From assembly GCF_003966565.1 (NCBI RefSeq), contig NZ_AP018718.1:124001-188000 (forward strand): a stretch of 64,000 bases of DNA, in the 5' to 3' direction. This DNA is from Sulfuricystis multivorans (GTDB lineage: Bacteria; Pseudomonadota; Gammaproteobacteria; Burkholderiales; Rhodocyclaceae). The notes under the pieces were generated by a model, which searched no databases, had not been told where the DNA came from, and saw only the letters and a program-made list of their open reading frames with translations. Of the stretch, positions 1 to 64,000 are shown piece by piece (the first letter of the stretch is position 1; each line of letters starts with the position of its first letter). Both the position numbers and the translations under genes were made by a program.

Positions 1-484
1 CCAGCAGCCCGGCGAACAGCGTCAGGAAGCTGTCGCCGCGGCCGAAGATCACCGAAGGCTGAAAGATCGTGGCTTGCGGAAAGAAGGCTTTCACCGCCGC
101 CTCGCCGGCGGCCTTGCTCCTCAAATATTCGGAGGGCGCATCAGCTGTCGCACCCAGCGCCGAGATGTGGATCAGCCGCGAAACATGGGCCACCGCGGCG
201 GCGCGCGCGATCTTGCCGGGCAGCTCGACATGGGCGCGTTGGAAATCGCCCTTCAGGATGCCGACGAGATTGACGACGAGATCCTGCCCGGCCATCAGCC
301 GCGCGAGCGTCTCTTCATCGTGAACGTCGGCCTCGACGACGTTCGCCGCCGGCAACACCGTCAGATGTTTCACGCGCTCGCGGCGGCGCGTGGGCAGTGT
401 GAGCGCAAAGTCGGCGCGGCCAAGACGGCACGCCAGCGCGCTGCCCAGGAAGCCGGTGCCGCCGATCAACAGGGCCTTCTTCAT
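1..484 (-). CDS. Complex I NDUFA9-like NAD(P)-binding protein (partial, C-terminus outside window)
   Basis: Only the first 161 residues are visible; the gene runs off the left edge. The protein opens with MKKALLIGGTGFLGSAL, the glycine-rich Rossmann motif (GGTGFLG) of the extended SDR family, and later shows NLVGIL, HISALGA and a YLRSKAAGE segment (YxxxK-like), which are typical of the atypical SDR group annotated as complex I NDUFA9 subunit family or NAD-dependent epimerases. The start ATG overlaps the slt stop codon (ATGA), so the two are probably co-transcribed. The exact substrate is unknown; an NAD(P)-binding quinone-biosynthesis or complex I assembly role is known for relatives only. 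Confidence 0.8.
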   Translation of the reverse strand, partial: MKKALLIGGTGFLGSALACRLGRADFALTLPTRRRERVKHLTVLPAANVVEADVHDEETLARLMAGQDLVVNLVGILKGDFQRAHVELPGKIARAAAVAHVSRLIHISALGATADAPSEYLRSKAAGEAAVKAFFPQATIFQPSVIFGRGDSFLTLFAGLL

Positions 485-2463
485 GGGAGTCTCTCCGCAT
501 CGATGTCGCCGAAGCCGCGCGGCCGGATGGTGCCGAGTCGCTGGGTCAGCGACGGAGCCGGCCTGCCCATCAGCGCGGCATAGTAGATCGCATTCGCCAT
601 CACTTTCTTCACGTAGTCGCGAGTCTCGGAAAACGGGATCGTCTCGACATAGATTGCGCCTTCGAGCGGCCGTTCGGCGCGCCACTTGCGCGCGCGGCCT
701 GGTCCTGCGTTGTAGGCGGCGGTGGCCAGTACCGGATGATCATCGAGGCTGTCCATCACCATGCGCAGGTAATTCGTGCCGAGCGTCAGGTTGGTGTCCA
801 TCTCGGTGACCTTGCCCGGATGGTAACTGGTAAGGCCGATCTTCTTCGCCACCCATTTCGCCGTCGCGGGCATCAGCTGCATCAGCCCCTTGGCGCCGGC
901 GCTCGATTTCGCATCCATCACGAAACGGCTTTCCTGACGCATCAGTCCATATACCCAGGCGGGATCGAGATCGACCTCGCGCACGCGGGGCGCAACCTGC
1001 TCGAAAAAGGGCGTCGGGTAGCGCAGCGCGAAATCATGCTCGCTGCGGGTGCGCTCGGCGGTGCTGATCGCGCGGTCGATGACCTCGTTCTGCCTGGCAA
1101 AATCGGCGGCGGCCAAAAGCTGCCGGTCGTCCATGTCGGCGAGCACCCAGTTCCATTCGCGCACACCCTCATTGCGCAGCCCGGCGCGGATCAGCGCCAG
1201 CGCACGTATCAGCGTGGGGTGGCTTTCGGCCTCGCGACGCTCCTCGGGGCTCGGCGGCTGGGCGCGTGGCGGCAGGCTGAGCCGCCGTCCCAGCGCCTCA
1301 CTGGCGAGGATGCCGTAGAAGTGGGGCTGACCAGCGATCTGGCGATACAGCGCCTGTGCGTCATCGAGCCAGCCGAGTGCGGCCAGCGCGCGGGCGCGCC
1401 AGTAGAGCCATTCTGGCCGGGAAGCCAGGGTTTCGGGCAACGCGGCGGTCGAGCGCGCCACTTCCGGCCAGTCGCCGGCGCGCAAGCCCGCGCGGATGCG
1501 CCAGCCCTGTTGTTCCTCGTCGAAGCTGGCTCCGAGCTTCTCTGCATGGTTGAACCACTCGGTGGCCTCGGGTTGATGGGTCAGCGCGGCGACGAGCGCC
1601 AGGCGCCCCCAGACGATCCCGCGCAAACCGGCTGGCAGCCTCTCCTCGACCTCCTGCCAGCGCGCTGCGGCCAGATGCACGTCGGTGCGCGCCATGCGCA
1701 GGACGGCCAAAGCGGCCAGTACGCCGCTTTTTTTCGCTTCGGCCAGTACGCCGCTTTTTTTTGGATCGGCCAGTGTGCCGCTTTTCTTGTTGGCCAGCAC
1801 CTGCACAGGATGCTCCGCGATGTTATCCAAACTGCGGGGCGCCGGCGCCTCGTCCGCGGACAGCCAGCTGGCGAGGACTCGGGCTTCCTTGAGCCTGCCG
1901 CCGGCCCATTGACGGAAGAGACGTTCCCAGAGCAGTTCGGTGGGAAGCTCGCCCGTCGCCGCCAGCCTTCCTAGCGGCGGCAGGCAGCTCGCGGCGAGCG
2001 GTTGCGGTGCGGCCAGAATTGCCGCAACATCATTCGCCGCCCCGGCCTCGCCAAGCTGCAGGCGCGCCTCCAGCCCGCGGCAGAGGCTTTCCGCATCGGG
2101 TCGTTGCAAACGGGCGAATTGTTCGCGCGCGCGTTGCCATTCCTGCCGATCGACCAGCCACTTGAGCCATTCGGCGCGCATCTTCTCACCCAGCCAGGTG
2201 CCGGCCTCGCGTTCGACGAATTCCGCGACGCCTTCGTCCGAAGGATTCTTCCCGTCGGCGAGCTGCAGACTCAATTGAAAATAACGCGCCCAAGGTGCGA
2301 GTGGATGCGTGCCGAGAGAAGCCAAGGCAACGGCGAGCGACGCGCGATCTTTCCTGGCATAAGCCTCGCGTGCGGCAGTGAAGGCCGCATCTTCAGCCGC
2401 CAAAGCCGCCTGCAGCCAGGTTGGCAGGGCGATGAGAAGCGCGGTGGCGAGGAAACGTTTCAT
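481..2463 (-). CDS. slt: Soluble lytic murein transglycosylase (Slt family)
   Basis: A 660-residue periplasmic muramidase that cleaves the MurNAc-GlcNAc bond to give 1,6-anhydro products. The start chosen is the internal ATG followed by a clear signal peptide (MKRFLATALLIALPTW...); the open frame extends 19 codons upstream without signal character. The N-terminal two thirds are helical repeats (the superhelical U domain of Slt70). The C-terminal lysozyme-like domain has MRQESRF with the catalytic Glu near residue 510, then GLMQLMPATA and AAYNAGPGR. Inside the helical domain are three tandem copies of a 9-residue unit (KKSGxLAxx), which is unusual for the family. The gene is divergent from the folate gene with 55 bp between them. 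Confidence 0.93.
   Translation of the reverse strand: MKRFLATALLIALPTWLQAALAAEDAAFTAAREAYARKDRASLAVALASLGTHPLAPWARYFQLSLQLADGKNPSDEGVAEFVEREAGTWLGEKMRAEWLKWLVDRQEWQRAREQFARLQRPDAESLCRGLEARLQLGEAGAANDVAAILAAPQPLAASCLPPLGRLAATGELPTELLWERLFRQWAGGRLKEARVLASWLSADEAPAPRSLDNIAEHPVQVLANKKSGTLADPKKSGVLAEAKKSGVLAALAVLRMARTDVHLAAARWQEVEERLPAGLRGIVWGRLALVAALTHQPEATEWFNHAEKLGASFDEEQQGWRIRAGLRAGDWPEVARSTAALPETLASRPEWLYWRARALAALGWLDDAQALYRQIAGQPHFYGILASEALGRRLSLPPRAQPPSPEERREAESHPTLIRALALIRAGLRNEGVREWNWVLADMDDRQLLAAADFARQNEVIDRAISTAERTRSEHDFALRYPTPFFEQVAPRVREVDLDPAWVYGLMRQESRFVMDAKSSAGAKGLMQLMPATAKWVAKKIGLTSYHPGKVTEMDTNLTLGTNYLRMVMDSLDDHPVLATAAYNAGPGRARKWRAERPLEGAIYVETIPFSETRDYVKKVMANAIYYAALMGRPAPSLTQRLGTIRPRGFGDIDAERLP
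1714..1794. repeat. Three tandem 24-27 bp units inside slt
   Basis: On the plus strand three units begin at 1714, 1741 and 1768, each starting GGCCAGT and carrying GCCGC followed by a T-rich run (7 and 8 consecutive T in the first two). In the slt reading frame they encode KKSGVLAxx-type units, so unit gain or loss keeps frame while slippage in the homopolymer would break it. Confidence 0.85.
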
Positions 2464-2518
2464 CAGATGACGACTCCGTTCGGATCGTTTCAGATTAGCA
2501 TAGTGCAAAGTCGTCACC

Positions 2519-3118
2519 ATGACCGATCAAACCCGTCAAACCGCCGTTGATCCAGATGCCCTGCGGGCGATGCTGCGACGCGAGAAGATCGCCGCGCGGA
2601 TGAGTCTGCCCGCCGCGGCGCACCGGGCGGCCTCCGTCGCCGTCTGCCATCACCTCGGTGAATATCTGCTCGCCCGGCCGGTCGGATCGATCGCCTTCTG
2701 CATGCCGATGCGCGGCGAGGTGGATTGCCGCCCGTTGATCGAACGGCTGCTCGATGCCGGCTGGCTGGCCGCGATGCCGGTGGTGCGACAGCTCGATGCG
2801 CCGATGGAGTTTTTCGCCTGGTGGCCGGCAGCGCCGATGACCGTCGATCCCTACGGCATCCCGGTGCCGTCCACTCATCGCACGCGTGATCCGGATGTCA
2901 TGTTGCTGCCGCTCGTCGCCTTCGACGCGGCGGGTTATCGTCTCGGCTACGGCGGTGGCTATTTCGACCGCACGCTGGCGGCGATGAACCCACGGCCGTT
3001 TGCCATCGGCGTCGGTTTCGATCTGGGTGCGGTCGACGACCTGAAGCCCCAGCCGCACGACATCCCACTCGACCTGATCGTGACGGAAAGCGGAATACGC
3101 GCCTTCGAGCACCACTGA
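2519..3118 (+). CDS. 5-formyltetrahydrofolate cyclo-ligase
   Basis: A 199-residue enzyme that converts 5-formyl-THF to 5,10-methenyl-THF with ATP, recycling a storage or inhibitory folate. The family signature is visible: an N-terminal RREKIAAR basic helix (residues about 20-27), the internal FCMPMRGEVD and PSTHR segments, and the GYGGGYFDRTL motif of the ATP and folate site near residue 143. Length is normal. The start ATG at 2519 lies 55 bp from the divergent slt start. No 6S RNA-like space exists on either side, although the family is often linked to ssrS in gammaproteobacteria. Confidence 0.92.
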   Translation: MTDQTRQTAVDPDALRAMLRREKIAARMSLPAAAHRAASVAVCHHLGEYLLARPVGSIAFCMPMRGEVDCRPLIERLLDAGWLAAMPVVRQLDAPMEFFAWWPAAPMTVDPYGIPVPSTHRTRDPDVMLLPLVAFDAAGYRLGYGGGYFDRTLAAMNPRPFAIGVGFDLGAVDDLKPQPHDIPLDLIVTESGIRAFEHH

Positions 3119-3165
3119 TCGCGCGACTCGATGGCCAAGGAGTCATAGAAAATGGAGGTTGCCAG

Positions 3166-4338
3166 ATGGAACCGTCGAACGCCCTTCCGTTGATTGCCCT
3201 GCAGCCGGTCTTCGATGCCCGGCATGCGTGGGTCGCCTTGCGGCTGACGGCCGCGCGCCCCTGCGAGAATGCCGACCTGGAGCGGTTGCTCGAGGATTTC
3301 TCGCTGGCTGGCGTGTTGAGCACGTTGCCTTGCATCGTGCCGGCGGACCCAATGCGCATCGATCCGAAACTGGCGAACGGCTTGCCGCGCGATCGCCTGA
3401 TCCTGTTCTTCCCTTGGCAGACGGGGGCAGAGGCGACGCACCGCGAGGCACTGCAGAAACTACGCAAGGCGGGGTTCGGGCTGATGGCCTCCGGCATGCC
3501 GGACGAGGGTGCGGCACTGGCGCCGGAGATCACTTCCCTTGCGGTAGCCTGTCCCGGCAGCGCCGCGCCGGAACCTCTCGTCAGGTTGCTGCTCGAGCGT
3601 CCCGGTCCGCATCTGGCGTTGGGGACGACCGAGAAAGTCTGTCCGGGATTCTGCCGCTTCCACTGGCTGGCCGGGCACTACGCCGGAATGGCCTCGCCGG
3701 TGCTGAAAGGCGACCCGGCGATGCGCAGCCAGCTGCTGCGCCTCTTGGCGCTGATCACCGCCGATGCCGAGCTGGCCCAGATCGAGGCGGTATTCAAGCG
3801 CGATGCCTATTTGTCCTACAAGCTATTGAAACTCGTCAATTCGGTCGCCTTCATGCCGGGGCGGCGCATCGAGAATTTCGCCCAGGCGCTGATCATGCTC
3901 GGGCGGCGCCAGCTGTTGCGCTGGGTGACGCTGCTGCTGTTCGCGCGGCCGCAAGGCAGCGACGTCGCCAGCCCCTTGCTACCGCAGGCGGCGATGCGCG
4001 GTCGGCTGCTCGAATCGCTCGCCCGGCGACGCGGCATGACACATGATCAGTTCGATCAGGCCTTCATGACGGGCATGTTCTCGCTGCTCGACCAGCTGTT
4101 CGACCAGCCGCTGGCGGACATCCTCGCGCCGCTCAATCTCGTCGACGCCGTCGAAGAGGCACTCCTCGGCAGGCACGGAGAATTCGGCGCTTTCCTGAAA
4201 GCCGCCGAGACCGCCGAGCAAGGCGTATCACCGGCGCTGGCCGAAATGCTCGCCGCGCTGCGCATCGACCCTGAAGACTGGGCCGCGATGTTGATCGACG
4301 CGGCCGGCTGGGCGGCGGTGGTCGCCAAACAGGCCTGA
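3166..4338 (+). CDS. EAL-like/HDOD domain signal transduction protein
   Basis: A 390-residue cytoplasmic protein. The N-terminal part (about 1-190) resembles a degenerate EAL domain of the YuxH type, starting LIALQPVFDARHAWVALRL (the usual position of the ...RQPIFD... motif), without the catalytic EAL or Mg-binding residues. The C-terminal half (about 190-390) is an HDOD domain, a catalytically inactive HD relative: YKLLKLVNS, and LIMLGRRQLLRWVTLLL are the usual HDOD sequences. A good Shine-Dalgarno (GGAGG) precedes the start. It sits just before a GGDEF-EAL protein, 23 bp apart, so the two probably act in one c-di-GMP-linked pathway; the partner is unknown. Confidence 0.85.
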   Translation: MEPSNALPLIALQPVFDARHAWVALRLTAARPCENADLERLLEDFSLAGVLSTLPCIVPADPMRIDPKLANGLPRDRLILFFPWQTGAEATHREALQKLRKAGFGLMASGMPDEGAALAPEITSLAVACPGSAAPEPLVRLLLERPGPHLALGTTEKVCPGFCRFHWLAGHYAGMASPVLKGDPAMRSQLLRLLALITADAELAQIEAVFKRDAYLSYKLLKLVNSVAFMPGRRIENFAQALIMLGRRQLLRWVTLLLFARPQGSDVASPLLPQAAMRGRLLESLARRRGMTHDQFDQAFMTGMFSLLDQLFDQPLADILAPLNLVDAVEEALLGRHGEFGAFLKAAETAEQGVSPALAEMLAALRIDPEDWAAMLIDAAGWAAVVAKQA

Positions 4339-4361
4339 CGGGGCCGAAGACGGGGCCGGAC

Positions 4362-6503
4362 ATGGCCGAGCTCGAGAATCCCTTTCCCCTCCCGGCCATC
4401 CCCAATCCGGAACAGGCACGCGCACTGTGTGCGGCGGCGCGCGCAGTGCCTGGTGCCTGCCAGCTCGCCGGCCAGGTCGAGGTGCTCGATCAGGTCCATG
4501 AGTCGATCATCACGATGGACCTCTCCGGCCACATCACCGGCTGGAACAAGATGGCCGAGAAGATGTTCGGCTACACCGCCGAGGAAGCGATCGGCAAGCA
4601 CATCCTGTTCCTCTATGCCGATCCCGATGCCGAAGAAGACGTGGAATTCCGCGAGGCGGCCTTTCTCGGTGAGAATGGCCATGAGATGGAAGTGCGCCGA
4701 CGCCGCAAGTCGGGCGAGGTGTTCTGGGCGAGCCTGCAGCTTTCCCTGGCCCACGACGAGAACGGCCAGCCAGTCGGCATCGTCGGTTATCTGTCCGACA
4801 TCACTGCGCGCATCGAGACCGAAAAGACCTTGCGGCTGCATGCGCGCATCTTCGAATTCAGCCAGGAGAGCATCCTGATCACCGGACCGGACCGGCGCAT
4901 CCTGTCGGCGAATCCGGCATTCACGAAGATGACCGGCTACACGGAAGAGGAAGTGATCGGCCGGCTGCCGACGCTCTTGCGCTCGGCGCGGCATCCCTTG
5001 CATTTCTACGAAGAGCTGTGGCGGTGCGTCGACGAGACCGGCAGCTGGCATGGCGAAATCTGGACCCGCCGCAAGAACGGGGAGGATTTTCCGAGCTGGG
5101 CCTCGATCAGCCTGGTGCGCAATCGCGACGGGCGCATCTGCAATTATTTCTCGATCTTCGCCGACATCACGGAACGCAAGGCGGCCGAGGAGCGCATCCA
5201 CCATCTGGCTTATTACGACAGCCTGACCGGCCTGCCCAACCGTGCGCTGTTGCACCGTCTGCTCGAACAGTCTCTCGCCGCCGCACGCCGCTACCGCCGC
5301 AGCGGCGCCCTGCTGTTCATCGACCTCAACCGCTTCAAGCCGATCAACGACAGCCTCGGCCATGCGGCGGGCGACCGGCTGTTGCAGCAAGTCGCCGAGC
5401 GCCTGCGCGCCACGGTGCGCACCGAGGATGTCGTCGCCCGACTCGGCGGCGACGAATTCGTCGTCGCGCTGTTCGACATCGCGCGCCGCGAGCATGCGGC
5501 GCGGGTGGCGCAGAAGGTGATCGAGGCGCTCGAACCGCCGTTCCACATCGAAGGACACACCCTGCGCGTCGGTGCCGCGATCGGTATCAGCATCTTCCCG
5601 CGCGATGGCAACACACCGGAAACCCTGCTGCGCATGGCCGACATCGCGATGTACCGCTGCAAGGAAACCGGCCAGACCGGTTACATGTTCTTCAGCCGCG
5701 AGATGAACCGTCATGCGCTCGAACGTCTGCGTCTCGAATCCGGGCTGCGCCAGGGCATTGCACGCAACGAGCTGCGCCTGCTCTATCAGCCCAAGATCGA
5801 TGTCGCCACCGGTCGTATCGCCGGTGCCGAGGCGCTGGTGCGCTGGCAGAACCCCGATCTCGGCATGTTGCCGCCCGACGCCTTCATCCCGATCGCCGAA
5901 GAGACCGACCTGATCACCGATCTGACCGGCTGGGTGCTCGACGCCGCCTTGCAGCAGATGCGCGCCTGGGGGGAGGCTGGTTTGACGCCTTTGCGGATCG
6001 CGATCAATCTCTCGGCACGCGATTTCCAACCCGGCTTGGCAGAGCGGCTACAAGCCTTGCTGGAACGCCACCGCGTGGCGGCGGAGCAAGTGCAGCTCGA
6101 GATCACCGAAAGCCTGCTGACCCAGCGCAATGCCTTGGTCATTGAGTTGATCGAGCAGCTGGATGCGCTCGGCGTCTCACTGGCGCTCGACGATTTCGGC
6201 ACCGGCTATTCGAGCCTTTCCTACCTGAAGCGCTTCCCGATCGACACCCTGAAGATCGACCGTTCGTTCGTCAAGGGTATCCCCGATGACGAGAACGACT
6301 GCGCGATCGCCCGGGCGATCATCAGCCTGGCACACAGCCTCGATCTGCATGTCGTCGCCGAAGGCGTCGAGACGCGGATGCAGCTCGAATTCCTCAGCCG
6401 GCTCGGTTGCCAAGAAATCCAGGGCTACCATTTCTCGCCGCCGGTGCCGCCGGCGACGTTCGAAGAGATGCTCAAAGCCGGCCTCACCTTGCCAGCGCGT
6501 TGA
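4362..6503 (+). CDS. PAS-PAS-GGDEF-EAL bifunctional c-di-GMP protein
   Basis: A 713-residue cytoplasmic sensor with no membrane segment. Two PAS domains (about 45-150 and 165-285, each with the G-Y-T-EEE-IG signature) precede a GGDEF domain (about 295-455) with an intact RLGGDEF active site and an RxxD inhibitory site (RTED) exactly five residues before it. The C-terminal EAL domain (about 470-710) has GAEALVRW, NLSARDF, ITES, DDFGTGYSSL and KIDRSF, so all catalytic motifs for c-di-GMP hydrolysis look present. It may therefore both make and degrade c-di-GMP, with PAS input deciding the balance; direction of activity cannot be read from sequence. Confidence 0.95.
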   Translation: MAELENPFPLPAIPNPEQARALCAAARAVPGACQLAGQVEVLDQVHESIITMDLSGHITGWNKMAEKMFGYTAEEAIGKHILFLYADPDAEEDVEFREAAFLGENGHEMEVRRRRKSGEVFWASLQLSLAHDENGQPVGIVGYLSDITARIETEKTLRLHARIFEFSQESILITGPDRRILSANPAFTKMTGYTEEEVIGRLPTLLRSARHPLHFYEELWRCVDETGSWHGEIWTRRKNGEDFPSWASISLVRNRDGRICNYFSIFADITERKAAEERIHHLAYYDSLTGLPNRALLHRLLEQSLAAARRYRRSGALLFIDLNRFKPINDSLGHAAGDRLLQQVAERLRATVRTEDVVARLGGDEFVVALFDIARREHAARVAQKVIEALEPPFHIEGHTLRVGAAIGISIFPRDGNTPETLLRMADIAMYRCKETGQTGYMFFSREMNRHALERLRLESGLRQGIARNELRLLYQPKIDVATGRIAGAEALVRWQNPDLGMLPPDAFIPIAEETDLITDLTGWVLDAALQQMRAWGEAGLTPLRIAINLSARDFQPGLAERLQALLERHRVAAEQVQLEITESLLTQRNALVIELIEQLDALGVSLALDDFGTGYSSLSYLKRFPIDTLKIDRSFVKGIPDDENDCAIARAIISLAHSLDLHVVAEGVETRMQLEFLSRLGCQEIQGYHFSPPVPPATFEEMLKAGLTLPAR

Positions 6504-6532
6504 GCCGTGCTGCCAGCGCCGACTTTGGGGTC

Positions 6533-7660
6533 TCAGCCCGTGCAGGCCTTGCGGATGCGTTCCAGCGCCAGATCGAGCAAAGTGCGCGTCGTAGCAAAGT
6601 TGAGCCGGACATACTGCGCATAGGCCTCGCCTGGCCCGAAGGCGGCGCCGTCGGAGACGCCGACGCCGGCCTGTGCGAAGAATGTCGCCGGCCGGGCAAC
6701 GCCAAGCTCACGGCAATCGAGCCATGCCAGGAAACTCGCTTCGACCCGTTCCATCGACAGACCGGGCAGCGCATTGACGACCTGTTCGACGCGTGCCGCA
6801 TGGCTGCGCAAGGTATCCAGCAATTGCGCGCGCCAGGCGCCGCCCTCGCGCAGCGCCGCCTCGCAGGCAATGAGCCCGAGCAGGTTCGGCTGCGGCACGA
6901 TGCCGCGTGCGGCGCCCTCGAAGGCACGCCGTAGCGCCGCATCGGGGATGATCGCCCAGGCGCAGCCCAGCCCGGCGAGATTGAAGGTCTTCGAAGGCGC
7001 CATCAGCGTGATCGTCCGCGCGGCGATTTCCGGCGCCAGCGTGGCGAACGGCGTGTGCCGTCCGGTGAGCGTCAGATCACAGTGGATCTCGTCCGAGCAG
7101 ACCACGAGATCGTGCTTGTCGACCAGCGCGGCGAGCTGCCAGAGCTCGTCCGTGCGCCAGGCGCGCCCGACCGGGTTGTGCGGATGGCAAAGCAGGAACA
7201 GCCGAGCGCTGCGCATGATCGCATCGGCGGCAGCGAAATCCCAGCCCCACCCTGCCTCGCTCCTCACCAAGGGCAGCGTCAGCAGCCTGCGCCGTGCCTT
7301 GAGTGGCGCCGACAGGAAAGGCGGATAGACCGGTGTTGCCGTAAACACTCCATCGCCTTCCCTGCCGACCGCGCAGCAGGCGGCATGAAGGCCGGGAACC
7401 AGGCCCGGCAGCCAGACGATCCAGTCCGCTTCGATCAACCAGCCGTATTCTCGGGCGCAGTGGTCGATGATGGTTTCCAGCAACGAAGGCCACGGTTCGC
7501 CATAGCCGAACAGGCCGCTGGCGATGCGCCCTGCGAGCGCCTCGACGACCGCCGGCGGTGCCGGGAAATCCATGTCGGCGACCGTGAGCGGGATCACGTC
7601 GCGGCCGGCATATTGGCGCCAGCGCACCGAGTCTTGCGGCGGTGTGTATTCGAAGCTCAT
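6533..7660 (-). CDS. MalY/PatB-type C-S lyase (PLP aminotransferase fold)
   Basis: A 375-residue fold-type I PLP enzyme of the MalY/PatB cystathionine beta-lyase group, which cleaves cystathionine to homocysteine, pyruvate and ammonia. Seen: VADMDFPAPP near the N-terminus (family hallmark), CHPHNPVGRAW, SDEIHCDL, and APSKTFNLAG with the Schiff-base lysine near residue 230. The start ATG overlaps the ftsX stop (ATGA), suggesting co-transcription with ftsX. Some relatives (MalY) have a second regulatory role; nothing here shows that. Confidence 0.9.
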   Translation of the reverse strand: MSFEYTPPQDSVRWRQYAGRDVIPLTVADMDFPAPPAVVEALAGRIASGLFGYGEPWPSLLETIIDHCAREYGWLIEADWIVWLPGLVPGLHAACCAVGREGDGVFTATPVYPPFLSAPLKARRRLLTLPLVRSEAGWGWDFAAADAIMRSARLFLLCHPHNPVGRAWRTDELWQLAALVDKHDLVVCSDEIHCDLTLTGRHTPFATLAPEIAARTITLMAPSKTFNLAGLGCAWAIIPDAALRRAFEGAARGIVPQPNLLGLIACEAALREGGAWRAQLLDTLRSHAARVEQVVNALPGLSMERVEASFLAWLDCRELGVARPATFFAQAGVGVSDGAAFGPGEAYAQYVRLNFATTRTLLDLALERIRKACTG

Positions 7661-8478
7661 GTCCGTCGTCTGCGCCAGTCGACCGCCAGCGCTGCACAGC
7701 AGCCGCCGAGCAGGACGGAAATTCCCAGCAACGCGGCGCTCTCCAGCGCGTCAGGGAACCTGAGTGTGAATGTGGAGCCATATAGGCCGGCGAGTTCCGC
7801 GACCGGCAGCCGCAAGCCGAAAATCGCCGCGACGACGATCAGCCAGGCGATCAAACCGCCGCACAGGCCCAGCAGCACGCCTTGCCAAAGGAAGGAGGGG
7901 CGAACGATGGTCTCGTGGGCGAAAGCCTGCAGGCGCAAGGCGTTGAGGACCTGCGCGATCAGCGCTAGGCCCAGCAGGCCGGCCAGCAGCATACCGCCGG
8001 CCTTCAGCAGACGGTTGATCGCGGCCAGACGACGCGCCCAGTCGGCATCCATCTGAAGATGCTCGATCTCGCGCCATTGGCGCAGCGTCGCGGCCAGCGC
8101 CTCGAGAGTGGCCGGATCGTCATCGGCCGGCGTGACGACGATCGCGTCGGAGAAGGGGTTGTCCGGCAGCACGGCGAGGGCATCCGCCAAGCCCCCGGCG
8201 CCTTTCATGCGCGCAAGCGTGTCCTCGCGCGGAATCAGTCGGGTTTTCGCCACGCCGGGCTGGGCTTTCAGCTTCTGCTCGAGGATGAGCGCCGCCTTGC
8301 GCTCGACGCTCACGGGCAGGAACACGGTCAGCTCGGGGCTGGGCGCCACACCCTGCATGAGCAAGGCGACGGGTTTGAATAGCAGATAGCCGAGACTGGG
8401 CAGCGCGAGCAGCACGCCGATGCCGAGCATCGACAGCAGGGTATCGAAAGAAGCCGCGAACAACCGTGAATCTTTCAC
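7657..8478 (-). CDS. ftsX: FtsX-like permease (cell division ABC-type membrane protein)
   Basis: A 273-residue membrane protein with the FtsX layout: a cytoplasmic N-terminus, TM1 (about 15-38), a periplasmic extracellular domain (about 45-160, with the ILPxxDALxxMK-like segment LIPREDTLARMKG and LPDNPFSDAIVV), and three further TM helices (about 165-185, 205-230, 245-262). FtsX works with the ATPase FtsE to couple division to amidase activation. No ftsE is adjacent: upstream is a chemoreceptor, downstream malY. ftsY lies 7 kb away. Either ftsE is elsewhere or the gene acts differently here. Confidence 0.85.
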   Translation of the reverse strand: MKDSRLFAASFDTLLSMLGIGVLLALPSLGYLLFKPVALLMQGVAPSPELTVFLPVSVERKAALILEQKLKAQPGVAKTRLIPREDTLARMKGAGGLADALAVLPDNPFSDAIVVTPADDDPATLEALAATLRQWREIEHLQMDADWARRLAAINRLLKAGGMLLAGLLGLALIAQVLNALRLQAFAHETIVRPSFLWQGVLLGLCGGLIAWLIVVAAIFGLRLPVAELAGLYGSTFTLRFPDALESAALLGISVLLGGCCAALAVDWRRRRT

Positions 8479-8488
8479 AAGCTCAGAC

Positions 8489-10549
8489 TCAGACGTGGAA
8501 CTGCCCTGCCAATACCTTCAGCTTTTCCGAAAGCACCTCGACCTTGCGCGCTGCCTGGCTCGATTCTTGAGCGACCTCGGTGGTGTGCGCGCTGCTGGCC
8601 GAGATGCGCTCCATGTTGCCGGCGATCTCGCGCGTCGCGCTGCTGGCTTCAGAAAGCGCCAGGCTGATCGACTGCACCGCAAGGCTCGCCTGCTGCACCG
8701 TGCGTTCGACCGCGGCGGCCATCTCGCCGGCCTGCGCCGCGCTCTTCGCGCCTTCGGAGACGCTCTGGCTGCTGGCCGCGACCTCGCTGGCCACCGCTTG
8801 GCTCACTTCCTGGATGCGCTGGATCATCGCGGCGATCTCCTGGGTCGAGTTGCCAGTGCGTTCCGCGAGCTTCCTGACTTCGTCGGCCACCACCGCGAAG
8901 CCGCGGCCCATCTCGCCCGCCCGCGCCGCCTCGATCGCCGCATTGAGCGCCAACAGGTTGGTTTGATCGGCGATCTCGCGGATCACCAGCACGACCCGGC
9001 TGATCTCCTCGGACATCGATGAGAGCTCGCCGATGCGCTGCTCGGTGGCGGCCACGACGTTGGCCGCGTTCAGGATGCGTTCGGCGGCGGCGCGGCTCAC
9101 CGCGGCGCTCTCGCGCGTCGAGGACGAGGCGTTGTCGGCGGCCTGCAAGGCGGAGCTGGCATTGCTGCTCATCTCGTCGGAAGAAACCGAAAGCTCCTCG
9201 ACCGCGGCGGCGATGCTCGAAATCGCCACCGATTGCGTTTCCGCCGCCTTGACGGTGGAGTCGTTCGCCGCCAATAGCTGCCGTGAGGACTGTTCGAGCG
9301 AGCGCGCGGTTTGTTGAACCAGACCAATGGCTTCGTGCAGCCGATTCTTCAGCATCGCGACGCCCGTGAGAATCGTCGCGAATTCGTCGTGGCCTTCGGC
9401 GCGGATCACCGGCGAGAGATCACCGCCGGCGATCGATGAGATCAACGCGACGGTTTCCTTGGCCTTGCGGCTGAGATGGAGCAGGATGCCCGCCGCGAGC
9501 GCCCCGCCGATCAGCACGGTGATGATGGCGATGATCAGGCTGCGCTGGGTTGCCGCGCTCGATCGAGCCTTCAGCTCGGCGAGCAGCTTCGGCGTCGCCT
9601 CATCGAGACGCTTGACCTCGTCGAGTAGCAGAGCGCGCATTTCGCGCCATTTCGGCGTTTCCGCCTTGTTGAGGCGCTCTTTGGCCTCATCGAGCTTGTT
9701 GGCCTTGACGAGCTCGAAGATCTCCTCGTGCAGCTTCTTCTGCTCGCCACGCAGCGCCGCGATGCGCGCCGGCAGCCCGGATTTGACGGTTTGCTGGTCG
9801 AGCGTGTCGGCGTGGTGCAGATTCTTCTCGAACGCTTCGGCGGCCTTCTGATAGTTCTCGTAGGCTTTCGGGTTTTCCGGATCGAGAATCACGTTGCGCA
9901 AGGCCTGCCCCATTTGCAGGCCTTGCGCATACAGCGCATAGAAGTCGCCGTGACGCTTGAGATCCTGCTCGAGGTAGCCGCGATAGGAAGATTCGATCCT
10001 ACCCGCCGAGTAATGGCTCTCGATCAATGCACCGATCAGCAACACCATCACGATCGTCGCCACCAGGGCCAGCCGCTTGCCGATCGTCATGTCGTTGAAC
10101 CAGCCCCAGGCGCTGGTGCGCTTCACCTGTCCCTCGTGGAGCCGGATCGACGGATCCTGCCGCATGCGCGCGTAAAGCGCTTCCGCGGCGGCGACTTCCT
10201 CGCGTGTCGGCTTGACGCGCACCGAGGTGTAACCACCGCCGGGCCGTGGGGTGACCGCGGCGCGCACCCAGTAATGGTCGCCGTTCTTGCAACGGTTCTT
10301 GACCAGGCCCGTCCACGGACGGCCCTGCTTGATCGTGGCCCACAGGTCGCGGAAGGCTTCCGGCGGCATGTCCGGATGGCGCACGATGTTCTGCGGCTGG
10401 CCGAGCAGCTCTTCTTCGGTAAAGCCGCTCACTGTGCAGAAATCGTCATTGACGAAGGTGATGCGCCCCTTCTCGTCGGTATGCGAGATGATCGCGATGT
10501 CGTCGGGATAGTGGCGTTCGACGCCGGTGATGGGCTGGTTGTTGCGCAT
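8489..10549 (-). CDS. Methyl-accepting chemotaxis protein with N-terminal PAS domain (Aer-like)
   Basis: A 686-residue chemoreceptor. The N-terminus (about 1-120) is a PAS domain of the Aer type ([22 protein letters not shown], then NIVRHPDMP and [17 protein letters not shown]). A TM segment follows (about 155-178), then a periplasmic helical region, a second TM (about 335-355), a HAMP-like segment and a signalling domain whose tip contains the conserved [21 protein letters not shown]. The layout suggests both an internal redox/energy input and an extracellular sensor. A strong ribosome site (GGGGAG) precedes the start. Next upstream is a CheB-like gene on the same strand. Confidence 0.95.
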
Positions 10550-10602
10550 GAATTCTCCCCGCGAGTGGAATCGGAACGATGACTATTTTTGCATGACAGC
10601 AT

Positions 10603-11163
10603 TCATGATCGGGCGGCAATCCGCGCGGCGATCTCGGCAAGCGGCGCGACTTCGCTCAGCGCGCCGAGCTCGAAGGCCGCGCGCGGCATGCCATAGACGA
10701 CGCAGCTTTGCTCATCCTGGCCGATGGTCCAGGCACCCTTCTCACGCATCGCCAGCAGTCCCTTGGCGCCATCCTTGCCCATGCCGGTCAGAATCACGCC
10801 GATCGCCTCGGGGCCGGCGGCTTCCGCGACGGAAAAGAACAAAGCGTCGGCCGAAGGCCGATGATGGCTCACCGGTGGATCGGCGGACAGCTCGAGGACG
10901 AAACCGGCGGCGCGGCGGCGCAACAGCAGGTGGAGATGCCCCGGCGCGAGATAGGCGCAGCCGCGCTGAGGGGTTTCTCCGCCCACGGCCTCGCTGACCT
11001 TGAGCGCCGTAGTCTGATCGAGACGGCGGGCGAATGCCTCTGTGAAGTTGCGCGGCATGTGCTGGACGATCAAGATCGGCGGCACATCGGCCGGCAGGGC
11101 GGAAAGCACCGTGTGCAAGGCTTCGGTGCCGCCGGTGGATGCGCCGATGGCGATGATCTTCAT
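10603..11163 (-). CDS. Stand-alone CheB-type protein-glutamate methylesterase domain
   Basis: A 186-residue protein that is only the methylesterase domain of CheB; the usual N-terminal receiver domain is absent. The catalytic triad motifs are visible: Ser in IGASTGGTEAL (start of protein), His in VQHMP, and Asp in LTGMGKDGAKG. The start was taken at MKIIAIGAS because it overlaps the cheR stop by 4 bp (ATGA); the open frame extends upstream only through cheR in another frame. Without a receiver it cannot be switched by CheA phosphorylation in the usual way, so it may be constitutively active or controlled by partner proteins. Confidence 0.88.
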   Translation of the reverse strand: MKIIAIGASTGGTEALHTVLSALPADVPPILIVQHMPRNFTEAFARRLDQTTALKVSEAVGGETPQRGCAYLAPGHLHLLLRRRAAGFVLELSADPPVSHHRPSADALFFSVAEAAGPEAIGVILTGMGKDGAKGLLAMREKGAWTIGQDEQSCVVYGMPRAAFELGALSEVAPLAEIAARIAARS

Positions 11164-11957
11164 GGCGCGGGGCGATAGACAGTATGGCCCAGGGGCTGGA
11201 AAAGGTCGCTCGCATGCAGCAGACTTTCGGCATGGCCAGCGAAATAAAGGCCATCTGCGCCCAGCAGCGGGCGAAAGCGTTCGAGCAGGCGGCGCTGGGT
11301 GGCTTTGTCGAAATAGATCATCACATTGCGGCAAAACAGCGCCGCCAGTGGCGTGGGCACCGGCCAGTGGGCATCCATCAGATTGATCCTTCTGAAGCGC
11401 ACGAGGCGCTTGAGCTCGTCGCGCACCCGCAAGCCCTCGCCGTCGGCGACGAAATAACGCTGCTTGCGCTCCGTCGACAGCGATCTCGTACGGTCGTTGT
11501 CATAGCGACCGGTGGCGGCGATGGCGAGCGCATGGCTGTCGATGTCGCTGGCGAGGATCTCTACCGGTGGATCGAGGCGCTCGAAGGTTTCGCAAGCCGT
11601 GATCGCGATCGAGTAAGGCTCTTCGCCGGTGGCGGCCGCGGCGCACCAGATGCGGATCGGTCTTCCCTGACGCGTGCGCAGATGGCGGCGCAGGACGTCG
11701 AAATGATGCGCCTCGCGGAAGAAAGTCGTGAAATTGGTGGTCAGCGCATTGACGAAGGCATCCCATTCATCTCTATCGCGCTCCAGCCGCGCAAGATACT
11801 CCCCGAATGTCGCCAGGCCGAGCGCGCGCAAGCGGCGGCTAAGACGGCTATAGACCATCTCGCGCTTGGCTTCCGAAAGCGCGATGCCGGCGTGACGATG
11901 GATCAGGCTACGGATGCGCTGGAAGTCTTCGGCCGTGAAGTGATAATCCATCGACAC
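11160..11957 (-). CDS. cheR: Chemotaxis protein methyltransferase CheR
   Basis: A 265-residue SAM-dependent methyltransferase that methylates glutamates on chemoreceptors. Seen: N-terminal helical CheR_N domain (FQRIRSLIHRHAGIAL, residues about 12-27), TNFTTFFREAHHF (conserved TxFFR motif), the SAM-binding region WCAAAATGEEPYSIA, ILASDID, and near the end FCRNVMIYFDKATQRRLL, all standard CheR sequences. A second ATG lies two codons in. It forms a set with two chemoreceptors and the CheB-like gene; cheA, cheW and cheY are not in the window. Confidence 0.94.
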   Translation of the reverse strand: MSMDYHFTAEDFQRIRSLIHRHAGIALSEAKREMVYSRLSRRLRALGLATFGEYLARLERDRDEWDAFVNALTTNFTTFFREAHHFDVLRRHLRTRQGRPIRIWCAAAATGEEPYSIAITACETFERLDPPVEILASDIDSHALAIAATGRYDNDRTRSLSTERKQRYFVADGEGLRVRDELKRLVRFRRINLMDAHWPVPTPLAALFCRNVMIYFDKATQRRLLERFRPLLGADGLYFAGHAESLLHASDLFQPLGHTVYRPAP

Positions 11958-11964
11958 ATGGAAG

Positions 11965-13608
11965 TCAGAGCTTGAAGCGGCCGGCGCTCGTGACGAGCCG
12001 ATCGACGGATGTCTTCAACGCTTGTGCGGCGCTGGCGATGTTCTGCGTGCTCGTGGCCAGCTCCTCGGTGCCCTGCGAGACCTTTTCGACGCGGTTGGCG
12101 ATGTCGCGGGCGGCGGCGGCTTGCTCTTTGAGCGTATTGCCGATGCCATCGACGGCGCTTTGCACCTGTGCCGAAGATTCTTCGATCGCGGCCACCGAAG
12201 CGCCGGCGCGCTGCGCCAGCGAAACCCCTTCTTCGACGCGCGCCACACTCTTCTCCATGCCGTCGGCCGCAGTGCGCGCGCTCGTCTGGATTTCCTCGAT
12301 CATCCGCGTGATCTCGCCGGTCGAAGCGGCGGTGCGTTCGGCAAGCTTCCTCACTTCGTCGGCGACGACGGCAAAGCCGCGTCCCGATTCGCCCGCCCGC
12401 GCGGCTTCGATCGCCGCGTTCAGGGCGAGCAGGTTGGTCTGATCGGCGATCTCGCGGATGACATTGACGATGCCGCCGATCTTGCCCGAGACCTGTTCGA
12501 GGTTGCGAATGTCCGCCGCGGTCGCGATCACCCGTTCGGCGATGGCGTGGATTTCGCTGGCGGCTTGCTGGATCACCACGGCCGAATCGTGCGAGCGGCC
12601 GGCCGCCTCGAAGGCGATACGGCGGACGTCCTCGGCATGCGATTCGACCTGATCGATCGAGACCGAAAGCTCCTCTACCGCCGCCGCCATCGCGGATGCG
12701 GCCTCGGCCTGGCCGGTTGCTACGCCGCGGCCTTCCTGCGCTGCATGATCGAGAGTTTGCGCCTGTTCGCGCAGCACCTGGCTTTCCTTGCCGATCGTGC
12801 CGATCAGCCCAAGCAAGCTGGTTTGCATCTTGGCGAGCGTATCCAAAAGCCCGGCGATCTCGTCGCGGCCCCGCACTTCGATGTTTCTGGAAAGATCCCC
12901 CGAAGCGATGGTCTGGGCGATGACTTGCGCCTGCACAAGACCTTGCTTGAGGCGCTTGAGGGTCGCCCATCCCATCGCCGTGCCGATCGCGGCACCCAGC
13001 ACGACGAGTGCGATGATCGCCTCGAGCATCATGCTGTTTCGCGCCTGCGCGGCGAGAGTGGCCTCATTCACCTTCTTTTCCAGATGTTCGCCATAAGCTT
13101 CGAGCGCAGCAGCGGTGGCGGCGTATTCCTCGCGTCCGGCGGCGAGCGCTTCTGCGGCGACCTGCGGCGACAGATCGTCGGCTTTCATCTTCGCCAGAAT
13201 CTGGCGTGCGCGAGCGATCCAGGCGCCCCGTTTGGCTTCGAAAGCAGCGAACAGACGTTTGTCTTCCGGATCGTCGATCGTCGCTTTCACTTCGTTGAAC
13301 AGCGCATCGAGCCGGACGGCGCGCTGTTCGATCGCCTGGAAATGGACATCGATCGGGTGATCGTGGATTTGCGCAAAGCCGCTACCGGGCGCATGTTGCA
13401 GCGCGAGCAGCATCTCCAGCCGGTTGGCCGCGAGCAGCCCGCGGAATTTGTCGAGCTTGACGAGGGCCACCACGCCTTCATCATGGACCTTCTGCAAATC
13501 GCGGGAAGCGGTATAAGAAGCAAACAGCGCCATTGCGGCCGCAAGATAGAAGATCAAGGTGGCAAAGGCGGCCCACAGCCAGGTGCGTTGGATGAGCGTC
13601 AGGGACAT
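11965..13608 (-). CDS. Methyl-accepting chemotaxis protein
   Basis: A 547-residue chemoreceptor of classical topology: TM1 (about 10-30), a periplasmic ligand domain of about 150 residues that is predicted helical (four-helix-bundle type), TM2 (about 190-212), HAMP (about 213-265) and a cytoplasmic signalling coiled coil with the tip sequence [21 protein letters not shown]. It ends SAGRFKL without a CheR-docking pentapeptide. It lies 7 bp upstream of cheR on the same strand, so it is the likely substrate of that methyltransferase. The ligand is unknown. Confidence 0.94.
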
Positions 13609-13656
13609 GTGGCGATTACTCCAAAGGGAACTGGCTCATTTTCCCAAGGCGATGGA

Positions 13657-15261
13657 CTATCCATTTGCGGCAATAAGGGACAATGCCTCGGCTACTTCGA
13701 TGCCATCGATTGCGGCAGAGAGAATGCCGCCGGCGTAGCCGGCGCCTTCGCCGGCCGGAAACAGGCCCTTGACGTTCACGCTCTGATAGTCCTTGCCTCG
13801 GGTGATGCGCACCGGCGACGAGGTGCGCGTCTCGACACCGGTGAGCACCGCATCGGGAAGCGCGAAGCCGCGGATCTGGCGGTCGAAGACGGGAATCGCC
13901 TCGCGTAGCGCGGCGATCGCGAATTCCGGCAGCGCGGCCGAAAGGTCAGCAGGCTTCACCTTCGGCTGATAGGAGGGGATGACCTCGCCGAGCGCTTCGG
14001 AGGGCCGGCCGGCCAGGAAGTCGCCAAGACGCTGGCCCGGCGCAGAGTAATCGCCGCCGCCGAGCTCGAAGGCACGGCGCTCCCAGCGGCGCTGGAACTC
14101 GACACCGGCGAGCACATCGGTCCCGCCGAAGTCGGCCGGGCCGACATTGACGACGAGCGCGGCGTTGGCGTTTCGCTCGGCGCGCGAATACTGGCTCATG
14201 CCGTTGGTGACGACGCAGCCCGGCTCGGAGGTCGCGGCGACGACCTGGCCGCCGGGGCACATGCAGAAGCTATAGACGTCGCGCCCGTTTTTCGCGTGAT
14301 GGACGAGCTTGTAGTCCGCGGCGCCCAACAGCGGATGACCGGCGTATTTGCCGTAGCGGGCGCGGTCGATCGAGGCTTGCGGATGCTCGATGCGCAGGCC
14401 CACGGCAAAGGGCTTCGCTTCCATGAACACGCCGCGCCGGGCGAGCATCGCGAAAGTGTCGCGCGCGGAATGGCCCAGCGCCAGCACGACGTGGTCGGCA
14501 CGGATCGTCTCGCCCGTCTGCAGGACGAGGCCGCGCAGGTGGCCGTCCTCGATGATGAGGTCTTCGACACGAGATTGAAAACGAATCTCGCCGCCCAGGG
14601 CCTCGATCTCGGCGCGCATCTTCTCGACCATCGAGACGAGCCGGAAGGTGCCGATGTGCGGGCGATTGACCCAGAGGATTTCTTCTGGCGCGCCGGCCTT
14701 GACGAACTCGCTGAGCACCTTGCGGGAAAGATGCCGTGGGTCGCGAATCTGCGTGTAGAGCTTGCCATCGGAAAACGTCCCGGCGCCGCCTTCGCCGAAC
14801 TGGACGTTCGATTCGGGATGCAGCATGTGCCGGCGCCAGAGATCCCAGGTGTCCTTGGTGCGCTCGCGCACCTTCTTGCCGCGCTCGAGCACCAGGGGTC
14901 GAAAGCCCATCTGGGCGAGGATCAGCGCTGCGAAGATGCCGGCAGGGCCGAAGCCGACGACGACGGGGCGCAGGAAATCTCCCTGCGGCGCGCGGGTGAC
15001 GAAGCGATAGCGCATGTCCGGCGTCGGCTTGACGTGCGGATCGTTGGCAAAGCGTGCCAGCACCGCCGCCTCGTTGGCGACTTCGAGATCGAGGCCATAG
15101 ACGAATTGCGGAAAATCCTTTTTGCGCGCATCCGGGCTGCGTTTGAAGATTTCCAGCTTCAATAGCTCGGCAGGTCTGATGCCGAGCCGCTCAAGGACGG
15201 CGGCGGTGAGCTCCTCCGCCGTGTGCTCCAGCGGTAGTCTGAGTTCGGTGACCCTGATCAC
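13657..15261 (-). CDS. FAD-dependent NAD(P)-type oxidoreductase (uncharacterised dehydrogenase family)
   Basis: A 534-residue flavoprotein of the family annotated NAD(FAD)-utilizing dehydrogenase. An N-terminal domain of about 90 residues (TELRLPLEHTAEEL..) is followed by VVVGFGPAGIFAALILAQMG (dinucleotide-binding GxGxxG, near residue 110), VLERG, and at the C-terminus LFPAGEGAGYAGGILSAAIDG (second FAD motif). The GTG start is preferred because it overlaps the ftsY stop (GTGA) and the protein then begins at the conserved N-terminal domain; an upstream extension reads through ftsY out of frame. The reaction is not known. Confidence 0.85.
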   Translation of the reverse strand: MIRVTELRLPLEHTAEELTAAVLERLGIRPAELLKLEIFKRSPDARKKDFPQFVYGLDLEVANEAAVLARFANDPHVKPTPDMRYRFVTRAPQGDFLRPVVVGFGPAGIFAALILAQMGFRPLVLERGKKVRERTKDTWDLWRRHMLHPESNVQFGEGGAGTFSDGKLYTQIRDPRHLSRKVLSEFVKAGAPEEILWVNRPHIGTFRLVSMVEKMRAEIEALGGEIRFQSRVEDLIIEDGHLRGLVLQTGETIRADHVVLALGHSARDTFAMLARRGVFMEAKPFAVGLRIEHPQASIDRARYGKYAGHPLLGAADYKLVHHAKNGRDVYSFCMCPGGQVVAATSEPGCVVTNGMSQYSRAERNANAALVVNVGPADFGGTDVLAGVEFQRRWERRAFELGGGDYSAPGQRLGDFLAGRPSEALGEVIPSYQPKVKPADLSAALPEFAIAALREAIPVFDRQIRGFALPDAVLTGVETRTSSPVRITRGKDYQSVNVKGLFPAGEGAGYAGGILSAAIDGIEVAEALSLIAANG

Positions 15262-16298
15262 GCGCCGAACAACGCCGCGACGAACTCGCGCGCCTTGAAC
15301 GGCTGCAGATCGTCGATGCCTTCGCCGACGCCGATGAAGCGCACCGGTTTCGGGCACTGGCGCGCGATCGCCGCGAGCACCCCGCCCTTGGCGGTGCCGT
15401 CGAGCTTGGTGACGATCAACCCCGTGACATCGATCGCCTTGTCGAAAGCCTTGACTTGGGCAATCGCGTTCTGGCCAATGTTGGCATCGAGCACCAAGAG
15501 CACTTCGTGCGGGCCAGTGGGTTCCGCCTTCTGGATCACACGGCGCACCTTACTGATCTCTTCCATCAGGTTGAGCTGTGTCGGCAGACGACCGGCGGTA
15601 TCGGCCAACACGATGTCTAGTCCGCGCGCTCGCGCGGCGGCGATCGCATCGAACACCACCGCGGCCGGATCGCCGGAGAAACTCGACGGGCCGCCCCGAG
15701 AGTTTCTCGCCCCCTTGGGGGGAGAATCGAGCGAAGCGAGATTTGCGGGGGGGGCTGATGGCTGGCTGATCACGGTGACGTCGTTGCGGCGCCCCCACTC
15801 GATGAGCTGCTCGCGCGCCGCGGCGCGGAAGGTGTCGCCGGCGGCGAGCAACACGCGTTTGCCCTCGTTCTGGAAGCGGTGGGCGAGCTTGCCGATCGAG
15901 GTGGTCTTGCCGGCGCCATTGACCCCGGCGATCATGATGATGAACGGCTTGTGCGTGCCGACTTCGAGCGGCGCTTCCAATGGCTCGAGGAGTTCCGTCA
16001 TCAGGTCGATCAGCGCCGCACGCAAGTCCGCAGGCGATTCGAGCTTTTCTTTCTTGACTTTCGCCTTGAGCCGATCGAGCAGCCATTGCGTCGCCTCGAC
16101 GCCGCAATCGGCCATCAAGAGCGTCGCTTCGAGCTCTTCGAGCAGTTCATCGTCGATCTTCGTGCGCGAAAAGAGTTCGGAAAGCGGCGTGGTCAGCGCC
16201 GCGCGCGTCTTCGCCAGGCCGGCCTTGAGGCGCTGTGCCCAGGAGGGTCTGGCCGGCGCCTCTTCCGCGGGACGGTCTTTCTTCAGGAAACCAAACAT
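15258..16298 (-). CDS. ftsY: Signal recognition particle receptor FtsY
   Basis: A 346-residue SRP-GTPase that docks ribosome-nascent-chain-SRP complexes at the membrane. N domain about 30-110; G domain with GVNGAGKTTSIGKL (G1), AAGDTFRAAA, DTAGRLPTQ (G3), TKLDGTAKGG (G4) and GVGEGIDDLQPF. The start MFGFLKKDRP is taken because the acidic/basic leader is short, as in many betaproteobacteria; the open frame extends far upstream only as the antisense of the peptidase gene. Between VISQ and GDPAAVVFDA there is an extra segment of about 28 residues (roughly 175-203, rich in Pro, Ser and Gly) absent from typical FtsY, which looks like an in-frame insertion of a palindromic element. Confidence 0.94.
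   Translation of the reverse strand: MFGFLKKDRPAEEAPARPSWAQRLKAGLAKTRAALTTPLSELFSRTKIDDELLEELEATLLMADCGVEATQWLLDRLKAKVKKEKLESPADLRAALIDLMTELLEPLEAPLEVGTHKPFIIMIAGVNGAGKTTSIGKLAHRFQNEGKRVLLAAGDTFRAAAREQLIEWGRRNDVTVISQPSAPPANLASLDSPPKGARNSRGGPSSFSGDPAAVVFDAIAAARARGLDIVLADTAGRLPTQLNLMEEISKVRRVIQKAEPTGPHEVLLVLDANIGQNAIAQVKAFDKAIDVTGLIVTKLDGTAKGGVLAAIARQCPKPVRFIGVGEGIDDLQPFKAREFVAALFGA
15671..15771. repeat. Palindromic GC-rich insertion inside ftsY
   Basis: Within the G-domain coding region the plus strand reads GGGCCGCCCC...TCTCGCCCCCTTGGGGGGAGA...GCGAAGCGAG, with a CCCCC-TT-GGGGG hairpin and a small GCGAAGC stem. It encodes the extra Pro/Ser/Gly segment between two otherwise contiguous FtsY motifs. 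It resembles a REP or palindromic unit type element that inserted in frame. Boundaries are approximate, set from where family similarity is lost and regained. Confidence 0.6.
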
Positions 16299-16370
16299 GG
16301 GAGGAAATGTCACAAGAAGTTGCGCGCTATGATGCGCGATGCTCATTTTAAGCCAATGCTCTCGATCCCC

Positions 16371-17738
16371 ATGAAAAATCGATCGATTTTCGTCTGCTTG
16401 CTCCTTGTGGCTGCCGTCTTGCCCTGGCCGGTTTTCGCCAATCCCTTCGAAACGAGGCTGGCCAACGGCTTGCGGGTGATCGTCAAGGAAGATCACCGCG
16501 CGCCGACTGCCGTGCATATGGTCTGGTATCGCGCCGGCAGCATGGACGAGAAGGACGGCACCTCGGGGGTTGCCCATGTGCTCGAGCACATGATGTTCAA
16601 GAGCACGAAGACCCTGAAAGCCGGCGAGTTCAACAAGCGGGTCGCCGCAGCGGGCGGACGCGACAATGCCTTCACCAGCCTCGATTACACGGCCTATTTC
16701 CAGATCGTGCCGAAAGAGGCGCTGCCCGAGATGATGCGCCTGGAGGCCGATCGGATGGCGAATCTCACGCTCAAACCCGAGGAATTCGCCAGCGAGATCG
16801 AAGTGGTCAAGGAAGAGCGGCGGCTGCGCACCGAAGACAACCCGCAGGCGCGTGTCCATGAAACGCTGAACGCCGCGGCTTTCATGGCCCATCCCTACCG
16901 CCGGCCGATCATCGGCTGGATGAACGATCTCGAACATATGACTTGGCGGGATGCGCGCCAGTGGTATCGAACTTGGTATGCGCCGAACAACGCCACTGTC
17001 GTCGTCGTCGGCGATGTCGATCATCGACAGGTGTTCAAGCTCGCCCAGGCAAGCTATGGGCGGCTTGCGGCCAAGCCCCTGCCGGAAAGGAAACCCCAGA
17101 AAGAGCCGCCGCAGAAGGGCGAACGGCGCGCGATCGTCAAGGCGCCCGCCGAGCTGCCGTATCTGTCGATGGCCTGGAAGGCGCCCAAGCTCGTCGATAT
17201 CGACCAGGATCGCGAACCGTTCGCGCTCGAAGTGCTCGCGGCGCTGCTCGACGGCAACGACGCGGCGCGCCTGCCGAAGCATCTGGTGCGCGGCGAGAAG
17301 ATCGCCCAATCGGCCTTCGCCGGCTACGACTCGATCCTGCGGGGCGAGGCTCTGTTCATGCTCGGCGGCCAGCCTGCCGCCGGCCGCAGCGTCGCCGAGC
17401 TCGAAGCCGCGTTGAAAGCCGAGATCGAGCGCATCCAGGAGGAAGGGGTCGGCGAGGAGGAATTGAAGCGCGTCAAGACCCAGGTCGTTGCCGCGCAAGT
17501 CTATAAGCGTGATTCGATGATGGCGCAGGCGATGGAGATCGGCCAGTTCATGGCGGCGGGTTTTTCCTGGCGCGACATCGACAAATTCATCGAAAAGATC
17601 AAGACCGTGACCGCCGAGGAAGTACAGGCGGTGGCAAAAAAATACTTCATCGACGACACGCTCACCATCGCCGTGCTCGACCCGCAACCGCTCGATACCG
17701 CGCAACCCAAACGGCGCGGCTTCGCGGTTCGTCATTGA
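16371..17738 (+). CDS. M16 family zinc metallopeptidase, catalytic subunit
   Basis: A 455-residue periplasmic protease of the pitrilysin/PqqL family. The start ATG at 16371 gives a signal peptide (KNRSIFVCLLLVAAVLPW, cleavage after VFA). The inverted zinc motif HVLEH (HxxEH) is present near residue 67, with a downstream glutamate in EIEVVKEERR as the third ligand. Length fits a single M16A+M16C half. It is followed by a second M16 gene that lacks the motif, the usual catalytic/non-catalytic pair that forms the closed chamber. It is divergent from ftsY with 72 bp between starts. Confidence 0.92.
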   Translation: MKNRSIFVCLLLVAAVLPWPVFANPFETRLANGLRVIVKEDHRAPTAVHMVWYRAGSMDEKDGTSGVAHVLEHMMFKSTKTLKAGEFNKRVAAAGGRDNAFTSLDYTAYFQIVPKEALPEMMRLEADRMANLTLKPEEFASEIEVVKEERRLRTEDNPQARVHETLNAAAFMAHPYRRPIIGWMNDLEHMTWRDARQWYRTWYAPNNATVVVVGDVDHRQVFKLAQASYGRLAAKPLPERKPQKEPPQKGERRAIVKAPAELPYLSMAWKAPKLVDIDQDREPFALEVLAALLDGNDAARLPKHLVRGEKIAQSAFAGYDSILRGEALFMLGGQPAAGRSVAELEAALKAEIERIQEEGVGEEELKRVKTQVVAAQVYKRDSMMAQAMEIGQFMAAGFSWRDIDKFIEKIKTVTAEEVQAVAKKYFIDDTLTIAVLDPQPLDTAQPKRRGFAVRH

Positions 17739-17749
17739 AAGTGCCCACC

Positions 17750-19036
17750 ATGCGTTTCCTGTTCGTTTTCCTGCTCGTTCTCACCAGCCAGGCCATCGCC
17801 GCGCCGAAGATCGAACATTGGACATTGCCCAACGGCGCGAAGATCTATTTCATCGAAAACCACGATCTGCCGATCCTCGACGTTGAGCTCGACTTTCCTG
17901 CCGGCAGCATCCGCAACCCGCCGGGCAAGGCCGGTGTGGCAAGCCTCACCGTGAGCCTCATCGATGCCGGTACGGCCGAGATGGACGAAGAGCACATCTC
18001 GGCGCGCCTGGTCGAGCTCGGCGCACGACTGACGACGAGTTCCGATCACGACAAGGCCAGCATCGTTCTTCGCACGCTCTCTTCCAAAGACGAGAAGGAA
18101 GGGGCGCTCGAGCTGATGCGTGCCGTGCTGTCAGCGCCGACTTTTCCCGCCGCCGCCTTCGAGCGTGAAAGGACGCGCAGCATCGCCGAGTTGAAAGAGG
18201 CCGACACCCAACCCGATGCGATCGCCGCGAAGCGTTTTGCCCAGGCGCTCTATCCGGCACACCCTTACGGCAATGTGCCGACACCGGAGAGTGTGGCGAC
18301 GATCACACGCGATGATCTCGTCGCCTTCCACAGGGCACATTACACGGCCGCGGGCGCGGTGGTCTCGATCATCGGCGATGTCACGCGAAAGGAGGCCGAA
18401 GCGATCGCCGTGCGGCTCACCGAGGCTTTACCCAAAGGCGACGCCCCGCCGCCGCTGCCGGTCGTGCGCTTGCCCGAGCGGGCGACCATCGAGGTCGCGC
18501 ATCCGGCCGAGCAGGCGCACATCCACATCGGGCTGCCCGCGATCCGGCGCAGCGCTAGCTCCGAATACTTCGCGCTGCTCGTCGGCAACTACACGCTCGG
18601 CGGCGGCGGCTTCGTCTCACGGCTGATGAAGGAAGTGCGCGAAAAGCGCGGCTACGCCTACAGCGTCTATTCCTACTTCGAGCCGCGTCTGCGCGAAGGG
18701 CCGTTCGAGATCGGCCTGCAGACCAAGCGCGAGCAGACGCAAGACGCGTTGAAAGTGGTCGATGAGGTATTGCAGAAATTTCTCGCCGAAGGGCCCACGC
18801 CGGAAGAACTCGCCGCGGCGAAGAAGCACCTGATCCAAGGCCAGGCGCTCAGGATCGACAGCAACGCGAAACTGCTCGGCTACCTCTCGCTGATCGGCTT
18901 CTACGATCTGCCACTCGATTACCTCGAGCGCTTTCCGAAAATGGTCGCGGCGGTGAAGCGTGAAGACGTCAAGGCCGCGTTCCGCCGCCATGTGCAACCG
19001 GAGCACCTCGTCACCGTGATCGTGGCGGGAAATTGA
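17750..19036 (+). CDS. M16 family peptidase-like protein, non-catalytic partner
   Basis: A 428-residue secreted M16 homologue. The ATG at 17750 is followed by a signal peptide (MRFLFVFLLVLTSQAIA); an in-frame TTG 15 bases upstream overlapping the previous stop is less likely. At the position of HxxEH the protein reads VASLTVSLIDAGT, so zinc ligands are missing and the protein should be inactive alone. The C-terminal half has the usual GGGGFVSRLMKEVREKRGYAYSVYS and R/Y substrate-binding region. It presumably pairs with the preceding active subunit. Its last residues, HLVTVIVAGN, are repeated in degenerate form at 19528-19553. Confidence 0.9.
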   Translation: MRFLFVFLLVLTSQAIAAPKIEHWTLPNGAKIYFIENHDLPILDVELDFPAGSIRNPPGKAGVASLTVSLIDAGTAEMDEEHISARLVELGARLTTSSDHDKASIVLRTLSSKDEKEGALELMRAVLSAPTFPAAAFERERTRSIAELKEADTQPDAIAAKRFAQALYPAHPYGNVPTPESVATITRDDLVAFHRAHYTAAGAVVSIIGDVTRKEAEAIAVRLTEALPKGDAPPPLPVVRLPERATIEVAHPAEQAHIHIGLPAIRRSASSEYFALLVGNYTLGGGGFVSRLMKEVREKRGYAYSVYSYFEPRLREGPFEIGLQTKREQTQDALKVVDEVLQKFLAEGPTPEELAAAKKHLIQGQALRIDSNAKLLGYLSLIGFYDLPLDYLERFPKMVAAVKREDVKAAFRRHVQPEHLVTVIVAGN

Positions 19037-19076
19037 GCGCGCGTGCGAGCCCATTTGGGCTTAGACTAACCAACCA

Positions 19077-19307
19077 ATGGATTGCGAACAGAGGGCAAAA
19101 CGACGCAAGATTCAGCGCCAATGGATCGCCGCGACTTTGGAACATCCAGCCAGGACGGAAAACGATCCTGATGATCCTGAGCTTGCGCACGCACTGCGCC
19201 CCATTGCGGAACGCGGATTTCGCGTGCTGCGGGTCATCTACAATGAAAGGTGCGAACCGGTGCGCGTCGTGACGGTCTTTTTCGATGACGGAGTGACCGA
19301 TCTATGA
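19077..19307 (+). CDS. DUF4258-like small protein (possible toxin of a two-gene module)
   Basis: A 76-residue protein (WIAATLEHPARTE...GFRVLRVIYNER...VRVVTVFFDD) with the compact alpha-beta pattern of the DUF4258/RelE-like small proteins that are often paired with DUF2283 proteins. The stop overlaps the next start by 4 bp (ATGA), so the two genes are translationally coupled. Base use is less GC-rich at its start than in neighbours. A toxin-antitoxin-like function is suggested only by the pairing and is not established. The pair lies between two copies of the 3' end of an M16 peptidase gene. Confidence 0.7.
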   Translation: MDCEQRAKRRKIQRQWIAATLEHPARTENDPDDPELAHALRPIAERGFRVLRVIYNERCEPVRVVTVFFDDGVTDL

Positions 19308-19489
19308 AGTTCGAATTCGATCCGGTGGCCGATGCCGCCTATATGGAAATCAGCGATGCCGAGATCGAGCGGTCGGAAAGCGTTCGCCCCGGCGTGGTGA
19401 TCGATTACGACAAGGAAGGCAATGTGGTCGGGATCGAGCTGCTCTCAGTCAGTAAGCGCGCCAAGGCGCCCTTGCCCAAGGCAGCTTGA
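19304..19489 (+). CDS. DUF2283 domain protein
   Basis: A 61-residue protein beginning MKFEFDPVADAAYMEI and continuing VVIDYDKEGNVVGIELL, the full signature of DUF2283 (YxDPxADAxYIxL...DxxGxxxGIEIL). Such proteins are usually the second gene of a pair with a DUF4258 protein, as here. The role is unproved; an antitoxin-like partner role is an inference from context. Confidence 0.85.
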   Translation: MKFEFDPVADAAYMEISDAEIERSESVRPGVVIDYDKEGNVVGIELLSVSKRAKAPLPKAA

Positions 19490-19527
19490 CCGGCTGTGCC
19501 GCTTGCAGATGTTGCTGGAACATCGCA

Positions 19528-19553
19528 TCACCGTGATCGTGGCGGGGAATTGA
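19528..19553 (+). repeat. Second copy of the 3' end of the M16 peptidase gene
   Basis: These 26 bases match 19011-19036 (TCACCGTGATCGTGGCGGG.. to the TGA) with one substitution. In the peptidase frame the copy reads LLEHRITVIVAGN-stop against PEHLVTVIVAGN-stop upstream. It may be a decayed fragment of a peptidase gene or a target duplication left when the DUF4258/DUF2283 pair was inserted. Confidence 0.75.
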
Positions 19554-19584
19554 AGGAGACGGGGATTGGGGTCCCCGTCCCGTT

Positions 19585-20145
19585 TCAGCGGCTTCTCAAC
19601 AAGGCTTTCGTCGAATTGTCGAGCGGCAGGACATAGTCCTGAACCGCGAGAACGATATTCGTCGCCGGCTGGATGACTTTCAGATTGACGAAAACGAATT
19701 CGTCGCTCTGACCGTAAGTGCCGACGATGACGGCCTGTGCATCGTGCGATTGCGCTAGGTCCTTGATCTCGCGGGTCAGCATCAGTTCGCCTTGGCTGCG
19801 TTTGACATACACGCTGTTTCGATACTTGAGTTCGATCATGCGGTAGCCGGCCTTGGTGAAGCGCGCCGAAACATGCTCCGAGATCAAACGGCCAAGTGTC
19901 GAAGATTGATCGAGATTGTCGATATTGACGACGGTGGCGATGATCAGCGGTTGGGTATTGGTCAATACTGGGTTCGCTTGCGCGAGCAAAGCTTCCGCCG
20001 CTTTATAGTTTGCGGGGATCAGCGGGTTGGCCGCAGCCTGTTCCCACGTGGGTTCCGGTTTGGGGGCCGGCGTATTCGAGCAGGCCGGCAGCCCCAGGGC
20101 GACACAGCAGAGTCCCGTCAGTCCGAAAAACCTTTTTGTCGTCAT
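19585..20145 (-). CDS. FlgO family lipoprotein
   Basis: A 186-residue predicted outer-membrane lipoprotein: signal MTTKRFFGLTGLCCVALGLPAC with lipobox LPAC near residue 22. The body (residues 60-180) matches FlgO-like proteins: PLIIATVVNIDNLDQSSTLGRLISEHVSARFTKAG and MIELKYRNSVYVKRSQGELMLTRE. FlgO of Vibrio helps flagellar assembly/H-ring stability, but this locus has no flagellar genes, so the function may differ. The start ATG overlaps the stop of the lipoprotein gene upstream by 4 bp. Confidence 0.85.
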   Translation of the reverse strand: MTTKRFFGLTGLCCVALGLPACSNTPAPKPEPTWEQAAANPLIPANYKAAEALLAQANPVLTNTQPLIIATVVNIDNLDQSSTLGRLISEHVSARFTKAGYRMIELKYRNSVYVKRSQGELMLTREIKDLAQSHDAQAVIVGTYGQSDEFVFVNLKVIQPATNIVLAVQDYVLPLDNSTKALLRSR

Positions 20146-20813
20146 TCGCCGCCTCCCACCTTGATTTTCTGAGTCTGTGCGGCCAAGTTTTGATAAAGAG
20201 TCTTGTCGTTGTCGGCGACGTAATAAATGCTCGTATTGCGCGCCAGATAGCGGTTACCGTCATTGACGCCGGTCGTGACGATGATTTCGGTTTGGGGCGT
20301 TTCACCGGTGGCGAACTCGGAACGGAACCAGCTGTAGGCATCGCCGGCCACTATGGCTGCAGTCAGAGCACCTGCCCCCGTTGCTTCGACGGCATCCAAC
20401 GCCCAAAGGCCAGTCGCCAAAGCCGTCGCCGTTCCGTGGTGCCGATACTGTGGACGGTTTGCGGAAAAGCTCACGACTTGGGTGTCGACCTCGACGTTCA
20501 GGGCGCCGTCAAGTCTTTTCATGACCGTCTGGCCATTCGCCACGAGCGACGAGATGAGCAGATTCTCGAATGCGCGGTCAAACGCAGATGCCCCGGGTTT
20601 GCGGACGACATGCAAGGGGCGCTTGTCGGGTAGGCTGGAGGCAATCCTGCTTGCGACATCCTTGGCGATGATGTCCCAGTGCGCTGCTGCCTGAATTTTT
20701 TCTTGTTTCGTCGAAGGGAAATTGGTTGCGAGCGGCGCCTCACTGAATGGCGCCGCGCAACCTGCAAGTATCGCCGCTGTAGCCAGTGCGGCACCCGTGG
20801 TATGAAATCTCAT
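20142..20813 (-). CDS. Putative lipoprotein, operon partner of the FlgO-like gene
   Basis: A 223-residue protein. The start ATG at 20813 gives a lipoprotein signal (TTGAALATAAILAGC, lipobox LAGC); the open frame extends 34 codons further but through an arginine-rich stretch with no signal character. The middle region includes FDRAFENLLISSLVANGQTVMK and LNVEVDTQVVSFS, a pattern seen in proteins neighbouring FlgO homologues. It ends overlapping the FlgO-like start. Function unknown; an envelope surface role with the FlgO-like lipoprotein is inferred. Confidence 0.75.
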   Translation of the reverse strand: MRFHTTGAALATAAILAGCAAPFSEAPLATNFPSTKQEKIQAAAHWDIIAKDVASRIASSLPDKRPLHVVRKPGASAFDRAFENLLISSLVANGQTVMKRLDGALNVEVDTQVVSFSANRPQYRHHGTATALATGLWALDAVEATGAGALTAAIVAGDAYSWFRSEFATGETPQTEIIVTTGVNDGNRYLARNTSIYYVADNDKTLYQNLAAQTQKIKVGGGE

Positions 20814-20848
20814 CGAAAGCCTCCCAAGTCCGTGATAGCTGATCCGTA

Positions 20849-20954
20849 TAAACCTAATACGCCTAAATAAAAGGTAGGCATATCGCACCCTAACACAAAA
20901 TCCCAAGAAGCTCAATCATTTCTGCTTGGCAATTCGCCAATCGGATTAGGTTTA
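20849..20954. promoter_or_regulatory. Divergent intergenic region with paired 10-bp inverted repeat
   Basis: The AT-rich spacer between the lipoprotein and XRE genes contains TAAACCTAAT (20849-20858) and its exact reverse complement ATTAGGTTTA (20945-20954), one near each divergent start. A smaller GCCTA...TAGGC pair lies at 20861-20879. The arrangement suits an operator pair for the adjacent regulator; no experimental support. Confidence 0.5.
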
Positions 20955-20956
20955 CT

Positions 20957-21292
20957 GTGCGCTACGAGCTCGCCCTCGCCATAGGCAAGACCATTGCCCG
21001 TTGGAGAAAAGCCCAAGGCATGACGCAGGAGCAACTGGCGTTGGCTTTGGATGTAGATCCGATAACCGTATCGCGATTCGAGAGGGGGGTAACTTTGCCG
21101 TCGCTGCCAACGCTGCATCGGATGTCCGGCATATTCGGAATCCCTCTCGCGAGATTGTTCGAAGATGCTCCGCTCGAAAATCGGCTGCGCAACGACGCGG
21201 AGTTGCTGGCAGCTTTGATGGGAAGTCTTTCCAATGCCGAAAAGGATTTTGTCTTCGAAATGATCAAACGATTTTGTGCGCTCAAGAAATAA
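20957..21292 (+). CDS. XRE-family helix-turn-helix transcriptional regulator
   Basis: A 111-residue DNA-binding protein starting at GTG. The HTH (about 9-63) is typical: IGKTIARWRKAQGMTQEQLALALDV followed by ITVSRFERG and PSLPTLHRMSGIFGIPLARLF. A C-terminal helical tail (residues 75-111) may serve dimerisation. It is divergent from the FlgO-like lipoprotein pair, with a matched inverted repeat in the shared promoter region, so that operon is the likely target. It also has lower GC content than neighbours, as does its promoter region, which could mean acquisition with the lipoprotein pair. Confidence 0.88.
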   Translation: MRYELALAIGKTIARWRKAQGMTQEQLALALDVDPITVSRFERGVTLPSLPTLHRMSGIFGIPLARLFEDAPLENRLRNDAELLAALMGSLSNAEKDFVFEMIKRFCALKK

Positions 21293-21328
21293 AGCCGTTA
21301 CGACCGCGACGAGGGAAGCAACATTTGA

Positions 21329-22769
<1,441 letters not shown>

Positions 22770-22845
22770 AATCGCCTCGGCGCTTTCCAGCGCTATTCGG
22801 GCGCCTTGCGAGGCGCCCGCTTTCGTTCTCTGGAGCCGGGGATAA

Positions 22846-23577
22846 ATGTCGATGGAACTGGCCTCGCCCGCTTTCTGGATCGCCGTGCTGCAGATCGTCG
22901 CGATCGACATCCTGCTCGGCGGCGACAATGCGGTGGTCATCGCACTGGCCTGCCGCAAGCTGCCCGAGGCGCAGCGCAGGTTGGGCATCTTCTGGGGGGT
23001 GGCGGGCGCTATTGTGCTTCGCATCGTGATGATCTTCTTCGCGCTCAAGCTGCTCGAAGTGCCCTGGCTGAAGACCGTCGGTGCGCTGCTGCTGGTGTGG
23101 ATCGGCATCAAGCTCTTGCAACCGGAAGAGGAAGGACACGGTGAAGTGGCCGCGGCGGCCTCGCTGGCCGCAGCGATCAAGACGATCATCGTCGCCGATG
23201 CGGTGATGAGCCTCGACAATGTGATCGCAGTCGCCGCCGCGGCGCACGGCAGCTTGCTGCTGGTCGTGTTCGGCATCTTGGTCTCGATCCCGATCGTCGT
23301 CTGGGGCAGCCAGCTGGTGCTGAAACTGATGGATCGCTATCCTGTAGTCATCACCGGCGGCGGCGCGCTGCTCGGCTGGATCGGTGGTGGCATGATCGTC
23401 TCCGATCCTGCGCTGCCGAAAGAGCTGTTCGCCAGCCTGCCCTATCCGAAATACCTTCTGGCATCCCTCGGCGCCTTGCTGGTCGTCGTCATTGGCAAGT
23501 GGCTGGCGACGCGCACGCTCAGATTGCGGCCGGCGAAAGCGCCCGAGGATCTGCTGGCGGAAGAGAAGGAGAGCTGA
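22846..23577 (+). CDS. TerC family integral membrane protein
   Basis: A 243-residue protein with about seven hydrophobic helices. It carries the TerC signatures ILLGGDNAVVIALACRKLP (residues 18-36) and VMSLDNVIAVAAAA (about 120-133) with paired Asp residues in membrane helices, as in YjbE/TerC transporters. Family members have been linked to metal (manganese) export supporting metalation of exported proteins, as well as tellurite resistance; which applies here is unknown. The stop is one base before the universal stress protein start. Confidence 0.88.
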   Translation: MSMELASPAFWIAVLQIVAIDILLGGDNAVVIALACRKLPEAQRRLGIFWGVAGAIVLRIVMIFFALKLLEVPWLKTVGALLLVWIGIKLLQPEEEGHGEVAAAASLAAAIKTIIVADAVMSLDNVIAVAAAAHGSLLLVVFGILVSIPIVVWGSQLVLKLMDRYPVVITGGGALLGWIGGGMIVSDPALPKELFASLPYPKYLLASLGALLVVVIGKWLATRTLRLRPAKAPEDLLAEEKES

Positions 23578-23578
23578 G

Positions 23579-24004
23579 ATGGCGAACTGGCTCGTGCCCG
23601 TCGATGGCGATGCGATCTCGCTCAAGCCGATCGATTGGATCATCAGTCACCGCGACGAATGGAAAACGTTGCCGACGATCCATCTGCTCAACGTGCAGCC
23701 GCCGCTGACTGGCGACGTCGGTCGCTTCGTCAATGCCGAACAGATCCGCGACTTCCATCGCGAGGAAGGCTTGAAGGCGCTCGCCGAGGCGAAAGGCCGG
23801 CTCGAAGCGGCGGGCATCGTGCCACGACTGCACGTCTCGGTCGGCAGTAGTGCCGAGATCATCATCGCTTATGCCAAGGACATCGGCAGTGAGATGATCC
23901 TGCTCGGCACGCGCGGCCATACGGGGATCGGCGGCACGCTGCTCGGCTCGGTGGCAAGCCGTGTCGTCGCGCATGCCCCGGTGCCGGTGCTCTTGATCCG
24001 CTGA
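23579..24004 (+). CDS. Universal stress protein (UspA family)
   Basis: A 141-residue UspA fold protein. The start ATG one base after the terC stop is used; the longer frame begins inside terC. The C-terminal ATP-binding signature GTRGHTGIGGTLLGSVASRVVA (G-x2-G-x9-G-S) is intact, so the protein probably binds ATP. Paired with TerC, it may act in stress or metal response, but this is only inferred from adjacency. It abuts mutM, which is convergent, with no spacer between stop codons. Confidence 0.9.
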   Translation: MANWLVPVDGDAISLKPIDWIISHRDEWKTLPTIHLLNVQPPLTGDVGRFVNAEQIRDFHREEGLKALAEAKGRLEAAGIVPRLHVSVGSSAEIIIAYAKDIGSEMILLGTRGHTGIGGTLLGSVASRVVAHAPVPVLLIR

Positions 24005-24814
24005 TCAGCGCTGGCAGCGCGGACAGAAATACGTTGCCCGCTGCCCTTGGCGGATTTGTCGGGTCGTCGCGCCACAACGCGGGCAGGCTTCGCCCGCGCG
24101 GCCATAGACCTGGTGGTGCACCTGGAAATCGCCCAGGCCCTCCGGCCCGCAGAAATCGCGCAGCGTGCTGCCGCCGGCGCGGATCGCGGCGCGCAGCGTC
24201 GCCTTGATCGCGAAAACCAGCCGTTCGAGCCGTGCCAATGAAATGCTGCCTGCGGCGCGGCGCGGATCGATGCCGGCCAGGAACAGGCTCTCCGATGCAT
24301 AGATGTTGCCGATGCCGACGATCAGGCGGCTGTCCATCAGCGCCGGCTTGATCGCGACACGTTTGCCGGCGAGCGCTTGCTGCAGCCATTGCGGGGTGAA
24401 GTCGCGCGAAAGCGGCTCGATGCCGAGAGCCGCCAGGAGCGGATGCGCCAGCGGATCGTCCTCCAGCCAAAGCAGCGCGCCGAAGCGGCGTGGGTCGGTG
24501 AGCCGCAGGACGTCTTCACCGAAGACGAAATCGGCATGATCGTGGCGATGGGCCTTCGTTCCAGGCGCAACGAAGCGTAAGCTGCCCGACATGCCCAGAT
24601 GGATCAAGAGATGCCCGCTCGCAAAGTCGAGCAGCAGATACTTGCCGCGGCGCTTCGCCGTCACCAGCGTGCGGCCGGCCAGGCGTCGGGCGAGCCCGGC
24701 GGGAACCGGATAGCGCAAACTCGGCGCTCGCAGCACGGCACGGGTAAGCCGCCGACCTTTGAGGCGCTTTTCGATGCCGCGCCGGGTGACTTCGACTTCG
24801 GGGAGCTCAGGCAT
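24005..24814 (-). CDS. mutM: Formamidopyrimidine-DNA glycosylase
   Basis: A 269-residue DNA repair enzyme that removes 8-oxoguanine and formamidopyrimidines and nicks by beta,delta-elimination. It begins MPELPEVEV with the catalytic Pro2 and Glu3. Further conserved parts are KYLLLDF with the basic residue of the lesion site, the H2TH region (DSRLIVGIGNIYASE) and a C-terminal zinc finger CPRC..(16 residues)..CPRC with the YGR tripeptide before it. Full length. Stops abut the universal stress gene. Confidence 0.97.
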   Translation of the reverse strand: MPELPEVEVTRRGIEKRLKGRRLTRAVLRAPSLRYPVPAGLARRLAGRTLVTAKRRGKYLLLDFASGHLLIHLGMSGSLRFVAPGTKAHRHDHADFVFGEDVLRLTDPRRFGALLWLEDDPLAHPLLAALGIEPLSRDFTPQWLQQALAGKRVAIKPALMDSRLIVGIGNIYASESLFLAGIDPRRAAGSISLARLERLVFAIKATLRAAIRAGGSTLRDFCGPEGLGDFQVHHQVYGRAGEACPRCGATTRQIRQGQRATYFCPRCQR

Positions 24815-24881
24815 GAAGCGGGTGGGAAACTGCTAACATGACGCCATTGTAGACGCACGTTTCCGCCTGCCGGATCGCATC

Positions 24882-26663
24882 ATGATGAAATCCTTGCCGC
24901 TGCCTTTACTTCTCGCCACCGCCTTTCTCACTGGTTGCGCATCCCTGCAGCCGGCGTCCCGAACGTCGGTCGCGGCGCAGGTGAGTCAAGCGCAGTCGGC
25001 GGTTCAGACGAAAGAAGGCGAAGCGGCGAAAGAGGCGGCTGAAGCTGCCGAGCGCGCGCGGCTGCCAAAGCAGGCGCTCACGCCGCAGCTGCTGCAGGAA
25101 TTCCTGCTCGCGGAAATCGCTGCGCGGCGCGGCCGGCTCGTCGAGGCAAGCGATCTGTATCTCGATCTTGCCCGTCGGACGCGCGATCCGCGCATCGCCC
25201 GGCGGGCGACCGAGATCGCCCTGCACGGTCGCCGTGTCGAAACCGCGCTCGCCGCATCGAGCCTCTGGCTGGAAAGCGATCCGGACTCTCCGGCCGCCCG
25301 ACAGGCGTGGATTGGCCTGTTGGCCGCTGCGGGTCGATTCGAGGAGCTGAAAGTCGCGCTGCCCGCTTGGCTTACGGCCGATGCGCGGCAGCTGCCGGCC
25401 AATCTGCTGCGTCTGAATCGGCTGTTTGCCCGTGGCGGCGACCGCAAGGCGGTGCGCGAAATCGTCGAGCAGGTCACGACGCCATATCTCGATCTTCCCG
25501 AGGCGCATTTCGCCAGGGCCCAAGCCGCCTTCGAGGCGCGCGAGCTGGTTGCCGCCCGAGCAGCGCTCGAGCGCGCGCTGGAGCTCAAGCCCGATTGGGA
25601 GCTCGCCGCGCTGTTTCGGGCCCAGATCACCGCGAATCATGCCGAGGCGATGAAAGCGCTCGGCCAGTTCGTCGCGGCCAATCCGCAGGCACGCGAGGCG
25701 CGCCTCGCTTATGCGCGGGCGCTGGCCAACGACCGACGCTATGAGGAGGCGCGGCGCGAATTCCGCGCCCTGCTCGAGCAAGGTGCGCTCGATCCTGCCA
25801 AGAACGGCGATATCGTCTTCGCCGTCGCGGTGCTCTCATTGCAGCTCAATGACACGCAGGAAGCCGAGAAACATCTGCGCCGCATCGTCGAGATCGATCA
25901 TCCCGAAGCCGACCGGGCGCGTTTCTTCCTCGGCCAGATCGCCGAAGGTGAAAAGCGCTGGGGCGATGCGCTCAAATGGTTCGATGCGGTCGGCCGCGGC
26001 GAGCATTACCTGCCGGCGCGATTGCATGCCGCGAGTGTGCTGGCCAAGCAAGGCAAGCTCGATGCCGCGCGCGAGGTCCTGCATGCCGCCGAAGCCGCCA
26101 CGCCGCGCGAGCGCGTGCAACTCATCATCGGCGAGGCGCAGCTCTTGCGCGAGGCCGGGCGCATCGCCGATGCTTATGCGGTGCTCATCGCCGCGCTGGA
26201 ACGCCAGCCCGACGTGCCCGAGCTCCTCTACGAGGCGGGGCTAATCGCCGAGCGGCTCGGCCGTGTCGACGAGATGGAAAGCCGTCTGCGCCGCCTGATC
26301 GAGATCCGCCCCGACCATGCGCATGCCTACAATGCCTTGGGCTTCTCGCTGGCCGACCGCAACCTGCGGCTTACCGAAGCGCGCGCACTGATCGACAAGG
26401 CACTGGAGCTTGCGCCGGACGATCCGTACATCCTCGACAGCAAGGGCTGGGTGCTGTTCCGGCAGGGCGAGCCGCAGGCGGCGCTCGAAGCGCTGCAGCG
26501 CGCCTATGCTCTGCGCGCCGATCCCGAGATCGCCGCCCATCTCGGCGAGGTGCTCTGGACGCTCGGCCGCAAGGAGGAAGCACGCCAGACCTGGGAGAAG
26601 GCGCGCCGGGAGCATCCCGGCAACGAAGTGCTCGCCGAGACCATCGAGCGTTTCTCGCGCTGA
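24882..26663 (+). CDS. Tetratricopeptide repeat lipoprotein
   Basis: A 593-residue lipoprotein with signal LPLLLATAFLTGC (lipobox LTGC near residue 19). The rest is almost entirely TPR-like helical hairpins: AHFARAQAAFEARELVAARAAL, ARLAYARALANDRRYEEARREF, AYNALGFSLADRNLRLTEARAL and so on. It is the standard gene preceding lolB and ispE in betaproteobacteria. Its role is unproved; anchoring in the outer membrane and a scaffold role in envelope assembly are likely from the fold and neighbours. Two ATGs (24882, 24885) are adjacent. Confidence 0.88.
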   Translation: MMKSLPLPLLLATAFLTGCASLQPASRTSVAAQVSQAQSAVQTKEGEAAKEAAEAAERARLPKQALTPQLLQEFLLAEIAARRGRLVEASDLYLDLARRTRDPRIARRATEIALHGRRVETALAASSLWLESDPDSPAARQAWIGLLAAAGRFEELKVALPAWLTADARQLPANLLRLNRLFARGGDRKAVREIVEQVTTPYLDLPEAHFARAQAAFEARELVAARAALERALELKPDWELAALFRAQITANHAEAMKALGQFVAANPQAREARLAYARALANDRRYEEARREFRALLEQGALDPAKNGDIVFAVAVLSLQLNDTQEAEKHLRRIVEIDHPEADRARFFLGQIAEGEKRWGDALKWFDAVGRGEHYLPARLHAASVLAKQGKLDAAREVLHAAEAATPRERVQLIIGEAQLLREAGRIADAYAVLIAALERQPDVPELLYEAGLIAERLGRVDEMESRLRRLIEIRPDHAHAYNALGFSLADRNLRLTEARALIDKALELAPDDPYILDSKGWVLFRQGEPQAALEALQRAYALRADPEIAAHLGEVLWTLGRKEEARQTWEKARREHPGNEVLAETIERFSR

Positions 26664-26666
26664 CCC

Positions 26667-27176
26667 ATGCGGCGCCGGGCATTTCTGGCCATGTTGCCGC
26701 TTCTGGCCGGCTGCGCCGCGGCCCCGGTCGCGCCACACCGACCTTTGCCGGGGGAAGTCTCGCAGTTCTCCATCGACGGCCGCCTCGCCGTGCGACGAGG
26801 CGAGGTGCGCCATCACGCCAATCTCGATTGGCGACACACCCCTGCAAGCGATGTCATCCTGCTGTCAACGCCGCTGGGTCAGGGGCTGGCTGAACTGGTG
26901 CGCGATGCCTCCGGCGCGCGGCTTGTGCTTGCCGATGGCCGCACGCATACGGCCGACGACTGGAATGCGCTGGCGCGGGAAGTGTTCGGCGTCGCGTTGC
27001 CGCTCAATGGCGCCGCGCGCTGGCTGCTGGGCGATCTTGCCGACACCGAAGGCTGGCGTGTCGAGATCCTCGAACGGGCAAGCGGCGCGCCCGACGGTCT
27101 GCCGACGCTGATCGAGCTTTCGCGCGACGACATCGTGGTGCGGCTCAAGATCGACGCATGGCAGGAGGTGAAATGA
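26667..27176 (+). CDS. lolB: Outer membrane lipoprotein receptor LolB
   Basis: A 169-residue lipoprotein with signal RRRAFLAMLPLLAGC (lipobox LAGC). The protein follows the LolB fold: FSIDGRLAVRRG..HANLDWRHTPASDVILLSTPLGQGLAEL, then a central helix with WNALAREVFG and the C-terminal strands ending VVRLKIDAW. LolB receives lipoproteins from LolA and inserts them in the outer membrane. It starts 4 bases after the TPR lipoprotein stop and its own stop overlaps the ispE start by 4 bp. Confidence 0.9.
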   Translation: MRRRAFLAMLPLLAGCAAAPVAPHRPLPGEVSQFSIDGRLAVRRGEVRHHANLDWRHTPASDVILLSTPLGQGLAELVRDASGARLVLADGRTHTADDWNALAREVFGVALPLNGAARWLLGDLADTEGWRVEILERASGAPDGLPTLIELSRDDIVVRLKIDAWQEVK

Positions 27177-28015
27177 GCGCGTGGGATCGCGTCTGGCCGG
27201 CGCCGGCCAAGCTGAACCTATTCCTGCACGTCGTCGGCCGGCGGGCCGACGGCTACCACCTGCTGCAGACGGTGTTCCGGTTCATCGATCTTGCCGACAC
27301 GCTGCGCTTTACGCCGCGCAGCGACGGGCGCATCGTGCTGGCCACCCCGACGCCGGGCGTTGCGCCGGAACAAGATCTGGTGGTGCGCGCGGCAAAGATG
27401 TTGAAAGTCGGCGCTGGTGGAACGGCACTGGGTGCGACCATCCACCTCGAAAAACGCATCCCGATGGGCGGGGGTTTAGGCGGCGGAAGTTCCGATGCCG
27501 CCACCACGTTGATCGCCCTCAACCGGCTCTGGGGTCTGAATCTGCCGCGCGAACGCTTGCAGGAAATCGGCCTGCACTTGGGCGCCGACGTGCCGGTATT
27601 CATCCACGGCCGCAACTGCTTCGCCGAAGGCGTCGGCGAGCGCTTCACCGTCGTTACGGTGCCCGATGCCTGGTATCTGCTGAGCTTTCCGCCGGTCGAG
27701 GTGCCCACGGCGACAATCTTCCGAGCACCGAACCTCCAGCGCGCGACCCCGGCGATTCGTCCTGCCGACTGGCGGCCAGGCTTCGGCCACAACGATCTCG
27801 AGCCGGTGGCCTGCGCGCTCTACCCCGAGGTGGCGCGGCATCTGGCCGAACTTCGCCGCTTCGGCGATGCGCGCATGACCGGCTCGGGCGCCTGCTGTTT
27901 CGTCAGTTTCAAGACGCGTGCCGAAGCCGAACAGGCTCGCCAGGCATTGCCTGCCGATTTCCGCACCGAAATCATTCGGGGGCTCCCCTTGCACCCGTTG
28001 GCAAAACTTGAGTAA
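27173..28015 (+). CDS. ispE: 4-diphosphocytidyl-2-C-methyl-D-erythritol kinase
   Basis: A 280-residue GHMP-family kinase of the MEP isoprenoid pathway. The start MSAWDRVWPAPAKLNLFLHVVGRR overlaps the lolB stop (ATGA); family proteins begin with the same PAPAKLNLFL motif (catalytic lysine region). The ATP-binding loop is IPMGGGLGGGSSDAATTL near residue 100, and the third motif MTGSGACCFVSF is near the C-terminus. In many betaproteobacteria ispE is followed by tRNA-Gln and prs; here rpoH follows instead, so the neighbourhood has been rearranged. Confidence 0.95.
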   Translation: MSAWDRVWPAPAKLNLFLHVVGRRADGYHLLQTVFRFIDLADTLRFTPRSDGRIVLATPTPGVAPEQDLVVRAAKMLKVGAGGTALGATIHLEKRIPMGGGLGGGSSDAATTLIALNRLWGLNLPRERLQEIGLHLGADVPVFIHGRNCFAEGVGERFTVVTVPDAWYLLSFPPVEVPTATIFRAPNLQRATPAIRPADWRPGFGHNDLEPVACALYPEVARHLAELRRFGDARMTGSGACCFVSFKTRAEAEQARQALPADFRTEIIRGLPLHPLAKLE

Positions 28016-28018
28016 TAT
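27989..28018 (+). promoter_or_regulatory. Candidate sigma-70-like promoter for rpoH
   Basis: TTGCAC (27989-27994) and TAATAT (28013-28018) are separated by 18 bp at the 3' end of ispE, upstream of the CIRCE element. Each hexamer matches the consensus at four positions, so this is a weak prediction. Confidence 0.3.
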
Positions 28019-28037
28019 AGTCAGGAACTTTCCGCGA

Positions 28038-28064
28038 TTAGCACTCTCGAACGCAGAGTGCTAA
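28038..28064 (+). promoter_or_regulatory. Perfect CIRCE operator (HrcA-binding site) upstream of rpoH
   Basis: TTAGCACTC, nine bases, then GAGTGCTAA: the canonical CIRCE element with perfect 9-bp arms and the standard 9-bp spacer. HrcA binds CIRCE and represses heat-shock genes until its folding by GroEL fails under stress. The element ends 33 bases before the rpoH start, where it would block transcription of the sigma-32 gene. Neither hrcA nor groESL is in the window. Confidence 0.95.
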
Positions 28065-28097
28065 CATTGAACTGAAAAATTTCAGAAGGAGACCGAC

Positions 28098-29000
28098 ATG
28101 AGCCACGCATTGACCCTAGCCCAATTTCCGGTTCCCTCCGCAAGCAGCAGTCTCGAAGCCTATATCGCGGCCGCCAATCGTTTCCCGATGCTCAGCGAAG
28201 CGGAAGAGCAGCGCTTGGCGCGGCGCTTCCGTGACGAGGGCGATCTCGATGCCGCGCGGCAATTGGTTCTCTCCCACCTGCGGCTGGTGATCGCCGTCGC
28301 GCGCGGCTATCTCGGCTATGGCCTGCCGCATGCCGACCTGATCCAGGAAGGCAATATCGGTCTCATGAAAGCCGTCAAACGTTTCGATCCCGACCGCGGC
28401 GTGCGGCTGGTGTCGTTCGCGCTGCACTGGATCAAGGCCGAGATCCACGAATACATCCTGAAGAACTGGCGGCTCGTCAAGGTTGCGACGACCAAGGCGC
28501 AGAGGAAGCTGTTCTTCAACCTGCGCAGCATGAAGTCCGCGCTCGCCCACGATGCCCAGAGCGAGGCTGGCTTCGCCAGTCTCAGCCCGGCGGAAGTCAA
28601 ATCCGTGGCACGTCAGCTCGGCGTCAAACCGGAAGAAGTCGTCGAGATGGAAACGCGCATGAATGGCGCCGACATCTCGCTCGAACCGCTGACCGACGAC
28701 GAAGACGAGTCTTTCGCGCCGATCGCTTATCTCGCGGCCGATGCGAGCGTCGAGCCCTCGGTCCAGCTCGAACGCAAGGAGCGTGACCGGCTGCACGACA
28801 CGGGTCTTGCCGAAGCGCTCGCCAAGCTCGACGAGCGCAGCCGCGACATCGTCAAGCGCCGCTGGCTGGTCGAAGACGGCGAGGAAGCGGCGACGCTGCA
28901 CGAGCTGGCTGCCGAATATGGCGTCTCGGCAGAGCGCATCCGCCAGATCGAGGCGAAGGCGATGCAGAAAATGCGTGGCGTGCTCGCCGCGCGGATGTGA
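28098..29000 (+). CDS. rpoH: RNA polymerase heat-shock sigma factor RpoH (sigma-32)
   Basis: A 300-residue group 3 sigma factor. Region 2 has LVLSHLRLVIAVARGYLGYGLPHADLIQEGNIGLMKAVKRFDP; the RpoH box between regions 2 and 3 is present as TTKAQRKLFFNLRSMK (residues about 130-146), and region 4 (ELAAEYGVSAERIRQIEAKAMQKMR) ends the protein. It directs transcription of chaperone and protease genes. A strong ribosome site (AGAAGGAGA) precedes the start. The perfect CIRCE element upstream shows that HrcA probably controls it, linking the two heat-shock circuits. Confidence 0.97.
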   Translation: MSHALTLAQFPVPSASSSLEAYIAAANRFPMLSEAEEQRLARRFRDEGDLDAARQLVLSHLRLVIAVARGYLGYGLPHADLIQEGNIGLMKAVKRFDPDRGVRLVSFALHWIKAEIHEYILKNWRLVKVATTKAQRKLFFNLRSMKSALAHDAQSEAGFASLSPAEVKSVARQLGVKPEEVVEMETRMNGADISLEPLTDDEDESFAPIAYLAADASVEPSVQLERKERDRLHDTGLAEALAKLDERSRDIVKRRWLVEDGEEAATLHELAAEYGVSAERIRQIEAKAMQKMRGVLAARM

Positions 29001-29015
29001 TCCTCTTGAGGAGCG

Positions 29016-29049
29016 AACGATGGGCCGCTACTGCGGCCCATGTTCGTTC
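29016..29049 (+). terminator. Hairpin after rpoH
   Basis: ATGGGCCGC (29020-29028) pairs exactly with GCGGCCCAT (29033-29041) around a 4-base loop, and the flanks GAACG/CGTTC add further pairs. It starts 15-20 bases after the rpoH stop. There is no long T tract, so it could be a weak terminator or an mRNA-stabilising stem. Confidence 0.5.
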
Positions 29050-29236
29050 CGAGCCGCTTTCCAGTTCCGCCAGCGCGGACTCATGTCCGAAGCGCGTTGC
29101 CATGCCACCTTCGCTGCAAGCGGTCGCGTCGGTAGCCGGTTCCAGCTCCTCCTGCCAAAAGGCGTCGTCGAGCGCTCAACGTTCGGGCGCGGATAGTTGC
29201 ACAATCTCCTCGATCTTCTTGATGTAACGCATCTCT
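29050..29236. other. Spacer between rpoH and the MarR gene
   Basis: No gene is supported here. On the minus strand an 18-codon frame (MRYIKKIEEIVQL...) starts 6 bases after the MarR stop with an AGGGTG upstream, too short to call. Confidence 0.4.
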
Positions 29237-29719
29237 TCACCCTCGGCTCATTTTCTGCAGAACGTTGCCGATGGCCTTGCACAGACAAATGAGCTCGCCA
29301 CGGGGCAGCGATAGCAAAGCGTCGCGCAGGCGGCCTTGGAGCGGGCCGGGTATCGCACTCACCAGAGCGTTGCCCTTTGCTGTCAGATGCAGGCAGATCA
29401 CCCGGCTGTCGGCGCATTGCCGCTGGCGGAAGATCAAGTCCTTCGCTTCGAGCTTGTCGAGCAAGTTGCTTGCCGTTGACGGATGGATGAACATCGCTTC
29501 GGCGAGTTCGCCGATGCGCAAGCCCGGTTGTGCGGAAACGAGCCAAAGCGCCCACAGCTGCGATCCGGAAAGACCATGCCCCGGATCGATACTCTGCATG
29601 CCGGCCTCGACGAGGCGCACGAGCCTGAGGATCAGGCCAAAGGCGATTTCGGGCGTCGTGATGGGTATGGAAGCCTCCTCGGCTATCTTGGCATTGCGAA
29701 CGATCGGGCTGCTGGACAT
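29237..29719 (-). CDS. MarR family transcriptional regulator
   Basis: A 160-residue winged-helix repressor-type protein. The helix-turn-helix reads LRIGELAEAMFIHPSTASNLLDKLEAKDLI and the wing RQRQCADSRVICLHLTAKG, both classical MarR features. The open frame continues 22 codons upstream to 29785, but a good -35/-10 pair and a palindrome lie inside that extension, so the ATG at 29719 is preferred. It is divergent from the trehalose operon; the shared region has a palindrome over its own promoter, which points to autoregulation and possibly control of the operon. The ligand is unknown. Confidence 0.88.
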   Translation of the reverse strand: MSSSPIVRNAKIAEEASIPITTPEIAFGLILRLVRLVEAGMQSIDPGHGLSGSQLWALWLVSAQPGLRIGELAEAMFIHPSTASNLLDKLEAKDLIFRQRQCADSRVICLHLTAKGNALVSAIPGPLQGRLRDALLSLPRGELICLCKAIGNVLQKMSRG

Positions 29720-29751
29720 GGATTTGCCGGCTTGGGAGGACGAAACTGTTC

Positions 29752-29785
29752 GTGCAATAATGTTTTGCACAAAATCATCTGTCAA
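29752..29785 (-). promoter_or_regulatory. MarR promoter with overlapping palindromic operator
   Basis: On the minus strand TTGACA (29785-29780) and CATTAT (29762-29757) are 17 bp apart, a near-ideal sigma-70 layout. The inverted repeat GTGCAA-N7-TTGCAC (29752-29770) covers the -10 box. A bound MarR dimer there would block its own promoter. A further inverted repeat GTTACGC/GCGTAAC (29805-29811, 29829-29835) lies on the trehalose-operon side. Confidence 0.7.
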
Positions 29786-29871
29786 GCGTTCCGTTCCGCA
29801 GTGGGTTACGCTTGGGAATGCATGTCACGCGTAACACACGGCCACATGAACGCAAGCGAGGAGACCCGAAG

Positions 29872-32800
29872 GTGCGCGAGGAAACATCGGCAAATGTGGA
29901 GCACGTGGCCAGCAGCTGGGGGGACGATCCGCTCTGGTTCAAAGACGCGCTCATCTACGAGCTGCACGTCAAAGCGTTTTTCGACAGTGACGGCAGCGGC
30001 AGCGGCGATTTCCAAGGGTTGACCGAGAAACTCGATTATCTCCAGGATCTCGGCGTCAATACGCTCTGGCTTTTGCCGTTCTATCCTTCGCCCTTCAAGG
30101 ACGACGGCTACGACATTTCCGACTATCGCAACGTCCATCCGGAATACGGCACGATGGCCGATGTGCGTAACTTCATCCGCGAAGCGCACCGCCGCGGGTT
30201 GAAGATCATCACCGAACTGGTCATCAACCATACTTCGGATCAACATCCTTGGTTCCAAGCCGCACGCCGGGCGCCGCCGGGTTCGAGCAAGCGCAACTTC
30301 TATGTCTGGAGCGATACCGACAAGAAGTATGCCGGCACCCGCATCATCTTCACCGACAGCGAGAAATCGAACTGGGCTTGGGATGAGGTGGCGCAGGCCT
30401 ATTACTGGCATCGTTTCTTCTCACATCAGCCCGATCTCAATTTCGACAACCCGGCCGTGGTCAGGGCGGTAATCCGCATCATGCGTTTCTGGCTCGACCT
30501 CGGCATCGATGGCTTACGGCTCGATGCGATCCCTTACTTGTGCGAACGCGAGGGCACGAACAACGAGAACCTGCCGGAAACCCATGCGGTGATCAAACGG
30601 ATGCGCACCGAGATCGACGCCCGCTACGCCAACCGCATGCTATTGGCCGAGGCCAATCAGTGGCCTGAGGACGTGCGCGAGTATTTCGGCAATGGCGACG
30701 AATGCCATATGGCCTACCACTTTCCGTTGATGCCGCGCATGTACATGGCGATCGCCCAAGAGGATCGCCACCCGATCGTCGAGATCATGCGACAAACCCC
30801 GGACATTCCGGAGAGTTGTCAGTGGGCGATCTTTCTGCGCAACCATGACGAGCTGACGCTGGAAATGGTCACCGATCGCGAACGTGATTACATGTATCGC
30901 ATGTATGCCACCGATCCGCGCTCGCGCGTCAATGTCGGCATCCGTCGCCGCTTGGCGCCGCTGATGGACAACAACCGCGACAAGATCGAGCTGATGAATT
31001 TCCTGCTCATGACGATGCCGGGTTCGCCGATCATTTATTACGGTGATGAAATCGGCATGGGGGACAATATTTTCCTGGGCGACAGGAATGGCGTCCGCAC
31101 ACCGATGCAGTGGAGTCCAGACCGCAACGGCGGATTCTCGCGCGCCGATCCACAGCGACTTTACCTGCCGCCGATCATGGATCCGATCTACGGCTACGAA
31201 GCGGTCAATGTCGAGGCGCAGCAGCGCAATCCTTCGTCGCTGCTCAACTGGATGAAGCGCATGATCGCCGTGCGCAAGGCCCACCGGGCATTCGGCCGTG
31301 GCAGCCTGAACTTCCTCGAGCCTGGCAACCGCAAGGTGCTCGCCTATGTACGGGAATGGCGAGACGAGATCATTTTGTGCGTAGTCAACCTGTCGCGCAA
31401 CGCGCAGCCCGTCGAGCTCGACCTTGCGCCATGGAAAGGACGCGTCCCCGTAGAGCTGATGGGCGGCACGGTCTTCCCGCCGATCGGCACGCTACCCTAC
31501 CTGCTGACACTCAAGGGTTATGGCTTCTACGCTTTCCGGCTCTCTCTCGATGCCGAGGTGCCCTACTGGCACGAAGAACGGCTGCCACGCCCAGAATTGC
31601 CGGTGCTGGTGCTGACCGAAGGCTGGCTGACGCTCGCCGGGGGCAAGGCCGATGCAAGCCTGGTGCGCCGTACCATCGCGGCGACGACCGCGGAACGTCT
31701 CACGCATCAAGTGATCGGGCCTTATTTACAGACCAAGCGCTGGTTCAAGGGGCGCAACCGGCCGATTCAGAAGGTTACCTTGGTGGAGAAAGGGGAGTGG
31801 AACACCCCGCAGGGAAGCTGGTTCCTGACCCTGATCGAGGTCGGATTCGCGGAAGGCGATGCTCAGCGTTATTTCTTGCCGATGGCGATTTGCTGGGAAG
31901 ATGAAGCCAGCCAGGAGCGGCTGTCGGCATTGGCGCCCTGGATGCTGGCAAAGGTGCGTCAGAAAGCGCGGATGGGAATTCTCTATGGCGCTTATGGCGA
32001 CGAGCAATTCTGTCGCGCGCTGGTGCGCGGCATCGGTGCCAATCTCGAAATACCGTTAGGCAAGGGACGTGTTTCTTTCCGCCGTTGCCCACCGTTCGAT
32101 GCACTGGCCGATGGCGTCGAAGCGACGATCAGCCATCCCGCGCTCGAGCAGAGCAATACCACGGTCTATTTCGGCAACCGGCTATTCCTGAAAGGCTATC
32201 GGCAAGTGCAGGCGGGGATCAACCCAGAAGTGGAGATGGGTTGTTATCTCACCGAGACTGCGCAGTTCGGGCACATCGTGCCGGTCGCGGGCACGATCGA
32301 GCTCATGGGCAGCGATGGCAATCACTATACCCTCGCACTGCTGCAAGCCTATGTCGAGCACCAGAACGACGGCTGGAATTATGCGCTCGACTATGTCGAC
32401 CGCTTCCTTGCCGAGCGACTCGCGGATCCGAACGGCCAGAAGAAAACGGCGACAAGCGATCACCACGGCTTTTTCCGCGCACTGATGGCAACGCTCGGGC
32501 GGCGCACGGCCGAACTGCATCTCGCCTTGTGCCGCGAGAGCGACGATCCAGCCTTCGCGCCCGAGCCGATCGAACCGGCCGATCTCGATCAATGGAGTCG
32601 TGAGGCACGCACTCTTGCGGTCGATGCCCTGGATCGCCTCGAGCATTTCCGTGATGGCGCTGGCGAAGAACAACGTAGCGGCATCGACCGCTTGCTCGCC
32701 AAACGTCAACGGCTGCTCGACCATTTCGCACCGCAACGTCTGGCCGGTATCCAAGGATTGAAAACACGCCACCACGGTGACTTCACTCTCGGTCAGGTGC

Positions 32801-33240
32801 TGTTGGCGCACAATGACTTCATCATTACCGATTTCGAGGGTAATCCGAAACGTTCGCTTGCCGATAGGCGCCGTAAGCACAGCCCGTTGCGCGACGTCGC
32901 CAGCATGCTGCGCTGCTTCAGCTACGTTGCGGCTCTTGCCGCCAACAAGGCAACGGCCGAGCGCCCCGCCGACCGCCATCGGCTTGGCCCGCTCGTCCAA
33001 GAGTGGGAAAAAGACACCGCTGCGGCGTTCTTGTCCGCCTATCGGGCAACCATTGCTCAATGTCCGAGATTCGACACCGGCGATGCCTGCTTCCAACGCT
33101 TGATCGAGTTCTTCACCTTCGAGAAAGCGTGCGCCGAGTTGCTCGATGAAATGGAAAACCGGCCCGACTGGCTGGCCATCCCGATATTCAGTCTGTTGCG
33201 CCTGCTCGAAGCGCATGCGCCGACGGAACAGGCGTCATGA
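29872..33240 (+). CDS. treS: Trehalose synthase-maltokinase fusion
   Basis: A 1122-residue bifunctional protein. Residues about 15-560 are a GH13 trehalose synthase (maltose-trehalose interconversion): [23 protein letters not shown], the nucleophile Asp in [13 protein letters not shown], the Glu in [13 protein letters not shown], and [12 protein letters not shown]. Residues about 590-1110 are a maltokinase (Mak/Pep2 type) that phosphorylates maltose to maltose-1-phosphate: [12 protein letters not shown] and [11 protein letters not shown] form the catalytic loop (a Thr replaces the usual His in HGDxHxGQ). The GTG start at 29872 has GAGGAG eight bases upstream and was chosen over TTG/ATG starts at 29812/29818. 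First gene of the operon. Confidence 0.94.
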
Positions 33241-35105
33241 TGAATCGGTTCTCGCATGCCATGCCGTTCGGGGCCCGGGTGACGCCCGTCGGCGTGCATT
33301 TCGGGCTTTGGGCGCCATCGGCGCTACGAGTGATATTGCATATTGAAGGCGATCCACCTGCCGAATATCCGATGACTCGCGACATGACGGGTTGGCATAC
33401 CCTGGAACTGGCCACCGCCGCAGCCGGTACGCGCTATCGGTTCCGCGTGTCCACGGAACAGGGCGAAAGCCTGCTCGTGCCCGATCCCGCCTCACGTTAC
33501 AACCCGGACGACGTGCATGGTCCCTCGGAAGTCATTGATCCGACCGCCTTCGTCTGGCCGACCGGCGAGTGTGACTGGAGCGGCCGGCCCTGGCATGAAG
33601 CGGTGATCTACGAATTGCACATCGGCACTTTTTCGCCGCCGGGCGATTTCGCCGGCGCCGAAGCGCGACTGGATCATCTCCTCGATCTCGGTGTGACAGC
33701 CATCGAACTGATGCCAGTGGCGGATTTTCCGGGGCGACGTAACTGGGGCTACGACGGTGTGCTGCCGTTCGCACCGGATAGCGCCTATGGCCGTCCGGAA
33801 GATCTCAAGCGTCTCGTCGCCAGCGCCCATGCACGCGGACTGATGGTGTTCCTCGACGTCGTCTTCAACCACTTCGGGCCCGAGGGCAACTATCTCCATT
33901 GCTATTGCCCGGAGTTTTTCGATCCGCACCATCGGACACCGTGGGGAGCGGCGATCAGTTTCGCCGGCAAACGCAGTCGTATCGTGCGGGATTTCTTTGT
34001 TCACAATGCACTCTACTGGCTCGAGGAATATCGCCTCGATGGGCTGCGTCTCGATGCCGTCCATGCGATCCGCGACGAGACGGCACCCGACATCGTCGAG
34101 GAAATCCGCGACGCCGTGCTTGGGTTTGCTGCCGCGCAGGGACGCCACATCCACTTGATCCTCGAAAACGACAGGAATCAGGCGCGCTATCTCGAAACTC
34201 GGCGCTGGCAAGACGGCAGCGCGCCCGGCGGCGTGGCCCAATGGAACGACGACTTCCATCATGCGCTGCATGTGATCCTCACTGGCGAGACGGATGGTTA
34301 TTACGCCGACTATGCCGACGATCCGTTCATGCCGCTGGCGCGCTGTCTGGCCGAAGGCTTTGCCTGGCAGGGCCAAGTTTCGCCTTACCGCGAGGGCGCC
34401 GTGCGCGGCGAACCCAGCGGCCATCTGCCGCCGACCGTCTTCGTCGATTTCTTGCAAACCCATGATCAGATCGGCAATCGGGCTTTCGGCGAGCGCTTGT
34501 GTCATCTCGCCCCGACAGCCGCGCTCGAGGCGGCCACCGCCGTGCTGATACTCTCGCCCTCGCCACCGCTGCTGTTCATGGGTGAGGAATTCGCCGCCAG
34601 ACAGCCATTTTTGTATTTCTGTGATTTCGGGCCGGAGCTCGCTGCTGCGGTCACTGCCGGGCGGCGCGCCGAATTCGCCCGTTTCGCGCGTTTTGCCGAT
34701 CCGGGGCGGCGAGAGGACATCCCCGACCCCAACGACGCCGCCACCTTTTCCCGTTGCGTGCTCGACTGGGATGCGCTCGATGCGCTGCCGCAGCAACGGA
34801 TGCTGACGCTCTACAAGCGCCTGCTGGCACTACGAAGCCAAGAGATCGTGCCGCGCCTTGCCGGCATACGGGGCGGTGCCCATGTGACGCGCTTGGGTGT
34901 GCGGGCTTTGCGTGCCCAATGGCTGCTCGGCGACGATAGTTGCCTCATTGTCACCATGAATCTTGCCCAAGAGGCGCAGACAGGCATCGCTGTTGTGCCA
35001 GGGCGGGTGCTTTTCGCGCTGCCCTCGCTCGATGACGAGCCGTGGCTCGAGGGCCGTCTGCCGCCTTGGTCGGTGATCTGGCAGATCGACGAAGAGGGTA
35101 GATGA
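33237..35105 (+). CDS. treZ: Malto-oligosyltrehalose trehalohydrolase
   Basis: A 622-residue GH13 enzyme that releases trehalose from maltooligosyltrehalose made by TreY. An N-terminal CBM48/E-set domain ([19 protein letters not shown]) leads to the catalytic barrel: [39 protein letters not shown], the nucleophile in [22 protein letters not shown] and [17 protein letters not shown]. The start overlaps the TreS-Mak stop by 4 bp and its stop overlaps the MalQ-TreY start by 4 bp, so the three are one translationally coupled operon. Confidence 0.95.
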
Positions 35106-38100
35106 TGAGCGCAGCGCAGTCAGGGCTTCGTATGCTGGCGCGATACTGCGGTATCGCCGATGGCTACACCGACGTCTGGGGCCAAACGCATGCGACGACG
35201 GACGAGACTCGACGCGCGCTGCTCGGCGCGATGCGATTACCTGTCGATGCGCGCGCGCCGGACGATATCCTGGAGGAGCTGCAAGCGCGCGACGGGCAAC
35301 GCATCCTGCCAGCGGTGCACGTCGTGCGCGCAGACGCACCTCTGTCGATCCGTCTTGGTGTGCCGGCACGCGCCGCTCGGGAGCGCTGGCGCTGGAACCT
35401 GCATACCGAAGCCGGCAGGATCACGAGTGGCGAAATCGTGCCGGCGATGCTCCCTTTGCTGGGCAAGTGGCTTACCGTCACACAAACAGAGGTTTCGACG
35501 CCAGATCGGGAATGGCGTCATTACGCTCTCGAGCTGCCGAGTGTCAGCGAGACTGGCTACCATCGTTTCGATATCACCACGACGGATGGGGCGCTCAAGG
35601 CCGTCATGAGTCTGATCGTCGCCCCGCCCACCTGTTACCAGCCTGAGGCGATCCGCGGTTGCGGGCGGGTCTGGGGGCTGGCGGTGCAGCTTTATGGGAT
35701 GCGCTCGCGCCGCAACTGGGGAATGGGCGATTTCACCGATCTGCGCAATCTCGTCGATATGACGGCGGATGCCGGCGGCGGCATCATTGGCATCAATCCG
35801 CTGCACGCGCTGTTCCCGGACGATCCGCAGCATTTCAGTCCCTATAGCCCATCGAACCGCAGTGCCTTGAATGTGCTTTACATCGACGTCGAGGCCACGC
35901 GCGAATTCCACGAATGTGCAGCCGCCCAGGCGTTCGTTGCCGCACCCGAATTCCAAGCGCGGCTGCGGCGTCTGCGTGCCGAGGAGCTGGTCGATTATCC
36001 GGCAGTGGCCCAAGCCAAGCGCGAGGTGCTCGAGCTGCTCTACCGCCATTTCTGCGAGCAACATCTGGCGCGCGATTCCGAGTATGCCCGTGCATTCCGT
36101 CAGTATTGCGCGGAGCGTGGTGCGACACTCGAATATCAGGCGCTGTTTGATGCGCTGCAGGCGCATTTTCGTGCCACCGATCCACTTGTCTGGGGGTGGC
36201 CGGTCTGGCCAGAGGCCTATCGCGATCCGCATGGGCCGGCGGTCAAGGCTTTCGTCGCGGCGCAGACCGAGCGGGTGGAATTCTTCGCCTGGCTGCAATG
36301 GCTTGCCGACAGCCAGCTGGCTGAAGTCGGACAACGCTCGTGGCAACGCGGCCTGGGGGTCGGTCTGTATGCCGATCTGGCCGTCGGCGCGAACCCGGCT
36401 GGCGCCGAAGTCTGGGCATGGCAAGACGTGTTCGCGGTCGGTGCCCATGCCGGTGCGCCGCCGGAAAGAATCAATCTGAACGGCCAGGATTGGGGACTGC
36501 CCCCGTTCATTCCCCACCGTTTGCGCGAGGTGGCCTACGCGCCATTGATCGCCATTTTGCGTGCCAACATGCGTCATGCCGGCGCATTGCGCCTCGATCA
36601 TGCAATGTTCATGACGCGGCTGTTCTGGGTGCCTGCCGGCAAGCCGCCGAGCGAGGGCGCCTATGTTGCTTACCCGCTCGAAGAGATGCTCGGTATCGTC
36701 GCCTTGGAGAGCCAGCGCAACCAGTGTCTGATCATCGGCGAGGACCTCGGCACCGTGCCCGAAGGTTTCCGTGAACGGCTGGCCGGCACGGATATCCTGT
36801 CCTACCGACCCTTGGTCGAGGAACGCGATGCCGAAGGCGGATTCTTGCCCCCGGCCGAGTTTCCGGCGCAAGCGTTGGTGAGCTTCGCGACCCACGACAT
36901 GCCGACTCTGGCCGGATTCTGGCTGGGCCGTGATCTCGACGCCCGCGCGGCGCTCGGCCTGTTTCCCGATGAGGCGCAGCGCGAGAGCTTCGTCGTGGAA
37001 CGGGCGCAGGATCGGGCCCGCCTCTTGATCGCGCTGGCACGCGAAAAGCTATTGCCTGAAGGTGTCGGCGTTCATCCGGTCGCGGTGCCGGAGATCACGC
37101 TGCCGCTGGCGCTTGGCGTGCAAGCCTATCTCGCCCGCAGCCCTGCACGCATCTGTCTGGTGCAGCCCGAGGACATCCTTGGCGTCGTCGAGCAGGCCAA
37201 TCTGCCGGGAACATTGGACGATCGTCATCCCAACTGGCAACGCCGCTTGACGCTCGACCTCGAGGAATGGCCTGCCGATCGCCGTTTCCGCGCCCATGGC
37301 GAGGTGCTGTGCCGCGAACGCGGCAGCGCGGTGACGCCGCATACCCCAGAACCGACCCCGCGGCGCACGGCCGTCATCCCGCGCGCCACTTATCGTCTGC
37401 AGTTCAACAAATCATTCACCTTTGCGCTGGCGGCGGAACTCGTTCCCTATCTCGCCGCTTTGGGCGTAAGCCACGTCTATGCTTCGCCCTACTTGAAGGC
37501 GCGCCCAGGCAGCAATCATGGTTACGACATCGTCGATCATGCCGCACTGAATCCCGAAATCGGTACCGTAGAGGATCACGAACGTTTCATCGCGGCGCTC
37601 AAGTCGCACGGTATGGGTCTGATCCTCGACGTGGTGCCCAATCACATGGGCGTGATGGGCGCCGACAATGCCTGGTGGCTCGACGTGCTCGAAAATGGCC
37701 CGGCGGCGACCCATGCCGCTTATTTCGACATCGACTGGGATCCCCCCAATCCACGGCTCAAAGGCAAGGTGTTGTTGCCGATCCTCGGCGATCATTATGG
37801 CGCGGTGCTCAACCGAGGCGAATTGCGTCTCGAATTCGATGCCGACCATGGGGAGTTCAGCCTTTACTACTGGCAACACCGCTTGCCGATCGATCCGGCC
37901 ACCTATCCGAAGATCGTCGGTTGGCGCATCGACCGCTTGGCGAACGTGCTAGGAGAACAAGACGAGCGCTTCGTCGAACTATCGAGCCTGCTGACCGCGT
38001 TTTCGCGCTTGCCTGACCGTCTGACCGTCAATGGTGCGGCAATGGCCGAGCGACAGCGCGACAAGGAAGTGCACAAACGCCATCTGGCCGCACTCTGCAA

Positions 38101-40240
38101 AACCTGTCCGGATATCGCCCACCATGTGCACCAGGCGGTGACCGAACTCAACGGCCGACCCAACGAGCCGGCGAGCTTCGATGCACTGCACACACTGATC
38201 CAAGCGCAAGGTTATCGTCTTGCCTACTGGCGCGTCGCATCGGACGAGATCAATTACCGGCGTTTCTTCGACATCAACGATCTTGCCGCGTTGCGTATGC
38301 AAAGCCCGGCGGTCTTCGAAGACACGCATCGTTACCTGCTGCAGCTCGTGATGCAGGACAAAGTCGATGGTCTGCGCATCGATCATCCCGACGGACTATA
38401 CGATCCCGGCCGCTATTTCTTCCAGCTGCAGGAGCGCGTCGGTGGCCGGCCGCCACTGCCCGGCGAACCATTGCCACTGTTTCTGGTCATTGAAAAAATT
38501 CTCGCCGAGCATGAGCAATTGCCGGCTCATTGGCCCATTCACGGCGCCACCGGTTACCGTTTCGCCAATTTGGCCAATGCGCTGTTCGTCGATCCGGCGG
38601 CGGCGCGGCGCATGACGCGCGTCTATGAAGATTTCATCGGAACGCGAGTGGATTTCGAAGAGTGCGTCTACCGCGCCAGAAAGCTGATCATGGAAACCGC
38701 GTTGGCCAGCGAGTTGACCGTGCTGGCCAACCGCCTCGCGCGCATTGCCGAAATGGATCGTGATACCTGCGACTTCACGTTGAATGGCTTGCGCGATGCA
38801 CTCGCCGAAACGGCTGCCTGTTTCCCCGTCTATCGCAGCTATGTCTCGCTCGCCGGCGCATCCCAGGATGACCGGCGTCATATCGAATGGGCCGTTGCCA
38901 TCGCCAAGAAACGCAGCCCGACCGGCGATGCCTCGATTTTCGATTTCATCCGTGAGGTCCTGACCCTCGATCGGGTGCAGGGACGTAGCGAAACTTATCG
39001 GGACGCGGTACTCGGCTTTGCGATGAAGTTCCAGCAGTTTTCCGCGCCGGTGATGGCCAAGGGGCTCGAAGACACGGCGTTTTATCGCTATCACCGGCTC
39101 GTCTCGCTCAACGATGTCGGCGCAGACCCTCGCCGTTTCGGCATCTCGGTGGCGGCCTACCATGGCGCAACGCGCGCGCGGGCACGGCGCTGGCCACACA
39201 ACCTGCTTGCTACCTCGACGCATGACAGCAAACGCTCCGCGGACGTGCGCTGTCGTATCGATGTGCTCTCGGAAATGCCCGCCGTCTGGAAACTGATGCT
39301 CAAGCGCTGGCGTCGCATCAACCGCGCCAAGAAACGCGAAGTCGACGGCATGCTCGCCCCCTCGGCCAACGACGAATACCTGCTCTACCAGACGTTGATC
39401 GGCACCTGGCCGTTCGCGGCGGCAGTGGAACTCGAGACGTATCGCCAGCGCATCGAGACCTACATGATCAAGGCGGTGCGCGAAGCCAAGGAGCATAGTA
39501 GCTGGATCAATCCGAATGCTACCTATGAGGCGGCCCTGTCCGACTTCATCGCCGCACTGCTGGCATTCGGCGAGAAAAACCTGTTCTTGACCGATTTCAT
39601 CCCCTTTGCGCAGCGCATCGCCCGTCACGGCTTCTATAACAGCCTGTCGCTGACGCTGCTCAAATTCACCGCGCCCGGTGTGCCGGACATTTATCAAGGG
39701 TGCGAGCTGTTGCAATTCAATCTCGTCGACCCCGATAACCGTCAGCCGGTCGATTTCACGCTGCGCCGTGCACTTTTGTCCGAAATCGAGGAACTTGCCG
39801 AGCGGCCGGGGACACAACGCACGGATGCACTCATCGCGATGCTCGATGATCTGGCGGTCGGCCGCCTCAAGCTCTATCTGATCCATCGTGCGCTGGTCTT
39901 GCGCGTACGCTGGCCCGAGCTGTTCCGCGACGGTGCTTACCGGCCGCTCGTGGTACGGGGCGAACGCGCCGTTCATGTTTGCGCCTTCGCGCGCTGCCAG
40001 GGCGAGCGCTGCGTCATCGCCGTCGTGCCGCGGCTGACGGCCAAACTGCTCGGCCCGAGCAAAGCGCATCCGCTCGGCGAGTCGGTGTGGGGCGACACAT
40101 GCATCGAGCTGCCTCCCAATCTACAAAGCCTCGAGTGGTGCGACGAGTTGACCGGCAGGCAACATGACGCCGCGACGGCGCTCGAGGTCGGCGCACTTTT
40201 CTCCACTCTTCCCGTGGCCTTGTTGGCCGGACCTGGATGA
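35102..40240 (+). CDS. 4-alpha-glucanotransferase-malto-oligosyltrehalose synthase fusion (MalQ-TreY)
   Basis: A 1712-residue fusion. Residues 1 to about 735 are a GH77 amylomaltase: [45 protein letters not shown] (catalytic Asp), [17 protein letters not shown] (acid/base Glu) and [13 protein letters not shown]. A Pro/Thr-rich linker (about 745-758) joins TreY: [62 protein letters not shown] (nucleophile), [14 protein letters not shown], and [16 protein letters not shown]. MalQ lengthens maltodextrins and TreY turns the reducing end into a trehalosyl unit for TreZ to release, so the fusion would channel substrate. No frameshift is present; the reading frame is continuous. Confidence 0.94.
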   Translation: [1712 protein letters not shown]

Positions 40241-40280
40241 CCGATCGCTGTGTCGCGCATCAAAGCGCTTTGTCGGGCGA

Positions 40281-40463
40281 TCAGCTCGAAAGGAAATGCA
40301 TCAATGCCGCGCCTAGCGCGATGCCGAGCAGCACCAAGGCCATGCGCTGGGCCAGCGGGCGCAGGTTGGCACGCGCACGGCGGGCGGGCGGGCCGGCGCG
40401 CTGCACCAGCAGGCTGGCGGCGACGATCAGCAGCAAGAGGATGATGACGATCTTGGCGAACAT
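40281..40463 (-). CDS. Small two-helix membrane protein
   Basis: A 60-residue protein with an N-terminal TM helix (AKIVIILLLLIVAASLLV, residues 3-20), a basic loop (ARRARANLRPLAQR) and a second helix (MALVLLGIALGAALMHFL). The layout resembles small twin-TM proteins of the DUF2909 kind, but family membership is uncertain. It begins directly after the mpl stop codon (no spacer) and is probably translated from the same message. Function unknown. Confidence 0.6.
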   Translation of the reverse strand: MFAKIVIILLLLIVAASLLVQRAGPPARRARANLRPLAQRMALVLLGIALGAALMHFLSS

Positions 40464-41810
40464 TCAGCCGCCCAGTGCAGCGAGCAGCTTGTCATGGATG
40501 CCGCCAAAGCCGCCGTTGCTCATCACCAGCACGTGGTCGCCGGGGCGTGCCGCCGCGACGATGAGACGCACGAGATCATCGAGGTCGGCGCTCACTTGCG
40601 CCTTCTCGCCAAGCGGCGCCAAGGCGGCGACAGCATCCCAGCCGAGATTCGCGGCGTAGCAGAATACCCGTTCGGCTGTGGCAAGCGCGCCGGGGAGCGC
40701 CGCCTTCATCGTGCCGAGTTTCATCGTGTTCGAGCGCGGTTCCAGCACCGCGAAGATGCGCTCATCTCCCACCCGGCCGCGCAGCGCGGCGATCGTTTCG
40801 CGGATCGCGGTCGGATGATGGGCGAAATCATCATAGACGGTGACGCCACGGGCGATGCCGCGCACTTCGAGGCGGCGTTTGACATTTTCGAAGCGGGACA
40901 ATGCTTGAAGACCCCGTGCGATCGGCACGCCAGCATGCCGCGCGGCCAAAAGCGCAGCCAGCGCATTGTTGCGGTTGTGCTCGCCCACCAGTTTCCAGCC
41001 GACTCGGCCCACTTCGCCGCTTGCGTCGTGAATGACGAGACTGCCCTCGGCGTCATCGCCGCTGACATGCCAGCCGGCCGGATCATTGAAGCGCTCGACG
41101 GGCGTCCAGCAGCCGCGCTGTAATACCCGTTCGAGCGCGGCCTCGGCGGCATTGGCGACGATCAGTCCATTGCCGGGGATCGTCCGCACGAAGTGATGGA
41201 ATTGCGTTTCGATCGCGGCGAGATCTGGAAAGATGTCCGCATGATCGAATTCGAGATTGTTCAGGATCGCGGTGCGCGGACGGTAATGGACGAACTTGGA
41301 ACGCTTGTCGCAGAAAGCCGTGTCGTATTCGTCGGCTTCGACGACGAAGAAGGAGGATTCGCTGAAATTGGCCGATCTTCCGAAATTCTTCGGCACCCCG
41401 CCGATGAGAAACCCTGGGTCCAGACCTGCATCGGCGAGAATCCAGGCGAGCATCGCCGAAGTGGTCGTCTTGCCGTGCGTGCCAGCGACCGCGAGCACCC
41501 ATTTGCCTTGCAGGATGTTCTCGGCCAGCCATTGCGGACCGGAAACATAGGGCAGATTGCGTTCGAGGATGGCCTCCAGCAGCGGATTACCGCGCGAAAT
41601 CGCATTGCCGATCACCCATAGCTCGGCGTTCAGGGCGATCTGGTCGGCGCCGTAGCCCTCGATGAGGCGGATGCCTTCCGCTTCGAGCTGGGTGCTCATC
41701 GGCGGATAGACATGCGCGTCGCAGCCGGTGACCTGGTGGCCGGCGGCGCGGGCGAGCAGGGCGATACCGCCCATGAAGGTGCCGCAGATGCCCAGGATGT
41801 GGAGGTGCAT
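40464..41810 (-). CDS. mpl: UDP-N-acetylmuramate:L-alanyl-gamma-D-glutamyl-meso-diaminopimelate ligase
   Basis: A 448-residue Mur-ligase family enzyme that reattaches the recycled tripeptide to UDP-MurNAc. It starts MHLHILGICGTFMGGIALLARAAGH (Rossmann N-domain), carries the ATP loop VAGTHGKTTTSAMLAWIL near residue 112, the Mpl/MurC middle domain with EADEYDTAFCDKRSKFVHYRP, LNNLEFDHADIF, and the C-terminal domain with VYDDFAHHPTAIRETI. The frame extends 21 codons further upstream, but that part is not conserved. Peptidoglycan recycling enzyme; neighbours are not functionally linked. Confidence 0.95.
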   Translation of the reverse strand: MHLHILGICGTFMGGIALLARAAGHQVTGCDAHVYPPMSTQLEAEGIRLIEGYGADQIALNAELWVIGNAISRGNPLLEAILERNLPYVSGPQWLAENILQGKWVLAVAGTHGKTTTSAMLAWILADAGLDPGFLIGGVPKNFGRSANFSESSFFVVEADEYDTAFCDKRSKFVHYRPRTAILNNLEFDHADIFPDLAAIETQFHHFVRTIPGNGLIVANAAEAALERVLQRGCWTPVERFNDPAGWHVSGDDAEGSLVIHDASGEVGRVGWKLVGEHNRNNALAALLAARHAGVPIARGLQALSRFENVKRRLEVRGIARGVTVYDDFAHHPTAIRETIAALRGRVGDERIFAVLEPRSNTMKLGTMKAALPGALATAERVFCYAANLGWDAVAALAPLGEKAQVSADLDDLVRLIVAAARPGDHVLVMSNGGFGGIHDKLLAALGG

Positions 41811-41859
41811 GGGGATGATGGGGCTACAATGGTGGGGCCATTCTACGGGAGACATCGAG

Positions 41860-42465
41860 ATGTCCCGCCGCAATCGTCCGTCGAGCGTCCAGAATCGTCA
41901 TTCTCCGGTGTTGCGCTCCGAGCTGGCCCACGCCGCCGCGCGACTGATCGCCGAAGATGGCATGGAATACGGTCTGGCGAAGAGAAAAGCGGCGCGACAG
42001 CTGGGCCTGCCGGCGAATTTTCCGTTGCCGGGCAACGCCGAGGTCGAAGAAGCCGTGCGCGATTATCAGGCGATCTATCAGGAAGAGGAGCAGGCCGGGC
42101 GGCTCCTCTGGCTGCGTGAAGCGGCCGTTTTCCTGATGCGCCGCTTGGAGCGCTTTTCTCCCTGGCTCACCGGCTCGGTGCTCGATGGCACGGCAACACG
42201 CCATTCGCGCATCGACATCCTGCTGTTTCCGGACAGCGCCAAGGAGGTGGAAATCTTCCTGCTCGATCAGGGCATTCCCTTCCATCACGGCATGCCGAAG
42301 AGCGAGCGGGTCGAGGCGCTCTTCGTGATCGACGACGAGGAGATGCCGGCTAATCTGATCGTGCTGCCGCCGCGCGAGGAGCGCGTCCATGTCAAGGGCG
42401 CGGACGGTCGGGCCCGGCCGCGCGCGCGCCTGGAGACGGTCGAGGCGCTGCTGGCGGGCCGGTGA
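41860..42465 (+). CDS. Conserved hypothetical protein with nucleotidyltransferase-like segment
   Basis: A 201-residue protein of unknown function. The centre has [37 protein letters not shown] (residues about 105-140), which resembles the GS...D(I/L)D(I/L)LL nucleotidyltransferase fold, but one of the usual Asp pair is replaced. The N-terminal part ([28 protein letters not shown]) is helical and shared among betaproteobacterial homologues found near aroQ/accB. Divergent from mpl with 49 bp between starts; the start MSRRNR was chosen because upstream sequence is antisense to mpl. Confidence 0.65.
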
Positions 42466-42520
42466 ACGGCAAAAGGGCCGAACTGGACAAACTGCATCGA
42501 TTTGCGGCAAACTAGCAGCC

Positions 42521-43018
42521 ATGTCGAATTCAACCCGCAAAAAAACGTCTACCGAAAAGGATAGCGGCGCCTTGCCGAGGGCGCATATCCTGGTGTTGCA
42601 TGGCCCGAACCTGAATCTGCTCGGCACTCGTGAGCCGGAAGTCTATGGCCGCACGACGCTGGCGGACATCCACGCGATGATGGAAGCGCGTGCGCGCGCG
42701 GCCGGCGTGCAGATCGAAAGCTTCCAGAGCAACAGCGAAGGCGAGCTGATCGACCGCGTCCAGGCTGCCGGCGCCGAGGGCATCGAATTCATCATCATCA
42801 ATCCCGCGGGCTATACGCATACCAGTGTTGCTTTGCGTGACGCGTTGGCGGCGGTCGGCATTCCATTCATCGAGATACACCTGTCGAACATCTTTGCCCG
42901 TGAGCCGTTCCGGCACCACTCCTACTTTTCCGACATCGCCGTCGGCACGATCTGCGGCCTGGGCGCCCAAGGCTATCTGCTCGCGCTCGAAGCCGCGCTC
43001 GAGCGCATCCGTAAGTAA
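42521..43018 (+). CDS. aroQ: Type II 3-dehydroquinate dehydratase
   Basis: A 165-residue dodecameric enzyme of the shikimate pathway. The core begins [22 protein letters not shown] with the catalytic Tyr, then [32 protein letters not shown], and [20 protein letters not shown] with the catalytic His region. A hydrophilic 20-residue extension ([20 protein letters not shown]) precedes the core and is not usual. It is immediately upstream of accB, the usual order in betaproteobacteria. Confidence 0.95.
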
Positions 43019-43094
43019 GGTCGGCTGCTCCTGCACAAGGAGCGTTTCGTCATCGATTGCCCGCGCCGAATCCGGCGTGGCTGGGAGGAACCAC

Positions 43095-43555
<461 letters not shown>

Positions 43556-43556
<1 letters not shown>

Positions 43557-44923
43557 TGGCGATGTTCGAGAAAGTCCTGATAGCCAACCGCGGCGAGATC
43601 GCGCTGCGTGTGCTGCGCGCCTGCCGCGAGCTGGGCATCCGCACCGTGGCGGTGCATTCCACCGCCGATGCCGAGGCCAAATACGTCAAGCTCGCCGACG
43701 AATCGGTCTGCATCGGCCCGCCGGCCTCACAATCGAGTTACCTGAACATCCCGGCGATCATCTCGGCGGCGGAGGTCACCGACGCCCAGGCGATCCATCC
43801 CGGCTATGGCTTTCTTTCCGAGAATGCCGACTTCGCCGAACGGGTGGAAAAATCCGGCTTCGTCTTCATCGGCCCAAAGGCCGAGACGATCCGGCTGATG
43901 GGCGACAAGGTCTCGGCCAAGAGCGCGATGAAAGAAGCGGGCGTGCCCTGTGTGCCCGGTTCCGAAGGCGCATTGCCCGAAGATCCGCAACAGATCGTGA
44001 AAATCGCGCGGGAAATCGGCTATCCAGTGATCATCAAGGCGGCAGGAGGAGGTGGCGGCCGCGGCATGCGCGTCGTGCACACCGAGGCGGCTCTCCTCAA
44101 CGCGGTCACCATGACGCGCAGCGAAGCGCAGGCGGCCTTCGGCAATCCGATGGTCTACATGGAGAAGTTCCTCGAGAACCCGCGGCACATCGAAATCCAG
44201 GTGCTGGCCGACAATTACCGCAACGCGGTGTGGCTTTCCGAGCGCGACTGCTCGACGCAGCGGCGTCACCAGAAAGTGATCGAGGAAGCGCCGGCGCCGG
44301 GCCTCCACCGGCGCACCATCGCGCGCATCGGCGAACGCTGCGCCGAGGCCTGCCGCCGCATCGGCTATCGCGGCGCCGGCACCTTCGAGTTCCTCTATGA
44401 GAACGGCGAGTTCTATTTCATCGAGATGAACACGCGCGTGCAGGTCGAGCATCCGGTCACCGAGCTCGTCACCGGCATCGACATCGTGAGCGCGCAGATT
44501 CGCATCGCCGCCGGCGAGAAGCTGTGGTTCCGCCAGCGTGACGTCGAGATTCGCGGCCATGCGATCGAATGCCGCATCTGCGCCGAAGACCCGTTCAAAT
44601 TCACGCCATCTCCTGGCAAGATCGTCAATTGGCATCCACCCGGCGGACCGGGCATCCGCGTCGATTCGCATGTCTATTCCGGCTACACGGTGCCGCCGCA
44701 CTACGATTCGATGATCGCCAAGCTGATTTCCTATGGCGAGACGCGCGATCAGGCCATTCGCCGCATGCGCATCGCCCTTTCCGAAATGATGGTCGAGGGC
44801 ATCAAGACCAACATCCCGCTCCATCAGGATTTACTGCTCGACCAGAATTTCATCGATGGCGGCGCGAGCATCCACTATCTCGAAGAGAAACTCGCCGCGC
44901 GCGAGGAAGCCAGCCGAAAATAA
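43556..44923 (+). CDS. accC: Biotin carboxylase subunit of acetyl-CoA carboxylase
   Basis: A 455-residue ATP-grasp enzyme. Motifs: [24 protein letters not shown] at the N-terminus, [14 protein letters not shown], the glycine-rich lid [15 protein letters not shown] near residue 165, [19 protein letters not shown], and [16 protein letters not shown] in the active site. Length is normal. The start uses the last base of the accB stop (TGATGG), and the stop overlaps the prmA start (TAATG), showing one message. Confidence 0.97.
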
Positions 44924-45807
44924 TGTGGCTCTCGGTCGCCATCGAAACCGATGCAGCGCATGCCGAAGCGCTCTCGGATGCGCTGTTGGCCGCCGGGGCG
45001 ATCTCGGCAACAGTCGAAGATGCGCTGGCCGGCACCGAGCTCGAGACGCCGCAGTTCGGCGAACCCGGCTCGCCGGCGACGCCGGCGTGGGAAAGGAGCC
45101 GCGTCGTCGCGCTATTCGAACCGTCTGACGATTTGCGCGAACGGATCGTCGCCACCTTGAAAGAAGCCGGGCTCGCCGTCCCCGCGGCGATCGCTTTCGA
45201 GGAGGTCGCCGAAGCCGACTGGGTGCGTCTGACGCAAGCGCAGTTCGAACCGATCCGGATTTCCGAACGCTTGTGGATCGTGCCCTCGTGGCATGTGCCC
45301 CCCGATCCAGCCGCGATCAATCTGCTGCTCGATCCGGGGCTCGCGTTCGGCACCGGCTCGCATCCGACCACGCGGCTGTGCCTCGAATGGCTCGAGGCGA
45401 ATATAACGCCCGGCTGTTCGGTGCTCGATTACGGCTGCGGTTCGGGCATTCTCGCCATCGCCGCGAAGAAACTCGGCGCTGGCCGAACGGCAGGGGTGGA
45501 CATCGACCCGGCGGCGCTTACGGCAGCGGCCGACAATGCCGGCAGAAACGACGTCACGATCCGCTTCCTGCACGCCAATGCCCCCCTCGAAGATCGTTTC
45601 GATCGCGTCGTCGCGAACATCCTGACCAATCCGCTGAAGCTGCTCGCGCCGGTGCTTGCCGCGCGGCTCGCCTCGGGTGGCCATCTGGCGCTCTCCGGCG
45701 TTCTCGAATCACAGGCCGATGAGGTCATCGCCGCCTATGCGCCGTGGCTGCCGCTGCGGGTCGGCGCGCAGCATGAAGGTTGGGTAAGACTCGAAGGGAT
45801 CAAGTAA
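44923..45807 (+). CDS. prmA: Ribosomal protein L11 methyltransferase
   Basis: A 294-residue SAM-dependent methyltransferase that trimethylates ribosomal protein L11. The N-terminal substrate domain (about 1-60) contains WLSVAIETDAAHAEALSDALLAAGA, and the catalytic domain has LLDPGLAFGTGSHPTTRLCL, VLDYGCGSGILAIAAKKLGA (motif I) and VVANILTNPLKLLAP. Start ATG overlaps the accC stop codon. Common accC-prmA order in this class. Confidence 0.96.
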   Translation: MWLSVAIETDAAHAEALSDALLAAGAISATVEDALAGTELETPQFGEPGSPATPAWERSRVVALFEPSDDLRERIVATLKEAGLAVPAAIAFEEVAEADWVRLTQAQFEPIRISERLWIVPSWHVPPDPAAINLLLDPGLAFGTGSHPTTRLCLEWLEANITPGCSVLDYGCGSGILAIAAKKLGAGRTAGVDIDPAALTAAADNAGRNDVTIRFLHANAPLEDRFDRVVANILTNPLKLLAPVLAARLASGGHLALSGVLESQADEVIAAYAPWLPLRVGAQHEGWVRLEGIK

Positions 45808-45816
45808 ACTCCTTGC

Positions 45817-46731
45817 ATGCTGACCCACTGCCCGCATTGCCAGACGCAGTTCCGCGTCACCGCCGAGCAACTCAAGCTCCGCCAGGGCAAGGTGCGCTGC
45901 GGGGTCTGCCGGCAAGTCTTCGACGCGCTGGAGAGCCTGAGCGATGAAATCATCCCGGTCGTGCCCGAAACGCCGACCCTGACGCTGCCTCATTCGGCCG
46001 CTCTCGCGGCCAACGAAAGTTCCCTGCCTCCACCCGAGCCCAAGCCCGAACCCGAACCCGAACCCGAACCCGAGCCCGAGCCCGAGCCCGAGCCCGAACC
46101 CGAACCCGAACCCGAACCCGAACCCGAACCTGAGCCCGAGCGTGAGCCTGAGTCGGCTGAGGCGACAGAGCCGCGGGAGACCGAGACGGGCGCTCCCGCC
46201 GAACCGGTTTCGGTTGAGGAAGAATCAACCGAAGGGCCTGCCGCGCCGCGCCTGCCACGCCGCTGGCCGTGGGCGATCGGCAGCATCATCCTATTCCTGC
46301 TGTTCGTTGGCCAGCTCGCTTATTTCTTCCGCAACGATCTGGCAGTGGTCTCACCCGAACTGCGACCGCTCATCGTCTCAACTTGCGAGAGCCTCGGCTG
46401 CACCCTGTCGCGGCCGATCCGGCCCGATCTCGTCGGCATCGTCGATTCCGACCTCGTCCCCGAAGGGGAGGAAGGCAAGGTGTTGCGGCTCACTGCGAAG
46501 TTGAAGAACAGCGCGACCTTCGCGCAGGATTACCCGCATCTCGAGCTCACGCTCACCGACACTCAGGATGCCGCGCTGGTGCGCAAGGTGTTCACGCCGG
46601 TCGATTATCTGCCCGCAGGTCGCGACATCGCCGCCGGCTTTGCCGCCCAGGGCGAAATCGACATCGATCTGCGGCTTACCGCTCACGACGTCGCCGCGGC
46701 CGGCTATCGTCTCTACCTGTTCTATCCCTGA
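45817..46731 (+). CDS. Zinc-ribbon (MJ0042) / DUF3426 membrane protein with Glu-Pro repeat
   Basis: A 304-residue protein. N-terminal zinc ribbon [14 protein letters not shown]...[10 protein letters not shown] (four Cys), then a low-complexity stretch of about 20 Pro-Glu units (residues about 70-108), one TM helix ([20 protein letters not shown], about 150-169) and a C-terminal DUF3426 domain ([24 protein letters not shown]). The layout is a tail-type inner-membrane protein with a cytoplasmic zinc ribbon and a periplasmic domain. Function unknown. It follows prmA as in many betaproteobacteria. Confidence 0.85.
46036..46145 (+). repeat. Hexanucleotide CCCGAA/CCCGAG tandem repeat
   Basis: A run of CCCGAA or CCCGAG hexamers encodes the Pro-Glu stretch of the DUF3426 protein. 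Because the unit is a multiple of three, changes in copy number alter linker length without frame loss. Confidence 0.95.
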
Positions 46732-46744
46732 TCCGCCCCACATC

Positions 46745-47680
46745 ATGCACACGCTCATCTGCGGCTCGCTCGCTTACGACACCATCATGGTGTTCAACGA
46801 CCGTTTCAAGCATCACATCCTGCCTGAGCAGATTCACATCCTCAACGTCGCCTTTCTCGTTCCCGACATGCGGCGCGAATATGGCGGCTGCGCCGGCAAC
46901 ATCGCCTACAACTTGCGCCTGTTGGAAGGCCGTCCCTTGATCATGGCGGCAGTCGGCGACGATTGCGAACCTTACCTTGCACGCCTGAAGATGCTCGGCC
47001 TCGATGCCACCCACGTGCGCCGCGTGCCGGGCACCTTCACTGCGCAGGCCTTCATCACCACCGATCTGGACGACAACCAGATCACCGCCTTCCACCCCGG
47101 CGCGATGAACCACTCGCACGAAAACCGGGTCGGCGACGCCAAAGGCGTCAACCTGGGCATCGTCGCCCCGGACGGACGCGAAGGCATGCTCCGCCATGCA
47201 CGCGAATTCCATGCGCTGGGCATCCCCTTCGTCTTCGATCCCGGCCAAGGACTGCCAATGTTCGCTGGCGACGAGCTGATGGAATTCTTGAGCCTGGCCG
47301 ACTACTGCTGCGTCAATGACTACGAAGCGAAGCTGCTTTGCGAGCGCACCGGCCGTCCGCTCGAAGCGCTGGCGCGCGAGGTCAGGGCGCTCGTCGTCAC
47401 GCTGGGCGGCAATGGCTCGCGCATCTACGCCGCTGGCCAGACGATCGACATACCCGCCGTCGTGCCCGAAGCGGTGCTCGATCCGACCGGCTGCGGCGAT
47501 GCCTATCGCGCCGGGCTGCTCTATGGCATCCAGCGCGGCTGGAACTGGGAAAAAACCGGACGGCTCGCCAGCCTGATGGGCGCGATCAAGATCGCCCACC
47601 GCGGCGGCCAGAACCACAAACCGACGCGCGCCGAGATCGCCGCGAGGTATCGAGCCGCCTGGGGCGAAAGCCTACACTGA
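46745..47680 (+). CDS. PfkB family carbohydrate/nucleoside kinase
   Basis: A 311-residue ribokinase-fold protein, probably adenosine kinase-like. Seen: the N-terminal strand LICGSLAYDTIMVF, the substrate-binding GGCAGNIAYNLRLL, and the C-terminal PfkB signature LDPTGCGDAYRAGLLYG, where Cys replaces the usual Ala in DxxGAGD; the catalytic Asp is kept. The sugar or nucleoside substrate cannot be told from sequence. It closes the aroQ-to-kinase gene run. Confidence 0.88.
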   Translation: MHTLICGSLAYDTIMVFNDRFKHHILPEQIHILNVAFLVPDMRREYGGCAGNIAYNLRLLEGRPLIMAAVGDDCEPYLARLKMLGLDATHVRRVPGTFTAQAFITTDLDDNQITAFHPGAMNHSHENRVGDAKGVNLGIVAPDGREGMLRHAREFHALGIPFVFDPGQGLPMFAGDELMEFLSLADYCCVNDYEAKLLCERTGRPLEALAREVRALVVTLGGNGSRIYAAGQTIDIPAVVPEAVLDPTGCGDAYRAGLLYGIQRGWNWEKTGRLASLMGAIKIAHRGGQNHKPTRAEIAARYRAAWGESLH

Positions 47681-47704
47681 AACCGGCGCTGCCGGAATCA
47701 GGAA

Positions 47705-47753
47705 CGTCCCGCCGGGCGCCGATTTGTCACGAAGAATCGGCGCTGCCGGGACG
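47705..47753. terminator. Long hairpin between convergent genes
   Basis: CGTCCCGCCGGGCGCCGATT (47705-47724) pairs with AATCGGCGCTGCCGGGACG (47735-47753) with a few mismatches and a 10-base loop. Located between the kinase and a convergent small gene, so it likely ends transcription from both sides. No T tract is present. Confidence 0.65.
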
Positions 47754-47783
47754 GCACCCACCTGCCTGGCCGGTGGGCCGGGC

Positions 47784-47981
47784 TCAATCCTTGGGTTTCC
47801 AATACTCCAGCTTGGTCAGCATCTTGTCTTCGATCGCCTTGACGCGCTGGCGATAGCTTTCATACCAGCTGCCCGCCGGCGGCGCGCAATACTGCGCGTA
47901 ATCGAAGCCATGCTCGCGGGTGTATTCGGCGAACTCTCGATCGAGCTTCAGTTTTTCCTGGATCAATTGTGCATCGGCCAT
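47784..47981 (-). CDS. Small conserved hypothetical protein
   Basis: A 65-residue protein (ADAQLIQEKLKLDREFAEYTREHGFDYAQY...YRQRVKAIEDKMLTKLEYWKPKD), acidic and helical, without cysteine clusters or membrane segments. The start at 47981 is favoured by AAGGAGA nine bases upstream; an in-frame ATG 33 bases further up is not. Function unknown. Confidence 0.7.
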   Translation of the reverse strand: MADAQLIQEKLKLDREFAEYTREHGFDYAQYCAPPAGSWYESYRQRVKAIEDKMLTKLEYWKPKD

Positions 47982-48075
47982 GATGGTCTCCTTGAACGAG
48001 GAAAAAGTCGGCAATCAGAAAATAGGGCGAGAGCGCGCGCGAATCAAGAACCGCGCGGCCCTCGTCGCGGAGGGG

Positions 48076-48225
48076 TCAGGCATCCGACGGAGTCTTGGTC
48101 GCGCCGCCGGTGGCTGGGGGCGGCTGCAGCTCGCGCTGCGGCCGGTTGGTATCGTGCGAGCGACGCTTGCCATAGCTGCCGCGAAAGAGCTTGCCGCGCA
48201 GGGAGCGGCGATCACCTTTGCCCAT
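48076..48225 (-). CDS. 30S ribosomal protein THX
   Basis: A 49-residue basic protein beginning MGKGDRRSLRGKLFRGSYGKRR, almost identical to the THX (bTHX) family, which binds the head of the 30S subunit. The tail (TNRPQRELQPPPATGGATKTPSDA) is unusually long and proline-rich. A good ribosome site (AAGGAGA) lies before the ATG. Confidence 0.9.
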   Translation of the reverse strand: MGKGDRRSLRGKLFRGSYGKRRSHDTNRPQRELQPPPATGGATKTPSDA

Positions 48226-48343
48226 GTCGTTCTCCTTGTGCAGTGGTTGTAATGTAATGCCGATTTTATCCGCGCAGCAGGGCGAAACGGCATAGCAGCG
48301 TTTTATCCTGCTGCGCGCACGACATCCAGCCAGGAGCTTTGCC

Positions 48344-49363
48344 TTGCCCGTCATGACGAACGAAATCATCCTGCCCGAGTTTGGCTACGCGTCGCCGGCA
48401 TTGGTCTGCCTCGTCTCCGACCAGCCGGTACCCAATCTCGCCGTGATGCTCGATCCCGCATTCGCGGCTATGCCCGCCGTGCTCGTCGCGGCGCCAGAAC
48501 GCATCGCCCACGGCCAGTTTCTGGCTCACGCCCTCGATCGCCACGGCATCGTCAACCACCTCGTCGAGCTACGCGACGGCTTTGCGCTCGATCGATTGCG
48601 TGAAGACTTCGCCCGGTTGCGGCAGGCCCTGCCTCATGGCGTGCTGCTCAATCTCACGGGCGGCACCAAGCCGATGGCAATCGCTGCCTGGGAAGCCTTC
48701 GACCGCGTGAGCGACCGGACTTTCTACGTCGATATCCGAAACGATACGCTCGTCTGGTGGCGTCCATTCGGGGCGCCCCAACCCCTGGCCGATCGTTTTC
48801 CGCTCGAAACGCTCTTTTTGGCCAACGGGTTGAGCCTCGATGTCTCGCTGCCGCCGAACCGCACGCCGCCGCACGATCGGGAGATGCAGGAATTGCGCCA
48901 GCGCCTGCGCGAGCACCTTGGCAAAGACATGAAAGCCTCGCCCGGCGGCGGCGGATGGCTCGAACGGCTCGTATTTGGAGAAATTGCCGAGCTTGCGCGG
49001 CGGGACGGAAAAATCACCGATTGCGCGCGCTCGTTCCGCGTCCGGGAAAGCGTTGGCAACATTGGCTCCGCCAACGAAATCGATGTTGCCGTGCTGCGCG
49101 ACAATGCCCTGTGGCTGATCGAATGCAAGACCGGTCATGTCGGCAAAGGGGCGGGGGCAATGGTGGCGTTGTTCAAGCTGGCCACGCTGCGCCGGCGCCT
49201 GGGAGGGATGCGTTCCGGCGCCCTGTTCGTCACCACACAAAAGGTAAGCGAGATGGTCTGCGAGCGCGGCCGTCAGCTGGGAGTGGGCATCATCGATCGC
49301 AGCCGGCTCGGAAACCTGCAGGGCAACCTGGCTGGACACCTGGCGCAGCCGCCCTGGCGCTAG
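48344..49363 (+). CDS. Card1/Can2-type CARF nuclease (DUF1887 family)
   Basis: A 339-residue candidate type III CRISPR accessory effector. The N-terminal CARF domain (about 1-165) contains LNLTGGTKPMAIAAWEAF (ligand-loop signature, residues about 102-119) and the C-terminal PD-(D/E)xK nuclease domain (about 200-330) contains ANEIDVAVL, then LWLIECKTG near 258-266, the metal-binding ExK half-site. Characterised homologues (Card1, Can2) cut DNA and/or RNA when cyclic tetra-adenylate binds the CARF dimer. A TTG start is 7 bases from an AGGAG; an ATG three codons inside is an alternative. It is 12 bp from a convergent TM-SAVED gene. Confidence 0.88.
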   Translation: MPVMTNEIILPEFGYASPALVCLVSDQPVPNLAVMLDPAFAAMPAVLVAAPERIAHGQFLAHALDRHGIVNHLVELRDGFALDRLREDFARLRQALPHGVLLNLTGGTKPMAIAAWEAFDRVSDRTFYVDIRNDTLVWWRPFGAPQPLADRFPLETLFLANGLSLDVSLPPNRTPPHDREMQELRQRLREHLGKDMKASPGGGGWLERLVFGEIAELARRDGKITDCARSFRVRESVGNIGSANEIDVAVLRDNALWLIECKTGHVGKGAGAMVALFKLATLRRRLGGMRSGALFVTTQKVSEMVCERGRQLGVGIIDRSRLGNLQGNLAGHLAQPPWR

Positions 49364-49375
49364 AGCCAGCCTGTC

Positions 49376-49918
49376 TCAGAAACGCGGATGGCGCAGCGGA
49401 CCGAAATTCACATAAGTGCCACCGTTGCCCCGATCGTTCTGGAACATCTTGATACGGCAGGAAAGATTGCCGAGCTCGGCGCCGACCATTGCGCCTACGA
49501 CCACTGGGCAGGCGAGAAAGACCAGTAACTCATCTGCTCCCATGGCAATGATTTCGCCGACTTTGTCCTGTATTTCGTGCGCGAGCGCAGGCATCTCCTC
49601 GGCCTTGATTTCCCGCTCGCGGAAAACCCTCACGATTTGCTCGGAGGGCACGCTGCCTGGGCCATCAGGTTGATTCAGGAAACGCTCGACGGCGGCGCGG
49701 ATATCTCTGCCGGGAATCAGATCGACGATCAACACCGCGGTGATCCGCCCCTTGGCATTGCGTGCCCGGTCGAGCCAGCGCGCCTGGCGACGCCGGCGCC
49801 CGAAGATCAGGTCATACCAAGTCCAGAAGATCGGCACCAGCGCGATCAGACCGAGCACGATGGATATCGGGTTCAGGACATTCTCGATGAAAGGAGTATT
49901 GAGGTTCCACTCGCTCAT
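49376..49918 (-). CDS. Small single-TM protein with SAVED-like domain (candidate cOA-gated membrane effector)
   Basis: A 180-residue protein with one predicted TM helix (NPISIVLGLIALVPIFWTWY, residues about 16-35), a positive cluster (GRRRRQAR) marking the cytoplasmic side, and a soluble domain (about 52-175). This shows a Rossmann-like strand ITAVLIVDLIPGRD, a long helix region, and ELLVFLACPVVVGAMVGAEL followed by a final GTYVNFGPL: the pattern of the second half of SAVED/CARF domains. No nuclease, HEPN or TIR motifs are present. The size and layout parallel Cam1 (TM-CARF, cA4-activated). It sits beside Card1 and near the type III-B array. The function is inferred; a divergent CBASS effector is an alternative. 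Confidence 0.65.
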   Translation of the reverse strand: MSEWNLNTPFIENVLNPISIVLGLIALVPIFWTWYDLIFGRRRRQARWLDRARNAKGRITAVLIVDLIPGRDIRAAVERFLNQPDGPGSVPSEQIVRVFREREIKAEEMPALAHEIQDKVGEIIAMGADELLVFLACPVVVGAMVGAELGNLSCRIKMFQNDRGNGGTYVNFGPLRHPRF

Positions 49919-49960
49919 TGCGTTCAGACGACGTTCGGCGGAATTCCGCCATGCCAGTAG

Positions 49961-49996
49961 CTTCCAATCCCTTCGTGATCAGGGCATGTGTCGAGA
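49961..49996 (-). CRISPR. Orphan degenerate CRISPR repeat upstream of the TM-SAVED gene
   Basis: 24 of 36 positions match the array repeat in the same register, including the blocks AATCCCTT and ATCAGGGCATGT (plus strand). The end that would give the crRNA 5' handle is among the diverged positions. It lies 43-78 bases upstream of the TM-SAVED start and 1.05 kb from the main array. It could be a remnant of a longer array or a regulatory repeat. Confidence 0.75.
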
Positions 49997-50377
49997 CGGC
50001 CAGGCCCTGGATTTTCATCGACAGCCGCCTGGATGAGCCTATGAACGTGATTCCGAAGCATCATAAAGCCTTCGCCCGCTCCAAGGAAACGCTGAAGAAG
50101 GCCGCGAGCGGGATGCAGCGCAAGGAGCAGTGAGCGCAGCGACCGAGAAAACGAGCCGAAGGCGAAGTTTCGGTGCAGGCCAACAGGAGCGAAGCGCAAG
50201 TCATGCCGGAACCACATAACATGGAGTTAGGCGAGGGAGCGACAACGAAGTTGCGGCGAAGGCTCACTTTGGCTTTGCCGAGGTCAAGCGAAGCGGCCGA
50301 AGCCAACACCGCGCAACGCGGCGATGCGCCCGCGCAGCAACTTATTCAGCGTTTCCCTAACGGACTCTGGGTCGAAT
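49997..50377. other. Gene-free stretch between the orphan repeat and the DUF3782 gene
   Basis: No coding sequence, RNA gene or mobile element is recognised. Open frames of 70-100 codons cross it on both strands but have no family features; a plus-strand frame reads through the orphan repeat (49918-50133) and ends KETLKKAASGMQRKEQ. Composition is rich in GAA/GCG words. Confidence 0.5.
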
Positions 50378-50956
50378 CTACCACGCGCGCGGCATAAAGC
50401 CTGGAGCGTTTTGCAGCACCACGTCGTCGTCGGCCTGCACCAGCACATACAACCCCTGCGCTTCGGCATAGCGCGCTACCGACTCCGAGCAGCTCATTGC
50501 CGCCACCGCGCCGTGAAGGATTTTGTCGGCATACTGCGGCATCGCTGACTTGAGGATCGCTAACCGCGCCAAGTGCTCATCGACATCATCGGTGGAGAGG
50601 CGGCTTTTGCACTCCACGGCAATCGCGTGCTCGCCATTGATCACCAGGAGATCAACCTCCAGGATGCAGCGGCGCGCATCGTCATAGGCGCGCACATTGG
50701 GCAGCACCTGATGCACCGGGATGCCTTGTGCCTGAAACAGCCCCACCACCGCCGGCTGCACCATGTCCTGGACGAACTCACCCAGCCGGTTGCCCAAATG
50801 CCCCAGCTGGCGCTTGAGCTCGCGAATCTGGCGGTCGGTTTCCTTGTTCGATTCGCGCAGCTCGCGGATCAGTTGGTCGGTCTCTTTCGACTGCTCGGCA
50901 AGTTGGGCGATCATCTGCTTGATGTCGTCCCAGGAGAGATCGGTTGCGGTGCTCAT
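50378..50956 (-). CDS. DUF3782 protein with PD-(D/E)xK nuclease-like domain
   Basis: A 192-residue protein: N-terminal coiled coil (QMIAQLAEQSKETDQLIRELRESNKETDRQIRELKRQ, residues about 14-50) and a C-terminal domain with LEVDLLVINGEHAIAVECKSRL (residues about 98-120), the E..D..ExK pattern of restriction-type nucleases. DUF3782 proteins are widespread in cyanobacteria and others and their biology is unknown. Between the end of the CRISPR array and the effector pair; it may be part of the defence region or an unrelated insertion. Confidence 0.75.
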   Translation of the reverse strand: MSTATDLSWDDIKQMIAQLAEQSKETDQLIRELRESNKETDRQIRELKRQLGHLGNRLGEFVQDMVQPAVVGLFQAQGIPVHQVLPNVRAYDDARRCILEVDLLVINGEHAIAVECKSRLSTDDVDEHLARLAILKSAMPQYADKILHGAVAAMSCSESVARYAEAQGLYVLVQADDDVVLQNAPGFMPRAW

Positions 50957-51054
50957 CGGTGCTGCTCCTCGATGGAAGGTGTTGCGCCTAGCCTAGCACA
51001 CCATTGAGATCAAAAGACTCGATCGGCTCGAAATGGGAGTAAGTGGCAGCTCCT

Positions 51055-54000
51055 TGCCAAATCCCTTTGAAATCAGGGCATGTTTCCTACCGAATTCTTG
51101 CGGCGTCTCCGATCGTCGTTGTCGTCTTAATCCCTTTAAAATCAGGGCATGTTTCCTACCAAGAACGAAGAGGAGAAAACGGCCGAAACCCAAGGTCTTA
51201 ATCCCTTTGAAATCAGGGCATGTTTCCTACAAAAGTCGCTTCGATTTTGAAGGTCGAGTAGTGTCTTAATCCCTTTGAAATCAGGGCATGTTTCCTACTC
51301 TCGGCTTACGAGCAGGCCGAGAACAAGACTTTGTCTTAATCCCTTTGAAATCAGGGCATGTTTCCTACCTGTGTCTCAAGACGATTTTGATACCGCTTTT
51401 GGGTCTTAATCCCTTTGAAATCAGGGCATGTTTCCTACTGGAGCCGAGCTATTAAGGTGATGAACGGCTGGTGTCTTAATCCCTTTGAAATCAGGGCATG
51501 TTTCCTACTCTAATCCTCGGCCGCCGCGGATTGAACGATGCCCGTCTTAATCCCTTTGAAATCAGGGCATGTTTCCTACGAAAAGCGCCGCACCTAAAGA
51601 GTTGGCCACTCGCGCGTCTTAATCCCTTTGAAATCAGGGCATGTTTCCTACCACAAGGGGTTGTGGAAACGAGGGGTTTCTTCGGTCTTAATCCCTTTGA
51701 AATCAGGGCATGTTTCCTACTGGGCATCTGGTTCGGGCTACCGGCTGGCGTTCCAGTCTTAATCCCTTTGAAATCAGGGCATGTTTCCTACAAGATTTCG
51801 ATATCGCTTTTGGCGGTATCGAGCTTGTCTTAATCCCTTTGAAATCAGGGCATGTTTCCTACGCCGCTGGTGATCAAGTGGCCGTTGCCGCCCTCGTCTT
51901 AATCCCTTTGAAATCAGGGCATGTTTCCTACTGCGAGGTGCGGGACGCTTTTAAACAAGCGTATGTCTTAATCCCTTTGAAATCAGGGCATGTTTCCTAC
52001 GAACTTACGCATGCCCAGATGGATGCCCTTAACTGGTCTTAATCCCTTTGAAATCAGGGCATGTTTCCTACAAGTAGTTGGTTTGTTCTCGGCTTACGAG
52101 CAAGGTCTTAATCCCTTTGAAATCAGGGCATGTTTCCTACGTTAGTCTCGGTGCAAGCCGAGACTTTCCAGATGTCTTAATCCCTTTGAAATCAGGGCAT
52201 GTTTCCTACTGCAGATGCTGATCTTTACATCGATGCTAGGAGACAAGTCTTAATCCCTTTGAAATCAGGGCATGTTTCCTACAGTAGATATTGTGATATT
52301 AGGGATGCCTTTAAGGCGTCTTAATCCCTTTGAAATCAGGGCATGTTTCCTACAGCGACTTTACGAAAAGTCGCTTCGATTTTGAAGTCTTAATCCCTTT
52401 GAAATCAGGGCATGTTTCCTACCACTTCTGAAGGTCGAGTAGTTCGACCTTCACGTGTCTTAATCCCTTTGAAATCAGGGCATGTTTCCTACCGTCTGTA
52501 GACGCCGAGACTTTCCAGATACCACGCGTCTTAATCCCTTTGAAATCAGGGCATGTTTCCTACACAGCGTTCGATACCGCTTTTGGCGGTATCCCCCTTG
52601 TCTTAATCCCTTTGAAATCAGGGCATGTTTCCTACGCAAGCCGAGAACAAGACTTTTGCCGCGCGCGAGTCTTAATCCCTTTGAAATCAGGGCATGTTTC
52701 CTACTTTCGTCTTGCGATGAGGCGACCCTTAGGAAGGTGTCTTAATCCCTTTGAAATCAGGGCATGTTTCCTACCGAGAAGTTCGCGCGCGCCCTGGCGT
52801 CATTACTGGTCTTAATCCCTTTGAAATCAGGGCATGTTTCCTACGTCTCCTTTTCAAGGCTATCCGAATGACATGAGTTGTCTTAATCCCTTTGAAATCA
52901 GGGCATGTTTCCTACACACAAGAGGACAAAAAACGGAATCGTTCGCGTCGTCTTAATCCCTTTGAAATCAGGGCATGTTTCCTACCCATGAACCAAGCAC
53001 CAGTAGTATCCCCGTCCGAGCGTCTTAATCCCTTTGAAATCAGGGCATGTTTCCTACGCGGCATCGGTAGCAGAAATGCGTGGTTCCACTAGTCTTAATC
53101 CCTTTGAAATCAGGGCATGTTTCCTACATTTCTGCATGCGATGAGGTCACTCTTAAAAAAGGTCTTAATCCCTTTGAAATCAGGGCATGTTTCCTACCTA
53201 GCCACAAGCACGACCTCGTCGTGGTATGCCTCGGTCTTAATCCCTTTGAAATCAGGGCATGTTTCCTACCGATTGCAGGAATGCAGTGGTTGGCGAAATG
53301 GTCTTAATCCCTTTGAAATCAGGGCATGTTTCCTACTCACGAGGAGCGCAACCATGCCTGCACAAACCGTCTTAATCCCTTTGAAATCAGGGCATGTTTC
53401 CTACAGAAGTTCGCGCGCGCACTTGCCGGGGTTCTGGTGTCTTAATCCCTTTGAAATCAGGGCATGTTTCCTACCCATGAACGGTTGGTTGGTTTCGGTT
53501 TCGGCCGAGTCTTAATCCCTTTGAAATCAGGGCATGTTTCCTACAAGGAGAGGAAAATGAAAGCATCACACAAGTTCAAGTCTTAATCCCTTTGAAATCA
53601 GGGCATGTTTCCTACTCATAAGTGAGGATTGGAAAGAACGGCACGTCTTAATCCCTTTGAAATCAGGGCATGTTTCCTACACGACTGGATTTCGGAAATG
53701 GCACCGGCTTATATGTCTTAATCCCTTTGAAATCAGGGCATGTTTCCTACGCGGCGTGGGTTTCTGGCATGAGTAAAATCATGCGTCTTAATCCCTTTGA
53801 AATCAGGGCATGTTTCCTACCCGGCCACTAGTGACGACGCGCGCGATAAGGCGTGGTCTTAATCCCTTTGAAATCAGGGCATGTTTCCTACTTCCTCCAC
53901 CGCCTCAACACCGATATAGCGCCGGCAGTCTTAATCCCTTTGAAATCAGGGCATGTTTCCTACTTTTACTCATGCCAGAATCCGAAGCTCTCGCGTTGGT

Positions 54001-55173
54001 CTTAATCCCTTTGAAATCAGGGCATGTTTCCTACCCCATCCCTACCAAGGGCGCGCCGTAGCTGCCCTGTCTTAATCCCTTTGAAATCAGGGCATGTTTC
54101 CTACCTTGCCTTGATGGCAAGGGCGAAGAAGAAGGAAGGTCTTAATCCCTTTGAAATCAGGGCATGTTTCCTACTGGTCACGCGCGATAAAGGTCATGAA
54201 TTCATGGCTGTCTTAATCCCTTTGAAATCAGGGCATGTTTCCTACCGCTTTGGAAGTCGTCATCCTTGCCGCAGCGGCGTCTTAAGTCTTAATCCCTTTG
54301 AAATCAGGGCATGTTTCCTACCCGCACTTCTGAAGGTAGAGTGATCTACCTTTATGTCTTAATCCCTTTGAAATCAGGGCATGTTTCCTACAACGAGATT
54401 AGGGAAATACTCAAAAAAGGCCCAGGTCTTAATCCCTTTGAAATCAGGGCATGTTTCCTACGTGCGGGCAGGAAAGCGAAAGAAGAGGCGCCCAAAGTCT
54501 TAATCCCTTTGAAATCAGGGCATGTTTCCTACTCTACACGTTCATCGAAGCAATGGCCGACGTGCCGTCTTAATCCCTTTGAAATCAGGGCATGTTTCCT
54601 ACACTGATCATGGCAATAAATGAATACGCTATCCGTGTGTCTTAATCCCTTTGAAATCAGGGCATGTTTCCTACAAAGGGGTTCGTGATGAACTGGATCT
54701 TGGAAGAGCGTCTTAATCCCTTTGAAATCAGGGCATGTTTCCTACTTACCGCTACCGCTAACGTTGACGCGCTGTTGGAAGTCTTAATCCCTTTGAAATC
54801 AGGGCATGTTTCCTACTCCGCTCGTGCGCAACAGCGCGAGCGGGTTGGTGCCGTCTTAATCCCTTTGAAATCAGGGCATGTTTCCTACAAGAAAAAATGC
54901 GTGAATTCCAGATTGCCTTCAATCGTCTTAATCCCTTTGAAATCAGGGCATGTTTCCTACGATGGTGCTCATGGCATTTACGTTCCGCAAATCTTGTCTT
55001 AATCCCTTTGAAATCAGGGCATGTTTCCTACCCTGATGCCCAAGGTGAATTTGTTAAGTTCTAAAGCGTCTTAATCCCTTTGAAATCAGGGCATGTTTCC
55101 TACCTGTCGGCTGTTGTAGGGTCGGACTATTCGTAGTGTCTTAATCCCTTTGAAATCAGGGCATGTTTCCTAC
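51055..55173 (-). CRISPR. CRISPR array, 59 repeats and 58 spacers (type III-B associated)
   Basis: Repeats of 36 bp; in the transcribed (minus) orientation each begins GTAGGAAACATGCCCTG and ends AAAGGGATTAAGAC, which gives a crRNA 5' handle AUUAAGAC. The repeat holds a weak CCCT/AGGG stem. Repeats are nearly identical; the one at 51055 has its handle end changed (trailer), and the one at 51124 has a G-to-A change. The leader is at the 55174 side, next to cas2. Spacers are mostly 32-37 nt, with extremes of 29 (53616-53644) and 40 (54246-54285, which ends in a 7-base copy of the repeat start). Counted by eye, base by base. Confidence 0.97.
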
Positions 55174-55282
55174 TGTCAGCCTATCAAAACATCTTGCCAA
55201 TCAATGTGTTGCAGCAGACGGTCTGGACGGCGACGCAAGCTTGGCGAGATGTCTTCCAGCGGGTGCTTCATGGCTCATTACT
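55174..55282 (-). promoter_or_regulatory. CRISPR leader
   Basis: A 109-bp stretch between the cas2 stop and the first repeat. The polarity of trailer degeneration and the proximity to cas1-cas2 make it the leader, where new spacers enter and array transcription begins. No clear promoter hexamers could be chosen by eye. Confidence 0.7.
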
Positions 55283-55567
55283 TTACCACGCCGGTGGAAG
55301 ATTGCTCCACTGGATGCCTTCCGGCAAGGTGGCCTTGCCCAGCCGCGCCTTGAAGCCGCGGGCAGGCAGGGGATAGGCGCGCAGGTCGTCTTCGCCGTCA
55401 TCGATCAGCCGCGCAAGCTCGTCCATGATGCGGTTCAGCTGCCGCTCGTCTCCGCTGAAGAGAAATACCGAGTATTGCAAAGGCATGGCGTGCTTCTTGA
55501 GATGGCGGAACACGCGCGCAAGACGCCGCGGATCGGCGATGTCGTAGCAGATCACGAATTCGCTCAT
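55283..55567 (-). CDS. cas2: CRISPR-associated endoribonuclease Cas2 (leader-proximal copy)
   Basis: A 94-residue ferredoxin-fold protein of the adaptation complex. EFVICYDIADPRRLARVFRHLKKHAMPLQYSVFLFSGDE shows the conserved YDI..DPRR..R..K and the Q.SVF strand. It starts within the cas1 stop (ATGA), so translation is coupled. It stands directly before the leader. It differs clearly from the second cas2 at 56550. Confidence 0.93.
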   Translation of the reverse strand: MSEFVICYDIADPRRLARVFRHLKKHAMPLQYSVFLFSGDERQLNRIMDELARLIDDGEDDLRAYPLPARGFKARLGKATLPEGIQWSNLPPAW

Positions 55568-56547
55568 TCGCCGTCTCCGCTGTGCGCTTGGCCGGCGCTG
55601 ACTGGCGCTTCGAGCGCATGGCCAACGCGCTCGGCCAGGGTTTCGACTTCAGCCTGGATGCCGGCGCGCAGCACTTCGCTGTATTCCTCATAGGCCGCGT
55701 AATAACGCGCTCGTCCGGCCTTGCCGAGCAGGCAGCCATTTTCCGTGGTGGAAAAGTCGTCCCGCGGCGAGAGCGTTTGCTTTTTGACGAGCCGCAGGCA
55801 AAATCGGTCGCACAGGGGGCGCAAGGCTTCGAGCAGGTCGGCGGCGAGCGATTCGCGGCCGAAATCGAGGGCGTGATAAAAGCCGACGTAAGGATCGAAG
55901 CCAGCGCCATAGAGCGCGATGGCGAGTTCCGCATGGGCGAGCGTGTAGGTGAGCGAAAGCAGCGCGTTGAAGGGGTCTTTCGGCGGTCGGCGGTTGCGGC
56001 TTTTGAATTGCCACGATTCCGGCACCACGGCTTTGAGCCCGTCGAAATAGCAGGCGGCGGCCGAACCTTCGATGCCGCGCAGCCGGGCGAGGCTGTCGGC
56101 GCTTGGCAGCCGCTGCTTGTGTCCGGCGATGAGCTGCATCGCGTGCGTGAGCTCGTAGCGCGCCTGCATGTCGCGGCTGCGCAGTTCATCGAACCATTCG
56201 ATCTGGTGGTCGATCTTGCGCTCGATCAGGGCGCGCGCGTATGTCAGGCAAAAGCTGGCATCGAGGCTTTTTTCGATCTGCGCGACGCGCCGGGCGGCGT
56301 CATTGTGCGGGCGAGCGAGAAGCAGGCTGGGCTTGCCACGGCGACCGGAGAGAATGACCACGCCGACGCCTTGCTCGCCGAGCTTGCCCAACAGGCTCGC
56401 CGAGAGTGTCACCTCCCCGCGCAAAAAGACGCGCGTCAAGGGGGCGATCGGCACGGTGCCGATGCGCTCGCCGTTTTCGCGGAAGACGATGGCGCCGGAT
56501 TCGAGCTCGAGATGAGCGCCGCGGCGGTCGACGAACAGGCTGCTCAT
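55564..56547 (-). CDS. cas1: CRISPR-associated endonuclease Cas1
   Basis: A 327-residue integrase for spacer acquisition. The start ATG at 56547 opens SSLFVDRRGAHLELESGAIVFREN (beta domain). The active site pieces are ALLSLTYTLAHAELAIALYGAGFDPYVGFYH (conserved Glu/His, residues about 205-235) and the downstream region around RPLCDRFCLRL. No reverse transcriptase domain is fused. Two bases separate it from the upstream cas2 and it overlaps the downstream cas2 by 4 bp, giving cas2-cas1-cas2. Confidence 0.94.
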   Translation of the reverse strand: MSSLFVDRRGAHLELESGAIVFRENGERIGTVPIAPLTRVFLRGEVTLSASLLGKLGEQGVGVVILSGRRGKPSLLLARPHNDAARRVAQIEKSLDASFCLTYARALIERKIDHQIEWFDELRSRDMQARYELTHAMQLIAGHKQRLPSADSLARLRGIEGSAAACYFDGLKAVVPESWQFKSRNRRPPKDPFNALLSLTYTLAHAELAIALYGAGFDPYVGFYHALDFGRESLAADLLEALRPLCDRFCLRLVKKQTLSPRDDFSTTENGCLLGKAGRARYYAAYEEYSEVLRAGIQAEVETLAERVGHALEAPVSAGQAHSGDGE

Positions 56548-56549
56548 GA

Positions 56550-56834
56550 TCAGACGATGGCGAAGAATCCGTCGGTGAAGTGCTTGGCGCGGCCGAAGAG
56601 CCGCGGCTTCATGCGCGGGTCGAGGCCGAGGAAATGCACGCGGTCTGCGTCGAGGTCGATCATCGCTTCGAGTTCGGCGCGGATCGCGGCCAGTTGTGCC
56701 GGCGTGACCCAGATTTCGAATACCGATTTCTGGCCGGCGACTTTGTAGCCGGTCAGATAGCGGCATACGCGGTGAAGCCGCCGTTCATCGGCGATGTCGT
56801 AGGCGACGATGGTGAGGTGGCGCTGTGTGTCCAT
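56550..56834 (-). CDS. cas2: Second Cas2 protein (upstream of cas1)
   Basis: A 94-residue Cas2-family protein: LTIVAYDIADERRLHRVCRYLTGYKVAGQKSVFEIWVTPAQ shows the catalytic-type YDI..DERRLHRV motif and Q.SVFE strand. It shares only the family pattern with the leader-proximal Cas2, so it is not a recent duplicate. Ends two bases before the cas1 start. The upstream start at 56834 was chosen by family alignment; the frame extends much further without conservation. Confidence 0.88.
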   Translation of the reverse strand: MDTQRHLTIVAYDIADERRLHRVCRYLTGYKVAGQKSVFEIWVTPAQLAAIRAELEAMIDLDADRVHFLGLDPRMKPRLFGRAKHFTDGFFAIV

Positions 56835-56968
56835 GCCGCCATTGTGCAAGCGTCGGCGCTGGCGAGCCGGCACGGCAAGCTTGTCGGAGGAGGGTCTCGG
56901 TCGGTGCGCTCGCGCCGGGCGGGCATGCCGCGGCGTGGCGCCGACCTGGGCGCCACGGGCGGCGGCGA

Positions 56969-57277
56969 TCAGGGGCGAAGTGTTTTTCCGGTGGGGGCGA
57001 CGACGTATTCTTCGAGGCGCGCATCGAGCGCTTTGAGCGTTTGCGCATCGAGCTCCTGACCGCGCAGATGGGCGGGCAGATCGAGCGAGAGGTTGAAGTA
57101 GCGCGCGCCGCGCGCGCACACCTGCGCGGCCAGATGCACCGGCAAGGAGCCGATCACGACGTCGCCGGCTTGGAGCATGCCCGGGTCGAGATGCGGCACA
57201 TGGACATCGAATGCCACTTGCGCGGCGCGCGCCCAGTCGAGCGCGCCGGGGTGACGACTGACGAAGTAGGTGGTCAT
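56969..57277 (-). CDS. csx16: CRISPR-associated protein Csx16 (candidate ring nuclease)
   Basis: A 102-residue protein of the Csx16 family (TIGR02620, VVA1548). Conserved: MTTYFVSRHPGALDWARA, VPHLDP, DVVIGSLPVHLAAQVCARGARYFNLSLDLP. Csx16 proteins occur with type III systems and members have been proposed or shown to degrade cyclic oligoadenylates and so switch off effectors. Located downstream of the NE0113-type gene with an inverted-repeat element between. Confidence 0.92.
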   Translation of the reverse strand: MTTYFVSRHPGALDWARAAQVAFDVHVPHLDPGMLQAGDVVIGSLPVHLAAQVCARGARYFNLSLDLPAHLRGQELDAQTLKALDARLEEYVVAPTGKTLRP

Positions 57278-57282
57278 GGTTC

Positions 57283-57490
57283 AACTCAGATTGTCCATTG
57301 GAACGCGAGCGGGTATCAAAAGCGAGGGCGAGCAGGTTTGCGTCACCGCGACGAGCCAATAACCCTGTCTGGCGATACGCGGGGGCGGAAAGATGCCGCC
57401 CGCAGCGTGTAAACCGCAGCGTAGGGCAATGAAATGATCGTATCGGATGTTCATGGCGAATCAGCCCGGTCTCAATGGACAATCTGGGTT
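57283..57490. repeat. 208-bp element bounded by 18-bp inverted repeats
   Basis: AACTCAGATTGTCCATTG (57283-57300) and CAATGGACAATCTGGGTT (57473-57490) are inverted copies with one mismatch. The right arm ends at the last base of the stop codon of the NE0113-type gene; the left arm ends six bases before the csx16 start. No coding capacity. It could be a MITE-like element or a pair of binding sites. Confidence 0.75.
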
Positions 57491-58599
57491 CAACGAATGT
57501 CGATGCGTTCGGCTTCCAGCGGCAGGGCATTGGGGCCGCGCGGGGGAATCTGGTAGCGGCGGGCGGCCGTCTTGCCCAATGCGGCTTCGAAGGCGCGGTT
57601 GATGCGCGATTTGTGCGGCTGGAAGTATTCGCCGAGGCGGATGGCGGCATCGCGCCGCCAGTCGAGGGCTTCTTCGATGCGCTCGTAGTCGCCGCTCATG
57701 GGGTTGAATACTTCTTTGGCCACGCGCAGGAATTCATCACACGCCGCGGGCGTGGTCCAATCCACCATGGGCTCGCCCGCCTGGGCGCGCCGCGCCAGCC
57801 ATAGGAGGAGAGCGAACTCGGTGGCGGAAAGGTTGAGGGCAATCTCGTCCGCCCAGGCCGCGCGCGTCGCCAGATCCAGCACCAGCCGGGGCGGATGTTG
57901 GGCGCGCTCCGCGGCGGCCACGACTTCGCTCATGCTGGCCTGTCCGTCGAGCAGCCGGGGAGGCAGTCCCTCGCGCAGGCGCACGAAGGGAATCTCGGCG
58001 AGCGTCACCTTGGCCTCGCGGCAGTCGGCGAGCTTGCCGTCGCGTGTCTGGATGATGCGCTCGTAGGGCGTGGGGTAGAAAAACTCCCAGCTCGATTCGA
58101 AGGGTTCGGACACGAGCACGTGGGAGAGCCTGTCCTGGGGGCGACCGAAGAGCGACAGGGCATAACCCAGGTAATAGCCCATCGTCTTGCGTCCGCCGGC
58201 AATGGAGACGTGCAACGCGGCCTGCGGGTCGCTGGTGAGGCTGCGCACGATTTCGGTGATGCGATCCGCGGCATGCGTGTTGTCCGCCGGGGTGCGGATG
58301 TCGTCCAGTGGCCGGCCTTCTCCATCCGAGAAGGTCTCGATGTGGTTTTCATCGAAGGTAATGGCGGACACGCGGAAATCCCGGCACAGCCGCCTGAACC
58401 AGCCGGGATCGTCCGAGAGCAGCGCCAGCCGCGCCCGCGCCGCGCCCTCGCGAGTGGTGATGAGGCGCACCTCGGTGGGCACGAAGGGCGTGGGCTGGGC
58501 AATAAGCGCATAAAGGGTCTCGGTGATGATCTGCGGGGTCAGGCCGCTGACCGCCAGCAGGATGCGCCTTGGGTAGGTGTGGGGCTGTTCCGGTGCCAT
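57490..58599 (-). CDS. NE0113/TIGR02584-family CARF protein (Csm6-like, possible ring nuclease)
   Basis: A 369-residue protein starting RRILLAVSGLTPQIITETLYAL (CARF strand-loop with ligand Gly) with a second core segment HVSIAGGRKTMGYYLGYALSLFG near residue 130. The family is described as CRISPR-associated ring nuclease Csm6 / cas_NE0113. The C-terminal part (about 225-369) is helical with a winged-helix-like SATEFALLLWLARRAQ and YERIEEALD; no HEPN RxxxxH motif is evident, so ribonuclease activity of the Csm6 type is unlikely. Role: sensing or cleaving cyclic oligoadenylate. Confidence 0.82.
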   Translation of the reverse strand: MAPEQPHTYPRRILLAVSGLTPQIITETLYALIAQPTPFVPTEVRLITTREGAARARLALLSDDPGWFRRLCRDFRVSAITFDENHIETFSDGEGRPLDDIRTPADNTHAADRITEIVRSLTSDPQAALHVSIAGGRKTMGYYLGYALSLFGRPQDRLSHVLVSEPFESSWEFFYPTPYERIIQTRDGKLADCREAKVTLAEIPFVRLREGLPPRLLDGQASMSEVVAAAERAQHPPRLVLDLATRAAWADEIALNLSATEFALLLWLARRAQAGEPMVDWTTPAACDEFLRVAKEVFNPMSGDYERIEEALDWRRDAAIRLGEYFQPHKSRINRAFEAALGKTAARRYQIPPRGPNALPLEAERIDIR

Positions 58600-58626
58600 G
58601 TCATGCTGGGAAATGGTTGGGGGTCG

Positions 58627-59028
58627 TCAGCTCGCCTTGTCCGTTTGGGCGGGGAGTTCGGCTGTGATGCCTGTGCACTTCTTCTGGATGGCCACCTGCT
58701 GCAGGGCGTCGTATTCGCCTTTGAGGCGGGCGTATTCGGCTTCCTGATCCTTGGTGCCGCCCAGGGCGAAGAGGGCCGGCCAGAAGAGAATGACGCCCAC
58801 GCCCGTGATGGCCTTGTCGTTGGCGGCGGCTTCGTCGAGCCGACCGGCGAGCTGGGTGGCGCGGGTGTGCACGCGCTGCATCTCTGCGCTGATCTGTCCG
58901 CAGTCGTACTGCTGGTATTGCAGGGGCGAGACGGATTGCGCGGCGATGTCCTTGGCGGCGGTCGCGCAGCCGGCCATCTGGCTGGTGGCAAAAATCGCGG
59001 CGGTGAGTGTGGCGGCAGCTTTGTTCAT
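58627..59028 (-). CDS. Small lipoprotein inside the cas operon
   Basis: A 133-residue protein with signal MNKAAATLTAAIFATSQMAGC (lipobox MAGC), a region DCGQISAEMQRVHTRATQLAGRLDEAAANDKAITGVGVILFWPALFALGG which includes a hydrophobic stretch, and a hydrophilic tail with KKCTGI. Similar lipoproteins of unknown function are common in proteobacteria. Lying between cas6 and the CARF gene on the same strand is unusual; it may be a hitch-hiker or a membrane accessory. Confidence 0.75.
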   Translation of the reverse strand: MNKAAATLTAAIFATSQMAGCATAAKDIAAQSVSPLQYQQYDCGQISAEMQRVHTRATQLAGRLDEAAANDKAITGVGVILFWPALFALGGTKDQEAEYARLKGEYDALQQVAIQKKCTGITAELPAQTDKAS

Positions 59029-59133
59029 GTCGTTCTCCTGTCAAAGAAAAGATGGCACGATTGCCATTGCCGCAGTGTGCCCAGAAAAACGACGTGCTGC
59101 CGGGGTCGCAAGCTTGCAGGATATCACCGCTGG

Positions 59134-60072
59134 TCAGGCGTCAAGGCGATAGCCGCCCAGCCCGAAGGTGGCTTCCTTGCCGACATGGAGCCACTGGCCA
59201 AGGTGGAGAAACGGCGCGAAGGGCGCAAGATCACCGGTGAGGAACCACTCGCCCACGACGCCGCCCAGGCTCATCTTTTTCTGCTGGCGCGAGGAGTAGC
59301 GCGTCCAATCCTGAAAGTCTAGCTGCGTTTCGCTCTCGATCGTCTCGGCATGCTTGGCGAGCGCCGGAAAGTCGAGCGCAAGCGGTCCGTCACCATGAAA
59401 CTCGCACAGCAAGGCCACACGGCGCACCAAGGCCATGAGGAGCTTGCGCGCCGTGTGTTCCTCGACGGTGGCGCGGCGGCCGTTGGTCTGCAACCTCAGC
59501 GGTGTGTGGAAATGCAACCGCGCCGCCTGGTTCATGGCCGCCGCGGCTGGCGGCGTGGTGTCATGGGGCGCGATGGCATCCCCCGGGCCCTCGAGGATGA
59601 CCTGCTCGCTCATCCCCTCATGCACGACTCGCATCAGCTCCGCCGTGCCATCGCCTTTTCCGACGCCGCGCCGGAAGGCCTTGACGTGGGCCCAGAGGAC
59701 GAGCGGCAGCTGCGCAAGCGCGCGCCCCGCTAGAACGATGTGAAAGGCCAGACGCTCGCCGGGCTGATAAAGGCGCTCGCCCATTTCCGGCGGCTCGATC
59801 ACGTAGGGACGCGGCACCTGGGAAAAATCCTGCAGCGATGGCGCGTGATGCTGCGGCGGACGAGTCTCGAAGATCGCCGCATAGGGACAGGTGTGGATGA
59901 GCGGACAGCCTTCGCAGACAGGCTTGCGCGTCATGCACGACGCGGCGCGCAGCGCCCCGCCCCAGGCCCCGCGCAGCGTGGAACCGGCATAGGCGGGCAA
60001 ATGCAGCGGCCGGGTGACTTCGAATTCGAGACGGTAGCGGGCGAGGGGAAGGGCGATGTCGGCTACGATCAT
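59134..60072 (-). CDS. cas6: Cas6-type CRISPR RNA processing endoribonuclease
   Basis: A 312-residue RAMP protein that would cut the array transcript within repeats. N-terminal ferredoxin-like domain RYRLEFEVTRPLHLPAYAGSTLRGAWGGALR, a cysteine cluster CEGCPLIHTCPY (residues about 54-65), and the C-terminal glycine-rich loop LHVGKEATFGLGGYRL. The C-terminal half fits the CRISPR_Cas6 (PF10040-like) group that accompanies type III systems. It overlaps the csx1 stop by 4 bp. Confidence 0.9.
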   Translation of the reverse strand: MIVADIALPLARYRLEFEVTRPLHLPAYAGSTLRGAWGGALRAASCMTRKPVCEGCPLIHTCPYAAIFETRPPQHHAPSLQDFSQVPRPYVIEPPEMGERLYQPGERLAFHIVLAGRALAQLPLVLWAHVKAFRRGVGKGDGTAELMRVVHEGMSEQVILEGPGDAIAPHDTTPPAAAAMNQAARLHFHTPLRLQTNGRRATVEEHTARKLLMALVRRVALLCEFHGDGPLALDFPALAKHAETIESETQLDFQDWTRYSSRQQKKMSLGGVVGEWFLTGDLAPFAPFLHLGQWLHVGKEATFGLGGYRLDA

Positions 60073-61277
60073 GGCGTGTTGGTCAATCGGCTCAAGGTTG
60101 CTTCCAATTCGCGCCGGAGACGTTCGGGATTGCGCATCAGCTTGGCGTGCGGTTCGTGGCTGGGCGGCGTTCCGTGGGCGCAGGCATTGCGCACGTTCTT
60201 GAGCAGCCAGTAGGCATTGCGCTTCCAGTCGGCATGCCCGCCTTCCCGTGCCTCGCCCTGAAAGCGCTCATCGGCGGCCTTTCGCGCGTTGAAGTCCAGG
60301 GGGTTGGCGCCTTCTGCCTCCACCTCGCGGGCAAGAAAGCTTTCCAGACCGAAAATGCTGGCGCGCAGCACATCGCCGCGCTCGAGGCTTTGCAAGGCCA
60401 GCAGACGAAATTTCTCCGAAAGTGTCTTGGCGTGGCACCAGCGCAGCGCCTTTTGCAGGCGCGCGCGAAACAGCCAGGAGGCGCCCGCGAGCGGCGCTTC
60501 GAGCGCCTTGAGCGCGGAACTCAGGCTCTTCGCGGCGTCCTTGACATTGGTGAGCACCAGAAAGTGCCAGGCGCGGGTGAGTGCCTCTGCTGCTTGCTGC
60601 GGAAAATCGTCGCGGATGAGAAGCGGCGCGAAACGGGAAAAATCGCCGCTCGCCTCATAGGCTTCAAAAGCCTCGGCCCATTCTTGCAGATGCGCCAGGC
60701 CATCGAGAGTGACCACGGGCGTGATGCCGCCCTGGGTCATGTCGAGCGCGCCATAGTAGAGGCCGGCCACTTTCACCTCGCGCTCATGGGCAAGATAGCG
60801 GGCGGCGGCAAAGCCCAGCATGGCCAGATGGCGAAAGCCGTGGGTGAGATCGAGGGCGACCTGCTCTTGCCGCCCCAGATGGTCGGCAAGGCGCGTGAGT
60901 ACTTCTTCCTGCTCGGCAAACGTGACGCAAGACGGGATGAGCAGACCTTGCACGGGGCGGCCGAGGCTCGCCGTCATCGCAGGTGACAAGGCATCGAGCA
61001 GGCCCTGGGTGACCGTGCCGGCACGCACGGCGTCGAACAATTCCAGGCGCAGCTCCTCGGCAGCATCGTCGCCGGCGACGTTTTCCACGAGCATGTCCCA
61101 CATGCTCGATGCCGTGCCGAGCACGATGACGCGCTCGGCGCCGAGATGATCCGCCAAGGCCAGTCCGAAGTAGGCCGTTTCGTGCTCGCTGCCATCGGGC
61201 ATGCGGTAGCGGGCGGTGCGATAGCCGGTCTTGCTGTCGAGCTGGCTTTTGCCGAGGAAAGAAATGAGCGTGGCCAT
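60069..61277 (-). CDS. csx1: Csx1/Csx2-family CARF-HEPN ribonuclease (TIGR02221)
   Basis: A 402-residue effector. The N-terminal CARF domain (about 1-190) starts ATLISFLGKSQLDSKTGYRTARY and has VIVLGTASSMWD and ALDLTHGFRHLAMLGF, the ligand-loop region. The C-terminal HEPN domain (about 215-400) has the catalytic RNACAHG (R-x4-H) near residue 365. Homologues are non-specific RNases switched on by cyclic oligoadenylate (cA4 in characterised Csx1). Sits between cmr6 and cas6. Confidence 0.9.
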   Translation of the reverse strand: MATLISFLGKSQLDSKTGYRTARYRMPDGSEHETAYFGLALADHLGAERVIVLGTASSMWDMLVENVAGDDAAEELRLELFDAVRAGTVTQGLLDALSPAMTASLGRPVQGLLIPSCVTFAEQEEVLTRLADHLGRQEQVALDLTHGFRHLAMLGFAAARYLAHEREVKVAGLYYGALDMTQGGITPVVTLDGLAHLQEWAEAFEAYEASGDFSRFAPLLIRDDFPQQAAEALTRAWHFLVLTNVKDAAKSLSSALKALEAPLAGASWLFRARLQKALRWCHAKTLSEKFRLLALQSLERGDVLRASIFGLESFLAREVEAEGANPLDFNARKAADERFQGEAREGGHADWKRNAYWLLKNVRNACAHGTPPSHEPHAKLMRNPERLRRELEATLSRLTNTP

Positions 61278-61379
61278 GCGTTGCTCCAGTGAAATTCAGA
61301 ACCAGGAAAAGTTAGCGAAGGACACGGGCGCGTGGATCTGTCCTGATCACCCAAGGGATGTTGGATGACGAGAAAGAGG
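61278..61379. other. Spacer between cmr6 and csx1
   Basis: About 100 bases without a gene or clear signal; may hold a separate promoter for csx1 and the genes downstream. Confidence 0.4.
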
Positions 61380-62777
61380 TCATGGCGCCTCCACCCGCAC
61401 GAGTGTCTGTCCTGCAACATGAGCCATGACTTTGACGAACTGATTGGTTTCCACTTTCTCGCGGATCTCCGCAGGCAAAGAAGAGAGAAGTTCTTCACCC
61501 CTAGGGGCGAGGGCGATCGCCGTTTTGCCGTCTTTCTCGGCAGTGAGAGCCTTGTTGGCGCGGTTGAACTTGAGTCTTGCGCCGGGCCAGGCCACGGCAG
61601 CTTCCTGCTCGCGCAGGGCGCGCTCTTCTTCGGCTTGTCGTTTTCGTTCGTCAAGCCGCGCTGCCCGCATGGGCGCGCTTTCCATCGCGCCATAGCCCAC
61701 CGCCGTCTTGGCGCCAAAGCCGAGCCATTGGAAGGCATGCTCGAAGGCGGCGGCAAGCAGCGTCGTCCAGTGCGAGTTGCCTTCGACGAGCAGATCGGGC
61801 GCACCGTCGAGTTTGTTTCTCGTCAGCCGCGCCAGATGGGCTACGTCGCAGACGACATGGAAGCAGAATGTCGAGCCGGGCGGCACGGTGAGGAAGGCGA
61901 TGGGATTGGGCTGGCCACTGTCGTGGGGCGAGACGCTGTCGCCGCTCTTGCGCTCCCTTTTCTCCTGATAGTAGTGCGACTGGTGCGGGGTCATGATCTC
62001 GACCATGAGCGCATTGCCCGCGATCTCGGGAATCACGTCCCAGAAGGCAAGCGCACCGCGCACGGCGTTTGAATCTCCCGGCGGTGGTTCGCGCCCAAAG
62101 AGGACTTCGAGCACGGAAAGCAGAATCGGGTTTCCCCGATCGTCCTTGACCTCTTCGAGCTCACCGTTCGATTTGCACCGCATGAGCGGGTACGCCGCGT
62201 CTTTGTTCCAACCTTTCTTGTCGCCCCACATGCCGCTGGCCAGCTCCTCGGCCGCGCGGCGCACCACGCCCTTCACGCCGCTGCCGGGCAGATAGGGCAG
62301 GCCATAGGGCCACAGGAAGGCGAAGCCGTTCTCGAGCGGGTGCTCGTTGCCAAGGCCGGTGGTGAAGGGGGCAGTGGCGGTGGCGCAGATGGCCAAGCCC
62401 ATTTCCTGACCGGCGCGGGCGGTAAAGGCGGCGCGTTGGCGGGTAACCAGTGCGCGCATGCCATCCTGATCGTGATCATTGAGCCAGGCGATTTCTTTCC
62501 ACGCTTGACGGGCAGCAAAATCGTTCTTTTCCCACAAGCCTGGAAGCGCTCGACGGCTGTGCTGACGCAGGGCCTGGATCGTCGCCTCCATGCCCTGCTG
62601 CTGGAGCAACTGGGCAATGTATTCGCCTTCTCGACTCTTTGCCGAAGCGCGTTTTTTCACTTCCGCCTCCTGATCTGGGCGGGAGGTCCAAATCGGCAAA
62701 TACATCCCAAACCGCATCCCAGGCGATGCGGTTTTGAAGTCACTTCCAAGGTATTGGGGTGCGGCGGCAATGGGCAT
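61380..62777 (-). CDS. cmr6: Type III-B RAMP protein Cmr6 with long C-terminal extension
   Basis: A 465-residue RAMP subunit. The start ATG at 62777 has AGGAGG a few bases upstream. Cmr6 features: TTGLGNEHPLENGFAFLWPYGLPYLPGSGVKGVVRRAAEEL and ALAFWDVIPEI..LMVEIMTPHQSHYYQ, FGAKTAVGYGAM. Cmr6 is usually 250-350 residues; here a further 90-100 residues follow (about 370-465) with a coiled coil (LDERKRQAEEERALREQEA) and a small beta-rich end. In the Cmr complex it caps the backbone with Cmr1. Confidence 0.9.
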   Translation of the reverse strand: MPIAAAPQYLGSDFKTASPGMRFGMYLPIWTSRPDQEAEVKKRASAKSREGEYIAQLLQQQGMEATIQALRQHSRRALPGLWEKNDFAARQAWKEIAWLNDHDQDGMRALVTRQRAAFTARAGQEMGLAICATATAPFTTGLGNEHPLENGFAFLWPYGLPYLPGSGVKGVVRRAAEELASGMWGDKKGWNKDAAYPLMRCKSNGELEEVKDDRGNPILLSVLEVLFGREPPPGDSNAVRGALAFWDVIPEIAGNALMVEIMTPHQSHYYQEKRERKSGDSVSPHDSGQPNPIAFLTVPPGSTFCFHVVCDVAHLARLTRNKLDGAPDLLVEGNSHWTTLLAAAFEHAFQWLGFGAKTAVGYGAMESAPMRAARLDERKRQAEEERALREQEAAVAWPGARLKFNRANKALTAEKDGKTAIALAPRGEELLSSLPAEIREKVETNQFVKVMAHVAGQTLVRVEAP

Positions 62778-62779
62778 TG

Positions 62780-64000
<1,221 letters not shown>

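Follow-up and report, generated by a model that had tools for sequence, protein, structure and literature searches.

We analyzed a window of 64,000 nucleotides, the whole stretch of DNA studied, from the genome of Sulfuricystis multivorans. In it, a CRISPR array with 58 spacers between 59 repeats adjoins a type III-B locus (Table 1). Two of the 59 repeats scored under the gathering threshold of the Rfam model. The type III-B assignment is based on a Cmr2-type Cas10 together with Cmr1, Cmr3, Cmr4 and Cmr6; the array and cas6 are linked to these genes. For the small subunit Cmr5 a single small ORF (L009:2712-3287) was tried, which had no PADLOC match. The long ORF ending in a second Cas2 domain had no relative in the genome scan, and its N-terminal part is probably non-coding. 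With cas10, cmr1, cmr3, cmr4, cmr6, cas6, cas1, cas2 and CARF ancillary proteins, repeats of 36 bases and spacers of 29-40 bases the CRISPR-Cas system itself is of a known kind, namely the RT-less type III-B (Cmr) systems. It differs from these in having two Cas2 domains, no cmr5 hit with the models applied, and an unusually clustered spacer set.

A reverse transcriptase (RT) as in RNA-acquiring type III systems was found neither fused or linked to Cas1 nor elsewhere in the genome: the RVT_1 profile (PF00078) had no match in the whole assembly, which is listed as 100% complete, and was positive in three of 14 control genomes. Cas1-Cas2 is thus RT-free by this profile, as in hairpin-preferring type III systems.

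At the left end of the array the outermost repeat was degenerate and the second repeat mutated. We therefore infer a leader to the right of position 55173, and the array is probably transcribed from right to left. Type III immunity needs a crRNA complementary to the mRNA of the invader. Given a leader on the right, the crRNAs would have this complementarity.

Table 1. Array, selected spacers and cas genes, with positions in the window
Feature	Position	Strand	Remarks
CRISPR array	51055-55173	-	59 x 36-base repeats, 58 spacers; Rfam CRISPR-DR35 at every repeat
Spacer 3	51231-51262	+	Family A; overlaps spacers 19 and 20
Spacer 4	51299-51332	+	Hairpin, family B
Spacer 5	51369-51402	+	Family C, left arm alone
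Spacer 6	51439-51472	+	Coding family H (WSRAIKVMNGW); partner spacer 45, 54175-54209 (WSRAIKVMNSW)
Spacer 11	51792-51826	+	Hairpin, family C
Spacer 13	51932-51964	+	Coding family G (CEVRDAFK); partner spacer 18, 52283-52317
Spacer 15	52072-52104	+	Family B, left half
Spacer 16	52141-52173	+	Hairpin, family D
Spacer 19	52354-52386	+	Family A; hairpin AGCGACTTT/AAAGTCGCT
Spacer 20	52423-52456	+	Hairpin, family A; TGAAGGTCGA/TCGACCTTCA
Spacer 21	52493-52527	+	Family D variant, stem broken
Spacer 22	52564-52599	+	Hairpin, family C
Spacer 23	52636-52668	+	Family B, right half
Spacer 24	52705-52738	+	Coding family F (CDEATLRK); partner spacer 30, 53128-53161
Spacer 25	52775-52808	+	Coding family E (KFARALA); partner spacer 34, 53405-53438
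Spacer 39	53751-53784	+	Family I; 17 bases common with spacer 42 (53964-53998), opposite orientation
Spacer 47	54322-54355	+	Hairpin variant, family A; TGAAGGTAGA/TCTACCTTTA
cas2	55316-55567	-	Stretch tested; gene ends approximate
cas1	55564-56538	-	Cas1 domain, without RT domain; start inferred from domain onset in ORF 55564-56766
Second Cas2 domain	56550-56825	-	C-terminal part of ORF 56550-57650
CARF-domain ancillary protein	57490-58599	-	Cas_NE0113 family
cas6	59134-60072	-	
Csx1/Csm6-type CARF-HEPN protein	60069-61277	-	
cmr6	61380-62819	-	
cmr4	63136-63987	-	Followed by cmr3, cas10 and cmr1 outside the window

In total, 22 of the 58 spacers overlapped or were homologous to others and formed nine families (A-I), which bears out the suggestion of a first-pass annotation that they derive from related mobile elements. 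Twelve bases were shared by 11 of 1653 spacer pairs, compared to 3 of 5255 pairs within 25 related genomes. This comparison set comprised 379 distinct spacers from 31 stretches, with arrays incomplete at the stretch ends and repeat types differing among them. Twelve spacers belonged to the hairpin families A (four members), B and C (three each) and D (two). All families except I had a single orientation. Under uniform sampling, overlaps in this number imply a source with an effective size of about 5-7 kb. The starts of partners lay 0-3 bases apart in the pairs 20/47, 11/22, 25/34, 24/30 and 6/45, which is in part a detection effect.

Families D-H look like coding sequence with the sense on the + strand, judged by the pattern of substitutions: 28 of their 45 differences fell on the third codon position. 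Among 13 tested pairs 25 changed codons were synonymous and 21 were not in the coding frame, whereas each of the five remaining frames gave 5-13 synonymous among 48-50; the coding frames were chosen from the same data as used to test them.

The first-pass annotation had also proposed that stems are conserved across spacer variants. The seven spacers on which this was based (20, 47, 22, 11, 4, 15 and 23) are present among the 58 with the coordinates and sequences given there. Spacers 20 and 47 indeed form equally paired stems, with all ten pairs kept despite three stem substitutions, namely one C-G to A-T double change and one change to G-T. Likewise, all pairs were kept between spacers 22 and 11 (8/8) and between spacer 4 and the joined spacers 15 and 23 (9/9), with one wobble in each. 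The double change in stem A was the only two-sided change among stems A-C. Under random substitutions all pairs would be kept with P = 0.015 for 20/47 and P = 0.17 for each of the other two comparisons, the product being approximately 4e-4 with the failure of family D not yet counted. The stems of 20 and 47 align only if their loops differ in length by one base. Aligned without a gap, in the codon register, these spacers differed at 10 of 31 positions, so the right arm of family A was either shifted by an indel or formed anew. In family D, spacer 16 forms the hairpin AGTCTCGGT-GCAA-GCCGAGACT, and its variant spacer 21 breaks three of seven comparable pairs. Conservation of the stems was thus seen in three of four families. 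The counter-case named in the annotation, that of unstructured coding DNA, applies in part: families D-H are coding-like, yet in A, B and C coincidence does not plainly explain the stems.

Strong folds (p <= 0.01 against dinucleotide shuffles) were present in 6/58 spacers and in 6/379 spacers of the related arrays (Fisher p = 0.002). The background rates were 14/1200 in windows of ssDNA phages, 21/1500 in virus contigs and 17/1200 in the host. Another draw gave 7/58 for the array, 8/379 for the related arrays, 20/1500 for virus contigs and 18/1500 for the host; a further one, with 800 windows each, gave 21 for six ssDNA phages, 9 for virus contigs and 23 for the host. At least six strong folds among 58 would arise from DNA background with a probability of about 1e-4 to 0.006, the latter for the draw with the highest rate. 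However, the overall excess was restricted to families A-D, since only 1 of the remaining 46 spacers folded strongly. By folding z-score, no significant difference separated the 58 spacers from DNA background (p = 0.13) or the related arrays (p = 0.36); the related arrays themselves were slightly shifted against DNA background (p = 0.02). Under synonymous recoding the strong folds had p = 0.002-0.042 for spacers 4, 11, 16, 19, 22 and 47 and p = 0.065 for spacer 20. As recoding rarely reproduces most of them, they are not dictated by the encodable peptides.

Searches of the spacers against phages, plasmids and related genomes and, with eight patterns, against IMG/VR yielded no protospacer. The whole array had a single match (E = 4), and none that was credible, in a phage collection containing 1288 records named ssRNA phage that answer an MS2 replicase search. 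Eight plasmid records matched, all repeat-like or at chance level. Among 395 genomes of the same family (own genome included) 56 matched at E <= 0.1, and the best outside match (E = 0.001, 28 bases) was taken as chance. The IMG/VR patterns represented families A, B, C, D, E and H; six had no hits in the virus contigs and two had 2 and 4 matches, with flanks unrelated by eye. The peptide pattern of family H matched four Nitrosospira sequences among 84,980 genomes, each with an internal stop and hence attributed to chance. Hairpin core B (399 genomes of the order) and core C (19 genomes of the genus) were found in the array itself only. Self-derived spacers were rejected, as the own genome held no copy outside the array at the sensitivity used (all spacers; two hairpin cores). 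With the 379 spacers of related arrays there was no credible peptide match and a single 13-base word in common. Searches of the spacer peptides against PHROGs, PDB and phages (tblastn) gave nothing.

The spacers resemble leviviruses in near-equal base use (A.24, C.25, G.28, T.23), in codon-position composition including the third position, and in frequent hairpins: strong folds occurred in 107/2000 and 44/800 levivirus windows, with which 6/58 is compatible (P = 0.09 and 0.10). A levivirus origin, suggested by composition and hairpin rate, was nevertheless rejected on a calibrated peptide test. Against maturation, coat and replicase proteins of Leviviricetes 0/58 spacers scored >= 36, compared to 3-18 per 58 for 19 held-out leviviruses; the strand contrast of the test detected 18 of these 19. 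A profile search likewise returned no bit score above zero. The peptides WSRAIKVMN (near the maturation-protein start), EGRVV, CDEATLRK (MS2 replicase) and AETFQIP (coat protein) matched no better than shuffled peptides, with p >= 0.085 for each of the 40 peptides. A microvirus origin found no support either, with 0/58 strong peptide matches to Microviridae in a weakly calibrated test (one of five held-out microviruses also had 0) and a differing composition (T.234, compared to.267-.348 in six ssDNA phages). For inoviruses the comparison covered composition and folding, with Pf3 as the one genome.

The explanation that we tentatively favour is that the array records repeated captures, over time, from a diverged family of related DNA elements, with hairpins over-sampled through the reported preference for them in type III adaptation without RT. 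Such elements, phage or plasmid, would have diverged in sequence and kept few short regions in common, from which spacers would be acquired repeatedly; they would be either small or locally hot-spotted. A type III-B Cas1-Cas2 without detectable RT would take up ssDNA hairpins preferentially. Probably the hairpins belong to conserved stretches of these elements, resembling origins, terminators or regulatory sites; such conservation would account for the kept pairing. The broken stem D, the levivirus-like composition and the lack of a DNA protospacer in the searches made are points against this explanation.

According to a review (PMC9048733, for Zhang et al. 2021), RT-free type III adaptation prefers single-strand DNA hairpins in the III-A system of Streptococcus thermophilus. 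Both systems are RT-free type III with recurrent stem-loop capture and some spacers at possible gene starts. The III-A data, as reviewed there, stem from an acquisition assay, whereas S. multivorans is known from its stored array. The present system is of another subtype, has the excess in four families only, and is oriented, by the inferred leader side, towards mRNA targeting. This is opposite to naive hairpin uptake, which according to the same review favours the encoding strand and by itself does not help defence. Selection would therefore be needed besides the uptake bias. The RT-Cas1 type III-B systems of Marinomonas and of Arthrospira (PMC5513706) are similar in subtype and in having spacers of untraced origin. 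Their spacers are hyperdiverse, whereas those found here overlap strongly and no RT was detected.

A general adaptation bias may be dispensable, since there was no hairpin excess outside A-D and a structured, repeatedly sampled target suffices. A somewhat less likely alternative is that a single family of DNA elements, small or hot-spotted, happens to have a structured region, a few loci of which were simply resampled. The small effective source fits this, as do the nearly coincident partner starts, which would reflect common hot spots, although the detection effect accounts for part of them. However, hairpins make up four of the five families whose DNA is near-identical (A-E in our grouping), and this reading leaves that to coincidence.

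We consider RNA phages, or some other structured RNA element, improbable as targets; their capture would have been aided by an RT that has since been lost or acts in trans. The fold rate, the levivirus-like composition overall and at third codon positions, the single strand of all families but I and the absence of matches in the DNA collections searched agree with such targets. Against them stand the missing RT match in an assembly listed as complete, the negative peptide test, which concerns Leviviricetes and not other RNA phages, and the lack of a credible match among the named ssRNA phage records. Structured RNAs as targets, as proposed in the annotation, are possible; the proposal found no support from an RT match, levivirus similarity or a protospacer. 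A more specific idea, likewise improbable, is that A-D stem from one structured element, rich in hairpins, in a small lineage of invaders yet to be described (perhaps RNA phages of a class other than Leviviricetes), and that the type III-B system, in which no RT was detected, recaptured it repeatedly at its hairpins.

Coincidental stems, with chance hairpins in unstructured coding DNA and wobble-keeping changes by luck, agree with the keep-all-pairs chances of B and C, the broken stem D and the unremarkable z-scores, but are very unlikely in view of the chance for A, the product over A-C, stems of 8-10 bp at several independent loci and the recoding results.

If adaptation bias underlies the recurrence of hairpins, the array would document in nature, for a Cmr system, the preference reported from type III-A acquisition experiments in the review (PMC9048733). 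Should the recurrence instead come from the target, the array supplies variants of conserved structures in invaders whose sequence was not found here. Either way, the overlapping natural spacers permit tests of coding frame, strand and stem conservation without a protospacer.

The CRISPR array and its neighbouring genes are listed in the table. Numbers 1-58 denote the spacers in left-to-right order, and families A-I are groups of overlapping or homologous spacers. With cmr3, cas10 and cmr1 following cmr4 outside the window, the CRISPR-Cas locus is type III-B, in itself a known kind of system. Rfam CRISPR-DR35 matched at every array repeat, two repeats being below the gathering score. The RT family PF00078 was matched in 3 of 14 control genomes, but nowhere in this genome, which was searched in full (3 contigs, 2.81 Mb, completeness given as 100%). 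Because of a degenerate repeat at the left end and a mutation in the repeat next to it, the leader probably lies on the right side of the array; in that case the crRNAs would read as the opposite strand of the spacer sequences given here.

Features of the array, its spacer families and the surrounding region
Feature	Position	Remarks
CRISPR array	51055-55173	59 repeats, 58 spacers of 29-40 bases
cas2, cas1, second Cas2 domain, CARF protein, cas6, CARF-HEPN protein, cmr6, cmr4	right of array	minus strand
Family A		spacers 3, 19, 20 (52423-52456), 47 (54322-54355)
Family B		spacers 4 (51299-51332), 15 (52072-52104), 23 (52636-52668)
Family C		spacers 5, 11 (51792-51826), 22 (52564-52599)
Family D		spacers 16 (52141-52173), 21 (52493-52527)
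Family E		spacers 25, 34
Family F		spacers 24, 30
Family G		spacers 13, 18
Family H		spacers 6, 45
Family I	53751-53784, 53964-53998	spacers 39, 42
Spacer 33	53337-53368	Shine-Dalgarno-like stretch, then ATG
Spacer 36	53545-53579	Shine-Dalgarno-like stretch, then ATG
End of spacer 46	54279-54285	GTCTTAA
Solitary degenerate repeat-core copy	49966-49992	27 bases
Cas2 domains flanking cas1	55316-55567, 56550-56825	
Similar segments	55500-55547, 56755-56802	79% identity
Protein with DrmC model match	L009:10812-12050	stretch past the window's end

The first-pass annotation had described spacer hairpins that differ by compensatory changes and had proposed functional structured RNAs or ssDNA hairpins of related mobile elements as targets. 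Its coordinates and stems were correct when re-checked in the sequence. Spacers 20 and 47 (family A) form 10/10 pairs each, with three substitutions and one pair altered on both sides, although their arms line up only if the loop differs by one base. All 9 pairs were kept between the joined spacers 15 and 23 and spacer 4 (family B) and all 8 between spacers 22 and 11 (family C), each with one wobble. The probability of random substitution sparing every pair was 0.015, 0.17 and 0.17 for A, B and C, respectively. The hairpin variants are real and go somewhat beyond chance. Structured targets of related elements are supported in part, and this support does not extend to RNA as the target. The stems of A, B and C keep all pairs, but that of family D (spacers 16 and 21), absent from the first description, lost 3 of 7 comparable pairs.

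Strong folds (p<=0.01 against dinucleotide shuffles) were present in spacers 4, 11, 16, 20, 47 and 54, i.e. in 6/58 as compared to 6/379 in related arrays (Fisher p 0.002). Among random 34-base windows taken as background they were found in 107/2000 from 19 leviviruses, 14/1200 from phiX174 and Pf3, 21/1500 from six virus contigs and 17/1200 from the host window. A second draw gave 110/2500 (leviviruses), 20/1500 (contigs), 18/1500 (host), 7/58 (own spacers) and 8/379 (relatives), and a third, per 800, gave 44 (leviviruses), 21 (six ssDNA phages), 9 (virus contigs) and 23 (host). Over the DNA backgrounds, at least 6/58 has a probability of about 1e-4 to 0.006. Outside families A-D only 1 of 46 spacers folds strongly, and for the folding z of all 58 there was no significant difference from either DNA background (p 0.13) or relatives (p 0.36). 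The hairpin excess is that of four repeatedly sampled families rather than an array-wide trait. Seven A-D spacers reach p<=0.05; the folds of 4, 11, 16, 19, 22 and 47 exceed synonymous recodings (p 0.002-0.042), with p 0.065 for spacer 20.

In total, 22 of the 58 spacers fall into the nine families, membership of F, G and H resting mainly on protein comparison. Eleven real pairs aligned with a score of at least 24 (maximum in five shuffled sets 22), and 12 bases in common were found in 11/1653 pairs versus 3/5255 within 25 related genomes (Fisher p 2.5e-5). From the overlap count the source would be about 5-7 kb in size, assuming uniform sampling, and larger if there are hot spots. All families except I share one strand. 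In families D-H the differences number 10 at the first codon position, 7 at the second and 28 at the third, in frames picked on the same data; the clearest coding pair reads WSRAIKVMNGW and WSRAIKVMNSW despite 12 base differences. No third-position bias was seen in A (20/47: 3/3/4) and C (11/22: 1/4/2), so that the hairpins of these two families may lie outside coding sequence. Spacers 33 and 36 carry their start-like motifs on the strand of the coding families. Only in family I do the members point in opposite directions; at least one of its spacers is therefore antisense or the source double-stranded.

An RT-free type III-B system might capture a few hairpins again and again, with selection fixing spacer orientation. 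According to PMC9048733, the RT-free type III-A system of S. thermophilus adapts independently of a PAM and favours single-strand-DNA hairpins (rolling-circle plasmid single-strand origins, a transfer origin); its new spacers are enriched directly behind start codons and come from the encoding strand, whereas in Thermus selection favours the strand useful against mRNA. Repeated hairpin capture together with sense-strand coding spacers would fit this picture, provided that selection fixed orientation. A structured hot spot that was simply sampled several times, in the absence of any acquisition bias, explains the data nearly as well, because the other 46 spacers show no enrichment. Among the matches listed for RNA phage, hairpin and type III spacer literature, we recognised, by title and opening of the abstract, no paper that reports such a pattern for a natural array.

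Searches of phage, plasmid and related bacterial genomes, and of virus contigs with eight patterns, gave no credible protospacer. An origin from leviviruses (RNA phages) was taken seriously, as base and codon-position composition of the array resemble theirs and random fragments of leviviruses could well yield 6/58 strong folds (P 0.09-0.10). According to PMC5513706, CRISPR spacers that map to an RNA virus had not been identified up to 2017; PMC10847044 cites later targeting of presumed prokaryotic RNA viruses by RT-containing type III systems, and reports that the viruses it describes itself were matched by no spacer. In a peptide test, 58 random fragments from each of 19 leviviruses (an uneven set, 8 being picked via one Solspiviridae maturation protein) were compared with proteins of the other 18. 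Each levivirus gave 3-18 fragments at the cut-off score of at least 36, with a clear plus-minus contrast (t above 2) in 18/19. The array gave 0/58 and no such contrast, which speaks against Leviviricetes as source of most spacers. The test covers Leviviricetes among the RNA phages and says less about families A-D alone. A similar test with five microviruses was negative for the array, but is weak since one of the five likewise gave 0.

Additionally, the solitary repeat-core copy, which is 85% identical to array copies and lies some 1.1 kb to the left of the array, may be what remains of a former array end. The 40-base spacer 46 terminates in a motif identical to the beginning of the repeat, which may reflect an integration slip. 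The second Cas2 domain is the terminal part of a longer ORF, the upstream portion of which looks non-coding, and the two similar segments lie one in each Cas2 domain. The DrmC match (E 7e-17) is located close to the cmr operon.
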